Source: Theileria orientalis strain Shintoku (Eukaryota > Apicomplexa > Aconoidasida > Piroplasmida > Theileriidae). From it: a DNA stretch of 64,000 nucleotides. The stretch spans positions 124,001-188,000 of the forward strand of contig NC_025261.1 of assembly GCF_000740895.1 (NCBI RefSeq), read 5' to 3'. This document shows, one piece after another, positions 1-64,000 of the stretch; the first letter of the stretch is position 1; each line of letters opens with the position of its first letter. Below the pieces are notes generated by a model. The model searched no databases, was not told where the DNA came from, and saw only the letters and a program-made list of their open reading frames with translations. Both the position numbers and the translations under genes were made by a program.

Positions 1-378
1 TATTTTTCTTATTTAGAAAGCTTACACATCTAAATTATCTTTCAACCTACTTAATTTTACCGGTATTTTTTAATTTGTTGGATGTACATATTAATGTTCT
101 GTTGGTGATAATTTTTCTTTTAACACATTTATATATGCACCATAAATATTAAGTAAAGATTCTTTATATAATTTAAAAATGGATGTATAATAGGACAAGA
201 ACTACTTTCTCCGATGTATTATATTTTTTTATATTTCAAAAAAATGATTTTTTAATATTTGTAATTATTATCTCATATGTAATAACATACATTTTGAATC
301 ATAGAGTATACCAATTTTTAACTAAAGATTCCATATTTTATTGTTTTGTTCTCTTGATGATATGAATAGACAATATAG
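1..378. other. AT-rich 5' flank without a supportable gene
   Basis: This stretch is strongly AT-rich and resembles the other intergenic DNA in the window. The only open frame of any size (about 60 codons from 183) is a low-complexity Phe/Ile/Tyr-rich translation of AT-rich DNA and has no recognisable domain. It probably holds the promoter and 5' leader of the gene starting at 379. I see no RNA gene here. Confidence 0.5.
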
Positions 379-1424
379 ATGCATAAAATATTATCTTCTT
401 TACACATTTTTTTAATATATTTGTTTTTTCTTCCATCATATTGTATTATTAGTAGGACAAAAAGATGTTATATTTATACTGGAAAACAATTTAAAGATCC
501 ATATTTTAATTTAAACAGATTTTGTACACATAGTAATAAAGCTAGATCTCAATTTATAATAGGAGGAGATTTGGAAGATCCACCTCCTATAGTTAGCGAA
601 ATACAGACCGACGAATCCAAAAGGTTTGTAGATGACTGTTTGAAAAAGGAATTGTCTATAAACGAAGCTATAAACCTTTTAAATGACGTTCCTGATAAGG
701 ATGATGATTTAATTTTGGATAACCTTTTGAATGAAAACAGGGATACACAGTTAAACCTTAACACTGAAATCACAGACGAAAATAAAAACCACCTAAATTT
801 AAAGGATATAGAGTCACCTCCAGTTGGTACTGTAGAATTAGATCCAATCTATGAAAATGAATGGTTGGATGATGAGGAAGAAGAAGAAGAAGAGGAAGAA
901 GATAACATTCCCGAGGTTGATATTGGACTATTAAGCAATTCAGAAATGTCTATAATTTACGAAATTATGAAGGAAAAGGTCAAAAAACAGGGAAGCGATT
1001 ATAAATCAGCTGTTTTAAAGATAGTTGAGGACGATCCTGTCAAATACAATAAAGAAGAGATTATGAAACAGTTTGACCAACTGGATGAGTTTGCACAGCT
1101 GTTTTTGGAACTAAATAATAATGTCAATAGAGACCCTTTGGATTTGCAGTGGGTCACAAACATTGAATCGAAAGTATACAGATTTTTAAAGGAAAAGAAT
1201 TACACACTATCAACTTGTACCTGGACAGAGGACTCCTTGAATATAACTTTAAAGGAACGGGTAAGATCCTTATTGATTGTGTAAATTATTTTTAGAATCT
1301 CCCTGAAAAGGAAATCTCAGATATTCACGATCTTCTACATTCTTTTATTGAGAACATCGCACGCAGGGAATCATTCAGAGGATTGACCAACATAGGATTA
1401 ATGGTATCAGGAAGTGATCCTTAG
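379..1424 (+). CDS. Secreted, possibly apicoplast-targeted protein with weak RimP-like C-terminus
   Basis: Two exons (379-1260 and 1296-1424) joined in phase 0 across a 35-nt GT-AG intron give 336 residues. The first 25 residues form a hydrophobic signal peptide ending near SYCII, followed by a basic, Asn/Tyr-rich stretch, which is the bipartite leader expected of apicoplast proteins. The middle is acidic, with a run of ten Glu near residue 170. The last 70 residues read as strand-helix-strand (YTLSTCTWTEDSLNITL, a helix after the splice junction, then IGLMVSGSDP), which loosely matches the N-terminal domain of the ribosome maturation factor RimP. That match is a visual impression, not a search result. 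DXR, an apicoplast enzyme, lies two genes downstream on the same strand. Exon structure and secretion signal are well supported; function is not. Confidence 0.6.
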
Positions 1425-1580
1425 GGGATTTTTAATATTTTAATGTTGTAATGGATTGTTTTTAGTAACACATCACTTTTTATTGAAACCTTACACCCAT
1501 ACATGACACTAACATTTTATTCATTAACGAATGACTACTTAACATAACCATAATGGTTATTAAAATACACTTTCTAACTA

Positions 1581-3534
1581 ATGCAGTTTAACCCTAACAG
1601 TATGTTTTAATTCATTTTCATATTAATTTTTAGATAATGTTACCTTGTTCTTATCAGTTCGCAAGGGCCTCGAGAATTGCCTTTTAAATGAGATAAAGCA
1701 TAACAAGTTATTGAATAATATTTGTAGAATCCAAAAAAAACGTGAATATATACACAACTTTGAGGATACAGATACACATTCTTCACATGATCCACAAAGT
1801 TATTTATCTTCCACTGAATTGAGGGAAGAACACACATCTCGTGACGATAAATGGATTAGACTGAATCACAAGGATAAATCAATTGAAGAATCCATTCCTG
1901 AAACCCTAAATTTGAATAAAAGTCACCCACCTGCTAGTACACATTTGAGGGATTCCTGTAATATCTATGTTCAACCAGGCGGTTTAGAGGTCAAGTGCAA
2001 TTTAGACTGGTTGCTCAAGTGTTCTTTGTTTGTTAAATCTGCAGAAAGTATATGGCTGAGGATTGGAAATCCGTTCAGATGCCATTCTGAGGAGCAGCTC
2101 GTAACGTTTATTTCAAAGTTGCCCTGGAGCTCATATCTCCCCGCAACCTTCGTAGATACAATTCCATTGCGCATTATTTCAAGGTTTTCTAAGCTCTGGT
2201 CCAGTCACACCATAGATAGTTGTGTGAGAAAGGGGATCAAGTTAAGCTTTGAGGACAGTAAAAAGGAGTGTAACAAGTTCACGGCTGTCGAAGATAGTTG
2301 CATTTCACTCACACTAAATAGGAACACTTGTTATTTGGCATATCAGTTCTCCGGGAGACTATCTCCAAGGTTTTACAACTTTCAATTTCTGGACGGAGAA
2401 AGGGTTGACTATTCTAAGTATATTCCATCTTGGTCACTCACGGGAGTTAAAAAAAAATTGCTAGAGGAGAGTGGGATTCATAAAGATATAGTTAGAATCG
2501 CCAAAAAACCAGCTTCTGACTCATTTGACTCAAAAAGGAAGGATTATATAAAGTTTCAGCACTTTTTGACAAACGACTTTTCGGACACTTCAGACTCCCT
2601 CATTGCAGGATTTTTGAGGGACAGAGAAGTATTGAGGGCCCTGACTTCTAAAGTAGAACGTGTACGTTAACGTGTGATCACGGATTTTTAGATTTGGGAT
2701 CCTTTCTGCGCAAACGGACTGCTGATATGTGAACTGATGTCCATGCTACTGTCCCTCCCAAATTACGTTCCAGACAAAAGTCACCTTAGCAGTAGTTTTT
2801 TTACCCAAAATTTGGAGGAATACAAGTTAAAGCTGCTGGATTATATTAATACCAGCGGGCCTAAGAAGCACATTAGCATCATAGGATCGGACACGAGCGC
2901 CGTTAAGTTAACGGAGGCCAACTCTAAAATACTTAAATTCTTTTCTTTTTACAAGGACATATTAGGTAGGCGTTCTGTGGATTACAGCTTGCTTTAGAAA
3001 AGGCAGAATCAGTTGAAGGGGACGACAGTATAAACTCCACCATCTTTAAGTCATACAGGTACAACTTGGAATTTAACACACTTCAGTTTCTTCCCTTTGG
3101 CAATTCACAACTGCTCTTTTGATAAGTTATCGCATTACATGAGAAATACGTTAATATTGACTAAGATACCACACGTCGATACTAAGGTAGTGCCTGTCCA
3201 CTTCACTGTGGTTTAGGATAGGAACAAGTTTGAAACCATAAAGACCTACAAACAATTCGGACAAGTAGTAGCATCTAAATTGGACTGGAAGGGAGTGTTT
3301 GTAATAGCTAGAGTGAGTTTGTGCGCAATTATGTAGATTAGGGGAGATTGTTCGAATATTGCAGTGGACTGGAGTGGAAAAAACTTGTCAGTTCAACAAA
3401 TTGTAAATCTGAAGTAAAGCTTTTGAAGTTGGTTTCTGGTTTGTGAATTGTGCGTTAGGTGGACTGGCAGGACCAGGCAATTCAAATCAGTGGATGAGAA
3501 GCTGGACCAGCTGAATGAAGCCGATTTCTCATAA
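1581..3534 (+). CDS. THUMP-domain / RlmL-type RNA methyltransferase-like protein
   Basis: I rebuilt eight exons in consistent phase: 1581-1599, 1634-2661, 2692-2968, 2998-3058, 3087-3186, 3217-3312, 3337-3413 and 3459-3534, about 577 residues. The N-terminus (LFLSVRKGLENCLLNEI) matches the opening of THUMP/RlmL proteins, where a 'xxRGLE..L..EL' segment is typical. Near residue 350 the motif WDPFCANGLLICELM corresponds to the DPFCGSGT SAM-binding motif of the UPF0020 methyltransferase family, with Gly-Ser-Gly altered to Ala-Asn-Gly. These enzymes methylate guanine N2 in rRNA or tRNA using S-adenosylmethionine. The altered SAM loop leaves activity uncertain. The tiny 19-nt first exon was chosen because it supplies a start codon, a GT donor and the right phase. 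The last exon overlaps the start of DXR by 20 nt. No signal peptide is apparent. Confidence 0.65.
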
Positions 3535-4990
3535 CTTGATATATATACTGTTTTTCATATCGCGAGCAGCTTCCTTTAGTTAGTTTATGCCTAGTAAATC
3601 GATTTTCAGTGTTCTCGAAGACAAATTTGCACGAAGCAAAGCTGTATTTTGATGTGCTCAACATTTGTTTTGTAGGTGTTCTGGGCCAGTCAAGGTGGCC
3701 ATCGTGGGATCCACGGGGTCAGTTGGGACGCAGGCGCTTAACGTCATCAGGAACATGAACAAGGATGAAACTAAATTCGAGGTTGTGGCACTGACTGCAC
3801 GTAAAAATTTCGAGTTGCTATCGCAGCAGGCAGACGAGTTTACGTACGTTGCCGCACTCTAACGGAGTTTTAGGCCGAAAGTATGTCACATTTTTGACAA
3901 TTCAGACCGTCTGAAGGAGTCGATGAGGCACAAGTGTGACGTTCTGACGAGTAAGCGGGACCTTTTGGACCTGTGCCAGAACCTGGGCTACGACGTGCTC
4001 CTGATGGCAATCTCAGGCTGCGCTGGCATTGAGCCGACGCTGTCGGCCGCACGCTCCGGGAAGAAGCTGGCCCTGTGCAACAAGGAGTCAGTGGTTTCGG
4101 CCGGAAATCTCCTGAGCAGAATCGTGAAGGAGTCTGCGACGACCGTGATACCGGTCGACTCTGAGCACAACGCGATCTTCCAGTGCCTCGACGACGGCAG
4201 CGTTGACACCAGGAGGTCCAACTACGTCTGCAACATATCGCAAAGCTCCCTTCAGAGGGTGAAGAGCCTGATTCTCACGAGCAGCGGCGGCCCCTTTCGA
4301 GGCAGCAAGTTCGCCGACTACAAGCGTCTGAGGATGAGTGACAACGTTTCGCACCCCGTCTGGTGCATGGGATCCAAGATCACTGTCGACTCCTCGACGA
4401 TGATGAACAAGGCGCTGGAGGTGATTGAGGCCCACCACCTCTTCGGCGTCCCCTTTGAGAACATAAAGATTCTGGTTCACAGGGAGTGCATAGTCCACTC
4501 CATGGTCGAGTTCGTCGACAACTCGGTGCTTGCTCAGCTGTACCTGCCGGACATGTGCCTCCCCATTGCACACTCGCTCAACTGGCCGCACAGGTTGGCC
4601 AACGGGCTCCCCGGCCTCGACCTCACCAGGCACACGCTCAGCTTCACTGAGGCCGACTTTGAGAACTTCCCCTTTCTCAGGCTCGGCTACGAGGTCGGTC
4701 GCAGGGGCGGCCTCTATCCTGCGGTCTTCAACGCCGCCAATGACATGGCCAACGAGTTGTTCAGGCAGAACCTCATCAACTACGATCAACTGCACGAGTT
4801 GGTTCACGACGCGGTTGAGCTTTTCAACCCCTTGGAGCTAAAGGACGACAGAATAGAGGTTTGTTGCCCTCGCTATTGTTACTGCTTTTCAGGACATTCT
4901 GCTTGTTGATTCCTGGGCTAAGAGGAAGGTGCGCCAGCTCGCTCAAAACACCTGAGTTCAATTTGCCATCTGTTACAGATTCATGAATAG
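3515..4990 (+). CDS. DXR: 1-deoxy-D-xylulose 5-phosphate reductoisomerase
   Basis: DXR converts DXP to 2-C-methyl-D-erythritol 4-phosphate with NADPH and a divalent metal, the committed step of the apicoplast MEP isoprenoid pathway and the target of fosmidomycin. Six exons (3515-3578, 3610-3643, 3676-3843, 3874-4858, 4893-4928, 4979-4990) join in phase to give about 432 residues. The start is an inferred signal peptide (MKPISHNLIYILFFISR) followed by a short basic leader, then VAIVGSTGSVGTQ (NADPH-binding Rossmann loop), NKESVVSAG, PVDSEHNAIFQCL (metal and substrate residues), TSSGGPF, and HPVWCMGSKITVDSSTMMNKALEVIEAHHLF, an unbroken DXR signature here written in pieces of the family. The C-terminal helical domain ends at LVDSWAKRKIHE. 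All active-site motifs appear intact. The large exon is much richer in GC than the flanks. The leader exons depend on my splice model. Confidence 0.95.
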
Positions 4991-5043
4991 CTGCGTCTCT
5001 ATTACTACACACCAGTGCACGTGTTTAACACATTTACTGCGTT

Positions 5044-6566
5044 CTACTTGTTTTTAGAGTCGAGTGCGAGTGCTATCTGGACCAGGTTTTCCTTGTCTTC
5101 CTCGCGAGCCTCCGCCTGCGACTTGAGGGCCTCTCCCGAGCTCTGGCACTGATAATTGTACGGCACGCGCTTCAAAAATGACAGGTCGTTGGGGCACGAG
5201 TCCAGGTTTCCTATAAATCTCGACAGGGATCCCAGCTTTTTTGCGGTCGGCACCTTGTACATTGGTATTCCGTCGCTTCTGTACTCGACGTGGTTCGTCC
5301 CCCTGTTTCCCAGGTTCTCCTCCAGGTCCACCTCGTACCTTCCCTTTGCGTTGATTTGTATTCCCCTGACCATTTTGTCGTTAATCACGTCGTATCTTTG
5401 CAGGTTCACTTCGCTTCCCAGCGGCGTCGAGTACTCCATTCTGAACTGGACGTCGCTGGTCGTCAGGTCCTCTATTTTATCCATCTTTGCCCCAACTTCC
5501 TCTCTGGGCTCTGCGTGTCCCTCCTTTACTTCTATTTCCAGCCTGTTTATCTTCTCCAGCTTGGAGGTTTCTTCTGGCAGCGTCGTGTCTCCTGTATCCG
5601 ACACCCATATGTAGTCATCTTCCACCGCCCTCTTCTTCTTAAATAGTTTATTGTACAGGTCCCTCTGAAACCCAGTCATGTAGCTCGTTCTCTTAGGCAC
5701 GATGTTATACCCGGGCGGTATGTTAAACACCTAAACACGTTTATGATCATAAATCAAAATCTTAAACTACCTTCTCTTTCAGCAGTTCCAACTTCTTGGT
5801 TTCTTGCTCCTTTCTACACCTTTGCAGTTCTCTCATGCACGCCTTGTCGTCCCCTCTCGGTATCTGGTACACATTTGATTTCCATCTCAACTCACGTTAG
5901 TTTCAATGTTGTAGTCCTTAAAATACCGATTTAAACTTCCGAGTAGCGATGTTACTGCTTCGATTTCCCTGAAGGCGAACTCCGGCACCACCAATTCGTT
6001 TCCGTCCAGGTGTATTTTACATATTGAATACATTCCTATCATCACTGATGCCAGATCCGACAAATCCGGAACGTCGTGTTCGACCTATATTTTATGAATC
6101 TGACTTGTTATATTCATACTTGTTGGTATCTTCTGCATCTGCTCTTCTTACTGCAGCCTCTACACACTTGCAGCTCTGGAATACCAAAAAAGTTTCTCAA
6201 CTTTTTGGAAGACTTCATAATATTACTGGGCATCGATTCTATTGGTCGTAGCAATCTAAAATATTTTAAATTAGAGGTGTTTTACTGGTACACATACACT
6301 TTTTTGTTCGGGCAGGTCACTGGGCATTCCATGGAAGATAGCTTTAACAGGTCCTTCTTATCATTCATTGATAATGTTTGGATGAATTTAGTTATTGACC
6401 TTCCTCTGGTTGAGTTGAGAATGGATTTTTTCAAATCTACTCTGTTAAACCTCTTTGCGTTATCCAATCCGCAACATTCTGTGGCAAATTTCACCAAATT
6501 AGTCATGTATTTAACACATTCATCTTTATAGACCGATACCGTGTTTGTGACGGCTGATTTTATCAT
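5044..6566 (-). CDS. Conserved unknown protein with Cys cluster
   Basis: Five exons on the minus strand (6566-6286, 6255-6120, 6084-5896, 5863-5771, 5730-5044) join in phase across 30-40-nt introns to give about 461 residues. I do not recognise the family. The N-terminal 90 residues are basic and Ser/Thr-rich, possibly an organelle transit peptide. Around residue 130 lies a compact cysteine motif, CRGCSKKSRCRRY, that could bind a metal. A helical segment (DLASVMIGMYSICKIHL) follows, then a charged C-terminal half with many Glu/Lys and few hydrophobic stretches. It faces DXR tail to tail (54 nt apart) and shares a 238-nt divergent upstream region with VPS18. Gene structure is well supported by phase; the role is unknown. 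Confidence 0.7.
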
Positions 6567-6804
6567 AATATTTTTTCATATAATATACATTATATACATT
6601 ATTTCATCATTCTTGTGTACAAAAAATTATGTTTACACCATTTATGTATTTTATTCTATTTTAATTATATTTTTGTAATTTAAACACATTTTTATATTCT
6701 GAGTTTTATCGCATAAAATTTTTTGTTAATTATTATGTAATACTAACCATTTTGTAAATTTCAAATTTCAACTGTACCATACTTAATAAATACTATGTGT
6801 CACA
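6567..6804. promoter_or_regulatory. Divergent promoter region (unknown protein / VPS18)
   Basis: This 238-nt AT-rich interval separates two divergently transcribed genes whose start codons lie at its edges, so it must carry both upstream regions. I see no clear core motif beyond long T and A tracts. Confidence 0.5.
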
Positions 6805-9800
6805 ATGCCGATAAAGTTAGGCGTCGAAATAAAGCCTATAAGGGGCATTACTCGTTTCAGCGTGAGTACCCTGGCTATTGCCAACAAATCTCTGTGGTTC
6901 GGCCTAAACGATGGGAATATTATGAAATTCTCTCACGATGACGATTATAATAACCCGGAATCGCCCAGAATTGGAGGAATAACGCCTGAATACACTCTTT
7001 TAAAGCCAAAGAATGGAGGTATTTTAAACTATGTTTACTAAAGTGTGTAGGTTCCGAAGTTAGGCAGCTCTACGTGGATTCCAAGTCGTTTCACTGCTTG
7101 GTGTGTTTGACCTCGGGAGACCACTACTACTCGAACTTTCAAAGCAATGAGCTCTATTTTTTGAAGACGCTTCAGAGGGTGTTTATTCGTTCGCTGGCAT
7201 TCACTGATCTGACCACGGAGGATTACACAGACTCGTTCCTCGTAGGTACGCAGCAGGGCTCGCTCGTGGAGGGGAAGATAGACTACTCTAAGTTCCAGTT
7301 CTCCTTTAAGTCCCTGCACGTGGTGGCCGACAGGGAGCCAGTATTGAGCACCGAAATGATTCCCATAATATACAAGAATAATCGCACATTTCTGGTGGTC
7401 GCAATCACGACGAAGAGGTTATACGAGTTTTTTGGCGGATTCACGCTCCACGAGACCCTTACAAAGTACACGAAGTCCGGGCTCACGGGGCTGCGGTACG
7501 AAGTGCCCCTGGCGGCTCCCTACGGGGAGCTGTTGGTGGTCGAGAAGGACGACGGAAGCCACGACCTTTTCTGGACGAACGCCACCGGGATTCTGTTCTC
7601 GAACGTCCCGAGAAAGGTCGGCGATGTGACTTCGTGCCTCGAGTTTCCCCCGACGATAATAAGTTATCCCACGGGGTTCAGATACCTGATCTTCTCGAGC
7701 ACGAATAAGAATTTTCAGCCTCACGACAACAAGAAGTCGTTTCTGCACAGGCCCCCGGAGCAGATGCCCAAGAGCTCAATAGCGCTGAAGAACCACCTGC
7801 TACTGCTCTTCGATGAGATCATAATCGTGATAAACACGATAATTAGGCAGCAGGTACCGTTTGTTTTAATAAAAATGCACGCAGGTGTCCTCGTTCTCAC
7901 TGCCTTACGGAACCTACGGAGAGATGAAAAAGTTGGTCAAAGATCAAATTTCTGGCTTAATTTGCATCTTGTCGACAGATGGGCTGTACGAGGTGATAAT
8001 ACAGAACGAGTCGGACGATTCCTGGCACTACTACATGCTTAAAGGTGCGTTAAAAGGGCTCATTTGGCTTTAGGGGACATGAAGAGCGCCCTGGAGCACT
8101 GTAAAACGACGGCGCAGCGGGACCAGGTGTCGTTCAAGGCGGCGCTGGACTACTTTGACAAGGGCATGTTCGAGGAGTCGGCGAAGATGTACGCGGAGCT
8201 GAACACGCACATTTCTGAGGTGGAGAACGTGTACCTGAAGTTCATCAGGCCCGAGCACGAGTTCGCGCTCATCGAGTACATCACGCGGGTGGTGCAGAAG
8301 ATGGACATCACGAAGGCGTACCCCAAGTTCATCATCCTCACCATCTGGCTCGTGGAGCTCATCTCCTTCAAGTTCAAGGACCTCTCATTCACGATACAGA
8401 GTGGCCTGGAGCAGGGGAAGGACGTGGAGAACCTGAAGGCGCTCTACAGCTCCATGAAGCAGAAGTTCTCAAGGCTCATAATATCGGTGAAGGACATCGA
8501 CGAGCTCGTGGCTCCGATCAATTTCATACTGCAGACAACCGGGTGCATTGTGGAGTGCATCGAGTACGCGAAGCTGAGGAACGACAACTCGACGGTCATC
8601 TGCAACCACATAACCAACGGGAACAACATCAGGGCGCTGACGGAGCTCTCGCAAATGCCACCCTCTGAGAAGAGGGACTCGCTATTCCTCAGGTTCGCGC
8701 CGCTGATCTTCATGGACAGCTGCGAGTCGTTTTCGAAGGCCCATTTCCAGTCGCTGTCCCCGAACTACCTGATTCCGATTCTGGCGCTGCCGACGGTGCT
8801 TTCGAACCCCGAGTACCTGGAGAGCTCGCTGAGGATGCTCAAGGGCATTCTCTCGGACTCGTACGAGACCGACAGCTTCTCAAAGTCGCTCCTGTGGTCG
8901 CTCTACATCCTCCTGCTCACATTTCTGCCCACCGAGGACGCGCTTTTGGGCGTTCTCTCTGACACTGAGTTCGACTTCTCCAAGCTCGACCTGTCTATCG
9001 CACTGAGGTACCTGCAGTCCAAGTCTTACCATGGGAGTCGGGAGGACTCGGCGACGCACACTCGCTGGATGGTGCCCTTCATTCACCTGCTGAGTCTCTG
9101 CGGCATGGTTGACGACGCCCTGGACCTGTCTCTGAAGGTCGGCGACCTTTCGCTCGCGCAGAGGTGCGCCATGAAGCCTCAGAACGACTTCGACAAGAGG
9201 AAGCTCTGGCTCAAGATCCTCAAGCACTCCTCGATGAACAAGTTGCAGAACATCGCAGTGCTGCTGAAGGATTCCGGCGGATTCATTCAGATTCACGTAT
9301 TTTAGCTAAGCTCACACCCTTTTTCAGGACCTCCTCGAGTACTTGCCCCTTGACGTGGGCGTCAGTGACCTCAAGGACGTGATCAACGAGTTCCTCATCA
9401 GCTACGAGGACAATATGCAGGAGCGGAGGCAGGAAATCGAGAACCTGTGCCATTCCATAGAAGAGACCAAGGCGGACATTCAGCTGGCGTCGAAGAGGTC
9501 GGTTCACTCTCTCGTTTTGTCAAACTTAGTTACACTGCTATTTACCACGTTTTTATGTGGAATCTTAATTGACAACTGCTTCAGGTGCGTTAGAGTTTCC
9601 ATGAACGAGGAGTGCAGCGTTTGCGGCCACTTGATTTTCCTCAAGAACTTCATCGTCTTCTCCTGCGGCCACGTCTTCCACCGCGGCTGCATCGCGAAGA
9701 CGCTCTACACGCTCCTCACGGGTCCTGAGCTCGTCGAGTTCGAGTCGATCAAGAACCGGTTCGACGAGTTTCGGGACGACAAGTCCGAGCTCGAGTACAA

Positions 9801-9915
9801 CGACTACTTGGCGAAGGCCTGCCTCCTCTGCGGGTATCCCATCCTCCTCCTCGTGTCCCAGCCCTTCGTTACCAACAACGACGCTGAGGAGCTCGAGAAG
9901 TGGTCGATTAACTAA
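6805..9915 (+). CDS. VPS18: Vacuolar sorting protein Vps18 (HOPS/CORVET core subunit)
   Basis: Vps18 (Pep3) is a RING-containing core subunit of the HOPS/CORVET tethering complexes on endo-lysosomal membranes; in apicomplexans these complexes act in traffic to secretory organelles. Exons 6805-7018, 7051-7853, 7885-8044, 8074-9296, 9328-9497 and 9585-9915 join in phase to about 966 residues. The N-terminal third is a beta-propeller-like region (SLWFGLNDGNIMKF, SFLVGTQQGSLVEG). The middle is an alpha-solenoid with the clathrin-repeat-like segment ALEHCKTTAQRDQVSFKAALDYF. Near the end is a RING-type finger: CSVCG, then SCGHVFHRGCI and CLLCGYP. The 87-nt segment 9498-9584 is open in frame but AT-rich, hydrophobic in translation and bounded by GT...AG, so I treat it as an intron. 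The GC-rich exons contrast with the flanks. Confidence 0.9.
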
Positions 9916-9996
9916 TGTACAATAGCGTTACTTACGTTCTAGTTTACACATGTATAATGGAATCACACAGTCGGCACAGATTGGGTGGAGTAAGGG

Positions 9997-11097
9997 TTAA
10001 AAGATTGATGGGTTTCTGTACTTGAGGAATTTGGGCGAAAAGACCTCCTTCGCCTCCTTCACAGTCTTGTCGCCCTCCCCCGTGTGTATTTCCGCGAGCG
10101 GGAAGTTCTCCTCCGAGGGGACGATGTACAGGAACGGCGGGCACATCTTAAACTTCCTGTTCATCAGCAGCGGCTGGTGGCAGCGCGTCACTCCGAAGTC
10201 GCACTTGTCATTCTTGTACTGGTCGTGTTAGCGCATCAACTCACCTTCGGCTTGATCGCGATCTCCGTGTATCTGTCCTGCACGTCCTCGATTGTTCTCT
10301 GCATGTCCCACGAGATGTACAGCCACGGGTCTCCGAAGTCAGCGTGGTAGTACTCCGCCAGCCGCAAGAGCTCCCTGTCCGACTCCTCGTCCCACGGCTT
10401 ACCCTCGTTTTCGAGCGCCGGCGCCTTAGTGTGCGTAGATCATATTCTTTATGCTTACTTGGAACGCCTTTACATAGTCCTGGTCGTCCGACTTCGGCCA
10501 CAGTCCGTGGTTGTATAACCTGTGTGTTTTGGCTCAGGTTCAAACTTACGATATGTACTTAATTATTTTTCTTCTCTGCTTATTCGTCATCGACGTGTTA
10601 GCGTAAAGCTCCTGCAAATTATTCCACTAAACTAGTTCGCCTACTTCTGGAGTTGACGATATGAAATCGTTCCAGGATTCAAACGATTCTGCTATTGATT
10701 CCACTCCATCTCCGACGTCTATTGCCTTTAGGAAATCGACTACGTCCCATCCTTCTGCGCGGGAGTGTTATTATTTTCTTTACCTGGAGGCTTCTTCGCG
10801 TGCGATCGTGATATCTCTCTCTTCTCGCTTTCAATTTCCAGGGTCTTTTGCTGCTTTAAGAACTTTCTGAACGTTTTCATGTCCAGGTATTTCCTTGGCC
10901 TCCTTATAGGAGGGCCTATGTGCGGGTCATTAATCTGGATTCTGAGCATTAAACGTACCTAGATCATCTTGGGACTCGTTAGAAAGAACTGGAGATGTCC
11001 TTAAGGCCCTTTTAAATATTCTAAAATTGCGATATGTGAGTAAGCTGGAAAAATTAGGATTGTTGCCTAATACTGCGGTTACTCTTGAAACTATCAT
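9997..11097 (-). CDS. Myb/SANT-like domain protein with a possible mitochondrial leader
   Basis: Seven exons (11097-10976, 10941-10784, 10754-10645, 10611-10550, 10519-10459, 10424-10245, 10218-9997) give about 304 residues in consistent phase; the first donor (GTCCCA) is weak, so exon 1 is the least certain. The N-terminus (MIVSRVTAVLGNNPNF, then LLTYRNFRIFKRALRTSPVLS) lacks acidic residues and is Arg/Ser/Leu-rich, like a mitochondrial transit peptide. A central segment, GKPWDEESDRELLRLAEYY followed by WLYISWDMQRTIEDVQDRY, matches a Myb/SANT repeat with three spaced aromatic residues. The C-terminal 70 residues carry CDFGVTRCHQP and are otherwise unfamiliar. If the leader is real, this is an organellar Myb-like protein; if exon 1 is wrong, it may be nuclear. 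Confidence 0.6.
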
Positions 11098-11377
11098 TAA
11101 ACATAAATACTAATATTCAGTGCTTATTTTATAACAGTAATTAGATGACAAATATGTCTATTGTGTGTGCTTCTATGTTGTTTGTGTTTGGGGATAACCG
11201 TGTTACACATTTACATTTTATTATAATTTTCTTTTTTCAATATTTTAAATAATTATATGTATCATACTCAATTTTATTTTTATGTAATTTAATAGTGATA
11301 TGGATTTATATACTTTAGTATATCCTTTTCACTAGTTATTGACTATTCAACATGGTAATCTCGCTTGTTTATTATAA
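11098..11377. promoter_or_regulatory. Divergent promoter region (Myb-like / SNAPC3)
   Basis: A 280-nt AT-rich spacer lies between two divergent start codons. It contains T-tracts and no ORF or RNA gene that I can recognise. Confidence 0.45.
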
Positions 11378-12856
11378 ATGGACAAAGATTCTCCCCGAAA
11401 TACACAGATCACAAAGTTTAAAACAATTCCGCACATCAATGTAACTGACTTAATACCACTTCGCCATGTTATTATTGTAAAATCGCAATCAGATGTAAAG
11501 ACCAGGAAGAAAAGGCGGACTTCTCGCCGCAACTTCGTGAACGAGGTTGAAAGCGACTCCGACGACGCCACGGTCGTCGACCTGGACGACACGTTGAAGT
11601 CTGAATTCCCTCAAACTTCCGTGACTCCCAGGGAGTTCACCCTCAAGTTCAACAGGATTCTGGCGTACATGGACGAACTGGCCGAGGTCGCCGCCGGCGT
11701 CGAAATCGAGGGCTCCAAGGCCGAGTCCTCCGACTTCGAGACCCTGACGCCCGAGAAGATAAACCGCCTGAAGGTCTACGCTTCTCTAAATCGCATTTTG
11801 TACCGGCACCTGCGAACTCCCACCATTCACGAAGTGATCACTGTTGCTACGAACATGAATATGAAAGAGGCTGAATCCTGCGGATTCAGCTTCAACATAG
11901 ACGTCGATTACGACGATAACCCCTGGTCCGAGGTGAACCTGTTCAACTTCTTCAAGCACAGGGTCCCTCTGCACACCTACGGGCTCGTTTCGGGCGCCCT
12001 CAAGTTCACCTGTCCCAGCGTTTCCAGGCACATTCACTCTCACCTGCTCATGTCTGGCCCCAAGTGCGCCACCAGTGCTCTCACGTTCCACAGGAGGGCC
12101 ACTGAGGCCTATTTCAGGAACAACGCTGACGCCAATGCTGAGATTGTGGACGACGGCGAGTCCATTGTCACTTTCAGCTTCTACCACAACGTCCGCGGGC
12201 ACAAGTACAAGGAGTTCGACGTTCTCTCCTCTCAGACTCTCGCACACTTGACTGACTCCTTCCGCTGCTCCTCGCAGATAATTTCCGGAGACTTTGACCT
12301 CGGGGTTAAGGTACGTTCATCGATCATGTATATGCATGTTCACATCTCACTTTAGGGATCGTGCTATTTCATCAACGGGGTGCTGTATCCTGACCTACGC
12401 GATGGAGCTTGTGACTACTCTGAAAGTCTCCTGGAGTTTTACGCTGCCAGCAAGCCTGGCTTTCTCAGGTCCGAGGTGCCTCTTCGCCAGGACGCCGCCG
12501 TTGTAGGCAACCTGGAGCTCAGATTGTACGATTCTGGCTACTTTCTTCACCACGGCGACTGCGAGCACAGGCTTACAGTAACCAGTGTGCGCGTGTTCGA
12601 CAGGACCAGGGACTGTCCCATCGTCAGGTGCTATCCTCTCTGCACGTTCACTCCTAACACGAACAAGCTGGACTGTCAGATTTGCGGCACCAATGAGGCC
12701 GCGAAGACTGTTTTCAACTCACTCCTTCTTCCCAACAATCCGTCGCATCTCTGCTCTGATTGCTATGGTCACGTTCGGAACATCAAACTCGGCTCAGACG
12801 TTTATTTTGACAACAAGCTGACTCCTTCCATTGCGATAGAGTATAATCAGGACTGA
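11378..12856 (+). CDS. SNAPC3: snRNA-activating protein complex subunit 3 (SNAP50) homologue
   Basis: SNAPC binds the proximal sequence element and drives transcription of spliceosomal and other small nuclear RNA genes by Pol II and Pol III. Two exons (11378-12310, 12356-12856) join in phase 0 across a 45-nt intron to about 477 residues. The N-terminus is basic (TRKKRRTSRRNF). The C-terminal domain has the zf-SNAP50_C layout: CYFINGVLYPDLRDGACDYS (compare F-FI-x-FY-D-R...YS in the family), LYDSGYFLHHGDCEH, a following DCP, a YPL segment, then CQICG and LCSDCYGHV as putative zinc ligands. The length fits eukaryotic SNAPC3. This is notable beside several candidate small RNA loci in the window, though proximity alone proves nothing. 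Confidence 0.85.
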
Positions 12857-13319
12857 TTGGTCTCGAAAATTTTAGTTTAAATCTGGAATCGTGTACATAT
12901 CTACATGTCAGGACTAGGGTGTATACAGTGCTGGTGTCCGTGTGTAAACTGCACGTACCTTGCATAAACTCTCGGAATCGGGGGATAAATTTAAATTCAT
13001 GTATTTTTTAAGTCTAAAACTGCTGATGTGGAATAAATTTACTGGTCAACTCGGCAGTTTCACGCTTCCCCATTTGCTATATCTACTGCTTGGGGCTTCT
13101 CTAAATTCTGAATGATTATCTCATTATTTTTTTTATATTTACCTTAGCTTAATTTACAGTATTCGGTTACATTGTGTTGTGACTATTTAGTTATTCTTTC
13201 TTTTCTTTTTTGAGCTTTTCAGCACTACAATTCATTAGTTGCTTTTTGAGCTCTCATCTTGTTTCATTGCAAACTAATTTACCTTTTCGCTTTCAGTATT
13301 GCCATAAATTTCAATTACG
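12857..13319. other. Intergenic spacer upstream of eL27
   Basis: About 460 nt with no supportable ORF. The segment nearest the eL27 start is pyrimidine-rich (runs of T and C from 13190 on), a feature shared with other ribosomal-protein upstream regions here, and it probably holds the eL27 promoter and leader. Confidence 0.4.
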
Positions 13320-13837
13320 ATGGGTAAACTATTGAAGCCTGGGCGCGTTGTTATTCTTCTCTCAGGTCGCAGGGCCGGCTGCAAGGCCGTCGTCGTCCAG
13401 ACCAACGAGAGCTCCAGCAAGAGGAGGCCCTACTTGAACTGCCTCGTCGCCGGCGTCGAGAAGGCTCCCATGAAGGTTACCAAGAAGATGTCTCCCAAGA
13501 AGGTTGAGAAGAGGCTCAAGTTGAAGGCCTTCGTCAAATACGTTAACGTCAACCACTTGATGCCCACCAGGTTCGTTTCTACTAACTTACATTTACTTAT
13601 TAATGTTCAGATACATGGTCAACACCGCTTTGGACCCCAAGGCTCTCGTTTCCGACGAGCAGATGGAGGACAAGGCTTCCCGTGCTTCCGCTCGCAAGGC
13701 CGTCAAGGCTGCTTTGGAGGAATGGTTAGTTTCAGCTCTTTTAATTTTCCTTTAGCTTTTCCAAGCCTGAAAACTCCGACCCAGCTGTCAAGGGCTCCAG
13801 GGACACCGTCTTTTTGAGGAAGAAGCTCAGATTTTAA
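13320..13837 (+). CDS. RPL27: 60S ribosomal protein eL27
   Basis: This is a structural protein of the cytosolic large ribosomal subunit. Three exons (13320-13570, 13611-13724, 13756-13837) splice in phase to about 148 residues, close to the usual 136 of the family. The start MGKLLKPGRVVILLSGRRAG is a textbook eL27/KOW N-terminus, followed by LVAGVEKAPMKVT, KSFVKYVN-like KAFVKYVNVNHLMPTRY, and the conserved C-terminal FLRKKLRF. The first intron is 40 nt and the second 31 nt. The gene is convergent with the tepsin-like gene. Confidence 0.97.
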
Positions 13838-14034
13838 TTAATGTATTATCGAAACCTTACTCCTATACTCAGTTACTCCTATGCATTCATAAATACACTA
13901 ATTCATACATCCATACACGTGTATGCAAACGAGATTGTGTAGACGCTACACGCGTCGGCGGCACGGTATGCCGGCGAATGTACAGAAAGGGTGGCATAAC
14001 TGCACTAGCGAGTACTCTTATTTTTATCAGATTA

Positions 14035-16541
14035 CTATAGAAGGTCGAATGTTTCCGGCCCTGCGCTCGGCTTCGGCGCCTGGAACTGCGGCTGCTGGCT
14101 CCGCGCCCTGGCGCTCAGCAGCTCCGCGTTGAAGTCCGTGTTGTCGAAGAGGTCCAGGTTGTTGTCGATGTTGCTGGATATCGACTCGAGCGACTGCTGC
14201 GGCGCCCCGACTTCCCGGGTCGTCTTCTGACCAGTGTTCTCGAAGGACAGCGCGTCGAAGTCGAACGGGTCCGGGTTCTTCTGCTCCACCTTGGTCTCCC
14301 TAGCGCTTTCCTGTATGCTCGTCGTGTTGCTGAAGAAGAGGTCGAACTCGTCCAGGTTCGATCCCACTGGGACCAGCGCCGGGTTCGCTTTGCCGCTTTT
14401 GTTTGCAAATATGTCCTCTGACTTCCCTTCCAACGGGTCTCCTTCCTTCTGCTGTACCATGTCAGCGGAAGTCTCTCTTTTCAGCGCAGACGCGCTCGTG
14501 TTACTGCCAAGCATGTCGCCGCTTGTGTCGCTCTTTCCAAAGAACTCTGACACTTCGTCAGTCACTCCGCTTCCCTTCATGCTTGACAGCATCGTCAGCA
14601 GCTTTGAGGCCTTGTTCGACAGCTGCGCCTCCTCCTTGCACTTGTTAAATATTGGCGTCGCTGTCTTCTTCAGCTCCTTAACCAGCGCCTCGTCCAGGCC
14701 TCCTCTCTGGAACAAGGATTCAAATATGCATAGTATTCTAAAGTGCGTCTGCCACTTCGGCGACCTTGCGTTTAAGTGCTTCAGCAGCTCTTCCACCACT
14801 ATCTTCTTGTCCAGTTCCTTCATTTTTTCCATGTACTCGTCGATCAGTCTTGGCGATGGCGACACCTTGATTCCTGTGAACGTGAGCATTTCCTTCACAA
14901 ACTCCACTTCTCGCTCCCCTATTCAATACATGTTATACGTTATATTACACGTTACAAGTTAATACCGTACATGTTACAAGTTAAGTATTGTATTATGCAC
15001 ATCTTGTCATATGTTATACGCTAAATATTGGCAATATCTATAAAACAACATCCAATGCAACCAAATTTACGAGGTAAATACATATCATCGGCAGTGGCGT
15101 ATACCTAATACTCACCTGGAACTGTGTACTTTGACGTTGTGCTCTCTGTTGCCAGCAGGTCCACAGTCGGCTCCGCCTTTGGTTGAAATGATCCCGCCGA
15201 GCCCGCCCTTTGGAAACTCGGCGTGAAGCTCTGCTGCTTCGTGAAGGGGTCGAAGCCCTGGTTTATGCTTGATGCGTGGCTCAGGCTCTGCTGCTGCGAA
15301 AAGGCTGTTGCGCTAGACGTGTGCTGCATGCTCCCGTACCCCTGAGGGCCAAATGGCTGCTGATTAGCGAACGGCTGCGGGGTGTACTGTGACTGACTGT
15401 AATGCTGCTGCGGCTTGTAACCCACTGCGCTGTACGACGCTGGGTTATACGCGCTCGGCCCTCCCCCTGGCTGATAGTTTACGCTGCCTTGGGTTCCTCC
15501 GAACCCTTGCTGCGTCGGGCCGAATCCTTGTGGGTGGCTGCTTCCGTAGCCTCTGCTATTGTACATCGAGTTGTTGAGGCTCTTTGATGCGCTTCTTCCC
15601 ATTGGGCTTCTTCCTCCCAGGTACTTTTCAAACTGCTCTGTTGCTGTCGACGTTATTGCTGAGCCCACCTTTTCCAGCTTATCTCTGATTTCCGACGGTA
15701 TGTACTTGTTTGCTGCGTGCGTGATCATCTTCAGTGCGTTGTTGCCTGCGTTTTTAAGCTCCGACACTGTCGGCGTGAAGTTGCTTGCGAACGAGGTGAA
15801 ACTGTTCGAGTTTGTGCTCTGCCTCCTCGGCATGTTCGGGTTTCCGAATCCCATCATTCCTGGGTTCCCGTAGCTTCCCACTCCTCTGTTTACTCCCTGA
15901 CTATAACTTGTGCTTCCGTGACCCATGTTAGGGTTATAGCTTGTGTTTCCATAGCTTGTGTTAGGGTTATAGTTTGTGTTCCCGTAACCCATGTTAGCGT
16001 TATAACTTGTATTAGGGTTACTCAGGTTCGGGTTTCCGAACCCTCCTGGTGCTTGGTAGTTACTCGACTGGTTTGTGTACTGGTTATTTCCGAATCCTAC
16101 CATTTTATTTTGCTGTTGCGACTCCGTCTTGTTTCCTATCGAGTCGTATGAACACACTACTTTTATCAACTGTTCGAACTCTGATCTTACTAGCTTCGAC
16201 AGGTATTCTCCGTTGTATTCGTTTGCCGGTGTTCTGTAGTTTTTACACTCTAGTACTGCTGATGACTGTGTTACTTTCGTTCTTATGAAGTCCTTTGGGA
16301 AATTTGTGCATAAATGTTTCAGTAGTTTTAAACACTTGATTTTTATGAACGGCTCCTTTCTTGACAGCTTATTGATGATGTATTCTTCTATTTCGTTTAG
16401 CTTTGACAGGTCCGTTTTTATGTATTCTACCAATTCCTTGTATATGTATCCTGGAGGTGATTCTGAGCTTGCTGATGTCAGTTTACTTAATTGATTTTTG
16501 TACGATGAACTCAATGAATCGACAAATTCACTATAATTCAT
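14035..16541 (-). CDS. Tepsin/epsin-like adaptor accessory protein (ENTH plus VHS-like)
   Basis: Two exons (16541-15116 and 14918-14035) join in phase across a 197-nt intron, long for this window, giving about 769 residues. Residues 1-130 form an ENTH/VHS-type helical domain (a LNEIEEYIINKL segment, then FIKIKCLKLLKHLC). A long Asn/Gly/Tyr/Gln-rich disordered linker follows, with repeated 'YNxNxxYGNTxY' units near residues 170-240. The second exon adds a further helical domain (VEELLKHLNARSPKWQTHF) resembling tepsin's VHS-like module. The C-terminus carries short acidic-hydrophobic motifs (DPFDFDAL, DEFDLFF, DLFDN, final DLL) typical of adaptor and clathrin binding. Apicomplexan epsin-like protein works with AP complexes in Golgi/endosomal coats. 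Domain assignment is good; choosing tepsin over epsin is inference. Confidence 0.75.
14919..15115 (-). other. Long AT-rich intron of the tepsin-like gene
   Basis: This 197-nt intron contains several imperfect copies of an ACATGTTAxAxGTTA-like motif (positions 14928-15020 on the plus strand). Its GT donor follows codon CCA-G and its acceptor restores frame. It is five to six times the usual intron length here. Confidence 0.7.
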
Positions 16542-16853
16542 CTTATTTTCGCACTCCGGCTTTTTAAATTCATTTTAATTTCCTTTTCACGTTTCGCACC
16601 TCTCTTTTTCTCAATTACAAATATTTTTTTGATTTATATTACTATTTTCTTCATATTTTAATTGGGCCAATTTTACTTGGTTCATAATTTCTTTTTAACT
16701 AACTTTTATTTTTATTTTTTCTATTAATTTAAATTAACTTTTTTATTTCTATTTGCTATTAAACTTTCTTATTTTTCTTTATTTTTCTATGTACAACATA
16801 CACTATCTATACACATTCATTGTTTGGTTTGCGTATGAAATTAAATGTTATGA
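16542..16853. other. AT-rich spacer
   Basis: About 310 nt of T-rich DNA lies between the start of the tepsin-like gene and the stop of the next minus-strand gene. I see no gene; it likely includes the tepsin-like promoter and the 3' end of the neighbour. Confidence 0.4.
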
Positions 16854-17752
16854 TTAAAAGTTAACTGTTCCTGGGACCATATTTCTGAAGGGGCCTTCAA
16901 CGTTTGGTCTGTAAATCTGAAGGTTTGCCAGCCCTTCCGACAGCTGATCCATCGTTGGATCCGAGCTTAGCGTGGCGCTACTTCCTTCGTTTAGTGGATG
17001 TGCGTGTCTCCACTCTCCCCTAACTGAGCCTATGGGACTTACATCCTGTCGGACCAGGTTTTCTAAGATTAATTTTGTTCATATTTGCATCCTTACCTCC
17101 CATGTATAGGTCTCCATTTACTCGAGCTCTGAACGGTCGAATCTATGTATTTATTAGTAAGCTTTCTAAACAGAGTCATACCGTGTGATCGACGTTCCTA
17201 ACGTGATAGTATTGGTCGTTTCGCGGGTTGTCGTCCACCAAGTAGTGAGACCCGTTGATGTTCAGAACCCTTCCAGATGCGACTGTTGTTTGTAGTTCTG
17301 GGCTTGTGTTAGTGGCATTAACCCTCTTGTTAATCTTCCAGACGACTGAGTTCACACCGTACAGGGGCAGCGTGTGCAAAAGCTCCATGAGGGTGATCAG
17401 TGCGCGATTCCTGCTCAGGTAATCGGAAAATATGCTGACCCTCATGGATTCCGGCCCGTGGAATCTTTTCTGGTGTGAGTGCCATGGATGTTTATCGATG
17501 ACGGGAGGGAAACGTGCTAAATATCGTTAACACCATAAATTTATGATATTTTCACATCTATCTATTTAGATCATCCTTCTTACTCGCTGTCCTCGTGTTA
17601 GAGGACCTGTAAATTGATCTGTACTGTCTGTGGTACGGATAAAGGATGTTTTGGAGCGGCCTTGGAGATAGCCTATGTGTACCGATTGCGCTGTGGGCTC
17701 TAGCCCTGATTTTGCTCGAAGGTGAGCCAGAAGTTCTGATTCCGTATGCCAT
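16854..17752 (-). CDS. Unknown piroplasm protein, basic N-terminus
   Basis: Four exons (17752-17584, 17516-17182, 17142-17097, 17062-16854) join in phase to about 252 residues; introns are 67, 39 and 34 nt. I took the first ATG (MAYGIRTSG). The first 60 residues are rich in Arg, Ser and His (KIRARAHSAIG, YHRQYRSIYRSS). The middle contains SIFSDYLSRNRALITLMELL and PLYGVNSVVWKINKRV, and the rest is Asn/Pro/Gly-rich without membrane segments. The family is not recognised. The regular splice phases and compact introns argue that it is a real gene. The Arg-rich start could be an RNA-binding tail or a mitochondrial leader. Confidence 0.6.
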
Positions 17753-17954
17753 TTGTTTAATTTTATAATTTTTTGACTGATTACACACTTGATAAAAAAT
17801 TTATTGTGATGTATCTAGTATCTTGGGCACACCACTAAAATTTTGTGGTGCAACTTCAAATCAAATAGGGCTATAAATAGAAGGCCTACGGGATCTAATA
17901 ATTGATATGTTGATTAATCAATCATATGAATTGAATATTAAAGGATTCCGCCAG

Positions 17955-18026
17955 GGGCTTGTGGTGTAGTGGTATCACGTTCGCTTCGCATGCGAAAGAT
18001 CTCGGGTTCGATTCCCGATGAGTCCA
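17955..18026 (+). tRNA. tRNA-Ala (anticodon CGC)
   Basis: The 72-nt cloverleaf is complete. The acceptor stem GGGCTTG pairs with TGAGTCC (some G-U pairs), the D-arm contains TAGTGGTAT, the anticodon stem TTCGC/GCGAA encloses loop TTCGCAT (anticodon CGC, codon GCG), and the T-stem TCGGG/CCCGA encloses TTCGATT. The discriminator is A, and CCA is not encoded. It lies about 0.5 kb upstream of eL29. Confidence 0.95.
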
Positions 18027-18545
18027 GTATTAAATGGTGAGGATTAGAAGGTCAATATAACAAGTAATTGCCTTGGAAGTATCGAAGTTAACGCTTAAAA
18101 GGGGGTTAGGGGGTTACAATAAAGTAATGTGTAACTGTCTAAATTTTTTTATAACACAAATTCTATTAACAAAAGGCTATAAGTTCTAACTAGACATGTG
18201 TATAACTTGGGATTAGCACGATATGCACATTATGTATTAACAAATTCATATGTATTGTATTTTTTAGTGGTTGCAAGACGGTGTGGGCCTTATAAAACGG
18301 CCATCTTGTGGATCAAGTCATTTTTTATCATTTCATACTAATTATTTCAAAGTGTTTATGTATATTTGTTATTTATATGTTACTTTTTACCATCCCCATA
18401 CCGGGTCACATACCTTTTGACCCACATGTTATCAAATCGACTTTTACTTTAAATCAAGTAAATTATATTCACTTATCTTCAAAGTATTGTTTTTGATTTA
18501 ATTTTCTATAGAAGATTACAATTATAATTCTTATACATTTCCAAA
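18027..18545. other. Spacer between tRNA-Ala and eL29
   Basis: About 520 nt. A G-run (GGGGGTTAGGGGG, near 18099-18113) and a T7 tract near 18145 lie downstream of the tRNA; the T tract may be a Pol III terminator, but it is over 100 nt away. The remainder is AT-rich and presumably holds the eL29 promoter. There is no supportable ORF. Confidence 0.35.
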
Positions 18546-18902
18546 ATGGCCAAGTCAAAGAATCACACTAACCACAACCAGGTATTTAACAGTTTATCTC
18601 TTATTCAATTTTATAATTTTATTACTATATATATTGTTTCAACATATCCTATATTCTTTTTTTCTAATTCCCTTTTAGTCCAAGAAGGCTCATCGTAATG
18701 GTATTAAGAGACATAAGTTGCCAAGAAAGTTGTCAACCAGGGGGGTATGTTTACATTTATTATGGTTATTTTATTTATCACTCCTTTTTGCTCATATATG
18801 TAATCTTTGACTAATAATTTGTTTCAGATGTGTCCTAAGTTTTTGAGGAACCAAAAGTTCTGCAAAAAACACCAAAGGGAAGCTGGCTCTGAAGAGGAAT
18901 AG
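18546..18902 (+). CDS. RPL29: 60S ribosomal protein eL29
   Basis: Three short exons (18546-18581, 18679-18744, 18828-18902) encode a 58-residue very basic protein: MAKSKNHTNHNQSKKAHRNG, then IKRHKLPRKLSTRGM and CPKFLRNQKFCKKHQ, a clear eL29 with the conserved KNHTxHNQxxKAHRNGIK core. The introns are 97 and 83 nt, longer than most here, and both junctions are in phase 0. The gene is flanked by tRNA-Ala genes on opposite strands. Confidence 0.96.
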
Positions 18903-19101
18903 ATTGACAGTTAAACTCTAATATCATTTCTCCTAACTTACATTTCTATTTTATACTTTGATCTTTCATTTGTCGATGTTTATGGTTCGCGTTAATGCTC
19001 ATTTTATGTTTGAATCGTTTTATTACTTGATTGGTTGTTAAAACCTGTATCTGTAAATATAGATACTTGTTTGGGTTTGTTTACAATTTATATGAAAAAA
19101 G

Positions 19102-19173
19102 TGGACCAATCGGGATTCGAACCCGAGACCTTTTGCGTGCAAAGCAAACGTGATACCCCTACACCATCGGCCC
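19102..19173 (-). tRNA. tRNA-Ala (anticodon TGC)
   Basis: Read on the minus strand, the 72-nt gene begins GGGCCGA and ends TTGGTCC plus discriminator A. The anticodon stem TTTGC/GCAAA encloses loop TTTGCAC (anticodon TGC, codon GCA). The T-arm has TCGGG-TTCGAAT-CCCGA. The D-arm carries TAGGGGTAT. It is a second alanine isoacceptor, about 200 nt downstream of eL29 on the opposite strand. Confidence 0.95.
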
Positions 19174-19401
19174 TTGAAGCTCTTCTCTAATCTTATTATT
19201 AAGTGATTTTATTATCTGGAATCTTAATATTTGTTTGTTCATCTTTAATTTAATAGATTAAATAACTCTGTTTACCTATTTTTTATTCCAATTTCCCCCC
19301 TATATACTACTTTTATCAATTTACATCATGTACTATATAACACATTCTATCTAATCCTTCTTTTGTTTAATTTGCTTTGTATCTTTTTATTTTATTTTGT
19401 T

Positions 19402-20720
19402 ATGGCTGATTCTAATCTTGTTCTTCCTGGTGACGTTGTTAGCTCTGACGCTTCCTACCTTCTTCAGGGCCATGGTACTCATGTCTCTAGGAACGAGCTG
19501 AAAGCTAGCTATTCTGGTCTCGTCAAACATGTTAGTCTCTCTGTAGCTCATATTTTCTGTTTTCACATGAAATACAGTAGTTTATGTGCCTATTTATCAG
19601 TAACACATACACTTATTTACTTTTATTCGCATATATTTATACATTCGTATTCACGTATTCACATACTAACTCGCTCTTCTACTCATTCACTCTTGTTTCT
19701 AATGTTCCAATTTCCTTAGGTGAACCAGCTTGTGTATGTAGAGCCCTTCAGTGGCAGGTACATGGGTCAGATCGGCGATATTGTGATTGGCATTGTCGAG
19801 AGCATTCAGGGCAACAAGTGGTTTCTCGACGTCAACTCTGTCGAGAGGGCTCACCTTTCCATTCTTCAGGTGAACACTGAGGAGCTTGCCAACCGCCGCA
19901 AGATTGATGAGGACGTTTATGAGATGAGCAATCTTTTCCGCGTCAAGGACATTATCTCTTCTGAGATTCAACGCATTTCTGTACGTTTACTTTTCCATTC
20001 CTTCTCATATTTTTTTAGCCCAGTGGCACTATCATTTTACAGACTCGCACTAGCAAGTATGGCAGACTTGACAATGGCATTCTTGTTGTCGTTCGCCCTA
20101 ACCTCGTCATGAGGCAGGTAAAACACATTTATGACATGGAGTGTGGCGTTAGGGTCATCATGGGATGTAACGGTGCGTTTACTTTTATATGTATGTATGG
20201 AATTTATTATTTACTTCACTTATACCTTACACACACATTTATCTACCACCAACACACACACATTTATCTACCATTAATACCACTTACACATATCTACCAT
20301 TAATACCACTTACACATATCTACCATTAATACCACTTACACATATCTACCATTAATACCACTTACACATATCTACCATTAATACCACCTGCACCTGCACA
20401 TTTCTACCATTAATACTATGCACATATACACACATACTTTCTCATAACTGGTCTCAGGATATATTTGGCTAACCACTTGGATGACTTCTGACAAGGGCAA
20501 CATTCTTTCCATTGGCACCTTCTCATCCAATGTTAAAACTGATTTAATAAAGAAAGTCTGCATTGTTAGGAACATTCTTCTAATGTTCTCTTCCCATCTA
20601 ATTAAGTTAAACTTTGATCTCATTAACAGGGCTTTCGGCGTCTACTCCAGGCTGTTCCCTGGTAAGTACAACCTGGACAAACTCATGGAAACGTCACTCT
20701 TATCTCACCTCCAGGCCTAA
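19402..20720 (+). CDS. RRP4: Exosome complex component Rrp4
   Basis: Rrp4 is an S1/KH cap subunit of the RNA exosome, guiding substrates into the 3'-5' degradation channel in nucleus and cytoplasm. Exons 19402-19530, 19720-19980, 20019-20172 and 20458-20720 join in phase to about 268 residues. The N-terminus has LPGDVV and GHGT; the S1 domain begins VGDIV-like at GQIGDIVIGIVESIQGNKW and ends HTRSLKYG-like at LQTRTSKYGRLDNG; VECGVRVIMGCNGYIWL-type residues introduce the KH region. I chose the acceptor at 20018 because it restores the family's beta-strand before TRTSKYG; a nearer one at 20042 would delete it. The first intron is 189 nt. The third (285 nt) contains a minisatellite. In-frame TTG codons upstream were ignored in favour of ATG at 19402. 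Confidence 0.92.
20235..20417. repeat. 26-bp minisatellite in the RRP4 third intron
   Basis: Tandem copies of a 26-nt unit (CACATATCTACCATTAATAC plus CACTTA) run through the intron. About four are near-perfect, with degenerate copies at both edges. It lies wholly within the 285-nt intron and does not affect coding. Confidence 0.9.
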
Positions 20721-21187
20721 TTAACACACTCACACACACTTATTATAACATCTTAATACTCACTCCTTATTTTAAATCTCTTCTAAATTATACTTGAATT
20801 TCTACTCGTGCATCTGGTTAACTTAACATGTCATTTTACTTATGGGTTAATGTGTCAATTTACTCATGTATCAGGGCAACGACGTGTGCTCATACTGTCA
20901 TCTCGTACTTTCTAATCTCACACTCAGGGTTACTGTAGACTATTGTCGTTCTAACTCAATGTATTAGGTGCTTAATGTAGCTTGTTTGTTACTGTCGCAT
21001 GAAGCCGCCATATAACTATGGTGGTGATTAAAACAGTGTTTGTATAACCGTCCATGATTAAGGGATCTTTGCAGACACCTATGCCCAGGAGGTATTATCG
21101 AGCCCTAGTGGCTCCCGCTTTCGTCGCCACTCTCTCTCCAGAGCTTCCAGTTAATACATAAGTGTATATTGAATACGGTATATCAAA
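20721..21187. ncRNA. Structured non-coding region, candidate RNA gene
   Basis: The interval between RRP4 and RPL5 has no supportable ORF. From about 20870 to 21160 its base composition rises above the usual AT-rich spacer. Two hairpins are plain: CCGCCATA (21005-21012) pairs with TATGGTGG (21017-21024) around TAAC with one G-U pair, and GAGCC (21100-21104) pairs with GGCTC (21110-21114). I could not match it to U1-U6, SRP, RNase P or U3 by eye. A stable small RNA is plausible but unproven; strand is not determined. Confidence 0.3.
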
Positions 21188-22502
21188 TTAACTCTCATTG
21201 ACAAGCAAAGCGATCTGAAAGAGGATTAGTTTATGCGTATGTTTATGAATATGACTGCGTATAACAAAATATCTGCCGAAATAGCTACAGTAGTATCTAC
21301 AGTAAAATCGACACTAAGATCTAATGTAAAATCTACACTACTATCTAATGTAAAATCTATGTTTATGCGTATTTCGAACTTACCTTCTGTCTTACGCGCT
21401 CTCTCTTCTGCGCCTTCGTGGTCTTCACGTTGCGCACGTACGAGCCCTTGGCAGTCAGGATCCTGCTGCCCTCGCGCACGTGCTTCACCTCCCTCTTCGG
21501 CTTCGTCGGCAGCACTGGGTTTTTCCTTATGTTTTCGTGCGCCTTTGCGTACATGTCCTCCAGAGACTCGCTGTCGAGGCCCAGCTTCAGGTATGCGCTG
21601 AACTGCTTCTTGTACTTTTCCGGGTCCTCCTCCTTCAGGTACTCCATGTAGCTGGCCACGTGCGCTCCGAATATTCTGTCTCTGTGCGCCTGTGCGTCGT
21701 AGGTTCCGTTATTTTCCTCGTCCACGCTGTAGCCTGGGAACCTTTTTTCTGAGTGCGGCACGTGCAGTCCTCCGTCGCATGCTCCCTTGAGTGCTCCGAA
21801 CACTCTGTTTCCCGTCGTCACGTTTTTGACTCCCACGTCCAGCAGTGCCTTGAACGGGCGTCTTTCGTTGTCCTCTTCCTCCACGTGGTAGAGCTCTCCG
21901 TCCACTTCCACCTTGCCCACGAACTGCGAGTCCAGCTTAAGCTTAGTCAGCAGCCTTCTTGCCAGCAGCAGTCCTGTGCAGTAGGCTGCTGCGTAGTTCG
22001 TCAGACCCACTTTCACTCCGTAGTGCACCAGTTCTGATGAGTCAGCAGACGCGTGTACCTTGTCTCCCACGAGTGTCGACGATACTATTTGACAGATCAC
22101 TCTTTTGTTCGTCAGTCTCACCACCAGGCGGTACTTCGGCGAGTCATACTTGTTCTTGTCCTGTGCCACCAGTCTCTTCCTTGCGTAATAGTCCGTTTTC
22201 CCCTCTACATATTATTTGTAAATGTTGAAGATTTTGATCTAGTGTTCATACTAAGACTATAATGAGCATTCACACTTTCTGATTCATTGTTACAGACGAC
22301 AGGTCAAAGTATAACAATTTTTATACTTCGGTTTAAGTCGGTATTTATTTACGCCTCATGATCAATTTTACATCATGTTGTAACTTTGTAAATTTTACAT
22401 ATGGCGAGTATTTATGTATGTAAACTTACCCCTGCGGCGGCGAAACTTGACTTGGAAGCGTCTAAAGTACGCTTTATTTTTTACAATTCTCAGGAATGCC
22501 AT
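21188..22502 (-). CDS. RPL5: 60S ribosomal protein uL18 (RPL5)
   Basis: This is the 5S-rRNA-binding protein of the large subunit. Exon 1 (22502-22430) encodes [20 protein letters not shown]; a 225-nt intron leads to exon 2 (22204-21384) with [11 protein letters not shown], a [12 protein letters not shown] strand, [20 protein letters not shown] and [21 protein letters not shown] family segments. Exon 2 ends AAG|GTAAGT, a strong donor. Reading through gives six more codons and a stop at 21363. Splicing to an acceptor at 21215 gives the short exon 21214-21188 (IALLVNES), which better resembles the extended C-termini of eukaryotic RPL5. I prefer the spliced form, about 306 residues, but the 3' end is uncertain. 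Confidence 0.93.
21215..21383 (-). repeat. Imperfect repeats in the RPL5 3' region (probable last intron)
   Basis: Several imperfect copies of a TCTAATGTAAAATCTACACTA-like unit (plus strand 21270-21360) lie just downstream of the strong splice donor at 21383. Their low complexity supports an intron here rather than coding sequence. Confidence 0.55.
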
Positions 22503-23726
22503 TTTTGAAAGTTGTTCTCAAAGAATTAATTCTTTTTTATTTACTTTTATCAAAATTTATGTTAGTTTATTTGTGGTTATACACCATAAAAGATTTTATG
22601 TAAATGTTTTCAAACTAGGATATTTATTGATGTTTGGGTTTCAACATATATCCGCGAGGTTTGGTATAAAGGTAACAAATTAAATACAGAGTAAAACTCG
22701 AACTAATTAATCTATTATGTTACAAATGGGGGTACTAATAATGTCAAGTCACAAATTGTTCCGTTATAGTTTTATTCAATAACACAATCTATATTCATTC
22801 ATACTATATAATTGATCTGTGACTGTCTAATTTATTTTAATTTATAAAATTTGGAAACTTTTATTCAATGGTTAATACAATTAACATCATCCGTTCTCAA
22901 AATATATATGCACCAAACTTCAATCATGTATAAATATATAAGTATAACATATAAATAATGAAGATTCTATATATTAATCAGGTGTTTAAGTATTCAATAG
23001 TTATCTACACACCGTGTACTATACATTTATTACTGAATTATGCAATAAAAGATTGTCTTCCATTGACGAATTGGACTTTTATAACCCTTTCATTATAAAC
23101 ACATTCGTCTATGATGAGCAAAATAATAAATAAATTTAAATAAAGGGATCAAATAAAGAATTAGAGGGGTGTTATATAAATTTGGTCAAATAACCGTCAA
23201 ATAGGTATAGAATGATTTGTTTAATGTAAATTTAGTTTTTTGATAAATTATATTTGATATTCATGGTTTATTTATAATTAATGTTCAGATTCGTTCGCCC
23301 CGCAATGCATAAACGATTATACACTGAAACAAATTTTTTTGGATCTGTGAGACAGAAGGGTTCAGGCTATAAATTATGTGTTTTAACAATATTCGAGCCC
23401 GAATATAAATGGTAATGGTCACCGTTTATAGATTCAACATCCCCATATGACTGGGGCATGAATTTTTTAGAATCTGGCTAAACTAGCATAAATTTGCATA
23501 TAATTTTTTACTGGTTTGTTCAATTTCAAACCAACAGATTTAATATTATAAAAAATATTTAATTTTCGGGATTTATTGAAGGTTTGTTTTTTATTTTAGT
23601 ATTTAATTTATCATGTGTATAGTTAACTTATTGCTTTTGAGCTTCCTGTACTTTTTTCCCCCTATATAATTTACAAATTTTATGTACGTGAATTGTGATT
23701 GATTTTACTTAATATTATCTTTGTAG
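22503..23726. other. 1.2-kb spacer upstream of eL8 with possible small RNA
   Basis: Most of this stretch is AT-rich with no ORF that I can support. Positions 23281-23490 stand out, with several perfect hairpins and two Sm-site-like T-runs (listed separately). The last bases (TTTGTAG before the ATG at 23727) look like a splice acceptor, so eL8 may have a 5'-UTR intron. Confidence 0.4.
23281..23490 (+). ncRNA. Candidate Sm-class small nuclear RNA (unassigned)
   Basis: Along about 200 nt I see two Sm-like sites, AAATTTTTTTGG (23330-23342) and GAATTTTTTAG (23460-23470), each beside hairpins: TCTGT-GAG-ACAGA (23344-23356), ATATTCG-AGCC-CGAATAT (23389-23406), ATAAATGG paired with CCGTTTAT (23405-23429) and CCCCA-TATGAC-TGGGG (23441-23456). 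This arrangement of stem-loops then Sm site resembles spliceosomal snRNAs. The diagnostic U1 5' end, U5 loop, U6 box and U2 branch-binding sequence are not present, so no identity is offered. The strand is inferred from Sm-site orientation. Confidence 0.3.
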
Positions 23727-24533
23727 ATGGCTCCATCTGGTAAAAAGAGTAAGAAGCAGCCCGCTCCGGCTCCTTTGGCCAAAGTAGTGAAGGCCACAAA
23801 AGTTAAGAACCCAAATTTTGAGAGAACCCCTCGTGATTTCGGAATAGGCCGCGCCATTCGCCCCCGAGTCAACCTGTCTCGTTACGTTCGCTGGCCCAGG
23901 TACGTAAGAGTTCAGCGCCAGCGCCGCGTGTTGCTCCAGAGGCTCAAAATCCCACCATCTCTCAACCAGTTTAACTACACAGTCGATAAGAGCCAAGCGT
24001 TGCAGTTGTTGAGATTTCTGAGCAAGTACAAGCCCGAGACGAAGAAGGAGAAGGCCGCCAGGTTGCTGAAGGACGCCGAAACAGTGGCTTCAGGAGCAGA
24101 GTTGGCATCGAGTAAGAAGCCATACATGCTGAAGAGTGGTTTGAACCACGTTACCAACCTAGTCGAGTACAAGAAGGCAAAGCTCGTAGTTATCGCTCAC
24201 GACGTGGATCCAGTGGATCTGGTCCTCTGGCTCCCAGCCCTCTGCAGGAAGAAGGAGGTGCCCTACTGCATTGTCAAGGGGAAGAGCAGGCTCGGTAAGT
24301 TGGTACACCAGAAGACCGCAGCAGTCGTGGCAGTGGACAACGTGAGGAAGGAGGACCAGGCAGAGTTTGACAACCTCGTCAAGGCCTTCATGCCTATGTT
24401 CAACGATAACGCCGAGTTGAGGAAGCGCTGGGGAGGACACGTCATGGGAATCAAGTCGCAGCACTTGATAGCGAAGCGTGAAGCCCTAATCGCCATGGAA
24501 AACGCGAAGAAATTAGGATTGACCTATAACTAA
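23727..24533 (+). CDS. RPL7A: 60S ribosomal protein eL8 (RPL7A)
   Basis: A single-exon gene of 268 residues, the usual size of the family. It opens with a Lys/Pro-rich tail (MAPSGKKSKKQPAPAPLAK), then NPNFERTPRDFGIGRAIRP and LSRYVRWPRYVRVQRQRRVL, followed by the L7Ae/L30e RNA-binding domain (GLNHVTNLVEYKKAKLVVIA, HDVDPVDLVLWLPALCRK, VPYCIVKGKSRLGKLV, KTAAVVAV) and the C-terminal WGGHVMGIKSQHLIAKRE. It is a component of the cytosolic large subunit that also binds kink-turn RNA. The 5' flank ends in a splice-acceptor-like TTTGTAG. Confidence 0.97.
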   Translation: MAPSGKKSKKQPAPAPLAKVVKATKVKNPNFERTPRDFGIGRAIRPRVNLSRYVRWPRYVRVQRQRRVLLQRLKIPPSLNQFNYTVDKSQALQLLRFLSKYKPETKKEKAARLLKDAETVASGAELASSKKPYMLKSGLNHVTNLVEYKKAKLVVIAHDVDPVDLVLWLPALCRKKEVPYCIVKGKSRLGKLVHQKTAAVVAVDNVRKEDQAEFDNLVKAFMPMFNDNAELRKRWGGHVMGIKSQHLIAKREALIAMENAKKLGLTYN

Positions 24534-27001
24534 CCTACTTAATTAAGTATTTATGTACTTACATGTCATAGATACTGTTCTTATTAGGCTCGAGGCTTTT
24601 TAAAGTCTTTTAAATTGGCTATTTCAACGACTTTTAAATTGGCTATTACATTGACCTTCTAATCGGCTATTATAATGACCTTTAGGTTGGCTTTTATAAT
24701 GAGCTTTATGTTGCCTTTTTTAATGACCTTTGGGTTGGATATTCAGTCTTTTAAATGGCTATTTTATGACCTTTAGCTTGGATGTTTCAATCAATTTTAA
24801 ATGTAGATTAAACGTAACGAATCGGCTTGAAGATGTGACCATAAAATGATGAGATAATTTACAGACCTGTTCTGACTACAGATGAAATAAGTAATCTCTG
24901 ATTATAATCAGCTGCGAAGCCACGTGAGGCTGTCACGCAGACTCTGCCAGTAGCAGCTTAAATTAACGCTCTAATAGGAACCATATTAAGTATAATATGG
25001 GCCGCACGACGTACAAACAAAAGTGCGCATTGTTGGATATCATATAACGTGTGCATTGTTGATACAAACACGACATGGTTAAACTCAAGGCTATTAACCG
25101 TGTGTACTGCTAACGTGGGTGTAGTGATGATAATGACTCTTTTACCATCTTTCGGGTCTGAAGAGGCTGATGAACTTGTAGATCTGATAACCCATGAAGC
25201 AACAAATCCGTATCGATTGAAATATACAATCGATTGTGGCGCCGGGGATAAAGCCAGGCGCCTCGCATGAAAAGGCAGGTCATAGTGTATCCTATGGCTT
25301 CGTTGAACATGCGTACAATAACAGAGGGATAGTTAGTCGCATTCTAATGTGACTCGTTCCCCCCTCTAATAAATCTCTATTCTCACTAGGTACGTAATCA
25401 TGGTTCGGCTACCGTAGGTTGTCCGAAGATACCGGAACCCTAGGTTCAGTTGGAGATCCATTTCAAGGTTATAGCTTTCACATCGGCTGTGCTAAGTTGG
25501 TCCTTTTATTTCATAACTGTGCCCACTAAGTTTCAGTCTGAGCACCAATAGCGTACATTTGTGTATTCTTTGCGCTGAGTCCGTCGCGACTATGCATGTT
25601 GCATACATGGTTCAATTGTATATACAACCAGGGTAATCGATCATTGCTACAGATCCGGAAACACATATAATCGAATGTTAAGGTCACGAGTTTCACGACC
25701 CTCGACGTCAACATTGACGTACATGAGTCCAAGTTATTATCACTTGACTTAACCAGGCGTACATGAGGTCCAAGAGAACGTTTCGAGGAGTTAATCTATG
25801 CATATTTCTAGATTGATGGTCTAGCCAAGTTTGAGCACTCGACGGTTTATACTAAATGTTCGACTATTTATGAAGAAGATTCATATTGCCGATTCGTCAA
25901 AGATACCTACTGATTAGTCTACGATAGTACTAAATAGGATTAAATACGAGTAGAAGTACTTAGGAACTGTGTGCTAAAGTAGTTGTACTAGGAAGCTAGT
26001 TCATGAGCATAACTACGAGTTGTTTACATGGGATCCATGCTAAGAGTAGTCCTACATACGATTAGCGTTACCATATAGTTGAGGAGTTAGTCTACGATAA
26101 GTAGTGCATAGGAGATAAGTCCATGAGCATACTTTACGACTATTGCATACTGATGTTAGTCTGAAGATTCATGTTTTGTAACTTTACGAAGTCAGCTCTT
26201 TAAGGGAACGAGTAATTGGAATTTATAATAGGAAATGAGGATAAAATTAGGCCACGTCAATTCGGAATTCCTGGAAAGGAATTGGCCATCTTGCAGTAAG
26301 AATTCATCTCTTTTTAGTACCTTAAAATGAAAATTAGCATTCACTGATGAATCACTCGGTCATTTATTCGACGGAAACAAGTAATTCCTTTTCATGCGTT
26401 TTCAGAGTTATTTCTAACCAGTTAAACCCAAAGACAGATTTAAAGACTTGAGGAGATTTATAACGTCCCTTGAGACGGTTGATGCGAGAATCATATACCG
26501 GTAAAACGTGATTGGTACCATTCTTAACTAGTCGTCTTAATAAGGCCCCCGTATCTCGATAGCTGCTCCTAATTAACTATCGATAATTAGCCAGTTGAGA
26601 TAACTAGTTGAATACCTATCGATAAGTATCCCGAAATTAGATATATAAGGAGTGCAGAAATGATGACTGAGCCTTCGTTCTTGTCGAAAAAGAACGTAGG
26701 ATTCCACTCTGATCTCACTCACGCGGCCCAGTGTTCCTGGGCACCTTCTTGCTTCCACTTCCTTTGCCTTTCTGGGTCGACTACATTGTTATTTACCTAG
26801 TTCTTTAGATAGTTACTTATTTCCCCTCGTTAGACCTTTCTTGCTTTACTACGTAGCTATTCAGTTAGATAAGTGCCTTTATCGCGCTCCCTTAACTACA
26901 TGTATCTTAATTTCCTGCTATGTACAATACGTGGTTACGCATTTTGTGGTTAGATATGCGGGTCTGTATGAGTGTAGGTAGACAGTTATCAAATTAGCAG
27001 C
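24534..27001. ncRNA. 2.5-kb ORF-less, hairpin-rich locus, candidate non-coding RNA(s)
   Basis: This is the longest gene-free stretch in the window. The first 250 nt are T-rich repeats of a TTTTAAATTGGCTATT-like unit. From about 24840 to 26760 base composition is more balanced than in other spacers and no coding signal is apparent; the few 60-75-codon open frames show no family resemblance. Strong stems include AGCTGC/GCAGCT (24910-24958), CCATATTA-AGTA-TAATATGG (24981-25000), ATCGATTG/CAATCGAT (25212-25234), GGCGCC/GGCGCC (25238-25262), a two-part hairpin (25323-25367), CGTTCTT/AAGAACG (26676-26696) and GCCCAG-TGTTC-CTGGGC (26726-26742). Short motifs recur within it, for example TTAGTCTACGATA at 25914 and 26087. 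I infer one or more structured RNAs; none is identified. Confidence 0.35.
24590..24800. repeat. Degenerate tandem repeat downstream of eL8
   Basis: About seven imperfect copies of a roughly 26-30-nt unit built on GACCTTTxxxTTGGCTATT follow the eL8 gene. They mark the start of the ORF-less locus. Confidence 0.7.
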
Positions 27002-27964
27002 TTAGACATTCGGTCTCAGCAGGTACAGCACTGTGTCCACGATCAGCGCAACGAAGGAGAATGCGATGCCGATGAGCGTCCTCTGAACGAGTTAAACTGA
27101 GACGACTTACGTGGAAAGGGTCCTTCACTCCCAGGGCGCCGGAGATCGAGTAGGCTCCGACGAACGTCAGGGCCACTCCGAAGATGATGTTCAGTCCTGA
27201 ACTGCGGGCATTACGCGGGGAACTTACACTATGGGCGGCCTGAACTCGAAGACCTTGGTCTGCTGCGACGTAAACAGCTCCCGGATGTCACGAGTCTGGC
27301 GCTGGTACTTGATCTCGTGGGCCAGCTTCTTGCTCCACTCGATGTCCACTCGGTCCTCGATCACGGGGAACTTCCGCCCTAAGGCACTCATGTGAACACG
27401 CACTTTGTATGTGGCAATGGGCACTCGTGTAGGCCAAAACCTGCGTGTTGAGCCGCCACGTTGGGGTGAGTATGTACTTAAATAAGGGCGTGTGTACTTA
27501 AATAGGGGCGTGTAAGGTCGCGGGGACTAACGTGTTATTTTTGCGTTCTTCAGAATGTCGGCCAGCTTAAACTCCACGTGCTCCATTTCCGGGTTCTCCC
27601 TGACCATGAGGTCGTACGAATCCACCTGCGCTCGCTATTAACTGTTGACTGGTACCAGAGATATGAAGGCGTCGAGGTGTAAGTCGTTCTCCAGAGTCAT
27701 TTGGGCTGCCACGTTCAAAAGGTTGTCCTCGAGGTCTGGCGGGTCGGTCAGGTCCTCCGGTTTAGCGTCTTCCGACGCTGTGGACGCCTCGCTGAACCTG
27801 GCCCTGCGATATGGATTTTTGCCGTTCTGTGTGTGTTCTTCCTCCTCTTCCTCAGGCTCAGGCAGGCTCAGAACCTTCCTTCTGAACCTTAGGTACTCTT
27901 TTAAAAAATCTTCCACCTCTGTTGTTTTGCAAAAATAAGCAGCTGAGGATGTAGAAGTGCTCAT
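27002..27964 (-). CDS. Two-pass C-terminal membrane protein, Vma12/TMEM199-like
   Basis: Five exons (27964-27656, 27625-27532, 27423-27228, 27201-27111, 27082-27002) give about 256 residues in phase. I placed the third exon's acceptor at CACGAG|TG because the nearer GCAG breaks the frame. The N-terminus is acidic and disordered (a run of six Glu). The C-terminal quarter holds two hydrophobic helices (GLNIIFGVALTFVGAYSISG and TLIGIAFSFVALIVDTVLYL) with a short loop, preceded by HEIKYQRQTRDIRELF. This order, with a YQR-x-R segment before a C-terminal helical hairpin, resembles Vma12/TMEM199, an ER factor needed to assemble the V-ATPase. The resemblance is topological and motif-based only. It shares a divergent promoter with LAS1. 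Confidence 0.6.
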
Positions 27965-28291
27965 TTTTCATAATTTACGCACTCTCAGCAGTCGGTACGA
28001 GAATTAGCATATATGATAAACATTTGCAACTAACTAGATTGGAAAGGGGACATAAATATAATACATACAAATTTAAGCAATTTTAACGACCGCAATGGTG
28101 ATTAACGACTGTTTATAAAGTAGTTAGTCGTGTGCTTGCCCAAGAGTTGAATGTGCAATTTCCTCGTGGAAGAAAACAAAGAACCACTTATTACTTTAAA
28201 TATGCTCAATGTGTAACACTAAAATGTTATTCTTCATGTTTAATTGCAATAAAATAGCTACTTCTTTCCATTACAGTCACTAAGCTCTAAA
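27965..28291. promoter_or_regulatory. Divergent promoter region (VMA12-like / LAS1)
   Basis: A 327-nt spacer between divergent start codons. It is AT-rich nearer LAS1 and ends in an acceptor-like TTACAG (28270-28275) shortly before the LAS1 ATG, so LAS1 could carry a 5'-UTR intron. Confidence 0.4.
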
Positions 28292-30236
28292 ATGATTTAT
28301 GAGCCCACAGCTTGGTACTCCTACTCCCAATTTTCTGACATATTCAGTCGCCTGTCAGACGTGAATGAATATGAGCGGATTCTATTCCAAATTGAGCTTT
28401 GGCTGGCCCGTGGAAGAGTGCCTGCCGCCATTCACGCCACTGCTTCTCTTTTAAACGCAATTGTTTCAGACAAAAACTCTGAATTGCCTATTTTACACAT
28501 GCGCGACTTGTACGCAATGACAATTATAAGGTAACTTCTCAAACCAACTAACAATCTTATATTTTATTCACCATAGGACTGTTAACTTGCTGCTGGACCA
28601 GGAGCAGGATTCTGTGTATGCGAGGAGCTTGCTGCTCATGGGAAAGGAGGCCAACTTGCCTGAGAGTGTCATAAAGGCTCGCCACAGGTGCTCCCACGGA
28701 GACACACCTGACGTTGAGAGCCTCAGGATAGTGTGCAGAGAGGCCTTCAACTATGTGTACAAAAAATACTGGTACTTTAACTTGCATTTTAAATAACTAC
28801 GTTTAGGACTAATCAACACAGCATTCTGGTCTCAAAGTTAAATGACGAGTACCATTTCACGTTTTTGTTGTTTTCAGTTTTCCTGTTGAGTCGCTCGGGG
28901 GTTGACATGGGTAGGAGCCTTGGTTACTCAAGGAAGCTCGTTCCACCAGATAGAGGCACTAGGAAGTATAAATTTGACTCGGAAAACTCTTCTGAGGCTA
29001 GTAACGCAACAAAGTGTGTTCTGGAACATTTGGGGAAAGTTAGGAGCTTAATGAACAACAGGAAACATCTTGCAATCTACAGGCGTCTCAACATGTATGG
29101 AAAGAAACGCTGTAAATATGAATTCCGAGACTCGGTTCCCATTTACATTGGAATTTTGAGGAAGATTTTGAACTATTGCGTTCACGAGGATATTTTTATC
29201 TCAGTTTTTGTGGAGTGTGTATTCGCTAACTACTCTCCTGACCAGTCTCAAATGTTCCTGCTCATGTTGTTCCTTGTATCGTCTCAATACTCGTTCAATT
29301 TCACGGTTAAGTAAGTTTATATTGCTCTAAATTTATAAATTTAGGCTGGTTGCCCATATGCTTAACTTCATTTTTGATATTTCTGACATTTTTACCAATA
29401 TTCACACTCATGAAGTCAACTCCGTCCTACAGAGAATCGATTCCTGTTACAATGTCTTAATTCGCTTTAATAAATCAGGGCAGAAATTGGTTAATCACAC
29501 TGGCTCGGATTCTCACATTTTAAACTCTGATAAATATCGCAACTCGGTCAACGAGTGGTTGCTAATGTTGCTACAGTATGCTAACTGCTTAAAAACGAAG
29601 CAATTTCACAAATACCACCTGGATTATCTGAGACTGATTAAGGATTTGCCGTTCCCTGAATACGACAGGATGATAAATTACGAATTCACCTCACTATCTA
29701 GGATTCTGGTGTGCGTCAAGTTGATTCTGCCCCTTTATATTGTTAAACTAGGTAACTCTGGTCATAGCAAATCCATCACTGCATGGAATCATGATAAATT
29801 GTCGCACTTGATATGCTTACACAGATGGGTAAACGGGTTTGGAGGAAAATACGTCTTCAGTGTGGTTGAAGAGGAAATTAAGAGAGAGGCATTGTTGGAA
29901 TCCAGGGACAATTTTAAACACAATGTTGAAACTCTGAATACAAATCTATTTCCGGGAACTTTATGGGATCAAAATGACTGCAGGGTTAAATACACCTATC
30001 CGCTGGACGAAACGACCAAATTTTCCTTTCACAATAGAATATTAGAGTCGTTTGAAAAAATAGTTGCGTGCAAACTGTTTAAAAACGACTTTGGTGATAA
30101 GAGGATGGTCAAAGTCCAGTCTCAAATGTACAATATTAATGGAAGCTTGGGGTCGGAAAAGGAAAAAATAAGAATCCAGAAAAAAATATTCAGGGCGATA
30201 TCTTGCGCTATATGTATCTACAGGTCGCAAATGTGA
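28292..30236 (+). CDS. LAS1: Las1-like pre-rRNA endonuclease
   Basis: Las1 cleaves the ITS2 spacer during 60S maturation, working with the Grc3 kinase. Four exons (28292-28530, 28577-28771, 28807-29310, 29345-30236) join in phase to about 609 residues; introns are 46, 35 and 34 nt. The N-terminal HEPN domain shows the Las1 pattern: W-Y-SYSQF, IELWLARGRVPAAIHATASL, MRDLYAMTIIRTVNLLLDQ, ARSLLLMGKEANLPE and IKARHRCSHGDTPDVESLR, the last containing the RxxxxH catalytic motif (R-H-R-C-S-H). AFNYVYKKYW closes the domain. The C-terminal two thirds are poorly conserved and AT-rich. The catalytic motif is intact, so nuclease activity is likely. Confidence 0.88.
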
Positions 30237-31023
30237 TGTTGTTGCTGATTCTCGGGAAAATTTTGGTACCGCTAACTGTAAAATGTAAATTAGGCTACAC
30301 CGTCGTATACGTGTTAAGACATTCTGTGAAAGTTACCCAGTATTTGTTAGCCTTGCGTAGAGTCTAAGCGTGGCAGTGGTTAAAATCGGACCTCCTTTCT
30401 CATATTTTCACACATATGTGTAATCGACACTATAAACAGCCGTTTTATATACACGCTCGCCCCTGACTCCCCATTTACTCCTGACGATCTATTAATGGCT
30501 CTCTGTAAACAAGTTTTTGTTGGCCTTATTATCTAGAAATCTTAGATATTTTGTTTTTTAATCGACTGTCGTGACACTCTTTGGATGTGTTTTAACTATT
30601 TAGCCATTTTTAGGTCATTCTTGAACATTCAATTTTAATTTATTAGTAAATTTGAGGGATAATTTGTAAACTTTCTCCATCAAATTGTATTTTTAAGTAA
30701 GTTCGCTCTTCATTTGTCATACCAGAATTTGTGAAATTCTTGGAATTTGTCTTTTCGCTTTAATTAACCCCTTCTTTTAAGGTTAAGTAACACATACGTC
30801 TCACTTTTAATCTCTTGTCTCTTGACTCTGACTTCTAAGGTTGATAAAATGGTTATTGTGTAGGATTTAAATCGCTAGTTGACCTCTGATTGTATTGAAT
30901 CTAGAATGCAGCCCATTATCTTTATTTAGACTCGGATTCCTTGGTCGGTTTTCAGGCTCATAGTGTGCTTAAATTGCACTCGATAGTTTAGCTCTGTTCG
31001 TTTGTATAAGTTTACTCTTTACT
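30237..31023. other. 0.8-kb spacer upstream of the CCCH gene
   Basis: No ORF is supportable. The DNA is mixed, with T-rich stretches and little obvious structure. It probably contains the LAS1 3' end and a long leader/promoter for the CCCH protein gene at 31024. Confidence 0.35.
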
Positions 31024-32763
31024 ATGGATAACTTCTCTGAAAGTTGGTTGGATAATTGCTTGTCTAATGATTCATTTGGAGGACCATTCACAGAATCCTG
31101 TAAAACCATTGAAGGTAATATAGCCATTCATGGCAATGATGTTGTCCCTCTGAGGGCATATATTGAGTCTAGTTCATCTTCGACGACATATATTTCGGAG
31201 AATTGTATTTCAAACAGTGTTTCGCTCGGAGAGAATTTCCAAAGTCATCTCTACGATGACGACGACGAGTGGGCCAACACTCTAGGGACGTGTTTGACTC
31301 GCGCACTCGACGGGGATTGTAGTGAGCATCCGAACTGCCTACAGGAGGCGACAGAAATTTACAGTTTGGAGGGCCAATTTAAAAGCTATTTGGATAGAAA
31401 CTTTGGAAACTATACCCCTATTGCTAACAGTACCCCCTTCTCAGGGCCTAAAGAGGGTGGATTGTTAGGAAATATGAACAGTACAAGTGAGTCTATAATG
31501 TGGAATGAGCTCTGTCAGTGTACGACGGGAACGTGTTTAAGTTCCCCCGAAAGTAAGGTGAATTGTAATTTACACAACAAACACGTGATATCCAATTCTA
31601 ACGTATCAACTGACTGTGGCATGTGTGAGTACATGCCCTCCTCAAACACAACGCCCTCGTCTTCAAGTCAAGTCTCGGATAAGCATAAAAACAATATCAA
31701 TGCAGATAATTCAATGTTATCAGGGCTAAACTCGCCCAGGGATCCAATACTATGTTCCATTTCAACAAAAAACAAAGATTCAATAAACGATGGGCTCAGC
31801 AGCCTTACTTCCTCTTTCGTCAATGTAAATAATAATCCAGATTCACAAAGATTTTCATTCGGAGAAGACATGCTAGAAACACATCTGGCAGGGTCACTGT
31901 TGGACGAATTGTACCCAAGTGATGATATTCCGAGGTCCTTTTCAGGACTGAGTGAAGAAACGTTCAGAGAGCAGCCTTATGACGCAATAACTTTTTTTAA
32001 CAAGGACCTGCTCTACGAAGAAAATGAAGCATTAAACAAGGGGATGTCTAACAACGACATGGAGCTTGTGTTCAATAACATGGACACAATGTCGAGGGTC
32101 GACAACGTGCTCAACAAGAACGTGTCGGACTTTACCCTGCAGAATAAGGACTACGGAATAGACCTCATATCAGATAATTCGGATCCGCTATCTCCAGATC
32201 TCTTAAACAACGACGCGCTATTCGCAGGAATTTACAGAGACAACGACACGGACGAATCTGAGGCATGGGACAACATAATGAAGAAAATGTGCATTACACC
32301 TAGCTTGAGCTACACATGCCCAAAACTGCTCAGAGACGAAAACGACGAGACATCAAAGTCCACAAACGACCTTGCGAACCAGGAGAAGGACGTCCCGAGT
32401 GGGCCCGAAGTTGGAGTCACGTTCACGAAAATGGAAAATATCCCGAGCACTATGCCAGATGATCCGAACCTGGGATTCAAGAAGACATCGCTGTGCAAGT
32501 ACTGGCAGAGAGGGATATGCGCAAACGACGACTGCAACTTCGCACACGGCAAGAAGGAGCTGCGCTCCACAATCGGAGTCTGGAGAACCACGATCTGCCA
32601 CCACTGGAAGACGGGGGTCTGCAGAGTCGGCAACGACTGCAGGCACGCCCACGGCGAGGAGGAGCTCCAGCCGAAGAACATCCCCGCGAATGTACTCAAA
32701 AACAAGCTGTTGAACTCCGCGAGGAAGTACGAATTCATGAGGAAGAAGAGGAACATATTTTAA
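31024..32763 (+). CDS. Tandem CCCH zinc-finger protein
   Basis: A single-exon gene of 579 residues, unusual among the intron-rich genes here. The first 470 residues are Ser/Asn/Asp-rich and disordered, with several acidic-hydrophobic patches and no recognised domain. Near the C-terminus are two CCCH fingers: CKYWQRGICANDDCNFAH (C-x7-C-x4-C-x3-H) and CHHWKTGVCRVGNDCRHAH (C-x7-C-x5-C-x3-H), separated by 18 residues, followed by a basic tail (KNKLLNSARKYEF, RKKRNIF). Tandem fingers of this spacing bind AU-rich or other single-stranded RNA and usually act in mRNA stability or translation. All zinc ligands are present. The 3' third is visibly more GC-rich than the 5' part. Confidence 0.85.
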   Translation: MDNFSESWLDNCLSNDSFGGPFTESCKTIEGNIAIHGNDVVPLRAYIESSSSSTTYISENCISNSVSLGENFQSHLYDDDDEWANTLGTCLTRALDGDCSEHPNCLQEATEIYSLEGQFKSYLDRNFGNYTPIANSTPFSGPKEGGLLGNMNSTSESIMWNELCQCTTGTCLSSPESKVNCNLHNKHVISNSNVSTDCGMCEYMPSSNTTPSSSSQVSDKHKNNINADNSMLSGLNSPRDPILCSISTKNKDSINDGLSSLTSSFVNVNNNPDSQRFSFGEDMLETHLAGSLLDELYPSDDIPRSFSGLSEETFREQPYDAITFFNKDLLYEENEALNKGMSNNDMELVFNNMDTMSRVDNVLNKNVSDFTLQNKDYGIDLISDNSDPLSPDLLNNDALFAGIYRDNDTDESEAWDNIMKKMCITPSLSYTCPKLLRDENDETSKSTNDLANQEKDVPSGPEVGVTFTKMENIPSTMPDDPNLGFKKTSLCKYWQRGICANDDCNFAHGKKELRSTIGVWRTTICHHWKTGVCRVGNDCRHAHGEEELQPKNIPANVLKNKLLNSARKYEFMRKKRNIF

Positions 32764-32989
32764 TCCTGACCCTAGATGTATAGGCCAATAATCTTTTACC
32801 ATGTCGCAGTGCGTGAGCTTTTACACCATTATCGTGGCACATTCCTACACAAGTTTATTTATATAGTAATATTTGGGTGGTTTATGCTTTCTTTTGTATA
32901 TAATACGTATTTTGAGTTAATATAGTTTATTTCTAGCCCTTAAGTCGACAGGTTTCCCATTGGGTGTGTTGCCGAGTTCACGATTCACA

Positions 32990-34448
32990 ATGATACCTGC
33001 GCAAGTCGTTATCGATAAGAATCCGTACCCGGATCACGTTCTGGACGAGTTCAACAGAGATTGGAAGGGATTCGGCGACTCTGATGGGCTCTACTCGACG
33101 GACCAGGGAGATACCGACGTGTACTTCAACTCGTACTCGTACATTGGAATCCACGAGGAAATGTTAAAGGACTCGGTCAGAACAGGTGTGAAATAGTTGT
33201 ATTGGGGTTTTCTTCAGGCCTGAACTAATTTTCTGCAGGAATCTACTACAGGGCCATCATGAGCAGCCAGCACCTGTTCCGCGACAAGGTCGTCATGGAC
33301 GTGGGCTGCGGCACCGGCATCCTTTCGCTCTTCTGCGCCAGAGCTGGCGCCAGGAAGGTGTACGCCGTGGACAACAGCAGCATCATTGGCCTCGCCCGGG
33401 AAATCACGGAGATGAACGGCCTTTCCGACCGGATTGTGTACATTAGGAAGCGGGTGGAGGAGCTCGGCGACTCGATTGAGCCCGTCGACGTCATCATCAG
33501 CGAGTGGATGGGCTACTTTCTCCTCTACGAGAACATGCTGTCCTCAGTGTTATTTTGCAGGGACAAGGTTTGTTTCCCGCTCTTCACCTTTTTCAGTATC
33601 TCAAGCCTGGCGGCCTCCTTTTCCCTGACAGGGCTCGCATCTTCATTTCCGCCATAGAGGACGCGGAGTACAAGGTATTTGTCTCCCTTGCTTCTGTTTT
33701 ACCTTTTTTCAGGGGGAGAAGTTTGACAAGTGGGACGACACTTACGGCCTCGACTTTTCAATTATGAAGAACTACCTCATGGAGGAGGCCGTCGTCGACG
33801 TCGTCGATGAAAAGGCTCTCGTCACGTCTTCATCGTGCATACTGGTACGTCCATTTGCACTCTACTAACTTGTTTATTATGTTTTTATTACTCTTATCCC
33901 TTTTTCCATTCTTGTTTAGGACATTGATCTTAACACTTGTTCCATTTCTGACACTGATTTTTGTTCTAATTTTGTGCTGGTTTCTGATCGGAGGGACTAC
34001 GTTCACGCCTTTATCTTCTGGTTTGACGTTTCTTTCACTGCTTGTTCGAAGCCTCTCACTCTCACCACGAGTCCCAAGGCTCGGTGCACTCACTGGAAGC
34101 AGACAGTGCTTTACATTGACGAGGTTTTAAACATGGACGTGAACGATCGGATCAACGGCATGATCTCCGTTAAAAAGAACAAGATTAATTCTCGCGACGT
34201 TGACATTAAAATAAGCTATCAGTTGAATGGTATTTTTTATTGTTACTATAGTTGTAGTTACTGTTGTTATAGTCACTATTGTTATAGTTGTAGTTACCAT
34301 TAACGTCATGGCTGTTACTATTATCATTGTTGTCAATGTAGTCATCACTTCTGTTAATACCACTCCTTTACTTTTGCTATTTACACATCTCTATTTTTTA
34401 GGAACTGATCCTAATCAGCTTAAATCTTACTATTATCGCATCAGATAG
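32990..34448 (+). CDS. PRMT1: Protein arginine N-methyltransferase 1
   Basis: Type I enzyme that transfers methyl groups from SAM to arginines of histones and RNA-binding proteins. Six exons (32990-33185, 33239-33567, 33597-33674, 33713-33844, 33920-34229, 34402-34448) join in phase to about 363 residues, typical for PRMT1. Motifs in order: YFNSYSYIGIHEEML (YFxxY helix), VVMDVGCGTGILSLFCARAG (motif I), VYAVDNS (post-I), VDVIISEWMGYFLLYENML (double-E loop), YLKPGGLLFPDRA (motif III), and THWKQTVLY (THW loop). All catalytic residues are visible. A splice acceptor-like TTTCTAG at 32931-32937 suggests a 5'-UTR intron. The fifth intron (172 nt) is made of repeated GTTATAGT-like units. Confidence 0.96.
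34230..34401 (+). repeat. Low-complexity repeat intron in PRMT1
   Basis: The last PRMT1 intron consists largely of imperfect repeats of GTTATAGTTGTAGTTAC and related GT/TA-rich units. It is longer than the other PRMT1 introns (29-75 nt). Confidence 0.75.
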
Positions 34449-34669
34449 GCCTTTGCTCGTTTAACCAATGCTTTTTCTTCACTTTATACGCTCTTTACAT
34501 CATTGTAGCACCTTATGTAGTTTCCATTCTAATCTTTCATACTACTCCTACGCCCATTTACTTACAGTACATCATACTACTAACTATTCTCTTCATACTA
34601 AACCGCATAACAAGTAACTATCTAACATGTATGGTCGCTTTCTCGGGTTAGTTTTGCGGACGTAGAAAA
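34449..34669. other. Convergent 3' spacer (PRMT1 / eL21)
   Basis: 221 nt between two converging stop codons, AT-rich, presumably both polyadenylation regions. No gene seen. Confidence 0.4.
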
Positions 34670-35152
34670 TTAGTACTTTTCGACAAACGGCACTGGCTCC
34701 AGTGTCACCACCGACTCAGGATCCACCTTCACCACGTAGCCTGGCGCCACTGCCTTCGGCTCCCTCTTCAGCTTCAGCTTCTTCCCCTCAAGCTTCGCCT
34801 GTCTGCGCAGCTCGTCGTTCGTCGCTACTCTCTTCAGGAACTCCTCTCTGCATCTGCTCTTCCTCACGTGCTCCACGTTTACGTTAACTTTTTTAAGCAG
34901 TTCCTTTCCTCTAACTACCTTCTTAACCATTACTCCCAGTGCTCTCTTTGTCACGTTGTACACTACTCCCGTCCTTCCGTGGTAGAATGAATGTGGCAGG
35001 CCTCTGTGGACTGAGGAATCGACGAAGATGTCCACGTGGTCTCCCACCTTGTACGTTGTCAGGTATCTGCTCAGTGCAGGCATTCCATGGCGGCGGAATG
35101 GCTTTGAGAACTTATGGCGAGTTCTTGCGCGTTTACCGTACGAGTGTGGCAT
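34670..35152 (-). CDS. RPL21: 60S ribosomal protein eL21
   Basis: Single-exon gene of 160 residues, matching the family length. It begins [20 protein letters not shown] and continues [20 protein letters not shown], then [20 protein letters not shown] and REEFLKRV, all characteristic of eL21. It is a cytosolic large-subunit component. The gene converges with PRMT1. Confidence 0.97.
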
Positions 35153-35677
35153 CTGTATTACAAATTAGATATTAGCTTATATTTAAAATACTGGCTACTG
35201 CTGGTGCTATAAATACTCCTTTTAAGGGCACTAATACGTATACGTTTATGTGGAGCATAACATACCTTGAACTTTAGGACTAATAAATACAATTACGGTG
35301 TATATTTAATGTATAATAATGTAGTTATATTATAGAGATTTTAACTTATAAATAATACGTACTGTTTCCCTCAATATCCTTATTCTATTGGATGGGGATT
35401 AAATATCAGCTCAAGCATCCCCATCCATTCTTTTTCTCCAGTTTATCAAACTTAAAATCCTGCCTTCCATCCATTTATCACACTCTTTTGACTCTGTAAA
35501 TTGAATTTAGATTACTATTTTCCATTATGTGGGTTATCCGCTTACTTACCTAACACATTGTGCACAGACTCTTTACCCTGGTCTACACTCACTCTATTCG
35601 TACACATATTAACGCATACATGTATTTATGAGATACATTATTTGCAATTTTACTTAATTATTTGTTATTTCTAAGTG
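35153..35677. other. Spacer between eL21 start and NAC-beta stop
   Basis: 525 nt of AT-rich DNA with no supportable gene. It should contain the eL21 promoter and the NAC-beta 3' end. Confidence 0.4.
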
Positions 35678-36172
35678 TTATGTTGTTTCCTCCTTGGTGT
35701 CCTCATCGTGGATTTCAACCAATTTTGGTACCATTTGCTCATCGGGTACCTCCTCCACCACCTTTTGGTCTACTCCTGCCTTAGTTAAATCAAATCCTGC
35801 CGCTGATAGTTGTTGCAGTATATCTGGGAACGATATTTCCTTTTCTTCTGGCACTCCTGTTACGACGTATGTGTTTGCGTTCGGTGACGTTTGTATTTTT
35901 GGATTACTAAATGTTAACAGTGATCCGTCTTCTTTTAGCATCTGGATCTCTTCAATTCCTGGTATATTTGCCGCACCAATTGAGCGTAGGGCAAATTGTA
36001 GTCTCTTATCGTCTCCTACTATCTTTGTGGTTTTTTTCAATTTCCTTCTCGCTGTTCCCTTCCCGCCTGTTTGTGTTCCTGAAACTCCCAAGCGAGATCT
36101 CAATTTTTCTCTGGCTGCTAGCATTTCTGGAGTCACAGTATCAACTCCCACTGGGTTCACTGTTTCCATCAT
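35678..36172 (-). CDS. BTF3: Nascent polypeptide-associated complex subunit beta
   Basis: NAC-beta pairs with NAC-alpha and docks at the ribosome exit tunnel, shielding nascent chains and controlling SRP access. The gene is single-exon, 164 residues. The N-terminal ribosome-binding motif is present (RRKLKKTTKI after TGGKGTARRK), followed by the NAC domain (RLQFALRSIGAANIPGIEEI, MLKEDGSLLTFSNPKIQTSP, NTYVVTG) and FPDILQQLSAAGFDL. The acidic C-terminal tail (EVPDEQMVPKLVEIHDEDTK) is typical. It shares a divergent upstream region with the WW-domain gene. Confidence 0.95.
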   Translation of the reverse strand: MMETVNPVGVDTVTPEMLAAREKLRSRLGVSGTQTGGKGTARRKLKKTTKIVGDDKRLQFALRSIGAANIPGIEEIQMLKEDGSLLTFSNPKIQTSPNANTYVVTGVPEEKEISFPDILQQLSAAGFDLTKAGVDQKVVEEVPDEQMVPKLVEIHDEDTKEETT

Positions 36173-36755
36173 TCTCGAACTTTACACTACTTTATTCTCT
36201 CTTAAATCTACTTAGGTGGGTATTTTATTGATAAATTGAGATGGAAGGATGCTATTATCTGATAATATTCTAAATCACAGTTATATAATTTCCAATAACG
36301 GCTTTGGGGAAACGCCCTCCAAACCGAAGTTTATCTATATGGTTCGCAGTATTTGAAAAAATAAATTATCCTAAATTTTTCCTAATTGGTAAAAATTTAA
36401 CTGATATTTATTAATGAATGATGGGGTTGAATTAAAGCTATAAAAGTACAAAAAAGGTGGATTCGATTTATATTGTTGTATTTTTGGACTATTGTTAACA
36501 ATAAAATACTTAATTATGACATATGTATAATTCATAATAATTTTTATTTACACCTACACATTTTTCACTTTTCAAATCAATAAGATATTTTATGTTATTC
36601 TAGTCCACTTATATTTATTTAATTATTTTTATTGTATATTAGTTGTTTTTGTAATTTAAATCTGTTAATACATAAATTAATTTTATGTGTTTAATACTTA
36701 AAGAATATAACATTATTGATTGTATATTAAATTATGTCAATTCTCAATACATTAT
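36173..36755. promoter_or_regulatory. Divergent promoter region (NAC-beta / WW protein)
   Basis: 583 nt between divergent start codons, strongly AT-rich with several T/A tracts. No ORF or RNA gene is supportable. Confidence 0.4.
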
Positions 36756-37680
36756 ATGGATAAAACTGATGTTCCAAATAGAATTTGGAAGGAGGTCATT
36801 GATCCCTCATCTCGGTCAATTTATTATTGGAATGTTTTAACGGGAGAAACGACCTGGCAGAACCCTTCACATGACGATGCTGTTTCTTTACCCTTCACTG
36901 AAAAAATATCTCACGATTCCAAAGTGGTTATAGATAAGTTAACCCATAAGGTGGATAGAATCAAGTTCTTTTTTGATGAAATAAATTTAATCCATGAAGT
37001 TTGTGATCATCTTAGAAACGAAGAGATAGGTTCTATCAAGGTATTTGGGTACAATAACAATAGTGATTCAGGAATTGATAGAGCATTCATTAGATGGTTT
37101 GAATCAACTCTTAGAAGTCGCCACACCTAAAACAAAAAGTTACAACAAGTTTCTAGATTTAAAGAAGTTTTTAACGGAACAGAGGGTATTTTATATATAC
37201 ACACCAACTGTAACTTTACACACTTATTTGTAGAGTTATCTGAAAAACAATTCAGATGTATCTGATGAAGTGTTCGATAGGATAAATGATGTGTCAGAAG
37301 AGATTGAAAGGAACTTGGAAACTATCAAGAAATTTGACGTTAACAATGACCACCTCTTGGACGGGTATAAAGTGTACATGGAGAAGAGAAAGCTTGAGCC
37401 AATAAATCAACCTGATTTATCGATTGATAATGAAAAAAAGGTTTCACCTAATCAGAATTTGGATTATAGTAACTCTAAAGATGTAAAGGTTGATAAAAAA
37501 AGCATTCTTAAGTCCATTCATGAAAGGTGGAATAGGGCATCTGAAATCATCGATGAACCTGATAGCGAAGATGTTAGAGTTGAGTACAAGAAAACAAAGG
37601 GTTTTAGCTTTGTCAACACTGATGAGGATAATCCTAATCTGGTGCCAATATCTAAGCCTTGGTACGAGAAAGACGATTAA
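36756..37680 (+). CDS. WW-domain protein
   Basis: Three exons (36756-37040, 37072-37185, 37234-37680) join in phase 0 to about 281 residues. I chose the first ATG (MDKTDVPNR). Residues 8-35 form a WW domain: WKEVIDPSSRSIYYWNVLTG followed by ETTWQNP, with both signature Trp and the Pro. The rest is helical and charged: a leucine-rich segment (LIEHSLDGLNQLLEV) and a long Lys/Glu/Asp C-terminus containing SILKSIHERWNRA. WW domains bind Pro-rich ligands and in protists are most often found in splicing factors; a splicing role is only inferred. AT-rich coding, unlike the neighbouring ribosomal genes. Confidence 0.75.
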
Positions 37681-37872
37681 ACTCATACTCCAACTTTATA
37701 TACATATATATGGGTATATACACATAGGTATGTACACACGTATATATGATATCATGTATGATCACACATAAAATTTTACTTGTTCATGTTAAAGTTTCTA
37801 CTTGGTTTACAGTTTCATTTTACACAATGTTTATTAAATAATTTACACGATGGTTTCTATATTGTAAAATTC

Positions 37873-39717
37873 TTAGCTAAAAATTGACGAAATCATGTTA
37901 CCAAATGAACTAACGTTGGTATAAATGAAATAGCCTAATCCGCAGCAAGCAGCTGTACCAACGGTTGTTCCGAGAGCCTGGGCAGTTATTGTTTTAGTTT
38001 TTTCTTCTTGTTCTTTATCTATTTCTATAAAGACTTGTTCGCTACCAGGCTCATTTAATCTATAACTGTTGTCTTTTGGATCTTTATCTTTTAACGTTTC
38101 ATTTTTAATCCATACATCTGAATCTTTATTTTTTGAGTACCAAACAAATTCTCTATGTCCTTCTGCATACTCGTATACAATAAACCTGGGTTTATTGGTA
38201 GGATCATAGAGTACACACACAGTAAATACCCTTTCATTGTCAATAACTGATTTTAATGGTTCCCCTTTTTCAACAATTCTAACATAAAATGGATAACTAT
38301 TGTAATTTACTGTCTCAATCATTGTATAATTGTCACGAAGAAAACTCCTCTTTCCAATGTATCTATTATTCCTATTATAATCTTGTAAGTCCATTCTTTT
38401 AACATAATCAATGTCTATATCAATCCAAAAAAGTTTTGAGTAAGCAGTTTCTAGTATATGATCATTAATATAAGATTCCGGATTCCAAGTTTTTAATTCT
38501 TCACATTTTACCCAGCAATCTGAGGCATAGTGTCTACGTCTATACCATTGATATGTTGTATGTGAATCAGGAAAACACATAAACAAAGGGTAATCTTTGT
38601 CATGCCTATCATCACAAACAATGTGAAATTTTGAATAAGCTTTTATTTGCGAAATTATCTGTTCTTGATTGTTGATAGTTAAACTTTTTATTTTAAAAGT
38701 TCTAGATTCGCTTAATTCATAATTGTAGACTTTAAACCTTGATTGTGAACTAGAATGAGATGTAATTTTACCTCTAATCCCCTTTGCGGTCAAAGAGCTA
38801 GGTTCTCTGTGATAAAAAAAATCGTTATCAATCTCGAAGTCTATTTCGTATAATTGATCATAAAGTTCATTTATGTACTTTTTTATGAAATCGCCTTCGA
38901 AAAATTCAGAAACATTTGAATCAGGTTTCCATTCGTTTGATTTAATATTACTGCGTGAATACCATTCATAATCATTTGCTTTATTTTTCTGGTACTTGAC
39001 TACGCACACAGAAATAGGTTCAAATGGATATGAATCTTTTTTTCCAAAAGCATGAACAGCAATAATTTGGCAATCATTAATATCATTTATTTTTAAGGGT
39101 GTGCTTTTAAAGTTTACTTGTTTTAAGTGGAAAGGTTCTTGAGATGGCACCTCATGGGTGTACACATCGTAACCATTCAATTTAATATGACTCAAATTAA
39201 TATGTATATTTTCATATTTATACTGAGCGGTATTTTTTAGCTCTATTATTACTCCATTCATCAAAGTGATTTGTTCCTCTAATTTATTCTTTATTTCCAA
39301 ACGATTTGATGACCATTTAGGATCAACCACCAAATCTGGTAGAAGCATCCAAGATTGTCTATTCTTATCCCTGGGACAAAAGTATCTGTAGCTTATGTGA
39401 TGATTTGAATAGATCCTTTGTATACATATCAGCAGTGGATCTTTTTCATTGTTAATTTTGTAAAAGACGAAGAAACCACATACATTATCAAGCGGCAAAT
39501 GGACGTCGAAATCTAAGTTTTGGTTAACTGAATCCATTCTAACTGAGTTCAATTTATACGGTCCAACCCTTTTGGGGCTGTGGTATTGGTACACATATCC
39601 TCTGAATGTGTCTTCTCTTATTATGACATCAATAAGTTTACCGTTCGTACTGTTGTACGTAAATTTTTTATCACGTAGCTCTTTATGAGAAAGAATATGT
39701 ATGTCAAATGACGCCAT
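37873..39717 (-). CDS. Lineage-specific repeat protein with C-terminal membrane segment
   Basis: Single-exon, AT-rich gene of 614 residues. I do not recognise a named domain. It contains about four degenerate modules of 110-150 residues, each ending in an aromatic 'YxWYxRx...W' block: YRYFCPRDKNRQSWML, YEWYSRSNIKSNEWKP, YQWYRRRHYASDCWVK and FVWYSKNKDSDVWIKN, followed by an acidic strand such as LYEIDFEIDN or LFWIDIDID. There is no N-terminal signal peptide. The last 40 residues (ALGTTVGTAACCGLGYFIYT) form a hydrophobic segment, suggesting a tail-anchored protein. Piroplasm genomes hold many such lineage-specific families; this one is distinct from canonical FAINT modules as far as I can see. 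It lies next to the FAINT-like gene on the same strand. Confidence 0.75.
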   Translation of the reverse strand: MASFDIHILSHKELRDKKFTYNSTNGKLIDVIIREDTFRGYVYQYHSPKRVGPYKLNSVRMDSVNQNLDFDVHLPLDNVCGFFVFYKINNEKDPLLICIQRIYSNHHISYRYFCPRDKNRQSWMLLPDLVVDPKWSSNRLEIKNKLEEQITLMNGVIIELKNTAQYKYENIHINLSHIKLNGYDVYTHEVPSQEPFHLKQVNFKSTPLKINDINDCQIIAVHAFGKKDSYPFEPISVCVVKYQKNKANDYEWYSRSNIKSNEWKPDSNVSEFFEGDFIKKYINELYDQLYEIDFEIDNDFFYHREPSSLTAKGIRGKITSHSSSQSRFKVYNYELSESRTFKIKSLTINNQEQIISQIKAYSKFHIVCDDRHDKDYPLFMCFPDSHTTYQWYRRRHYASDCWVKCEELKTWNPESYINDHILETAYSKLFWIDIDIDYVKRMDLQDYNRNNRYIGKRSFLRDNYTMIETVNYNSYPFYVRIVEKGEPLKSVIDNERVFTVCVLYDPTNKPRFIVYEYAEGHREFVWYSKNKDSDVWIKNETLKDKDPKDNSYRLNEPGSEQVFIEIDKEQEEKTKTITAQALGTTVGTAACCGLGYFIYTNVSSFGNMISSIFS

Positions 39718-40727
39718 TTTCTTAAATGAATATTCACAAATACTCTATGTATATGTATGTGTTTCAATTATTAGCTGTGAAATATGAATAGGTTATGTAC
39801 TTATGTACTAGTGTATAGCAAAGTATATTAAGTGATTGCAAGTGAATGGAAGGCCGTGGATTCCTCATCTGTCTGGTTTGTTCATGTATGTGTTAAGACA
39901 GTTTTCAAATTTTAGGTGTGTTGTCATGGCAATGGAAAATTTCACTCCCCCATGGAAATGTGTCAGAATAGGTCGGACATAAATTTTTCTATTTTTATTC
40001 TTAAATCACTGAGAAATAATGTCCGCTTAAGTATTTATAGCTTTTTTTGACATTATAAATTTTTTATTAATTATTGGTCACCATATTTAATAAATAAAAA
40101 GTGATTTCATTCAACCCAATTCCAACTCAGGTCATGTACACCATTATTGAGTTTATGTAAATATATGATAATTTTACATAAATTTATGTTACTATTTACA
40201 TTTTAATTGTATTTATATTGTCATGGTGGTTGAATTATCTAGTTTTTTCAATTCATACACATTATGACCACATATACTGCCTATATAGTACTCATGCAAC
40301 CTTAGTAATATACTTATACTTAGTATATATTGTATATATATACATATGTCAATAAATTTATTTTTATCATAATTTTTCATTTTTTATCCCATTTTTTATT
40401 TTAACCTTAATTTTCTTATTCTTTTATGTGGCAACCAATTTTTGACTGTAAATTTAGCATATACTAATTTTCTAAATTCACCCCATTCTAAACTTGTTAA
40501 CCCGATATCTTACCCTGCTTATTCCTTTACTTAATTTATATGATTTACTATTTTCAACTTACGAATAATGCATCTAACACCTTATGGATGACTATAGCGT
40601 TATTTTTTCTTAATACTACATAAATGTGTATTTCATTTATTACCTTTTAGTCACATAATACCTATTTACACACCTAGTTACAACATACTATTAATAATGT
40701 GTACTTTTAATTTAAAATACATTAAAG
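39718..40727. other. 1-kb AT-rich spacer
   Basis: About 1 kb of very AT-rich DNA between two minus-strand lineage-specific genes. No ORF, RNA gene or repeat array that I can support. It should hold the promoter of the repeat-protein gene at its low-coordinate end. Confidence 0.45.
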
Positions 40728-41762
40728 TTAGTATTGGAAATCGAACGTAGCCAAATCCTTTTCGGTAATCTCTTCAAAATTGTAGAGATATTTCCAATTA
40801 GGAGTTACATTCAATAGCAACTCGCTATTTTTCCCACTATCTTTATACGTCAAGCTTAAAACAATTTCCTTAAGTTTATCTCCTTGCCATTTGGCCACCA
40901 TTTTTGTACAAAATGCTGAACCTCCTGTTTGCCAAACATCACTGTTTATTCCAACTTTAGTCTTTACTTTGACCTTGACGATACGGTATTTTTTGTCGCT
41001 CAGCAGAACATCCATAATCTTATTCACAACTCCTGCATCGTCCTTTTCTTCAGAATTAGTCAATGTATACTGAGTATTGGTTATGTTTTGCTTCGCAGCC
41101 TTGGCTGCTTCGGTGCCCTCCGATATCTTTACATGTTTTGATTTATAGTCATGAAAATCAAATTCAATCTCAGTTGTACTTTTAATTAATAAATCTAAAT
41201 CTACAGCCTCTTTAGTATCCTTTTCTATAGATTCTTTGTATTCTTTAAGTTTATTTTTGTATAGTTCAACAAACTGATTGTGAGCCTGTTTATCTATACC
41301 CTCCCATTCGGATGAATTGTACTTTTTTCTGAAGTACAGGGCTGTGCTGTCGTCGTTGCGATTAAATTCTACACTCAGAGATATTGGCTTGAGGTCCAAC
41401 AGCTGCGATTTAAATCTGAAGGCGTTCGTGTTTGTTGCCTTCCATATTTCTGTTTCTCCGTCCAGGGCGCTCTTAAATTTATTTCCCGACTGGTACGTGA
41501 CCTCTGTGTATTCTATGGTACAAGTAAATTTCGAGTACCCGTGGAGACTATTAATATCCAAGTTCACAAGCTCCCCTTCGAATGTCGTTTTATATGGGTC
41601 CTGCTGCTCTGGTGGTTGCGATTCTGGTGACTGTTGAGAACTATTTGCTGTAGAAGATGATCCCAGCGGATTCGAGGCCCGAATCGTCCCCAAAATCCTC
41701 CCGATAGTCAGCACAAATACAATATTCTTTAAGACTCTGATTAATTTAAGCATTTCCAACAC
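40728..41762 (-). CDS. Secreted FAINT-like (DUF529-type) protein
   Basis: Single exon, 344 residues. The N-terminus has a hydrophobic signal segment (VLKNIVFVLTIGRILGTI) followed by a Ser/Gln/Pro-rich linker. Residues 60-160 carry a domain with the pattern seen in piroplasm FAINT modules: VNLDINSLHGYSKFTCTIEY, LDGETEIWKATNTNAFRF, then VEFNRNDDSTALYFRKKYN and W. A second half with KVKTKVGINSDVWQTGG and AKWQGDKLKEIVLSLTYKD may be another degenerate module. FAINT proteins are exported by Theileria into the host leukocyte or erythrocyte. Assignment rests on motif shape and secretion signal; no transmembrane helix follows the signal. Confidence 0.6.
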   Translation of the reverse strand: MLEMLKLIRVLKNIVFVLTIGRILGTIRASNPLGSSSTANSSQQSPESQPPEQQDPYKTTFEGELVNLDINSLHGYSKFTCTIEYTEVTYQSGNKFKSALDGETEIWKATNTNAFRFKSQLLDLKPISLSVEFNRNDDSTALYFRKKYNSSEWEGIDKQAHNQFVELYKNKLKEYKESIEKDTKEAVDLDLLIKSTTEIEFDFHDYKSKHVKISEGTEAAKAAKQNITNTQYTLTNSEEKDDAGVVNKIMDVLLSDKKYRIVKVKVKTKVGINSDVWQTGGSAFCTKMVAKWQGDKLKEIVLSLTYKDSGKNSELLLNVTPNWKYLYNFEEITEKDLATFDFQY

Positions 41763-42050
41763 ATATTTTTTCCTTTTGTTTTTTTACCGTTCTTTGCATG
41801 GGGGACCTTTTCTGATGTTGGTCGCGGCATGCCTACACATCCCCCTTCAATCTCCTTTTTTTACCTTCTTTCTCTTATTTTTTTAATTTTTTTTCTGGAT
41901 TCTTTCTTGAAATGCCAACACCTATCAATCCCTACCTTTTACACCCTAAAGACATTTACTTTTACTTTTTTACCTATTTATTTCTACGTATCACATATAT
42001 TTGTTTTCCTTTCTTATATCAAATTAAGGTATTTGGCCGATTCCCACCTT
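41763..42050. other. Spacer upstream of FAINT-like gene
   Basis: About 290 nt, extremely T-rich on the plus strand. It is the promoter region of the FAINT-like gene and the 3' flank of RPL10. No gene seen. Confidence 0.4.
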
Positions 42051-42914
42051 TTAGTCTTCCAGCGGCACTGTCACTTCGTCTGCGTTTGGGAACACTTTAG
42101 TCAGTGGTCCGTGGGACGAGATCCACTTTACGTGCACTCCTTTGTTTTCCAGTCTTCCTTCCGCCTGGTACTTGAGGTACTCTTCTTTTGTGAACGGCGT
42201 GAATCCCCATTTGTTTGACACGAATATTTTTTGTCTTCCTGGGAACTTATACTTTGCTCTTCTGAGTGCTTCCACTGCCTTGGGCACGAGGTTTTCCTAC
42301 ACATCAATTAATCTTCTTCTTTCAATATTTTTCCTTATCACAGCTTAATCAAACTACTAATTTTAACAACTAACCTTATTTCTATCTAATAACTTAAATT
42401 TCTACTTATTTTCGCAAATTAATTAGACAATTTATCTTCACTTACCCTTGTTCTTATCGACATCAGTACTTGTCCAATGTTGACTCTTGCCACTACTCCT
42501 GTTGGTTTTCCGAATGCTCTTCTCATTCCTGTTTGCAGACGATCTGCACCTGCGCACGAGAGCATTTTGTTGATTCTCAGTACGTGGAACGGGTGAACTC
42601 TAACTCTTATGTGGAACGACTCCTTTCCTCCAGACTTGACCATGAACTAAATATTTATTAATTTTCTGCTTTCGCTTCTTCTTCACTCTTACCTTGTTTG
42701 CGCATATTCTTGCTGCTTCCAGTGCTTCTGAGGATATCTGTTCGTATTCTCCTGACACTATATGTACTGCGCATGGGAAATCGTCTACGTCTGCTCCCTT
42801 CAGGCCCATATCGTATATTCTTATTTTCGGGTCTGGGACACCTCTGCAGAAGCGCGACTTTGGGTACGGCTTGTTTTTACAGTATCGGTAGCATCTCGCT
42901 GGTCTTCTTCCCAT
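42051..42914 (-). CDS. RPL10: 60S ribosomal protein uL16 (RPL10)
   Basis: Three exons (42914-42693, 42646-42446, 42296-42051) join in phase 0 to 222 residues, close to the family length. The start [20 protein letters not shown] and [18 protein letters not shown] are diagnostic, followed by [40 protein letters not shown] and GQVLMSIRT. The protein is added late to pre-60S particles and shapes the peptidyl-transferase centre and P-site. Introns are 46 and 149 nt. I start at MGRR and ignore two codons that extend the frame upstream. Confidence 0.97.
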
Positions 42915-43478
42915 CTTCACAAATATTTACTTTAAACCAGAGTTTAACTTTAAATTAGTGAAGATTCGGGGTATTTAATTTCAATATCTGTATTTTTTAT
43001 TATCGGCTTATCTACTCTTTTCCTATTTATCTATGTAGAAGGCTCAGATGTGTTTATCTGGTGCCCAACTTTCTACTTGTTTACATATACTTGGTCTTCC
43101 AGTAAATACTACCCACTAAATACCTATATACTATATTATCTATGAAACGAACCTTATGGTTATAAGAGTTATTATTAAATAATGGCCTCTTATATTTTTC
43201 ACACTAATGGGGTGGCATTATTGGCTGCCGCTGAGGGAGACGGATACTTCTTACACCTTAAACTATCATGTAAGACTCTGTATACTATTTAAATTTAATC
43301 GTTTTTTCACTTCTATTCGTCTCTATTTGACTGATTAACGGATTGAAATTCAATCCGGTCACGATTTATTTTTGTTAATCCGCAGTTTTACTACATTCTT
43401 ATGCGATATTTTACACTTTACTCCTCGATTTCAAATTCTGCCATGTTCCATATCTTCAATATTTTTTAGATCCAGAAT
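42915..43478. other. Spacer with a possible orphan exon
   Basis: About 560 nt between RPL10 and the end of the uL24 gene. At 43182 on the plus strand an ATG opens a clean reading of about 27 codons (MASYIFHTNGVALLAAAEG, then DGYFLHLKLS) ending at a consensus GTAAGA donor. A downstream acceptor near 43384 keeps the frame open but runs antisense into the uL24 gene. I cannot decide whether this is a small gene. Confidence 0.3.
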
Positions 43479-44279
43479 TTATTCCACTTTTACTTCCTGC
43501 TTCTTATCACTCAGCAGAGCCAGAATCTTCTTTTCCTTGATCTTTTTTGCCAATCTTGTTAGCAGATTAAAATTCTCATAGTCCTTTTGAGCGTATATTT
43601 CCTATTTTATCCAATTAATTTGCCCTTTTACCTACCTTTACTGGTGTTTGTCGTTTTGGCGGCTTCTTGTACTGGTTCCAGGTTACTTTTGCTGGTTCAG
43701 GCAAGGATGATCCTATTTTTAGTTGATTTGTTCATTTATTCTGTTTAACTTACCTGAAAGCTTACATATTCTTACACACTCTCCGTTCATCATATATCTT
43801 CTTTTTACTATTGTTGGCTTCCTAACATTGTTATTATATTTCTCATTTTTAGTCTCTTACTTCATTACTGGGTCCACTAGGGATATATTTGTGATATGGA
43901 TTGGCATCTCCTGAGTTATCAGACTTGGCTTCTTCCCATCGAAGGACGGATTCCAGAACGTTTCTCTCTATTAACTCATTTGTTTTTTATTCAGCATTAC
44001 CATGTTGCAGTTTTCCACTATCGCTTGGTTCTTCCTATTGAATATTTTCAGTATTACCCCCTGTCGATCCTTATCTTGTCCGTGCAGCACCTGAACCAGG
44101 TCTCCGACTTGCATATTCAGGCATTTTGCCAGGTCCACTCTCCTCGGTTGCCCCTTTTCCGTTATGAACTTCGGTATTGAGTTATATTTCGAGAAGTGTA
44201 GGAAATAATTCCTGTTTGGCACCTTCCGGTTCTTTATTTGCTGAAAGGCCTGCTGGTTTGCCCTAAAGTATTTTGACAT
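43479..44279 (-). CDS. Organellar ribosomal protein uL24
   Basis: Bacterial-type L24, probably mitochondrial (uL24m). Five exons (44279-44001, 43967-43861, 43821-43754, 43712-43636, 43601-43479) give about 217 residues in phase. The KOW motif is at DLVQVLHGQDKDRQGVILKI, followed by AIVENCNM. A 33-nt intron at 43968-44000 removes two in-frame stops and rejoins at RETFWNPSFDGKKPSLITQE, then MPIHITNISLVDPVMKKPTI and RRYMMNGECVRICKLSG, matching the E-x-PIH-S-N-V-x-LVDP and KVRI-K-SG blocks of L24. The N-terminus (MSKYFRANQQAFQQIKNRKV) is basic and lacks a hydrophobic signal, favouring the mitochondrion over the apicoplast. Confidence 0.85.
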
Positions 44280-44637
44280 CTTCTTCACTCTCACAAATTA
44301 TTGATTACAATGTGTAAAAATCAATTTTAGTGTGTAACCTTTTCCTTTGGCTCCATGTCACCCAACGTCTTTACCTCACTCACTTATCATTTACTTAATT
44401 TTTAATTTATTTTTTTACTTCTATTTATATTTACTTATTATTATTTATATTTACTCTATTTATTTATCTTTCTGGGTATTTAAGAAGGACGGAAACTAGG
44501 ACTCGTTCCCTGCCACGTTTTCGTTCGATACTACTACCCTATACCAAATGTTATTGTGTATTTTCTGGTCTTGAACTCTGGCTCGAGGTACACGTGTAAC
44601 ATATACATCAATTATCACTAGTTAACATTATTTTACA
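44280..44637. other. Spacer upstream of uL24
   Basis: About 360 nt, AT-rich, holding the uL24 promoter and the 3' end of RPA1. No gene seen. Confidence 0.4.
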
Positions 44638-47335
44638 CTACTCTTCCGTCATAATTTTTTTGATTCTCTCCACTCTATCTGTGATTGCGAACTCCACTTC
44701 TTTTTCCAGTGGTATTGCCTTTAGTATTTTCTAAAAATCGGTTATAGCAACCAGTATAGCTGTTTCTACCAATGCCAATGTTACTGCTATACTATAGTTA
44801 CTGCTTAATCTATTCCTGTTTATATTGGTTCTTACATATTTTAATCTTGGTTCATCCATGAAATTTTCCACCGTTGCTTTGATTTTAAATACGTATTCCT
44901 ACTCGTGGTTTGCTCCTCTTTCTTCGCTTACTGTTAGTCTCACTTCTTCAAAATAGTTTGCAAAATTCTTCCCCGTTTCGTCCGTTCCTCCATTTTCCAT
45001 GAGCTTCACTAGGTTATATGCCTTCGTTCCCATTATCGACTGCACATCCTCTTAACCAATTGCTCCTTACCTCTCCGACATCCGTCATTGCTGTCACCCA
45101 CATGTGTGACGTCTCGTCCACTATTTTCAGCGTCAGCATGTACCTAATCATTTTCTGTCATCTTCTCCAATTTACATGTGCGTTGGGGTTCCTCTGTTTT
45201 CGCATCTCGGACAGTACCATCCGTCGTCGTTGTTCATCCTCTTGCGGCACCCTGGGCACGATCTGCGAGTCTCATTCTTGCTTCTCCACTTACGGCCACG
45301 AGAACGTTCCGTCCTTTAGCACTTCTATCAATGCTCTCGTTGTGAATATCATTCCGTTTGAGTCAATTGCTATCCTCATTTCATTACGCCTTCAAACTTA
45401 CACTTGAACTGCAGCGCTTGATTCGTTGCTGATATGATTTCTGCCAGTGAGCTCATTTGGTTAAACACTTTCGAACTCGATCCTCTACTCGTTTCCGTTC
45501 CAAAATTCAAGGTGTGCGAGTTCTAAACACTCTTTCACATCTCCACTTTACCTCGTTCCACCACTTTCTCAGCTCCAGTGCTTCTTGTATCACTGGCTCA
45601 AATATTACTTGCGTCGATCCCATCACATCCAACTTTTTTCCTTGCCACTCTATCACTTTTACTCCTATTATTAAATCAGTTACTTAATTGATCAATCAAT
45701 CAATTGTTTAATTGTATTTTTACATCATTTACGCTAATTCACCTTCATACATGGTAACTGCCTTTTAACTACCTACTCAACTACCATAGTCCTGTATCTA
45801 CTTTCTTAAGCACTTCCATATTTAACTGCGTTTACTTCTTTCAAGTGCTCGCTTACCTTTGAGGCACACCAGCGGGTGCGAGTCCGGGCCTTCGTAGTTG
45901 AAGTTCCTTATCTTCGGCCCCCAGCTCGTCAGCCAAATGCTCGACTTCGTAGAGTCGCAGATCAGGAAGTCTCTCTTTTCCAGCGCCTTCCCCGTGGACT
46001 ACTCGTTCATCTTCTCTTATTGCTTACCTTCACTTGCACCGTCTGCAAATCTTTTGCCGTCACCACCACTCCAATAACGTCTATTTGTTCTCCCACCTTC
46101 AGGTTCTGTATTTGGTCCAGCGGCGTGAACGAGAAGCAGAAGGACGGTATTGTGTCGTCGTTCTGGAAGAGCTGTATGTGGCAGTGTTCGTCCAGCACCA
46201 GCTCGCACGAGTGCCTCAGGCTATTGAACTTCTTGTTCGCAGGCTTCAGCTGTCCTCCGCTGATCGAGTACACCTGATCGTTATACTGAGGCTCTCATCC
46301 TACCTGGCCTTCCTCCAGGAACGTGTACCACTTGTTCACCGACTCTCCGAAGAACGTTGCTCTGATCTCTCCCTGCGACACTTTTATTCATTTGCAACCT
46401 ACGTTCGAGTCGCACAGATCCACTGAGAACAGCTGACTTTCTCCTCTCTGGTTGTTGAACTTCCTTATGTCCGACCTGATCGTCTCTTCTATCTTTCCCA
46501 CTTACTTGTACGCCACTCTTGCTCTTATCAGCCACTTCGGTGTGTACAGCGTCAGGTCCGAGATTTTAGTCGGCGGTATTTCGAGCTTTTTCTTCACGTT
46601 TTTCGGCGGCTCGTATGGGTTTGAGATCGTCTTCACTGATCTCACGTTCTCCTGCTTCCTCACTGGACCTGACTCCTTCGTGTTCTCTTCCTTCTTTGGG
46701 CTTCTAATTTCCTTTAACTTTTCCTTCCACTTACTTGTAGCTTTCGTCTTGCTCAATTCCGAGTCCCTGAATTATTTTTTTTCCAACTTCCACTTACTGG
46801 GTGATACACCAGTGTAGGAATCAGGTTTCCTATTAGGTGTCTGTAGTCGCCTGGAACCACCGAAATCCTCGTCAACACTACCAAATATCTCGATCTAATT
46901 TAATTTTACTTCGATTTTATTCTCTTACCTCGTTCTTGCTATCTTGTATTGGTTAAAACTGATTATTTTCCCTATCAGTTGTCGATCTCCGTCCGGTGAA
47001 GGTGGAACTAGTGCCAAGCACGTATGTTTGTACGCGTATGGCACTGTCCCATCTATTGTTTCTATTCTACATAGTTATTTATTTCAATTTTTACATATGT
47101 CTTCTAATTACAATGTGTGAGCCCGTTGCACACACTTTTCTATCTATTTATCTATTTTTTGCTTTCACTGGACTTACAGGTATTTGTTGTCTGCTATACA
47201 CGACTGTTCTAGGCAGAGAAGCTTTACTGGCACTTGGCATTCGTGGACTTCTTGGAAGTACTTCTCATTCGCCGTAGTCACTGCTTCTGCCAACTGTGTG
47301 AAGAAATCTTTTGACAATATTCGCGGCAACGACAT
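44638..47335 (-). CDS. RPA1: Replication protein A large subunit
   Basis: RPA1 is the main single-stranded DNA-binding subunit in replication and repair. It is heavily split, with at least a dozen short exons over 2.7 kb, starting at MSLPRILSKDFFTQLAEAV (47335) and ending KKIMTEE (44638). Rebuilt blocks include RQLIGKIISFNQYKIARTR (N-terminal OB region), TLYTPKWLIRARV, IRKFNNQRGESQLFSVDLCD and GEIRATFFGESVNKWYTFLE (DBD-A), VYSISGGQLKPANKKFN, SFTPLDQIQNLKVGEQIDVI (the DBD-A/DBD-B signature), KRDFLICDSTKSSIWLTSW (DBD-B), and the DBD-C zinc ribbon CPGCRKRMNNDDGWYCPRC followed by RGTPTHM. I checked the phases of most but not all C-terminal junctions. The N-terminal protein-interaction domain appears shorter than in animals. 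Confidence 0.92.
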
Positions 47336-47433
47336 TTTACTCGTTTATATATATCGATATTTATTTTCTGAATGGGAATTTACACATATTACGCACTACA
47401 TTATTTACACAACATCGTGTTGGCTTTCTCTCT

Positions 47434-48965
47434 TCACCCCTTGTTCCCTACTACTCTCTTCCACCATTTAGAGGACTCTCCTTGAGCGTATTCTTCTCCT
47501 CCGCTTTTACTGTTTGCCATTGTTTCCTTTTCGAATTCTTCTATCAGTTCCTTCTGCTTCACCGTCAGTGACTCTGGCAGCTTCAACTCGAAGTGTATTA
47601 TCAGATTTCCGTTATTTCTGCTATCTACTTTCGGCGGTCCCTTGTTTTTCAGCGTTTTTACGAATGATGGCTGCGAGTTCGGCACCAACGACACTGTTGT
47701 TGATCCTTCCAGTGTCGGTATTTGTATACTTCCTCCCAGCAGGCACTGCTTCAATGATATTGGCACGTTTACGTGTATATCGTCGTCGATCCACTTGAAT
47801 ATTGGGTGCGGCTGTATGTTTATGTTTACGAACAGGTGTCCGTTTTTTCCTCCTCTCATTCCCACGTGCCCTTGGTTCGGTATTCTCATTTGCATTCCGC
47901 TTCTCACTCCTGCTGGCAGGTCTACGCTCACGGACTTCGTCTGTGCTCTATCTCCTGAGCCTCCGCATGCTTTACATGGGTACGGCACTACTTGTCCGCT
48001 TCCGTTACATGTTCTACAGGGCACTCCTATTATTATTGGTCCTCTTTCCATTCTTTGCACTCCTGGTTTAACAGTCATTACTGTTATCATCTTACCTGTT
48101 CCGTTACACACTTTACACACGTCTATTGACGTTCCTGGTTGTCTTCCCAGTCCGTGGCAGTCGTTACATGACACTCTTGCTGGCACCGTTATGTTCTACA
48201 CATACTTTACTTTTATTTTTCCCTACCTTCGTGCAACCTCGTATTGCTTCCATGAAACTTATTGTTATCTCCGTCTACACTCACTTTTATCTCAGTTTAC
48301 TAGTACCTGTATATCTTCTCCCCTCGAGGACCCTGTGAATGATGTGCCTGTTCCTGAGGCCATTCTCGAGAACATTTCCGCGAAATCCGTGAACATGAAC
48401 GACGAATCTCCGAACCCTGAGAAACCTCCGAACCCTCCTGCTAAACTTCTTTTTTGATTATTTTCTTACCTGATGGATCAAATCCTGCGTCTTCTGACTG
48501 CATCCCCGTTTGATCATATACTTTCCTCTTTTTAGGATCTGACAGCAATTCGTATGCGCTACATACATTTTTTATCATCTGATACTCCTACCTTGTTATT
48601 TGTGCCATCTTCTGCTTAGCGTCTGGTGAGGGGTTCAAATCTGGGTGATACTTTTTCGCCAATTCTCTAAACTTCCTCTTTATTTCATCGTTTGTTGCGT
48701 TTCTGCTGACTCCCAGTACTTTGTATGGGTCATTTGTGTATCTTGGAGCCGACGTATGTATATAATTGACATGACATTTATTGTATTTACAGTTGGTGTT
48801 AAACTGTGAGCTTTTAATATAAATATTAAATCTGTTAAAACATAAATTTTTGTTATTAATTAGACTATGGTGTGTATTTAGTGAACTAAAAGATCTGGAG
48901 TATGTTCTTCCAGAGACTGTTACTATGGAATTTGAAATAGCTGGATTCCACGGTACGCTTCTCAT
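47434..48965 (-). CDS. Mitochondrial-type DnaJ (Hsp40 type A)
   Basis: A co-chaperone that delivers unfolded substrates to an organellar Hsp70. Start is [15 protein letters not shown] at 48965; the first 75 residues are Ser/Asn/Arg-rich without acidic residues, a mitochondrial transit peptide. The J domain follows ([20 protein letters not shown], with [10 protein letters not shown] carrying HPD), then [19 protein letters not shown], a Gly/Phe region ([10 protein letters not shown]), [18 protein letters not shown], and four CxxCxGxG zinc repeats ([32 protein letters not shown]). The C-terminal substrate-binding domain includes [17 protein letters not shown]. At least five short introns (29-40 nt) join in phase. 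All catalytic and zinc residues are present. Confidence 0.93.
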
Positions 48966-49156
48966 ATTTATGTTACATTTGTGCTACATTATAAAACAAA
49001 ACAATTCTAAGACATATTTTTATCATGATGATGGATAAATACTAAATAACATATATTGTATACCCAACTCTAAGTTTTAACACAATAAGACTATTATTTA
49101 TTTTTTTAATCTTTTTAATCCTCCAATACGATGATATTTTTATTATTCTTACAACG

Positions 49157-49516
49157 TCATTTCATTTTTGGATATTTGAAGCCCTTTGGATACTTTTCCA
49201 CTGTTATATTGTCAAACTCTTTCCTGATAAATCTAAATCCTACGTAGATTCCTATAAGTGCCAATATTACCAATATTACAATCACTATTATTGTTATCGT
49301 CACCTTTTTATTTGATCTGCAACTGCAACCATTAACACAGTCGCAATTTTTCCGTCCCATTCCCCTGGATAACCTTTTAATACTTTCTTCCACTTTGGCT
49401 CCTACATTTCTCTTCTTTTCTTTAATTGACTCTGATCTACTCATCATCGATCTTCTTGAGCCGAAACTCCCAGAGTTCATCATTTTATATGGGTTATACT
49501 CCACTTTGTTTTTCAT
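49157..49516 (-). CDS. Small single-pass membrane protein next to protease array
   Basis: About 119 residues, single exon, start taken at the first ATG (MKNKVEYNPYKMMN). A basic, Ser-rich cytosolic segment (SRRSMMSRSESIKEKKRN) is followed by a short Cys cluster (CDCVNGCSC), a 25-residue hydrophobic helix (VTITIIVIVILVILALIGIY), and a 25-residue basic tail ending YPKGFKYPKMK. No family recognised. The positive-inside bias suggests N-terminus in the cytosol, the same type II topology as the adjacent cysteine proteases. The Cys cluster beside the helix could be palmitoylated. It directly follows the protease array on the same strand. Confidence 0.6.
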   Translation of the reverse strand: MKNKVEYNPYKMMNSGSFGSRRSMMSRSESIKEKKRNVGAKVEESIKRLSRGMGRKNCDCVNGCSCRSNKKVTITIIVIVILVILALIGIYVGFRFIRKEFDNITVEKYPKGFKYPKMK

Positions 49517-49792
49517 TTTAATCAATCAAAATTACGACTTTTTTTCCGATGTGTATTTAATTTTAAGAGGTTGTTACTTTATTTATAAATTATTTTAAGA
49601 CTCATACATCTTTGTAGTTTTTTGTTTCTGATTTAGCATTTACTTTAACACATTTTGAGAGACGCAGATGATAAATTAGATTCTACGGCTTTTATTTTTA
49701 TAAAATTGGATTATTTGATGTTCTTAAAATTTAATACATAATTTATAAATATTAATACAAAAATTAGTTATTTTTAGAGCTCCTTTACAGTA

Positions 49793-51298
49793 TTATTTTA
49801 ACTTTAGTCCCAATGCCTTCGATTGAAGATCACAGTAGTAGTGTTTTGTTCCGTCTAAGTATTCGAAGTCGTTGACTACTCTGAAGTAGCCCTTTTCTCC
49901 CCAATTTTCTCCCCAAGAGTTCCTCACTATCCAGTAGTGTGCCTTGTGTGTGTCATCGTATCCATGTCCCACTACTATCACAGCATGGTTGCTCCTTCTG
50001 CAATTTCTGAAGCGGTATATTCCCTCCTTATAGAGCATGAAGTCCTTGTCTGCGTACATGTTGATTAAGAATGGGCCTTCCCTTTCCAAGTGTTCTATTA
50101 AATCCTTTTTTTTTAGTGACATCATTTTCATTATAAGTTTATTCTTACATTGGTTCGGCTGCTTACATATAAAGTCTTCCTTTTTATATGGGTACTCCTC
50201 TTCTGTGCAGTAGGGGTTTGTGATTGCGTATCTGACTCCAAGCAGTGGGACCCCTCCTTCTTCACATCTAAACTGCGGAAGTATGCAGTCCAGCATTTGC
50301 TGCACACTAAATGTGAGTTTGCTGCCACCTCCTATTGCTAGTGCTGCTGAAATAAGGTCTGCTGACGCAAAAGCCCAGCAGGAGCCGCAGCGACCTTGGT
50401 CCCTTATGGGTATTATTACTCCCTTGTCTCTCCAATCAAACAGCTTCCCCGGGTAGTAGTTAGGGTCTTTGATTTGTCCGTATCCAGAGCTCAAAGGGTC
50501 GTCTTCAGGCACGTATTTGATTGTATTTGAGTCAAGGATTCCTCCCGTCATTTCAACTTCTGATCTATCCGCTGCACTCGTGTAACCCAGAGTATACATA
50601 CGATCCTTATCTGAAGAATATTATTATCTAATTCAATAAGACATACCTGAATTAAAAGTCTCTATATACACCCTATTCCTCCTGAAGTACGAATATCTTA
50701 TTTTGTATCTATCCGCATTCGCGTATTCCTTTTTAAATGTTCTCACAAACTTTTTGAACTTAATTATTGTTTCCACTTCAAAGTCATCATCTAGTTCTAT
50801 TTTCTTATCTACTAAATAACTTATTATTGTTTTCAGCTCCTTTGTCGTTAAACCGACCTTTTCACCCTTTATACTATGACAAAACTTATCCATAGTTTCA
50901 CTTGTGCAGTACAGGTCATCTACATCAACTATCTCTACTCCCTTTTCCTTCAATTTTCTTTGCAATCTTTCTAAATATTTCAATTTTAATCCCTCTAAAT
51001 CTTTGCAAAGTTCGCTACTTTTAACGCAATCTAAAATTTTATCGGAGTAAATAGCGGTTAATGTTTTGACGGGTACCGGTTTTTCAAATCTGTACTTAAA
51101 GAGCTTAGACCCTGGTCTATATGTCAACATGAAGATCGTTATACCAATTACTATGGCTGGTACTAGCACACAAATGCCAATGAAGTATTTGTTGATGAAT
51201 TTTACTTTAAATTTTTTATCTTTGAAATCCTCGTCTAGTGTGTATGAATTCCCACGGGAATACTTTCTAACAAAGAAATGTTCGTATGGAAGTTCCAT
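49793..51298 (-). CDS. Membrane-anchored papain-family cysteine protease 1
   Basis: Two exons (51298-50647, 50610-49793) across a 36-nt intron give 489 residues. The first exon encodes a short cytosolic tail, a type II membrane anchor (FIGICVLVPAIVIGITIFML) and an inhibitory-type propeptide ending FRRNRVYIETFNS. The second carries the mature C1A domain: VDWRDKG-like FDWRDKGVIIPIRDQGRCGS with active-site Gln and Cys (CGSCWAF), catalytic His in NHAVIVVGHGY and Asn in RNSWGENWGEKGYF. All catalytic residues are present. It differs most from the other three array members, and its second exon is 818 nt against 791. Such proteases act in endo-lysosomal or host-interface protein breakdown; the exact role is unknown. 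Confidence 0.93.
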
Positions 51299-51726
51299 TT
51301 TTAACTGTCTATTTTACTCTATTATTATTTATACGTTCTAAATATTCTAAAATTTAGAAGAATGCTGCAGATATTAATTCAAATTTGAGATTAAATTTAC
51401 GATTAAAATTTGATTAACTTTTGTTATAAGTGGAGTGAAATTAAATATTAAATATTATAAATCAAGACAAAATATAGATATAAACTATTATACAATTAAA
51501 AGAAAGGGGTGTGCTGTATTTTCATGTAAATATCTTTTCTGTACTACGTGTACTTAAAGTCTTTTTTGTAAAATTAGCAAATCAAAAAAGGAACCAAGAT
51601 ATTCAACTAGATATTTGGTATTAATATTGATTATATAAACATATATATTTACATTTTTCAAAAAATTACGATAGTTTTTTTGGAATTATTCCAAACCTTT
51701 TAATCTAGAGTAGATATTTTACACAT
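51299..51726. other. Spacer between cysteine proteases 1 and 2
   Basis: 428 nt of AT-rich DNA with no gene. It contains the upstream region of protease 1. The 18-nt element conserved upstream of proteases 2-4 is not present in exact form. Confidence 0.4.
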
Positions 51727-53825
51727 TTATACTATTCCGCGGGAATATTTTAAGAAGTCACAGTATTGTGAATTTTGATCGGAATCATCGGTGGATTCAT
51801 CTAACATTCTGAAAAATCCTTGCTCTCCCCAATCCTCTCCCCATGAGTTTTTGACTATCCAGTACTTTTTATTCTTCTCAGTATCTAGACCGTGTCCTAC
51901 TACTACGACTGAATGTGCTTCTTTTGCTTCACAACTTCCATTGAATATTCCATCTCCGTACAGGAAAAAATCGTTACTTGTGTAGAACAGAGTCAAGAAA
52001 GGCCCATTCTTCTTCAGAAAATCTAGAGCATCTTTATCTTTTAAGCTAACTATTTGTTTTACACCCGATTCATATTCGCATCTATATGCAGAACACTGAT
52101 GTTTTGCTCCTTTATACTTATATTCTTCATCTTTGCACATTTTATTGTCCTTTATATATTCTAGAGCTTTCATTTGGCTTCCTCCCTTTTCACAATTATA
52201 CTTAGGGGACACACAATCTACCAGTTGTTGATAGCTATAAGTTGTTTTATCTCCTTTTTTTATTGCTGCAAATGAATTAAACACTTCTGTTGCCGCCATT
52301 GCCCAGCATGATCCGCACGAGCCCTGGTGTACTACTTTCGAAACAACATGCTTTTTCCTCCAGTCTACATCTATCTCTTGATTTCTTAAATTTCTTGTAT
52401 TTTTTGAAGCTCCTGAAAGCCTCTCTTTTGCTTCGACTGGAAACGACGATAATTGTGATAGATCTGATCCCATGTCTGCCAGTGCGTTGACTTCCATATT
52501 GTACAATCTATTTGGATCTAAACAAGTTATTAATAACATTTTTATAAATTGTGTTAGTATCTAACTGTTTTTTAATTATAATGATATAACTAACCTTTAT
52601 TATGCTTCTCTATTTTTACAAGATTTTTCCTAAAGTTTCCAAAGCCGGTTTTAAACATTTGTTTGGTAGACATATATTTTCCATATTTTTTACTAAATTC
52701 TCTATATTCATCCACTACTTTATATTCTTTTTTTAAATCTATGGCAGTTTTTTCTTCAAACAATACTTCTGCCAGCAGATCCAATTCCCACTGGTACACA
52801 AAATTAGCCTTAAGTTTTTCACATTTACCTATCATACAGTCTTCAAAAGACCCCTTTATTACAGTGTGTTTAACATTTTGTGCAAATTCTTCCAGTTTTT
52901 TAAAAATAGTATCTTTATCACTCCCTCCCGGAACAACCATGTCTGAATCCTTTACTCCTTCTGGGTTCTTTTTACGTTCCTTCAGTTCTTTTATTCGTCT
53001 CGCTTCTTCCATCGCATGTTCTTGGCGTATTTTAAAAAGTCTCTCTAACTCATTTTTAAAATCTTCCTCTTCTTTCAATTTACGTTTCTCCTCCTGCACG
53101 TGCTCTTCATACTTTTTTCTAAGATCCTCGGCATTTTCAGGAACATCATTAGTTTTTGGGCTTTCAACATGTACTTGTGGCGTTTTTTTATCTTCAACTT
53201 TTGGTGGTATTTCAACTGGTTTTGGGTTTGGTTCAACTTTTTTGGGAGTTTTGTCCTCCTTAAATACATCAAGCTTCTCTTCTTCTCCGGTTGGAAGTGT
53301 AACAACATCTGATCTATCTTCAGTTATTTTATGCTCTTGATCTGTTACTTTATTAGGTTCGGGATTGGCGACTGGAGGCTTTGGTGGTCCAACAACAGGT
53401 TCAAGTTCATTTTCCTTATTATTTAAATCATCAGTATTCAAATCCCTTGGTTTCTCGGGTTCAAAGAGTTCGTCCTTATTTAACTTTTCTGGATCTAAAG
53501 TATCTCCTTTAGTTTTTTTATTATCACGGTCCTGAATAACTGGTTCAGTTTTTTCATCCAATTTATCTACTGGAAGTTCCTTGTGGATTATTTTGTCTGA
53601 CTTTACATTTACTTGTTCTGGTAGTTTTTCATAAGGTCTATTATTTAAATTTTTTCTATGATCAAAAATAAGGATACCTATTATATAAGATAAAAAAATG
53701 AGTAATCCCACAAGAATAATCAATAATAAAACTGAAAAAATTAAAAATCTTTTATCTTTAGGAGATTTGGATTTATCAGCAGTTGGCTGTTCATCAAGAG
53801 TATATTCGTCCATTATCAGTGTCAA
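51727..53825 (-). CDS. Membrane-anchored papain-family cysteine protease 2 with long charged stem
   Basis: Two exons (53825-52595, 52517-51727) join in phase to 673 residues. After MTLIMDEYTL and a type II anchor (FLIFSVLLLIILVGLLIFLS) comes a roughly 220-residue Lys/Glu/Pro-rich stem with a predicted coiled coil (an EEKRKLKEEEDFKNELERL stretch). The propeptide ends FGNFRKNLVKIEKHNKGDP. The mature domain has DVDWRKK, HQGSCGSCWAM (Gln, Cys), AHSVVVVGHGL (His) and VKNSWGEDWGEQGFF (Asn). Catalytic residues are intact. Its first codons, 5' flank and intron are nearly identical to protease 3, so one was copied from the other, but the stem is unique. Confidence 0.93.
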
Positions 53826-54083
53826 TTCACAAGTGTATTATAATGGTTAGACAATTCGATGTTTGTGTTACAAATAGGATTATTTTTACAAAATGTGTAT
53901 ACAACTATGTATGTGTATATTAAAACTGTAATATTAGTTGAAATTAATGTTATAAAAATTTATAAACAGTAGAGTATGAAGTGTTAAATATTAATATTAT
54001 GTACTAGGGAATGCTGGTTATTAATGTACTTGAAAAATAAAAAAAGTACAGGAGGCGTATACAAAGTAAATAGTTGAACAATA
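53796..54083. repeat. 288-bp identical block, copy 1
   Basis: This block covers the first ten codons and the 5' flank of protease 2. By eye it matches 55789-56076 base for base, offset 1993 bp. Weaker similarity continues to about 54271. It points to recent duplication or gene conversion. Confidence 0.9.
54024..54041 (-). promoter_or_regulatory. Conserved 18-nt upstream element, copy 1 (protease 2)
   Basis: The minus-strand sequence TTTATTTTTCAAGTACAT lies about 200 nt upstream of the protease 2 ATG. The same 18 nt occur upstream of proteases 3 and 4. It is a candidate cis-element by conservation only. Confidence 0.45.
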
Positions 54084-54391
54084 GTTGTATTTAGATACTA
54101 TCATTTTTTAAAACGACTTATTTATGATTATATTTTTAAAATATGTTTTGAATCTGATATATATTTGAATTATTCGATATTAATATAATGTGAAATATAG
54201 TGAATCCCTACAAGTACACACACCAATAATCATATAACACACAAAACTACCAACCTTCCAAATGTCTAACTTATACATTAAACTTTCATTTACTTTTCTA
54301 TACTCATATATACATACTATATACTTATACTGTTAGTTTATTGTATTAAATTAGTATTATTCGTTCTATGGTACATTTATTTGCGATATTT

Positions 54392-55818
54392 TTACACCAT
54401 TCCAAATGCCGATAATAGAAAGTCGCAGTGATCTTCAGTGTGATGTTCAAGTTTTTTTGGTAAATCGAGCATCCTGAAATACCCATCCTCTCCCCAGTCC
54501 TTCCCCCAAGAGTTCTTAACGATCCAATAGTTTACTTTTTTTTCTTTGTCGTACCCATGGCCAACCACAAGTACTGAATGTCCGTAACTTTTTCCACAGT
54601 CTGAATTAAATATGCCCTTTCCATAAAGTTTGAAATCCATGTTAGTGTTCATTGAAGTCACAAAGGGTCCATTTGTTTTCAGGAATTCCAGAGCCGTATC
54701 TCTTGTTAAATGTTTTATATCCTTAACCCCCGATTCTGTTTCACAACCTTTTGTGTCACATTTGCCCTTTTTTTCTTTATATTTGTAGCTTGTTTCTGTA
54801 CACATCTTACTATCCTTTATGTACTCTAATGCCAGTCTGTGGCTTCCTCCGCTGCAATCAAACGCACTTAGGGAGCAATCCAGGGTTTGCTGATAGCTAA
54901 ACGCAACTAGTTTGTCCTTTTTAATCGCGTTGAATGAAGTAAACATATCTGTGGCTGCTATAGCCCAGCAGGAGCCACACCTTCCTTGAGCTATAACTTC
55001 TGAAACAGCCCCTCTCTTTCTCCAGTCTATGTGTATATCTTGGTTACTTAAGTCTTCAGCTCCTCCAGCTGAGCTTGATAAAATTTCTTTACTTTTTTTA
55101 CTTTTTACTGTGGATAGTTTCTCTTCATCATCTGACGTTTCTGCAAACCAGTTATATTCCATGTCGTACAATCTATTTGGATCTAAACAAGTTATTAATA
55201 TCATTTTCATAAATTATGTTAGTATCTAGCTGTTTTTTAATTATAATGATATAACTAACCTTTATTATGCTTCTCTATTTTTTCCCAATTCGTTCTGAAA
55301 ATGGTGTACCTTTTTTTAAAATCATCTTTATTTTTGTAAGATATGTCATACTTATCCACCATTTCATTGTGTTTCATTATAGCTTCAAACTCTTTATTTA
55401 AATTTATTGAGTCCTTTCCCTCTAACATTTTCGATATCACTCTAAGCTTCCAATCATGTACGTATTTGTAGGTTGATTTACAACCATCAACGCTACAACT
55501 TTTAGTTTTGCTCTCAATGATTTCAATATCTTTATTTATAGCGTAGTACTTCAACTTGTTGTATATAAATCTGTTATTTAGGAATCCGGATTCCTTGATA
55601 TCCAAATGGGCTGCAAATTCTGCATAAGCTTTATCCCTTAATTTTTGTGCAATGTAACCTTTAAGGTAATAAATGTAGAACAATGTAAGAAATACGGATA
55701 AAAATATCAAAACAGAGGCAACGATTGTTGATATTACGATCACTTTTCTTCTCCTTCCGTTCGGAGGATGGTGGTAGTATGAGGATCCAAGAGTATATTC
55801 GTCCATTATCAGTGTCAA
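54392..55818 (-). CDS. Membrane-anchored papain-family cysteine protease 3
   Basis: Two exons (55818-55260, 55182-54392) join in phase to 449 residues. The first ten codons (MTLIMDEYTL) equal those of protease 2; then a type II anchor (VIVISTIVASVLIFLSVFLT) and a propeptide ending FRTNWEKIEKHNKGDP. The mature domain has HIDWRKRG, AQGRCGSCWAI (Gln, Cys), GHSVLVVGHGY (His) and VKNSWGKDWGEDGYF (Asn). It lacks the long charged stem of protease 2. The second exon is 791 nt, exactly as in proteases 2 and 4. No inactivating change seen. Confidence 0.94.
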
Positions 55819-56076
55819 TTCACAAGTGTATTATAATGGTTAGACAATTCGATGTTTGTGTTACAAATAGGATTATTTTTACAAAATGTGTATACAACTA
55901 TGTATGTGTATATTAAAACTGTAATATTAGTTGAAATTAATGTTATAAAAATTTATAAACAGTAGAGTATGAAGTGTTAAATATTAATATTATGTACTAG
56001 GGAATGCTGGTTATTAATGTACTTGAAAAATAAAAAAAGTACAGGAGGCGTATACAAAGTAAATAGTTGAACAATA
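55789..56076. repeat. 288-bp identical block, copy 2
   Basis: Second copy of the block at 53796-54083, covering the first codons and 5' flank of protease 3. Similarity with scattered mismatches continues to about 56263. Confidence 0.9.
56017..56034 (-). promoter_or_regulatory. Conserved 18-nt upstream element, copy 2 (protease 3)
   Basis: Same 18-nt minus-strand element as upstream of protease 2, about 200 nt from the ATG. It lies inside the duplicated block, so this copy alone is not independent evidence of selection. Confidence 0.4.
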
Positions 56077-56369
56077 ATTATATTTAGATTCTATCATTTT
56101 TTAAAACGACTTATTTATTATTATATTTTTTAAATGTGTTTTAAATCTGATATGTATTTTAATTGTTTGATATTAATATAATGTGAAATATAGTGAATCC
56201 CTACAAGTACACACACCGATCAAGATATAACACACAAAACTACCAACCTTCCAAATGTCTAACCTATATATGTAGAGCTATCATATTATTTATATTACTT
56301 TAATACTCATTATTTTTTCCATTTTTACTTTTGGATCTAATCCATCCTGATTTATAGTGGTTTTTCCAT

Positions 56370-57946
56370 TTATTCTATACCGTAACTTTGCAATGTGAAA
56401 TCACAATGATATCTTTTCACATTACCATCCATTTTAGAAGAGTCAATAATTCTGAAATACCCATCCTCTCCCCAGTCCTTGCCCCAAGAGTTCTTAACGA
56501 TCCAGTAGTCCACCTTCTTCTTTGTGTCGTGACCGTGGCCTACCACAACGATTGAGTGTCCTCTTCCGTTTTCGCAGCTTCCGTCATATATTCCGTCGTC
56601 GTACAGCAGGAAACTTGTGTTCGTTTCAAAGGACGTTAGGAACGGTCCCTTCTCTTTCAGATATTCCAAAGATTCGTCGTGGTTCATTCTCTTGATTTTC
56701 TCGATTTCGCTACTCAATTTACAATCTCTTACATCGCAGGTGTCCATATGTCCTTTATATTCCTTTTCTGAGTTCAGACAGATTTTGTTTTTTTTAATAT
56801 ATTCTAGAGCTTTCCCGTGGTTTCCTCCTCTTTGGCATGTGAAGCTTCTGTCTGTGCAGTCCAACACTTGTTGGTAACTCATTTCAAACTGGCTGCCCTT
56901 TTTAATCATCATGAACGAGTTGAACATGTCTGTTGCCGCTATTGCCCAGCATGATCCGCATCCTCCTTGAGCTATAACGTCTGTAACTGCATCCTTTTTT
57001 CTCCAGTCTACATCTATTACTTGATCAAAATCTTCGATAACCCCTGCGGTCTTCGGTACTGTAAAAAGCGGATTCTTAATTGGATAATACGTCATATCCC
57101 CAAAGTCTTCTGCATACGCTGCGAACATGTTTAGCTTCATATCGTATAGTCTTTTCGGGTCTATACATTTATTAATACTCAATATAAACAATAAGCACAC
57201 GTATAGGCACACTTAACACACACACACACACATATATATATATAAAACTAACTTTTGTTATGGGTCTCTACTATCTCTATATTTTTTTTGAATATTTTGA
57301 ACGTTTGGTTATACGTCAATACATCCGAGTAGTATTTTCCGTACTGGAGATTGTGCCTGTCGTATTTGATTATTTTATCAAATTCATCTTCTAGCTCAGT
57401 GGGAGACTGAACTTTTAAATCCTCCGACACCGCCTTAAGCTTCCATTCGTGCACGAACTCTCCGTCGTGGGTACCACAATTTCCTGCTGCACATGTTTCA
57501 AAATCTCCTTCGATAATTTCCACCTTTTTGTTTCTTGCAATTTCAACAAAGTGAGTCATTATACTTTCCTTTTTCATGACTTCCACTGGGTTTGCCTTCA
57601 AAATTCTCTTAACTTCTGGCACTATCTTAGGGTCTGGGTCGGGGTCCACGTGAAGCTTTGGAACCACTGGAGGCGGCACTTCAAAATCTTTCGGAGAATC
57701 TGCTTTTATAACTACACTCGGTTGTTCTATTACATTTATTCGTTCCACTAACGGGAGTTGAAGAGGTATTATTTTATCATATTTTTTACTTTTTGGGCCT
57801 TTCACACCAAAAAATATTAGAGTTGATATGATAGACGCTACTAAAATTATGACGACTATTAATGTACCGATGGATAAGCATTTTTTTATTCTACATTTTC
57901 TGGTTTCATTTTGAAAAATTTGCCTTTCTACATCTAGTTCTTTCAT
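56370..57946 (-). CDS. Membrane-anchored papain-family cysteine protease 4
   Basis: Two exons (57946-57253, 57160-56370) join in phase to 494 residues. A cytosolic tail (MKELDVERQIFQNETRKCRI) precedes a type II anchor (SIGTLIVVIILVASIISTLI), a Pro/Val-rich stem (a VPPPVVPKLHVDPDPDPK stretch) and a propeptide ending FKKNIEIVETHNKNP. The mature domain has DVDWRKKDAV, AQGGCGSCWAI (Gln, Cys), GHSIVVVGHGH (His) and VKNSWGKDWGEDGYF (Asn). All catalytic residues are intact. The 92-nt intron contains TA and GT dinucleotide runs. It is the first gene of the array in transcription order. Confidence 0.94.
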
Positions 57947-58106
57947 TTTGAATCAAAAATCTTTAGGTTTCTTCTCCGAACCACTTATTATACACATTAT
58001 AGACTTCACTTGCTATAGTATTTTATTTATACAGAGAACAGTCTTAAATTTTACTAAGACTTTTAGTTTTACAATTTAAATTCATAATTTAAAGGCGTCT
58101 TCTTAA

Positions 58107-58124
58107 ATGTACTTGAAAAATAAA
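58107..58124 (-). promoter_or_regulatory. Conserved 18-nt upstream element, copy 3 (protease 4)
   Basis: The same 18 nt as upstream of proteases 2 and 3, here about 160 nt upstream of the protease 4 ATG and within otherwise dissimilar flanking DNA. This copy makes a regulatory role more plausible than the duplicated pair does. Confidence 0.45.
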
Positions 58125-58489
58125 CCGAGTACTACAGCTCTTGTACCAAATAAATATAGGTTTATAATTGCAATTTAAGCACTTCATTTTTAATTATATT
58201 TATTAAACATATACATTAATATATTTATTTATAAAATGTGTAGTGAATATTATGACAAATTAAATTAAAGTTTACAGAATCCCAATAACAAACTACCGAT
58301 TGTAATTTGAAAGAATCACCATCTTCTATAGTAACTATTCTTTAATTCACACTTTCTTTTATTTTCTGTATATATTTTTTCAAGAAAGTCACTGTTTTAT
58401 CCCATATACTGGGCTTTTATTCATATTTTGGTCATCATCAGGATTCCATGTTAAATCTTTTAATTTATTTAACACATCGATTTATACTC

Positions 58490-58648
58490 TTATTTTCCTA
58501 CAAACTGGTTGTATAAAACAGCAAATATCATCAATCCGCTCATTAGAGAGGTCATTATTGACCCTGCTATTATAATCGTTCTTTTCGTTCTTCCCAGCCT
58601 TGTTTCCTCTTCATATGATGACCCTCTTTCCAACATCATTTGCCTCAT
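58490..58648 (-). CDS. 52-residue membrane protein
   Basis: A short single-exon ORF: MRQMMLERGSSYEEETRLGR, then TKRTIIIAGSIMTSLMSGLM and IFAVLYNQFVGK. A charged N-terminal 24 residues precede one hydrophobic helix of about 22 residues and a short tail. The Met/Gly-rich helix, flanking Lys/Arg and balanced codon use, more GC-rich than the surrounding spacer, argue for a real gene despite its size. The shape resembles small ER or mitochondrial inner-membrane subunits, but I do not recognise a family. It is on the same strand as, and upstream of, the protease array. Confidence 0.55.
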   Translation of the reverse strand: MRQMMLERGSSYEEETRLGRTKRTIIIAGSIMTSLMSGLMIFAVLYNQFVGK

Positions 58649-59366
58649 TGTCTAAAACTCTTATTGCGCTATTTTACAAAAAATATGGTCACGATTTAGA
58701 GGTGGTATTTTTCAAATATTTTTGTTTACGTTTTAGAGAATATTGACCTTTCCAAGTTCTGACAATATTGTGTTGTTTTAATGTGTTATATATTGTACAA
58801 AAATTATTTTTTAGTCTCTACGCTTGTTGTGCAAATGTACGCGAAAATTTTCATGTACACAACGCAAGATGCTGAAACACCCAATTGAGAAATGAAACAC
58901 GATTATTTTACGCACATATATATTATATGCTTATACTCAATCTCTATGACAATCTTATTTTGACTTGTGGATGTTATATTGACTAAATGTGTTTACATGA
59001 TTTCAACACATTGAACGCAAAGATGTATTTTACCAATCACGAATGCTTATATACATATATATATATTTCCATAGTTAGAATTAAATATTCTATTGGCCTC
59101 ACTATTTATGTTTCAAATTGATTCTATAGATGTGTCCTTGTTATAATCCACGATTATAAGTCTTTCTTTTTCATAGGCATTAGAAGGCGTTGTTATGTTA
59201 TTTATATTATAGGTAGTCTTCAACTTTATCCTTCCATCGATTTTACTTCATTTTATCTGGGTGCTTTTTACTCTCGTTGTGTACCCTATACACATTTTTC
59301 CAATAGTACAGCTTACCGTAACGATGTTCATTTTATTTTGAAAATTGTTTTATTCATTGCCCACAT
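58649..59366. other. 0.7-kb AT-rich spacer
   Basis: AT-rich DNA with a TA dinucleotide run near 59056-59068 and no supportable ORF or RNA gene. Confidence 0.4.
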
Positions 59367-59830
59367 TTATAAAATAAATGTATTTAAACTAGTATATTTG
59401 TTTTTTAACACAAAGTATTTTACACTTTTTACACTTTCTATTTGTACTTTTAGTTTTATCGCATATTTTTCATCATGGGTTTCTTTAACAGTCGATCCAA
59501 GAGTATTTTCACCCTTTTTACATTCTAATTTTATTTTTAGCTTTACTGGTCATTTTTCTTTTTTTTCTTTTTTTCTGCCTTTGTACCAGTAAACCTTGGA
59601 ATTATTTCTGGTATTTACTTTTCTTTTTAATTTTTTATTTAGGGTTGTTCTAACTGCCATTTCTGCTTTATTATTTTTGGTCGACTTACTTTTTGTTTCC
59701 ACCAATAATATTGTTTTTGACCCTTTTTACAGGTTCGTTTTCTTCTTTTCACTTTATTTTTTAGCAACTGGGAATCTAATATGAGTTGTAAGAAATATGC
59801 ATAGACGTGTAACATTTATTTTAATGAGAT
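59367..59830 (-). CDS. Possible small multi-exon gene, unresolved
   Basis: Read on the minus strand, this very A-rich interval contains a chain of short open segments with GT-AG boundaries that keep phase: NNIIGGNKNRNGK, then IIPRFT, then VKLKIKLECKKGENTLG running on to a stop at 59367 (YTSLNTFIL). Inferred introns of 24, about 49 and 42 nt match the local norm. A possible signal-like start is at about 59826 (MLHVYAYFLQLILDS), but I could not connect it in frame. Plus-strand open frames here are Phe-rich artefacts of T-runs. Existence and boundaries are tentative. Confidence 0.3.
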
Positions 59831-59852
59831 TACTTCACTCGTACGTGGCTAT

Positions 59853-60947
59853 TTATCCGAAGCACAGGTCCTGTCTCACCGGCACAAATAGTTTATACGA
59901 CTTCAGCGCTACGTTTAGGTCTCTTTTTCCCACTCGGTACTGCTGTTGTTTCTGTGACAGTATTATTTGTCTCTTTTCCGACTTTTTCTTAAACTTGAAG
60001 TTGTCCTCCTTTTTCTTTAGTGAGAAGGGGTTCCTCAGCACCAGGTTCTGCTTATACACGTACGACAGTTCTCTGTGCACTGCTTCCTTTCCGTTTGGCA
60101 GGCTCAGGTTTCCGTTTTCCATTATGTAAGCTCTTTTTATTCCGTATGTTGTCAATAAATCTTCCACTCTGGTCGGCGAACTTGTTGTTGAGAACAAGTC
60201 CTCCCATTCTTCTTCTTCGTCTTCTGCGTTAGAGGGTGTTAAATCTGTGTTTGTTTTTGGTGTGCTACTACTTTCCATTATCAGGTTTACGTACGAGTTT
60301 ACAAAGTCGTAGTAGCTGCTTATTTGATCAAATTTGTCGTCGTTGATCTTGTGATGTTGCTTCGCCTCCATGTGATGCAACGTTGCGTACTGGTCCGAGA
60401 ATAGTCTGTCGCAATACAGGCACGTGTTTTCTTCGTAGATCTTTCTGTGTATGTGTCTCAGGAGCCCTTCCAGGTCCGCTATGTACTCCTTCTCCGGCAG
60501 AAAGAAGGTGTAGTGTGTTTCCATGTATTTTACATTCTCCTCTATCGATTTACTTACTACACTATTAAATAAACATCTTTTCGGGTCAAACTCCATGTGC
60601 TTTTGGTACTTTTCTGGGCTCTTTATGCCGTCGGCCCCAGCCTTCGCTTTAAAATCCACTGTTTTGGGGTTGTTTTGTGAATTCTTGCCGGCATTCTTCT
60701 CATTCTTCGCGGAGATCATCTCCTGAAGCTGATTTTTTATTTCTACATAATCGTCGTACGAAATGGGCCCCAATTGCGAATTTTTTCTCTTAATGTTATA
60801 AAGATGCCACTCTGACTTGAAGTGGGCCTTCTGTGACTTGGAATCCTCAAACGTTATGTTACAGGTTAAACACTTTTTTACTTCCTCTGGCTTCGACTGA
60901 GCTAGAGGCTGTTTTGTCTTGACAAACAGAAGATTTGTGGTTGTCAT
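59853..60947 (-). CDS. REI1: REI1/ZNF622-type 60S biogenesis factor
   Basis: Cytosolic pre-60S factor that helps release export factors and probes the polypeptide exit tunnel. Single exon, 364 residues. The first U1-type C2H2 finger is CLTCNITFEDSKSQKAHFKS followed by EWHLYNIKRK; the second is CLYCDRLFSDQYATLHHMEA followed by KQHHKI. Between them lies the REI1 signature region (a HYTFFLPEKEYIADLEGLL stretch). The C-terminus contains VLRNPFSLKKKEDNFKF and a basic tail (RVGKRDLNVALKSYKLFVPV) that in the family inserts into the exit tunnel. All zinc ligands are present. Confidence 0.93.
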   Translation of the reverse strand: MTTTNLLFVKTKQPLAQSKPEEVKKCLTCNITFEDSKSQKAHFKSEWHLYNIKRKNSQLGPISYDDYVEIKNQLQEMISAKNEKNAGKNSQNNPKTVDFKAKAGADGIKSPEKYQKHMEFDPKRCLFNSVVSKSIEENVKYMETHYTFFLPEKEYIADLEGLLRHIHRKIYEENTCLYCDRLFSDQYATLHHMEAKQHHKINDDKFDQISSYYDFVNSYVNLIMESSSTPKTNTDLTPSNAEDEEEEWEDLFSTTSSPTRVEDLLTTYGIKRAYIMENGNLSLPNGKEAVHRELSYVYKQNLVLRNPFSLKKKEDNFKFKKKSEKRQIILSQKQQQYRVGKRDLNVALKSYKLFVPVRQDLCFG

Positions 60948-61143
60948 CTCGACTGTTCAAAATCACATTGCATTTTACCTTTTATCTTTAAATATTATTC
61001 AAAACACCTGTAATTATTTACATATATTCTGTACACTCCGATTCGTTAAAACATTCATTTAAAATTTTTTGCTTGTTTCTTTATGTGGCTGATGTACTTC
61101 TGAGGTTTGTGCATATCGCACTGATACTGTTTAATCTTATTAT
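60948..61143. promoter_or_regulatory. Divergent promoter region (REI1 / RNase D-like)
   Basis: 196 nt of AT-rich DNA between divergent start codons. No other feature seen. Confidence 0.4.
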
Positions 61144-62248
61144 ATGTTCCCTTATGTTTTCGCGCTGGCTCTACTAATTAAACCATACCCTTGTTTTAAT
61201 TTATCCGGTCGTGTTTTCAAAAGGTCTTTTGCTCCCTTTTCTAGGTGTTTTTCTAACACATTGGAATCTTATCCCAGGGTTTCTTTTTCTTTACACATCT
61301 TTTAATTATTTTTAGACTCCTCCTTCTGAGTACGCTTTTTTCACTGGGAACAAGGTTCTCATTGATAACTCCAACCTTTCCGAGTACTCGTCTTCCATTG
61401 ACCATCTCCTTGATACCAGTAAGTTTTTTCCCTTTTTCTTTTTTTTATCTTCTTCCTTCAGAACTCATTGGATTTGACTTGGAACACGTCCCTGATTATT
61501 ACACCTTCGTCAATTCTTCTTCTAGGAAGTGCAAGCCTTCCATTGTTCAGATTTGCGGCGATTCCGTCTGTTTCATTTACCTGCTGTACAAGATCGGCCA
61601 TGTTCCTGAGTCTCTTTCTCGTATTTTAGACAGCAAGGACATGCTGAAGGTACACAATACCCTCTATTCCCTTCTATATACTCTTTAACTTTATGGCCAT
61701 ATCTCTTCATCTTCTACCTATTGTTACCTAATTACTCTAATAAGCTAATTCAATCACGCTAATACGCTAATTCAATCACACTAATACGCTAATTCAATCA
61801 CACTAATACGCTAATTCAATCACACTAATACGCTAATTCAATCACACTAATACGCTAATTCAATCACACTAATACGCTAATTCAATCACACTAATACGCT
61901 AATTCAATCACATTATTTTTACAGGTAGCCCACGGCGCTCCTTCCGACATGCGACTTATGTTTCGTCACTACGGCACTCGTTGCAGAAACTTTGTTGACT
62001 TGATCGACTTGTGCTCTCGAAACAACATTTCTCCTGCCAGCTTAAAAAACGCCACTGAGTCCGTCTTAAAGTTGAAGCTGTGCAAGAAGCAGCAGTGTTC
62101 CAACTGGGAGGCTGAGGAACTAAACAGCGACCAGATCTCCTACGCCTCCACTGACGCTTGGGTTGCCAGGGAAATATTCCTCAGACTAGGTCCATCCAAA
62201 CTAAACCGTTTATTTGTCAATAGTGACGGCGATATTGAGACTGAATAG
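61144..62248 (+). CDS. RNase D-like 3'-5' exonuclease with N-terminal leader
   Basis: Four exons (61144-61278, 61316-61418, 61462-61649, 61925-62248) join in phase to about 249 residues. The domain is DnaQ/RNase D type: LIGFDLEHVP (Exo I, Asp-x-Glu), KVAHGAPSDMRLMFRHYG (Exo II, Asp), and SYASTDAWVARE (Exo III, Asp with upstream Tyr). All four acidic metal ligands are present. No HRDC domain follows. Exon 1 supplies a hydrophobic then Arg/Ser/Phe-rich leader (MFPYVFALALLIKPYPCFN, GRVFKRSFAPFSRCFS), suggesting an organelle, apicoplast or mitochondrion. It probably trims structured RNA. The third intron is 275 nt and holds a minisatellite. Confidence 0.82.
61744..61911. repeat. 22-bp minisatellite in RNase D-like intron 3
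   Basis: Eight tandem copies of GCTAATTCAATCACACTAAT plus AC, starting every 22 nt from 61744 to 61898. Most are perfect; the first and last vary. It lies wholly within an intron. Confidence 0.95.
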
Positions 62249-62473
62249 TCTTTTTTTAAATTATCGTAATTTATGTTCATTAATCTCTTATCAATTACCT
62301 GACTGCTTTTTGTTAATTACTTACCTACTGCTCCTTTCCTTTTCACTGTTGTTACTTTCATATCGACTTAAGCTTATTTATTATTTTACGCTCATGTTCC
62401 TTCACCAACTTCTTAAAGTATTTCCTACACATTTATTTGTTTATTTATATTTTTTTGTATGTATATTAACTTT
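62249..62473. other. Convergent 3' spacer
   Basis: 225 nt of T-rich DNA between the stop codons of the RNase D-like and helicase-C-like genes. No gene seen. Confidence 0.4.
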
Positions 62474-63807
62474 TCAGTACCTTCTTGTTATTGGCGATGA
62501 CAGGTATGACCTCTTAATTAGTCTCTTAACTTTGTTCATGTGCGACGTGAACTTTTTGTACTTGACCACTGGTGTAAGTCCCGATAGCGACACTTCGTTC
62601 AACGACTCTATTACGTATCCGTTTTTACATATGTTCACTGAGTTATACACTACTCCGTTTTCGTTCAGGTACTTCATCACCGATTCTCTGGATTTAAAGA
62701 CCTTGAACTTCGGGTCGTACACCAAATACTGCTTCTTCTTCACACTCTTGTGCTTATAGTGTATCATGTAGAGTAGTGACGCCAGCACACTAAAAGTTTA
62801 TATAACATTTCTGGTATTTTTACCTTTTTTCATCAGATTTATTTACCAACTCATTTCCTTCTTTCCTTGTCAATGTGTCAATAATCCTTTGGTCATAATG
62901 CTTAACGTTGCACTTTTTATCCAAGCTACTTTCTCTCTTTTCTACCGATTCCTCCAATTTACTCTTCAAATGTTCCTCTACGTGTCATCAATTTACTTAT
63001 TCTCCTAACTCACCTATTTGATTCAGGAATGCGTCGACGACACTCTGGTTTGAAGGCATCTGCCATTCGTGGACCACCACGTTAAAATAGTTTTGCAGTT
63101 GTGCCATGTACAACTTTCCGGTGTTTCCGTAAAAAAACAAGTTTACCTTCCTCGCGACCAGCCTCTTCACAAAAATCTCCAGTGTGTTTGGCAGATCATA
63201 GTGTACTATCAGATCAATGTTTGGAATCTTCGTGACCATTCCGTCCGATAACAGCAATATTTTACCACCCTTTCTGTGACACTTGTTACACACTTGTTTT
63301 AAACACACCTGAATACTCTTTTAAATTGCTTCTGATACGCTTTATTTGATGGATACTCCTGAATTCTGCATTTTTTTCAATCATTCCTGGAACTTACATT
63401 TTCGACGATTTTAGGACTTGATTTGCTCTATATCCGTTTGCATATATACACACCTTATAATTCGGCCACTTGTTGAATATATGCGATAGTGATTGGTGCA
63501 ATACATCGAGTTTCACACCTTCGTTTGGAACGAAGATTCCATAGTTCATCACATCTACGAAACACCTTTTTTCCCGAAAGATTCCTCACTTACTTGATTT
63601 GGAAAGTTTTCCACTGGCATCTGAATAAATTGCATGGGTGATAAGTCTATTTTTTGACATACCTATGTGATTTTGTATGGTAAGCTTTGAATAGTCTGTT
63701 CTGGTCTCGTTGAACGTTTTACTTGGACTAAAAAATCCAATTTTTGTTTTAAATCTACTATTATACAATCTAGATAAATTTACTCTAGTCAGTTTCAAAA
63801 AATTCAT
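62474..63807 (-). CDS. Degenerate helicase-C domain protein, mitochondrial-type leader
   Basis: A multi-exon minus-strand gene. Exon 1 starts MNFLKLTRVNLSRLYNSRFK, a basic leader typical of mitochondrial import. After several short exons comes a helicase C-terminal segment: GKILLLSDGMVTKIPNIDLI, then VHYDLPNTLEIFVKRLVARK, which aligns with the DEAD-box pattern 'TDVAARGLDIP-VD-VI-YD-P-----Y-HR-GR--R'. The HRxGRxxR arginine finger is replaced by KRLVARK, and no Walker A or DEAD core fits in the 1.3-kb gene. The C-terminal exons (with YLVYDPKFKVFKSRESVMKY) are unfamiliar. It looks like a helicase-derived protein without ATPase function. Splice junctions between 63310 and 63600 are uncertain. Confidence 0.6.
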
Positions 63808-63908
63808 TTTGGTGTTAGATATTTACGCTTTGTAATCCCTACTAATTTATGGGTATGAAATTTATTATTATTTATTTTTTTAATGTACAATATTACTTTG
63901 ATTGACTA

Positions 63909-64000
63909 TGCTTAAATCACACTTAATTAGTGCTGGGTTATCCTTCTCTAATTACATTCAGGGTGCTATTTTGGAGGAGCCCAGGAGCGACTTTACTACA
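63909..64000 (+). CDS. 5' end of a further gene (truncated by window)
   Basis: From ATG at 63909 a frame stays open to the window edge: MLKSHLISAGLSFSNYIQ, then GAILEEPRSDFTT. The composition shifts to GC-rich coding-like sequence after 63960. An acceptor-like TTCAG at 63956-63960 means the first part could be an intron instead. The 101 nt between this and the helicase-C-like gene would be a divergent promoter. Product unknown. Confidence 0.5.

What the first reader, a model, noticed from the sequence alone, without database searches (positions are those of the whole stretch)
24534..27001. Long ORF-less locus with coding-like composition and many perfect hairpins
In a genome with typical spacers of 0.2-0.6 kb, this 2.5-kb gap has balanced base composition, no plausible protein and repeated strong stems. 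It could encode one or several structured RNAs (RNase P/MRP, SRP, telomerase, snoRNAs) or a long non-coding RNA.
Basis: partly seen in the sequence, partly recalled or inferred. Interest (0 to 1): 0.75.

Follow-up and report, generated by a model that had tools for sequence, protein, structure and literature searches.

The report
Ribosomal-RNA-modifying guide RNA gene cluster
This gene-free stretch just after a ribosomal protein gene in a cattle blood parasite appears to hold a cluster of small guide RNAs that tell the cell where to chemically modify its ribosomes, in the same genomic spot where malaria parasites keep some of theirs.

Summary
The gap is real and ORF-less. Most of it has higher GC (39-42%) than two neighbouring spacers (27-32%), but its hairpins are not clearly denser than elsewhere in the window. 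Best reading: a plus-strand snoRNA gene cluster directly downstream of eL8 (RPL7a). Two box C/D snoRNAs (24841-24905, 25117-25193) carry guides for the conserved 2'-O-methylation sites yeast SSU Gm1428 (snR56) and LSU Gm805 (snR39b). Two box H/ACA snoRNAs (24910-25019, 25264-25374) have pockets whose best rRNA targets are yeast Psi2880 (snR34), Psi2944 (snR37) and human Psi4401 (SNORA21). A third C/D RNA (26650-26720) is tentative; 25375-26649 stays unexplained. In Plasmodium falciparum, C/D snoRNAs with the same two guides are published at the RPL5/RPL7a genes; a uL18/RPL5-eL8/RPL7a pair is also present here, so the association looks ancestral. RNase P, SRP and U3 RNAs match elsewhere in this genome, and no telomerase template was found. 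New member of a known kind; my literature searches listed no description in Theileria. No transcript data, Theileria rRNA or relatives were available; targets were tested on stand-in eukaryotic rRNAs.

The parts
23727..24533 (+). eL8 (RPL7a) ribosomal protein gene, 268 aa; likely host or upstream partner of the cluster
   Evidence: PF01248 E 4.3e-23; PDB eL8 chains, best E 1.1e-131
21363..22211 (-). uL18 (RPL5) ribosomal protein gene (stop-to-stop frame), divergent from eL8
   Evidence: PF17144 E 3.4e-74
24841..24905 (+). box C/D snoRNA 1: C box 24846-24852, guide 24859-24871, D' 24872-24875, D 24898-24901, stem ATAA/TTAT; predicted 2'-O-Me at yeast SSU Gm1428 equivalent (snR56)
   Evidence: snR56 34.7 bits (gathering 54), E 0.019 locally; best of 5 genome-wide hits, E 6.1e-5; guide pairs with SSU AACAGGTCTGTGA (the SSU sources were found by that word, so their agreement is by construction); scan score 13.7 vs 12.3 maximum in 100 shuffles; best window match of P. 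falciparum PFS10
24910..25019 (+). box H/ACA snoRNA 2: 5' hairpin 24910-24958 (no target found), H box AAATTA 24960-24965, 3' hairpin 24966-25012, ACA 25013-25015 or 25017-25019; 3' pocket targets LSU CGGC-UC-UUCCUAU = yeast Psi2880
   Evidence: target score 11.0 against 5.7 for the next; scan; position by A-loop anchor; coordinates
25117..25193 (+). box C/D snoRNA 2: C box 25124-25130, guide 25142-25157, D' 25158-25161, D 25184-25187, stem GGGT/ACCC; predicted 2'-O-Me at yeast LSU Gm805 equivalent (snR39b)
   Evidence: snoMe28S-Am982, SNORD111, SNORD96, all below gathering; guide score 15.3, three LSU sources; scan 16.7 vs 12.3 maximum in 100 shuffles; shares CTTTCGGGTCTGAAGAG with PFS8; SNORD96 top of 2 genome-wide hits, E 0.04
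25264..25374 (+). box H/ACA snoRNA 1: hairpin 25264-25313, H box ACAATA 25315-25320, hairpin 25323-25367, 3' box ATA 25369-25371 (variant of ACA); pockets target LSU CGACG-UU-GCUUUUU (human Psi4401) and GGGAACG-UG-AGCUG (yeast Psi2944)
   Evidence: MFE -37.4, z -5.5, 0 of 200 shuffles; both targets 10.8 vs next 7.8 and 8.7; top structural H/ACA hit of the window by a small margin
26650..26720 (+). tentative box C/D snoRNA 3: C box 26660-26666, D 26709-26712, stem GAGTG-c-AGA / TCTCACTC; guide uncertain (TTCGTTCTT 26674-26682 also occurs in PFS12, SSU Am974)
   Evidence: one of 4 C/D-like elements in the window; guide score not above shuffles (8.6); no Rfam match
24615..24743 (+). imperfect 24-bp tandem repeat array (5.4 copies) between eL8 and the first snoRNA
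25375..26649 (.). unexplained remainder of the locus, GC 0.39; holds a diverged tandem duplication (25919-26018 / 26040-26139) and a stable hairpin (26520-26610)

Best explanation
The locus is a snoRNA gene cluster on the eL8 strand, in the order C/D - H/ACA - C/D - H/ACA (24841-25374), possibly with a further C/D at 26650. I infer that the RNAs are cut and trimmed out of one long RNA, either the eL8 3' UTR or read-through transcript or an independent polycistronic transcript. Each C/D RNA would then assemble with fibrillarin, Nop56, Nop58 and Snu13 and direct 2'-O-methylation (SSU Gm1428 and LSU Gm805 equivalents). Each H/ACA RNA would assemble with Cbf5, Nop10, Gar1 and Nhp2 and direct pseudouridylation around the peptidyl transferase centre (yeast 2854, 2880 and 2944 equivalents). 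Shown here: boxes, folds, guide complementarity to conserved rRNA of other eukaryotes, gene order. Inferred: transcription, processing, modification in the parasite.
For: C/D: 3 of the 4 C/D-like elements in 64 kb (both strands) lie here, all on +; 300 mononucleotide shuffles of the locus averaged 0.08, none had 3. Two elements score above the best of 100 shuffles. The guide register (fifth base from D') gives the G residues that I equate with the published Gm1428 and Gm805 sites. H/ACA: a hairpin-plus-target scan gave 3 hits on +, 0 on - in the locus; 1 of 400 shuffles had 3 or more. The targets, anchored on the A-loop in both LSU sources covering it, are yeast 2854, 2880 and 2944; 2880 and 2944 are published Psi sites. 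2854 equals human 4401 by spacing in an Entamoeba table: 4412-4401 = 2865-2854 = 11, and LSU3087-2997 = 90. Context: P. falciparum PFS8 and PFS10 carry the same guides at RPL7a/RPL5, and their best matches in the whole window are these two genes.
Against: No Rfam match reaches gathering, and both snoRNA models also ring below cut-off in control prokaryotes (8 and 4 of 14). No transcript data. Theileria rRNA was not found in the held assembly, so targets rest on other eukaryotes' rRNA; the SSU sources were collected with the very word that the first guide reads, so their 5-of-5 agreement is not independent. The LSU Gm805 target is perfect in 3 of the 5 LSU sources that cover it; two differ by 2-3 bases. 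Guide 1 alone (12.3) is not unique: one minus-strand motif scored 12.8 against a single source and a shuffle reached 12.2. H/ACA 1 has ATA instead of ACA. H/ACA 2 has a bulged lower stem, a box distance of 12 or 16 and a 5' hairpin without target; it was noticed by eye, and the scan was then widened to allow a bulge and distance 12. The same scan has 10 further hits in the rest of the 64-kb window. With looser settings the three stay on top but the best (18.3) barely exceeds the best of 25 shuffles (18.1).
Confidence: 0.9

Rival explanations
1. A single long non-coding RNA (regulatory lncRNA) whose snoRNA-like pieces are chance.
For: Higher GC than two spacers; the locus is ORF-less; most of 25375-26649 is unexplained.
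Against: Five guide duplexes on conserved modification sites, in the right box register and on one strand; matching guides at the Plasmodium locus.
Confidence: 0.03
2. The snoRNAs are real, but the stretch 25375-26649 is a separate non-coding RNA gene (for example divergent RNase MRP) or a long UTR unrelated to them. (Compatible with the best explanation for 24841-25374.)
For: 1.27 kb with GC 0.39, a diverged ~121-nt tandem duplication (score 48 against a maximum of 41 in 60 shuffles) and a stable hairpin; MRP RNA not found elsewhere.
Against: No Rfam match in the locus up to E 5 besides C/D families and one bacterial sRNA; folding there is ordinary on the whole.
Confidence: 0.3
3. RNase P, SRP, U3 or telomerase RNA.
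For: Length and lack of ORF only.
Against: RNase P, SRP and U3 RNAs match elsewhere; no telomerase template of 8 nt or more.
Confidence: 0.01
4. A decayed or intron-rich protein gene.
For: Raised GC; frames up to 124 aa.
Against: No Pfam match at cut-off in any of the four frames of 80 aa or more; guides and boxes occupy part of the GC-rich stretch.
Confidence: 0.02

Closest known systems
Plasmodium falciparum RPL7a/RPL5 snoRNA group (PFS8, PFS9, PFS13 downstream of RPL7a; PFS10-12 at RPL5), PMC2656528
   Same: RPL5 and RPL7a genes with consecutive names (PF14_0230/0231), snoRNAs on opposite strands behind each (divergent order inferred from the table's coordinates); C/D snoRNAs behind RPL7a; same guides for Gm805 (17-nt identity with PFS8) and Gm1428 (PFS10).
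   Different: Here the Gm1428 guide sits behind RPL7a rather than at RPL5, and H/ACA genes are interleaved; counterparts of PFS9, PFS11 and PFS13 were not recognised.
Yeast snR56 / human SNORD25-type C/D snoRNA
   Same: Guide and register for SSU Gm1428.
   Different: Below the Rfam gathering score; in the genome search only model positions 2-46 of 84 aligned. The name SNORD25 is recalled.
Yeast snR39b-type C/D snoRNA
   Same: Guide and register for LSU Gm805.
   Different: The Rfam hits were to other C/D families (snoMe28S-Am982, SNORD111, SNORD96), below gathering.
H/ACA snoRNAs snR34, snR37/ACA10 and ACA21
   Same: Target residues 2880, 2944 and human 4401.
   Different: Sites are combined differently (4401 with 2944 on one RNA; 2880 on another); no sequence relation shown; ATA instead of ACA in one.

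Membership tests
box C/D snoRNA | C (RUGAUGA) and D (CUGA) boxes 40-110 nt apart | tested here: met
   24846/24898, 25124/25184, 26660/26709; the element at 25124 was closed by an earlier CTGA at 25167
box C/D snoRNA | Terminal stem beside the boxes | tested here: met
   4 of 5 pairs for 1 and 2, 8 bp with a bulge for 3; the stems of 1 and 2 are offset 1-3 nt from the boxes and scored only 2 in the stricter count
box C/D snoRNA | 10+ nt rRNA antisense element directly upstream of D or D', fifth base on the methylated residue | tested here: met
   RNAs 1 and 2; not met for RNA 3 in the stand-in rRNAs
box H/ACA snoRNA | Hairpin-hinge (ANANNA)-hairpin-tail fold | tested here: met
   25262-25375: MFE and centroid are exactly this, z -5.5; 24906-25022 partly
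box H/ACA snoRNA | ACA box 3 nt from the 3' end | tested here: inconclusive
   RNA 1 has ATA; RNA 2 has ACA at distance 12 or 16; true 3' ends unknown
box H/ACA snoRNA | Pocket pairing on both sides of a target U about 14-16 nt upstream of the box | tested here: met
   Three of four hairpins; not met for the 5' hairpin of RNA 2
snoRNA (any) | Stable small RNA bound to fibrillarin or Cbf5, and modified target residues | not testable with these tools
   No RNA data held
RNase P / SRP / U3 RNA | Match to the family covariance model in the locus | tested here: not met
   No match in locus up to E 5; matches elsewhere
telomerase RNA | Template complementary to more than one TTT(T)AGGG repeat | tested here: not met
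   No permutation of 8 nt or longer, either strand

The most novel reading that the evidence does not exclude
The RPL5-RPL7a pair with snoRNA genes behind it is an ancestral 'ribosome island' kept since before Plasmodium and piroplasms split. In Theileria it has become a mixed C/D-H/ACA polycistron that supplies three guides to one 90-nt stretch of the peptidyl transferase centre, tied to eL8 expression, and its unexplained 1.27 kb encodes further lineage-specific RNAs.
Probability: 0.35. Interest if true: 0.5.

Novelty: new member of a known kind. Interest (0 to 1): 0.36.

Why it matters
It turns an anonymous 2.5-kb gap in a livestock parasite into at least four predicted guide-RNA genes with named target residues, gives concrete positions to test in Theileria ribosomes, and suggests that the linkage of snoRNAs to RPL7a, reported from malaria parasites with one snoRNA in the RPL7a 3' UTR as a novel gene organization (PMC2656528), is older than Plasmodium.

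Tried and rejected
Rejected: RNase P, SRP, U3, telomerase RNA; protein-coding; general over-structuring. A first H/ACA scan was not discriminating (78 distinct hits on +, 47 on -, 45 in one shuffle); a loosened one hardly so. Weak D-box-adjacent rRNA pairings occur in numbers on both strands and in three shuffles. The tandem duplication gives no convincing common fold (2 sequences, -2.1 kcal/mol). No snoRNA was recognised behind uL18: Rfam gave none at E 1 in 20000-24533, and in 20500-23726 the six PFS sequences gave only short matches without C/D form. The own-genome 14-nt complement of the LSU guide occurs only in the snoRNA itself, and none of the 6 other places with the 11-nt SSU complement looks like 18S in the 100 nt that I read: rRNA seems absent from the held assembly. 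Of the eight MAG contigs, SSU pieces of five and LSU pieces of five were used; L027 and L028, the short SSU piece of L026 and the short LSU piece of L025 were left out. L024 had no Rfam match at gathering and was not used.

Full report
Setting. The window is G000:C2:124001-188000 of a 9.01-Mb, six-contig genome with TTT(T)AGGG telomere repeats. I take it as Theileria orientalis from its size and the finding's own hint; no call names it. The gap follows a 268-aa eL8 (RPL7a) gene at 23727-24533. A uL18 (RPL5) gene lies divergently upstream at 21363-22211.

The observation. No convincing protein is encoded: four frames of 80 aa or more, the longest 124 aa, none with a Pfam match at cut-off. No second copy was found. 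GC is 0.39-0.42 over most of the stretch, against 0.27 and 0.32 in two neighbouring spacers. The hairpin claim fails as a general statement: tile z-scores resemble the rest of the window, with a slight excess of tiles below -2. Stability is concentrated at 25262-25375 (z -5.5) and, with boundaries chosen afterwards, at 26520-26610 (z -4.6). An 80-nt tile just after the eL8 stop scored z -4.6, which 100-nt tiles did not repeat.

First lead. Rfam at gathering finds only two tRNAs in the window. Below gathering, two places in the locus draw C/D-box snoRNA families repeatedly: 24839-24907 (snR56 34.7 bits, E 0.019) and 25115-25195 (snoMe28S-Am982, SNORD111 and SNORD96, E 0.026-0.045). Genome-wide, the first is the best of five snR56 matches (E 6.1e-5; next 0.23), and the second the best of two SNORD96 matches (E 0.04 against 0.5). 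Control prokaryote genomes also ring below cut-off for these models (8 and 4 of 14), so E-values alone would not settle it.

C/D anatomy and targets. Only 4 C/D-like elements were found in the 64-kb window on both strands, and 3 are here, all on + (300 shuffles, mean 0.08, none with 3). Theileria rRNA could not be retrieved, so I used eukaryotic rRNA from MAG contigs found with an SSU word and identified by Rfam. RNA 1 pairs TTACAGACCTGTT with SSU AACAGGTCTGTGA. All 5 SSU sources carry that word, but they were collected by it, so this says only that the word is eukaryotic SSU. RNA 2 pairs TTACCATCTTTCGGGT with LSU ACCCGAAAGATGGTGA, which is perfect in 3 of the 5 LSU sources covering it; the other two differ by 2-3 bases. 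Counting five bases from D', the methylated residues are the G of AACAG and the G of ACCCG. I equate these with yeast Gm1428 (snR56) and Gm805 (snR39b), which are listed in PMC8307265 (table passages seen) and are the sites given for the Plasmodium RNAs with the same guides. Scores 16.7 and 13.7 exceed the best of 100 shuffles (12.3). The third element, 26650-26720, has an 8-bp bulged terminal stem in its MFE but no guide above chance (8.6).

H/ACA anatomy and targets. The MFE and centroid of 25262-25375 form two hairpins around an ACAATA hinge. It is the highest-scoring structural H/ACA candidate of the whole window on both strands, by a small margin (32.7; next 31.3 and 31.1), and above 60 shuffles of the locus (maximum 28.4). 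Its two pockets have outstanding targets: CGACG-UU-GCUUUUU (10.8, next 7.8) and GGGAACG-UG-AGCUG (10.8, next 8.7). In a scan with 30 dinucleotide shuffles they ranked first and second, 20.2 and 20.0; one shuffle's top hit reached 21.5, but the best second hit was 18.9. A second H/ACA at 24910-25019 was noticed by eye. Its 3' hairpin pairs CGGC-UC-UUCCUAU perfectly (11.0, next 5.7), while its 5' hairpin has no target. After I allowed one bulge in the lower stem and a box distance of 12, the scan returned exactly these three hairpins on + of the locus and none on -; 1 of 400 shuffles had three or more. The same scan has 10 further hits in the rest of the window (8 on +, 2 on -). Under looser settings the three stay on top, but the best (18.3) barely exceeds the best of 25 shuffles (18.1).

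Where the three targets lie. I anchored the A-loop UGU as yeast 2921-2923: Um2921 is given as E. coli Um2552 in PMC11121408 (passages seen), and Um2921, Gm2922, Psi2923 are in the table; the loop sequence itself is recalled. Both LSU sources covering the region then put the targets at yeast 2854, 2880 and 2944. Positions 2880 (snR34) and 2944 (snR37) are published pseudouridines. The Entamoeba table in PMC3542256 (passages seen) lists LSU2997 = ACA21/human 4401, LSU3008 = snR46 2865/human 4412 and LSU3087 = snR37/ACA10 human 4491 (it prints 2499 as the yeast position of snR37, where one search has 2944). The spacings 11 and 90 equal 2865-2854 and 2944-2854, so the first target is human Psi4401 (ACA21 also in PMC6466398, passage seen). 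That three pockets fall on three known sites is, to me, the strongest single result.

Relation to Plasmodium. PMC2656528 (abstract and two of three parts of Results seen) places PFS8 (LSU Gm805), PFS9 and PFS13 downstream of RPL7a on one strand, and PFS10 (SSU Gm1428), PFS11 and PFS12 at the RPL5-family gene on the other strand; that the two genes are divergent is my inference from those coordinates. It shows by RT-PCR that PFS9 is in the RPL7a 3' UTR, and reports that PFS11 and PFS12 share one transcript. When I aligned six PFS sequences to the window, the best match anywhere on either strand for PFS8 was 25149-25173 (17 identical bases running through guide and D') and for PFS10 was 24845-24875. 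PFS9, PFS11, PFS12 and PFS13 gave nothing convincing; PFS11 and PFS12 each share a short word with the tentative RNA 3.

Mechanism. By analogy with that paper, the cluster is probably released from an eL8 3' UTR or read-through transcript, or from an independent polycistron. Direction (same strand) and distance (about 310 nt from the stop codon) fit either. The guides would then direct methylation and pseudouridylation. Transcription, processing and modification are inferred.

What remains. 25375-26649 has no recognised gene. It contains a diverged ~121-nt tandem duplication (score 48; maximum 41 in 60 shuffles) without a convincing shared fold. RNase MRP RNA was not found anywhere in the genome. 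These are leads, not findings.

Novelty. Searches for snoRNA + Theileria (20 of 27 papers listed), small nucleolar + Babesia + Theileria + Plasmodium (11 of 11 listed) and T. orientalis/Shintoku/genome/noncoding RNA (8 of 40 listed) showed no title or abstract start describing Theileria snoRNA genes. I judged by the listings, except PMC9323827, where a term search of the text found no 'snoRNA'; subscription papers are mostly not held. I file the locus as a new member of a known kind.

Noticed in passing
window 24615-24743: Imperfect 24-bp tandem repeat array (5.4 copies, consensus TTGGCTATTATAATGACCTTTAGG) between eL8 and the first snoRNA.
   Followed up: no
window 25919-26018 and 26040-26139: Diverged tandem duplication, about 121 nt apart (local score 48, maximum 41 in 60 shuffles); no convincing common fold.
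   Followed up: partly
window 26520-26610: Long, stable stem-loop (z -4.6, 0 of 200 shuffles as stable) of unknown role.
   Followed up: partly
window 24534-24613: Stable hairpin immediately after the eL8 stop codon in an 80-nt tile (z -4.6; not repeated with 100-nt tiles); could be a 3'-UTR or processing signal.
   Followed up: no
window 25190-25262: Two adjacent strong hairpins (z -2.4, 2 of 200 shuffles as stable) in the gap between C/D snoRNA 2 and H/ACA snoRNA 1.
   Followed up: no
G000 (own genome): 18S/28S rRNA appear to be missing from the held assembly: guide complements were not found in rRNA context.
   Followed up: partly
L033, L034, L035 (G000:C1:899593-899804, C3:548057-548319, C1:2091913-2092087): Matches to RNase P RNA, SRP RNA (below gathering) and U3 snoRNA in this genome; RNase MRP RNA not found.
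   Followed up: no
window 5401-5500 +, 14601-14700 +, 18401-18500 -, 47001-47100 both strands: Other 100-nt tiles with unusually stable folding (z from -3.7 to -5.5), not examined.
   Followed up: no
window 17955-18026 + and 19102-19173 -: Two tRNA genes; an RRP4 S1 domain frame lies near at 19720-20112, so several RNA-handling genes are close by.
   Followed up: no
window 27473-27513: Near-perfect 20-bp tandem duplication (TGTACTTAAATAAGGGCGTG) in the region of the downstream minus-strand frames.
   Followed up: no
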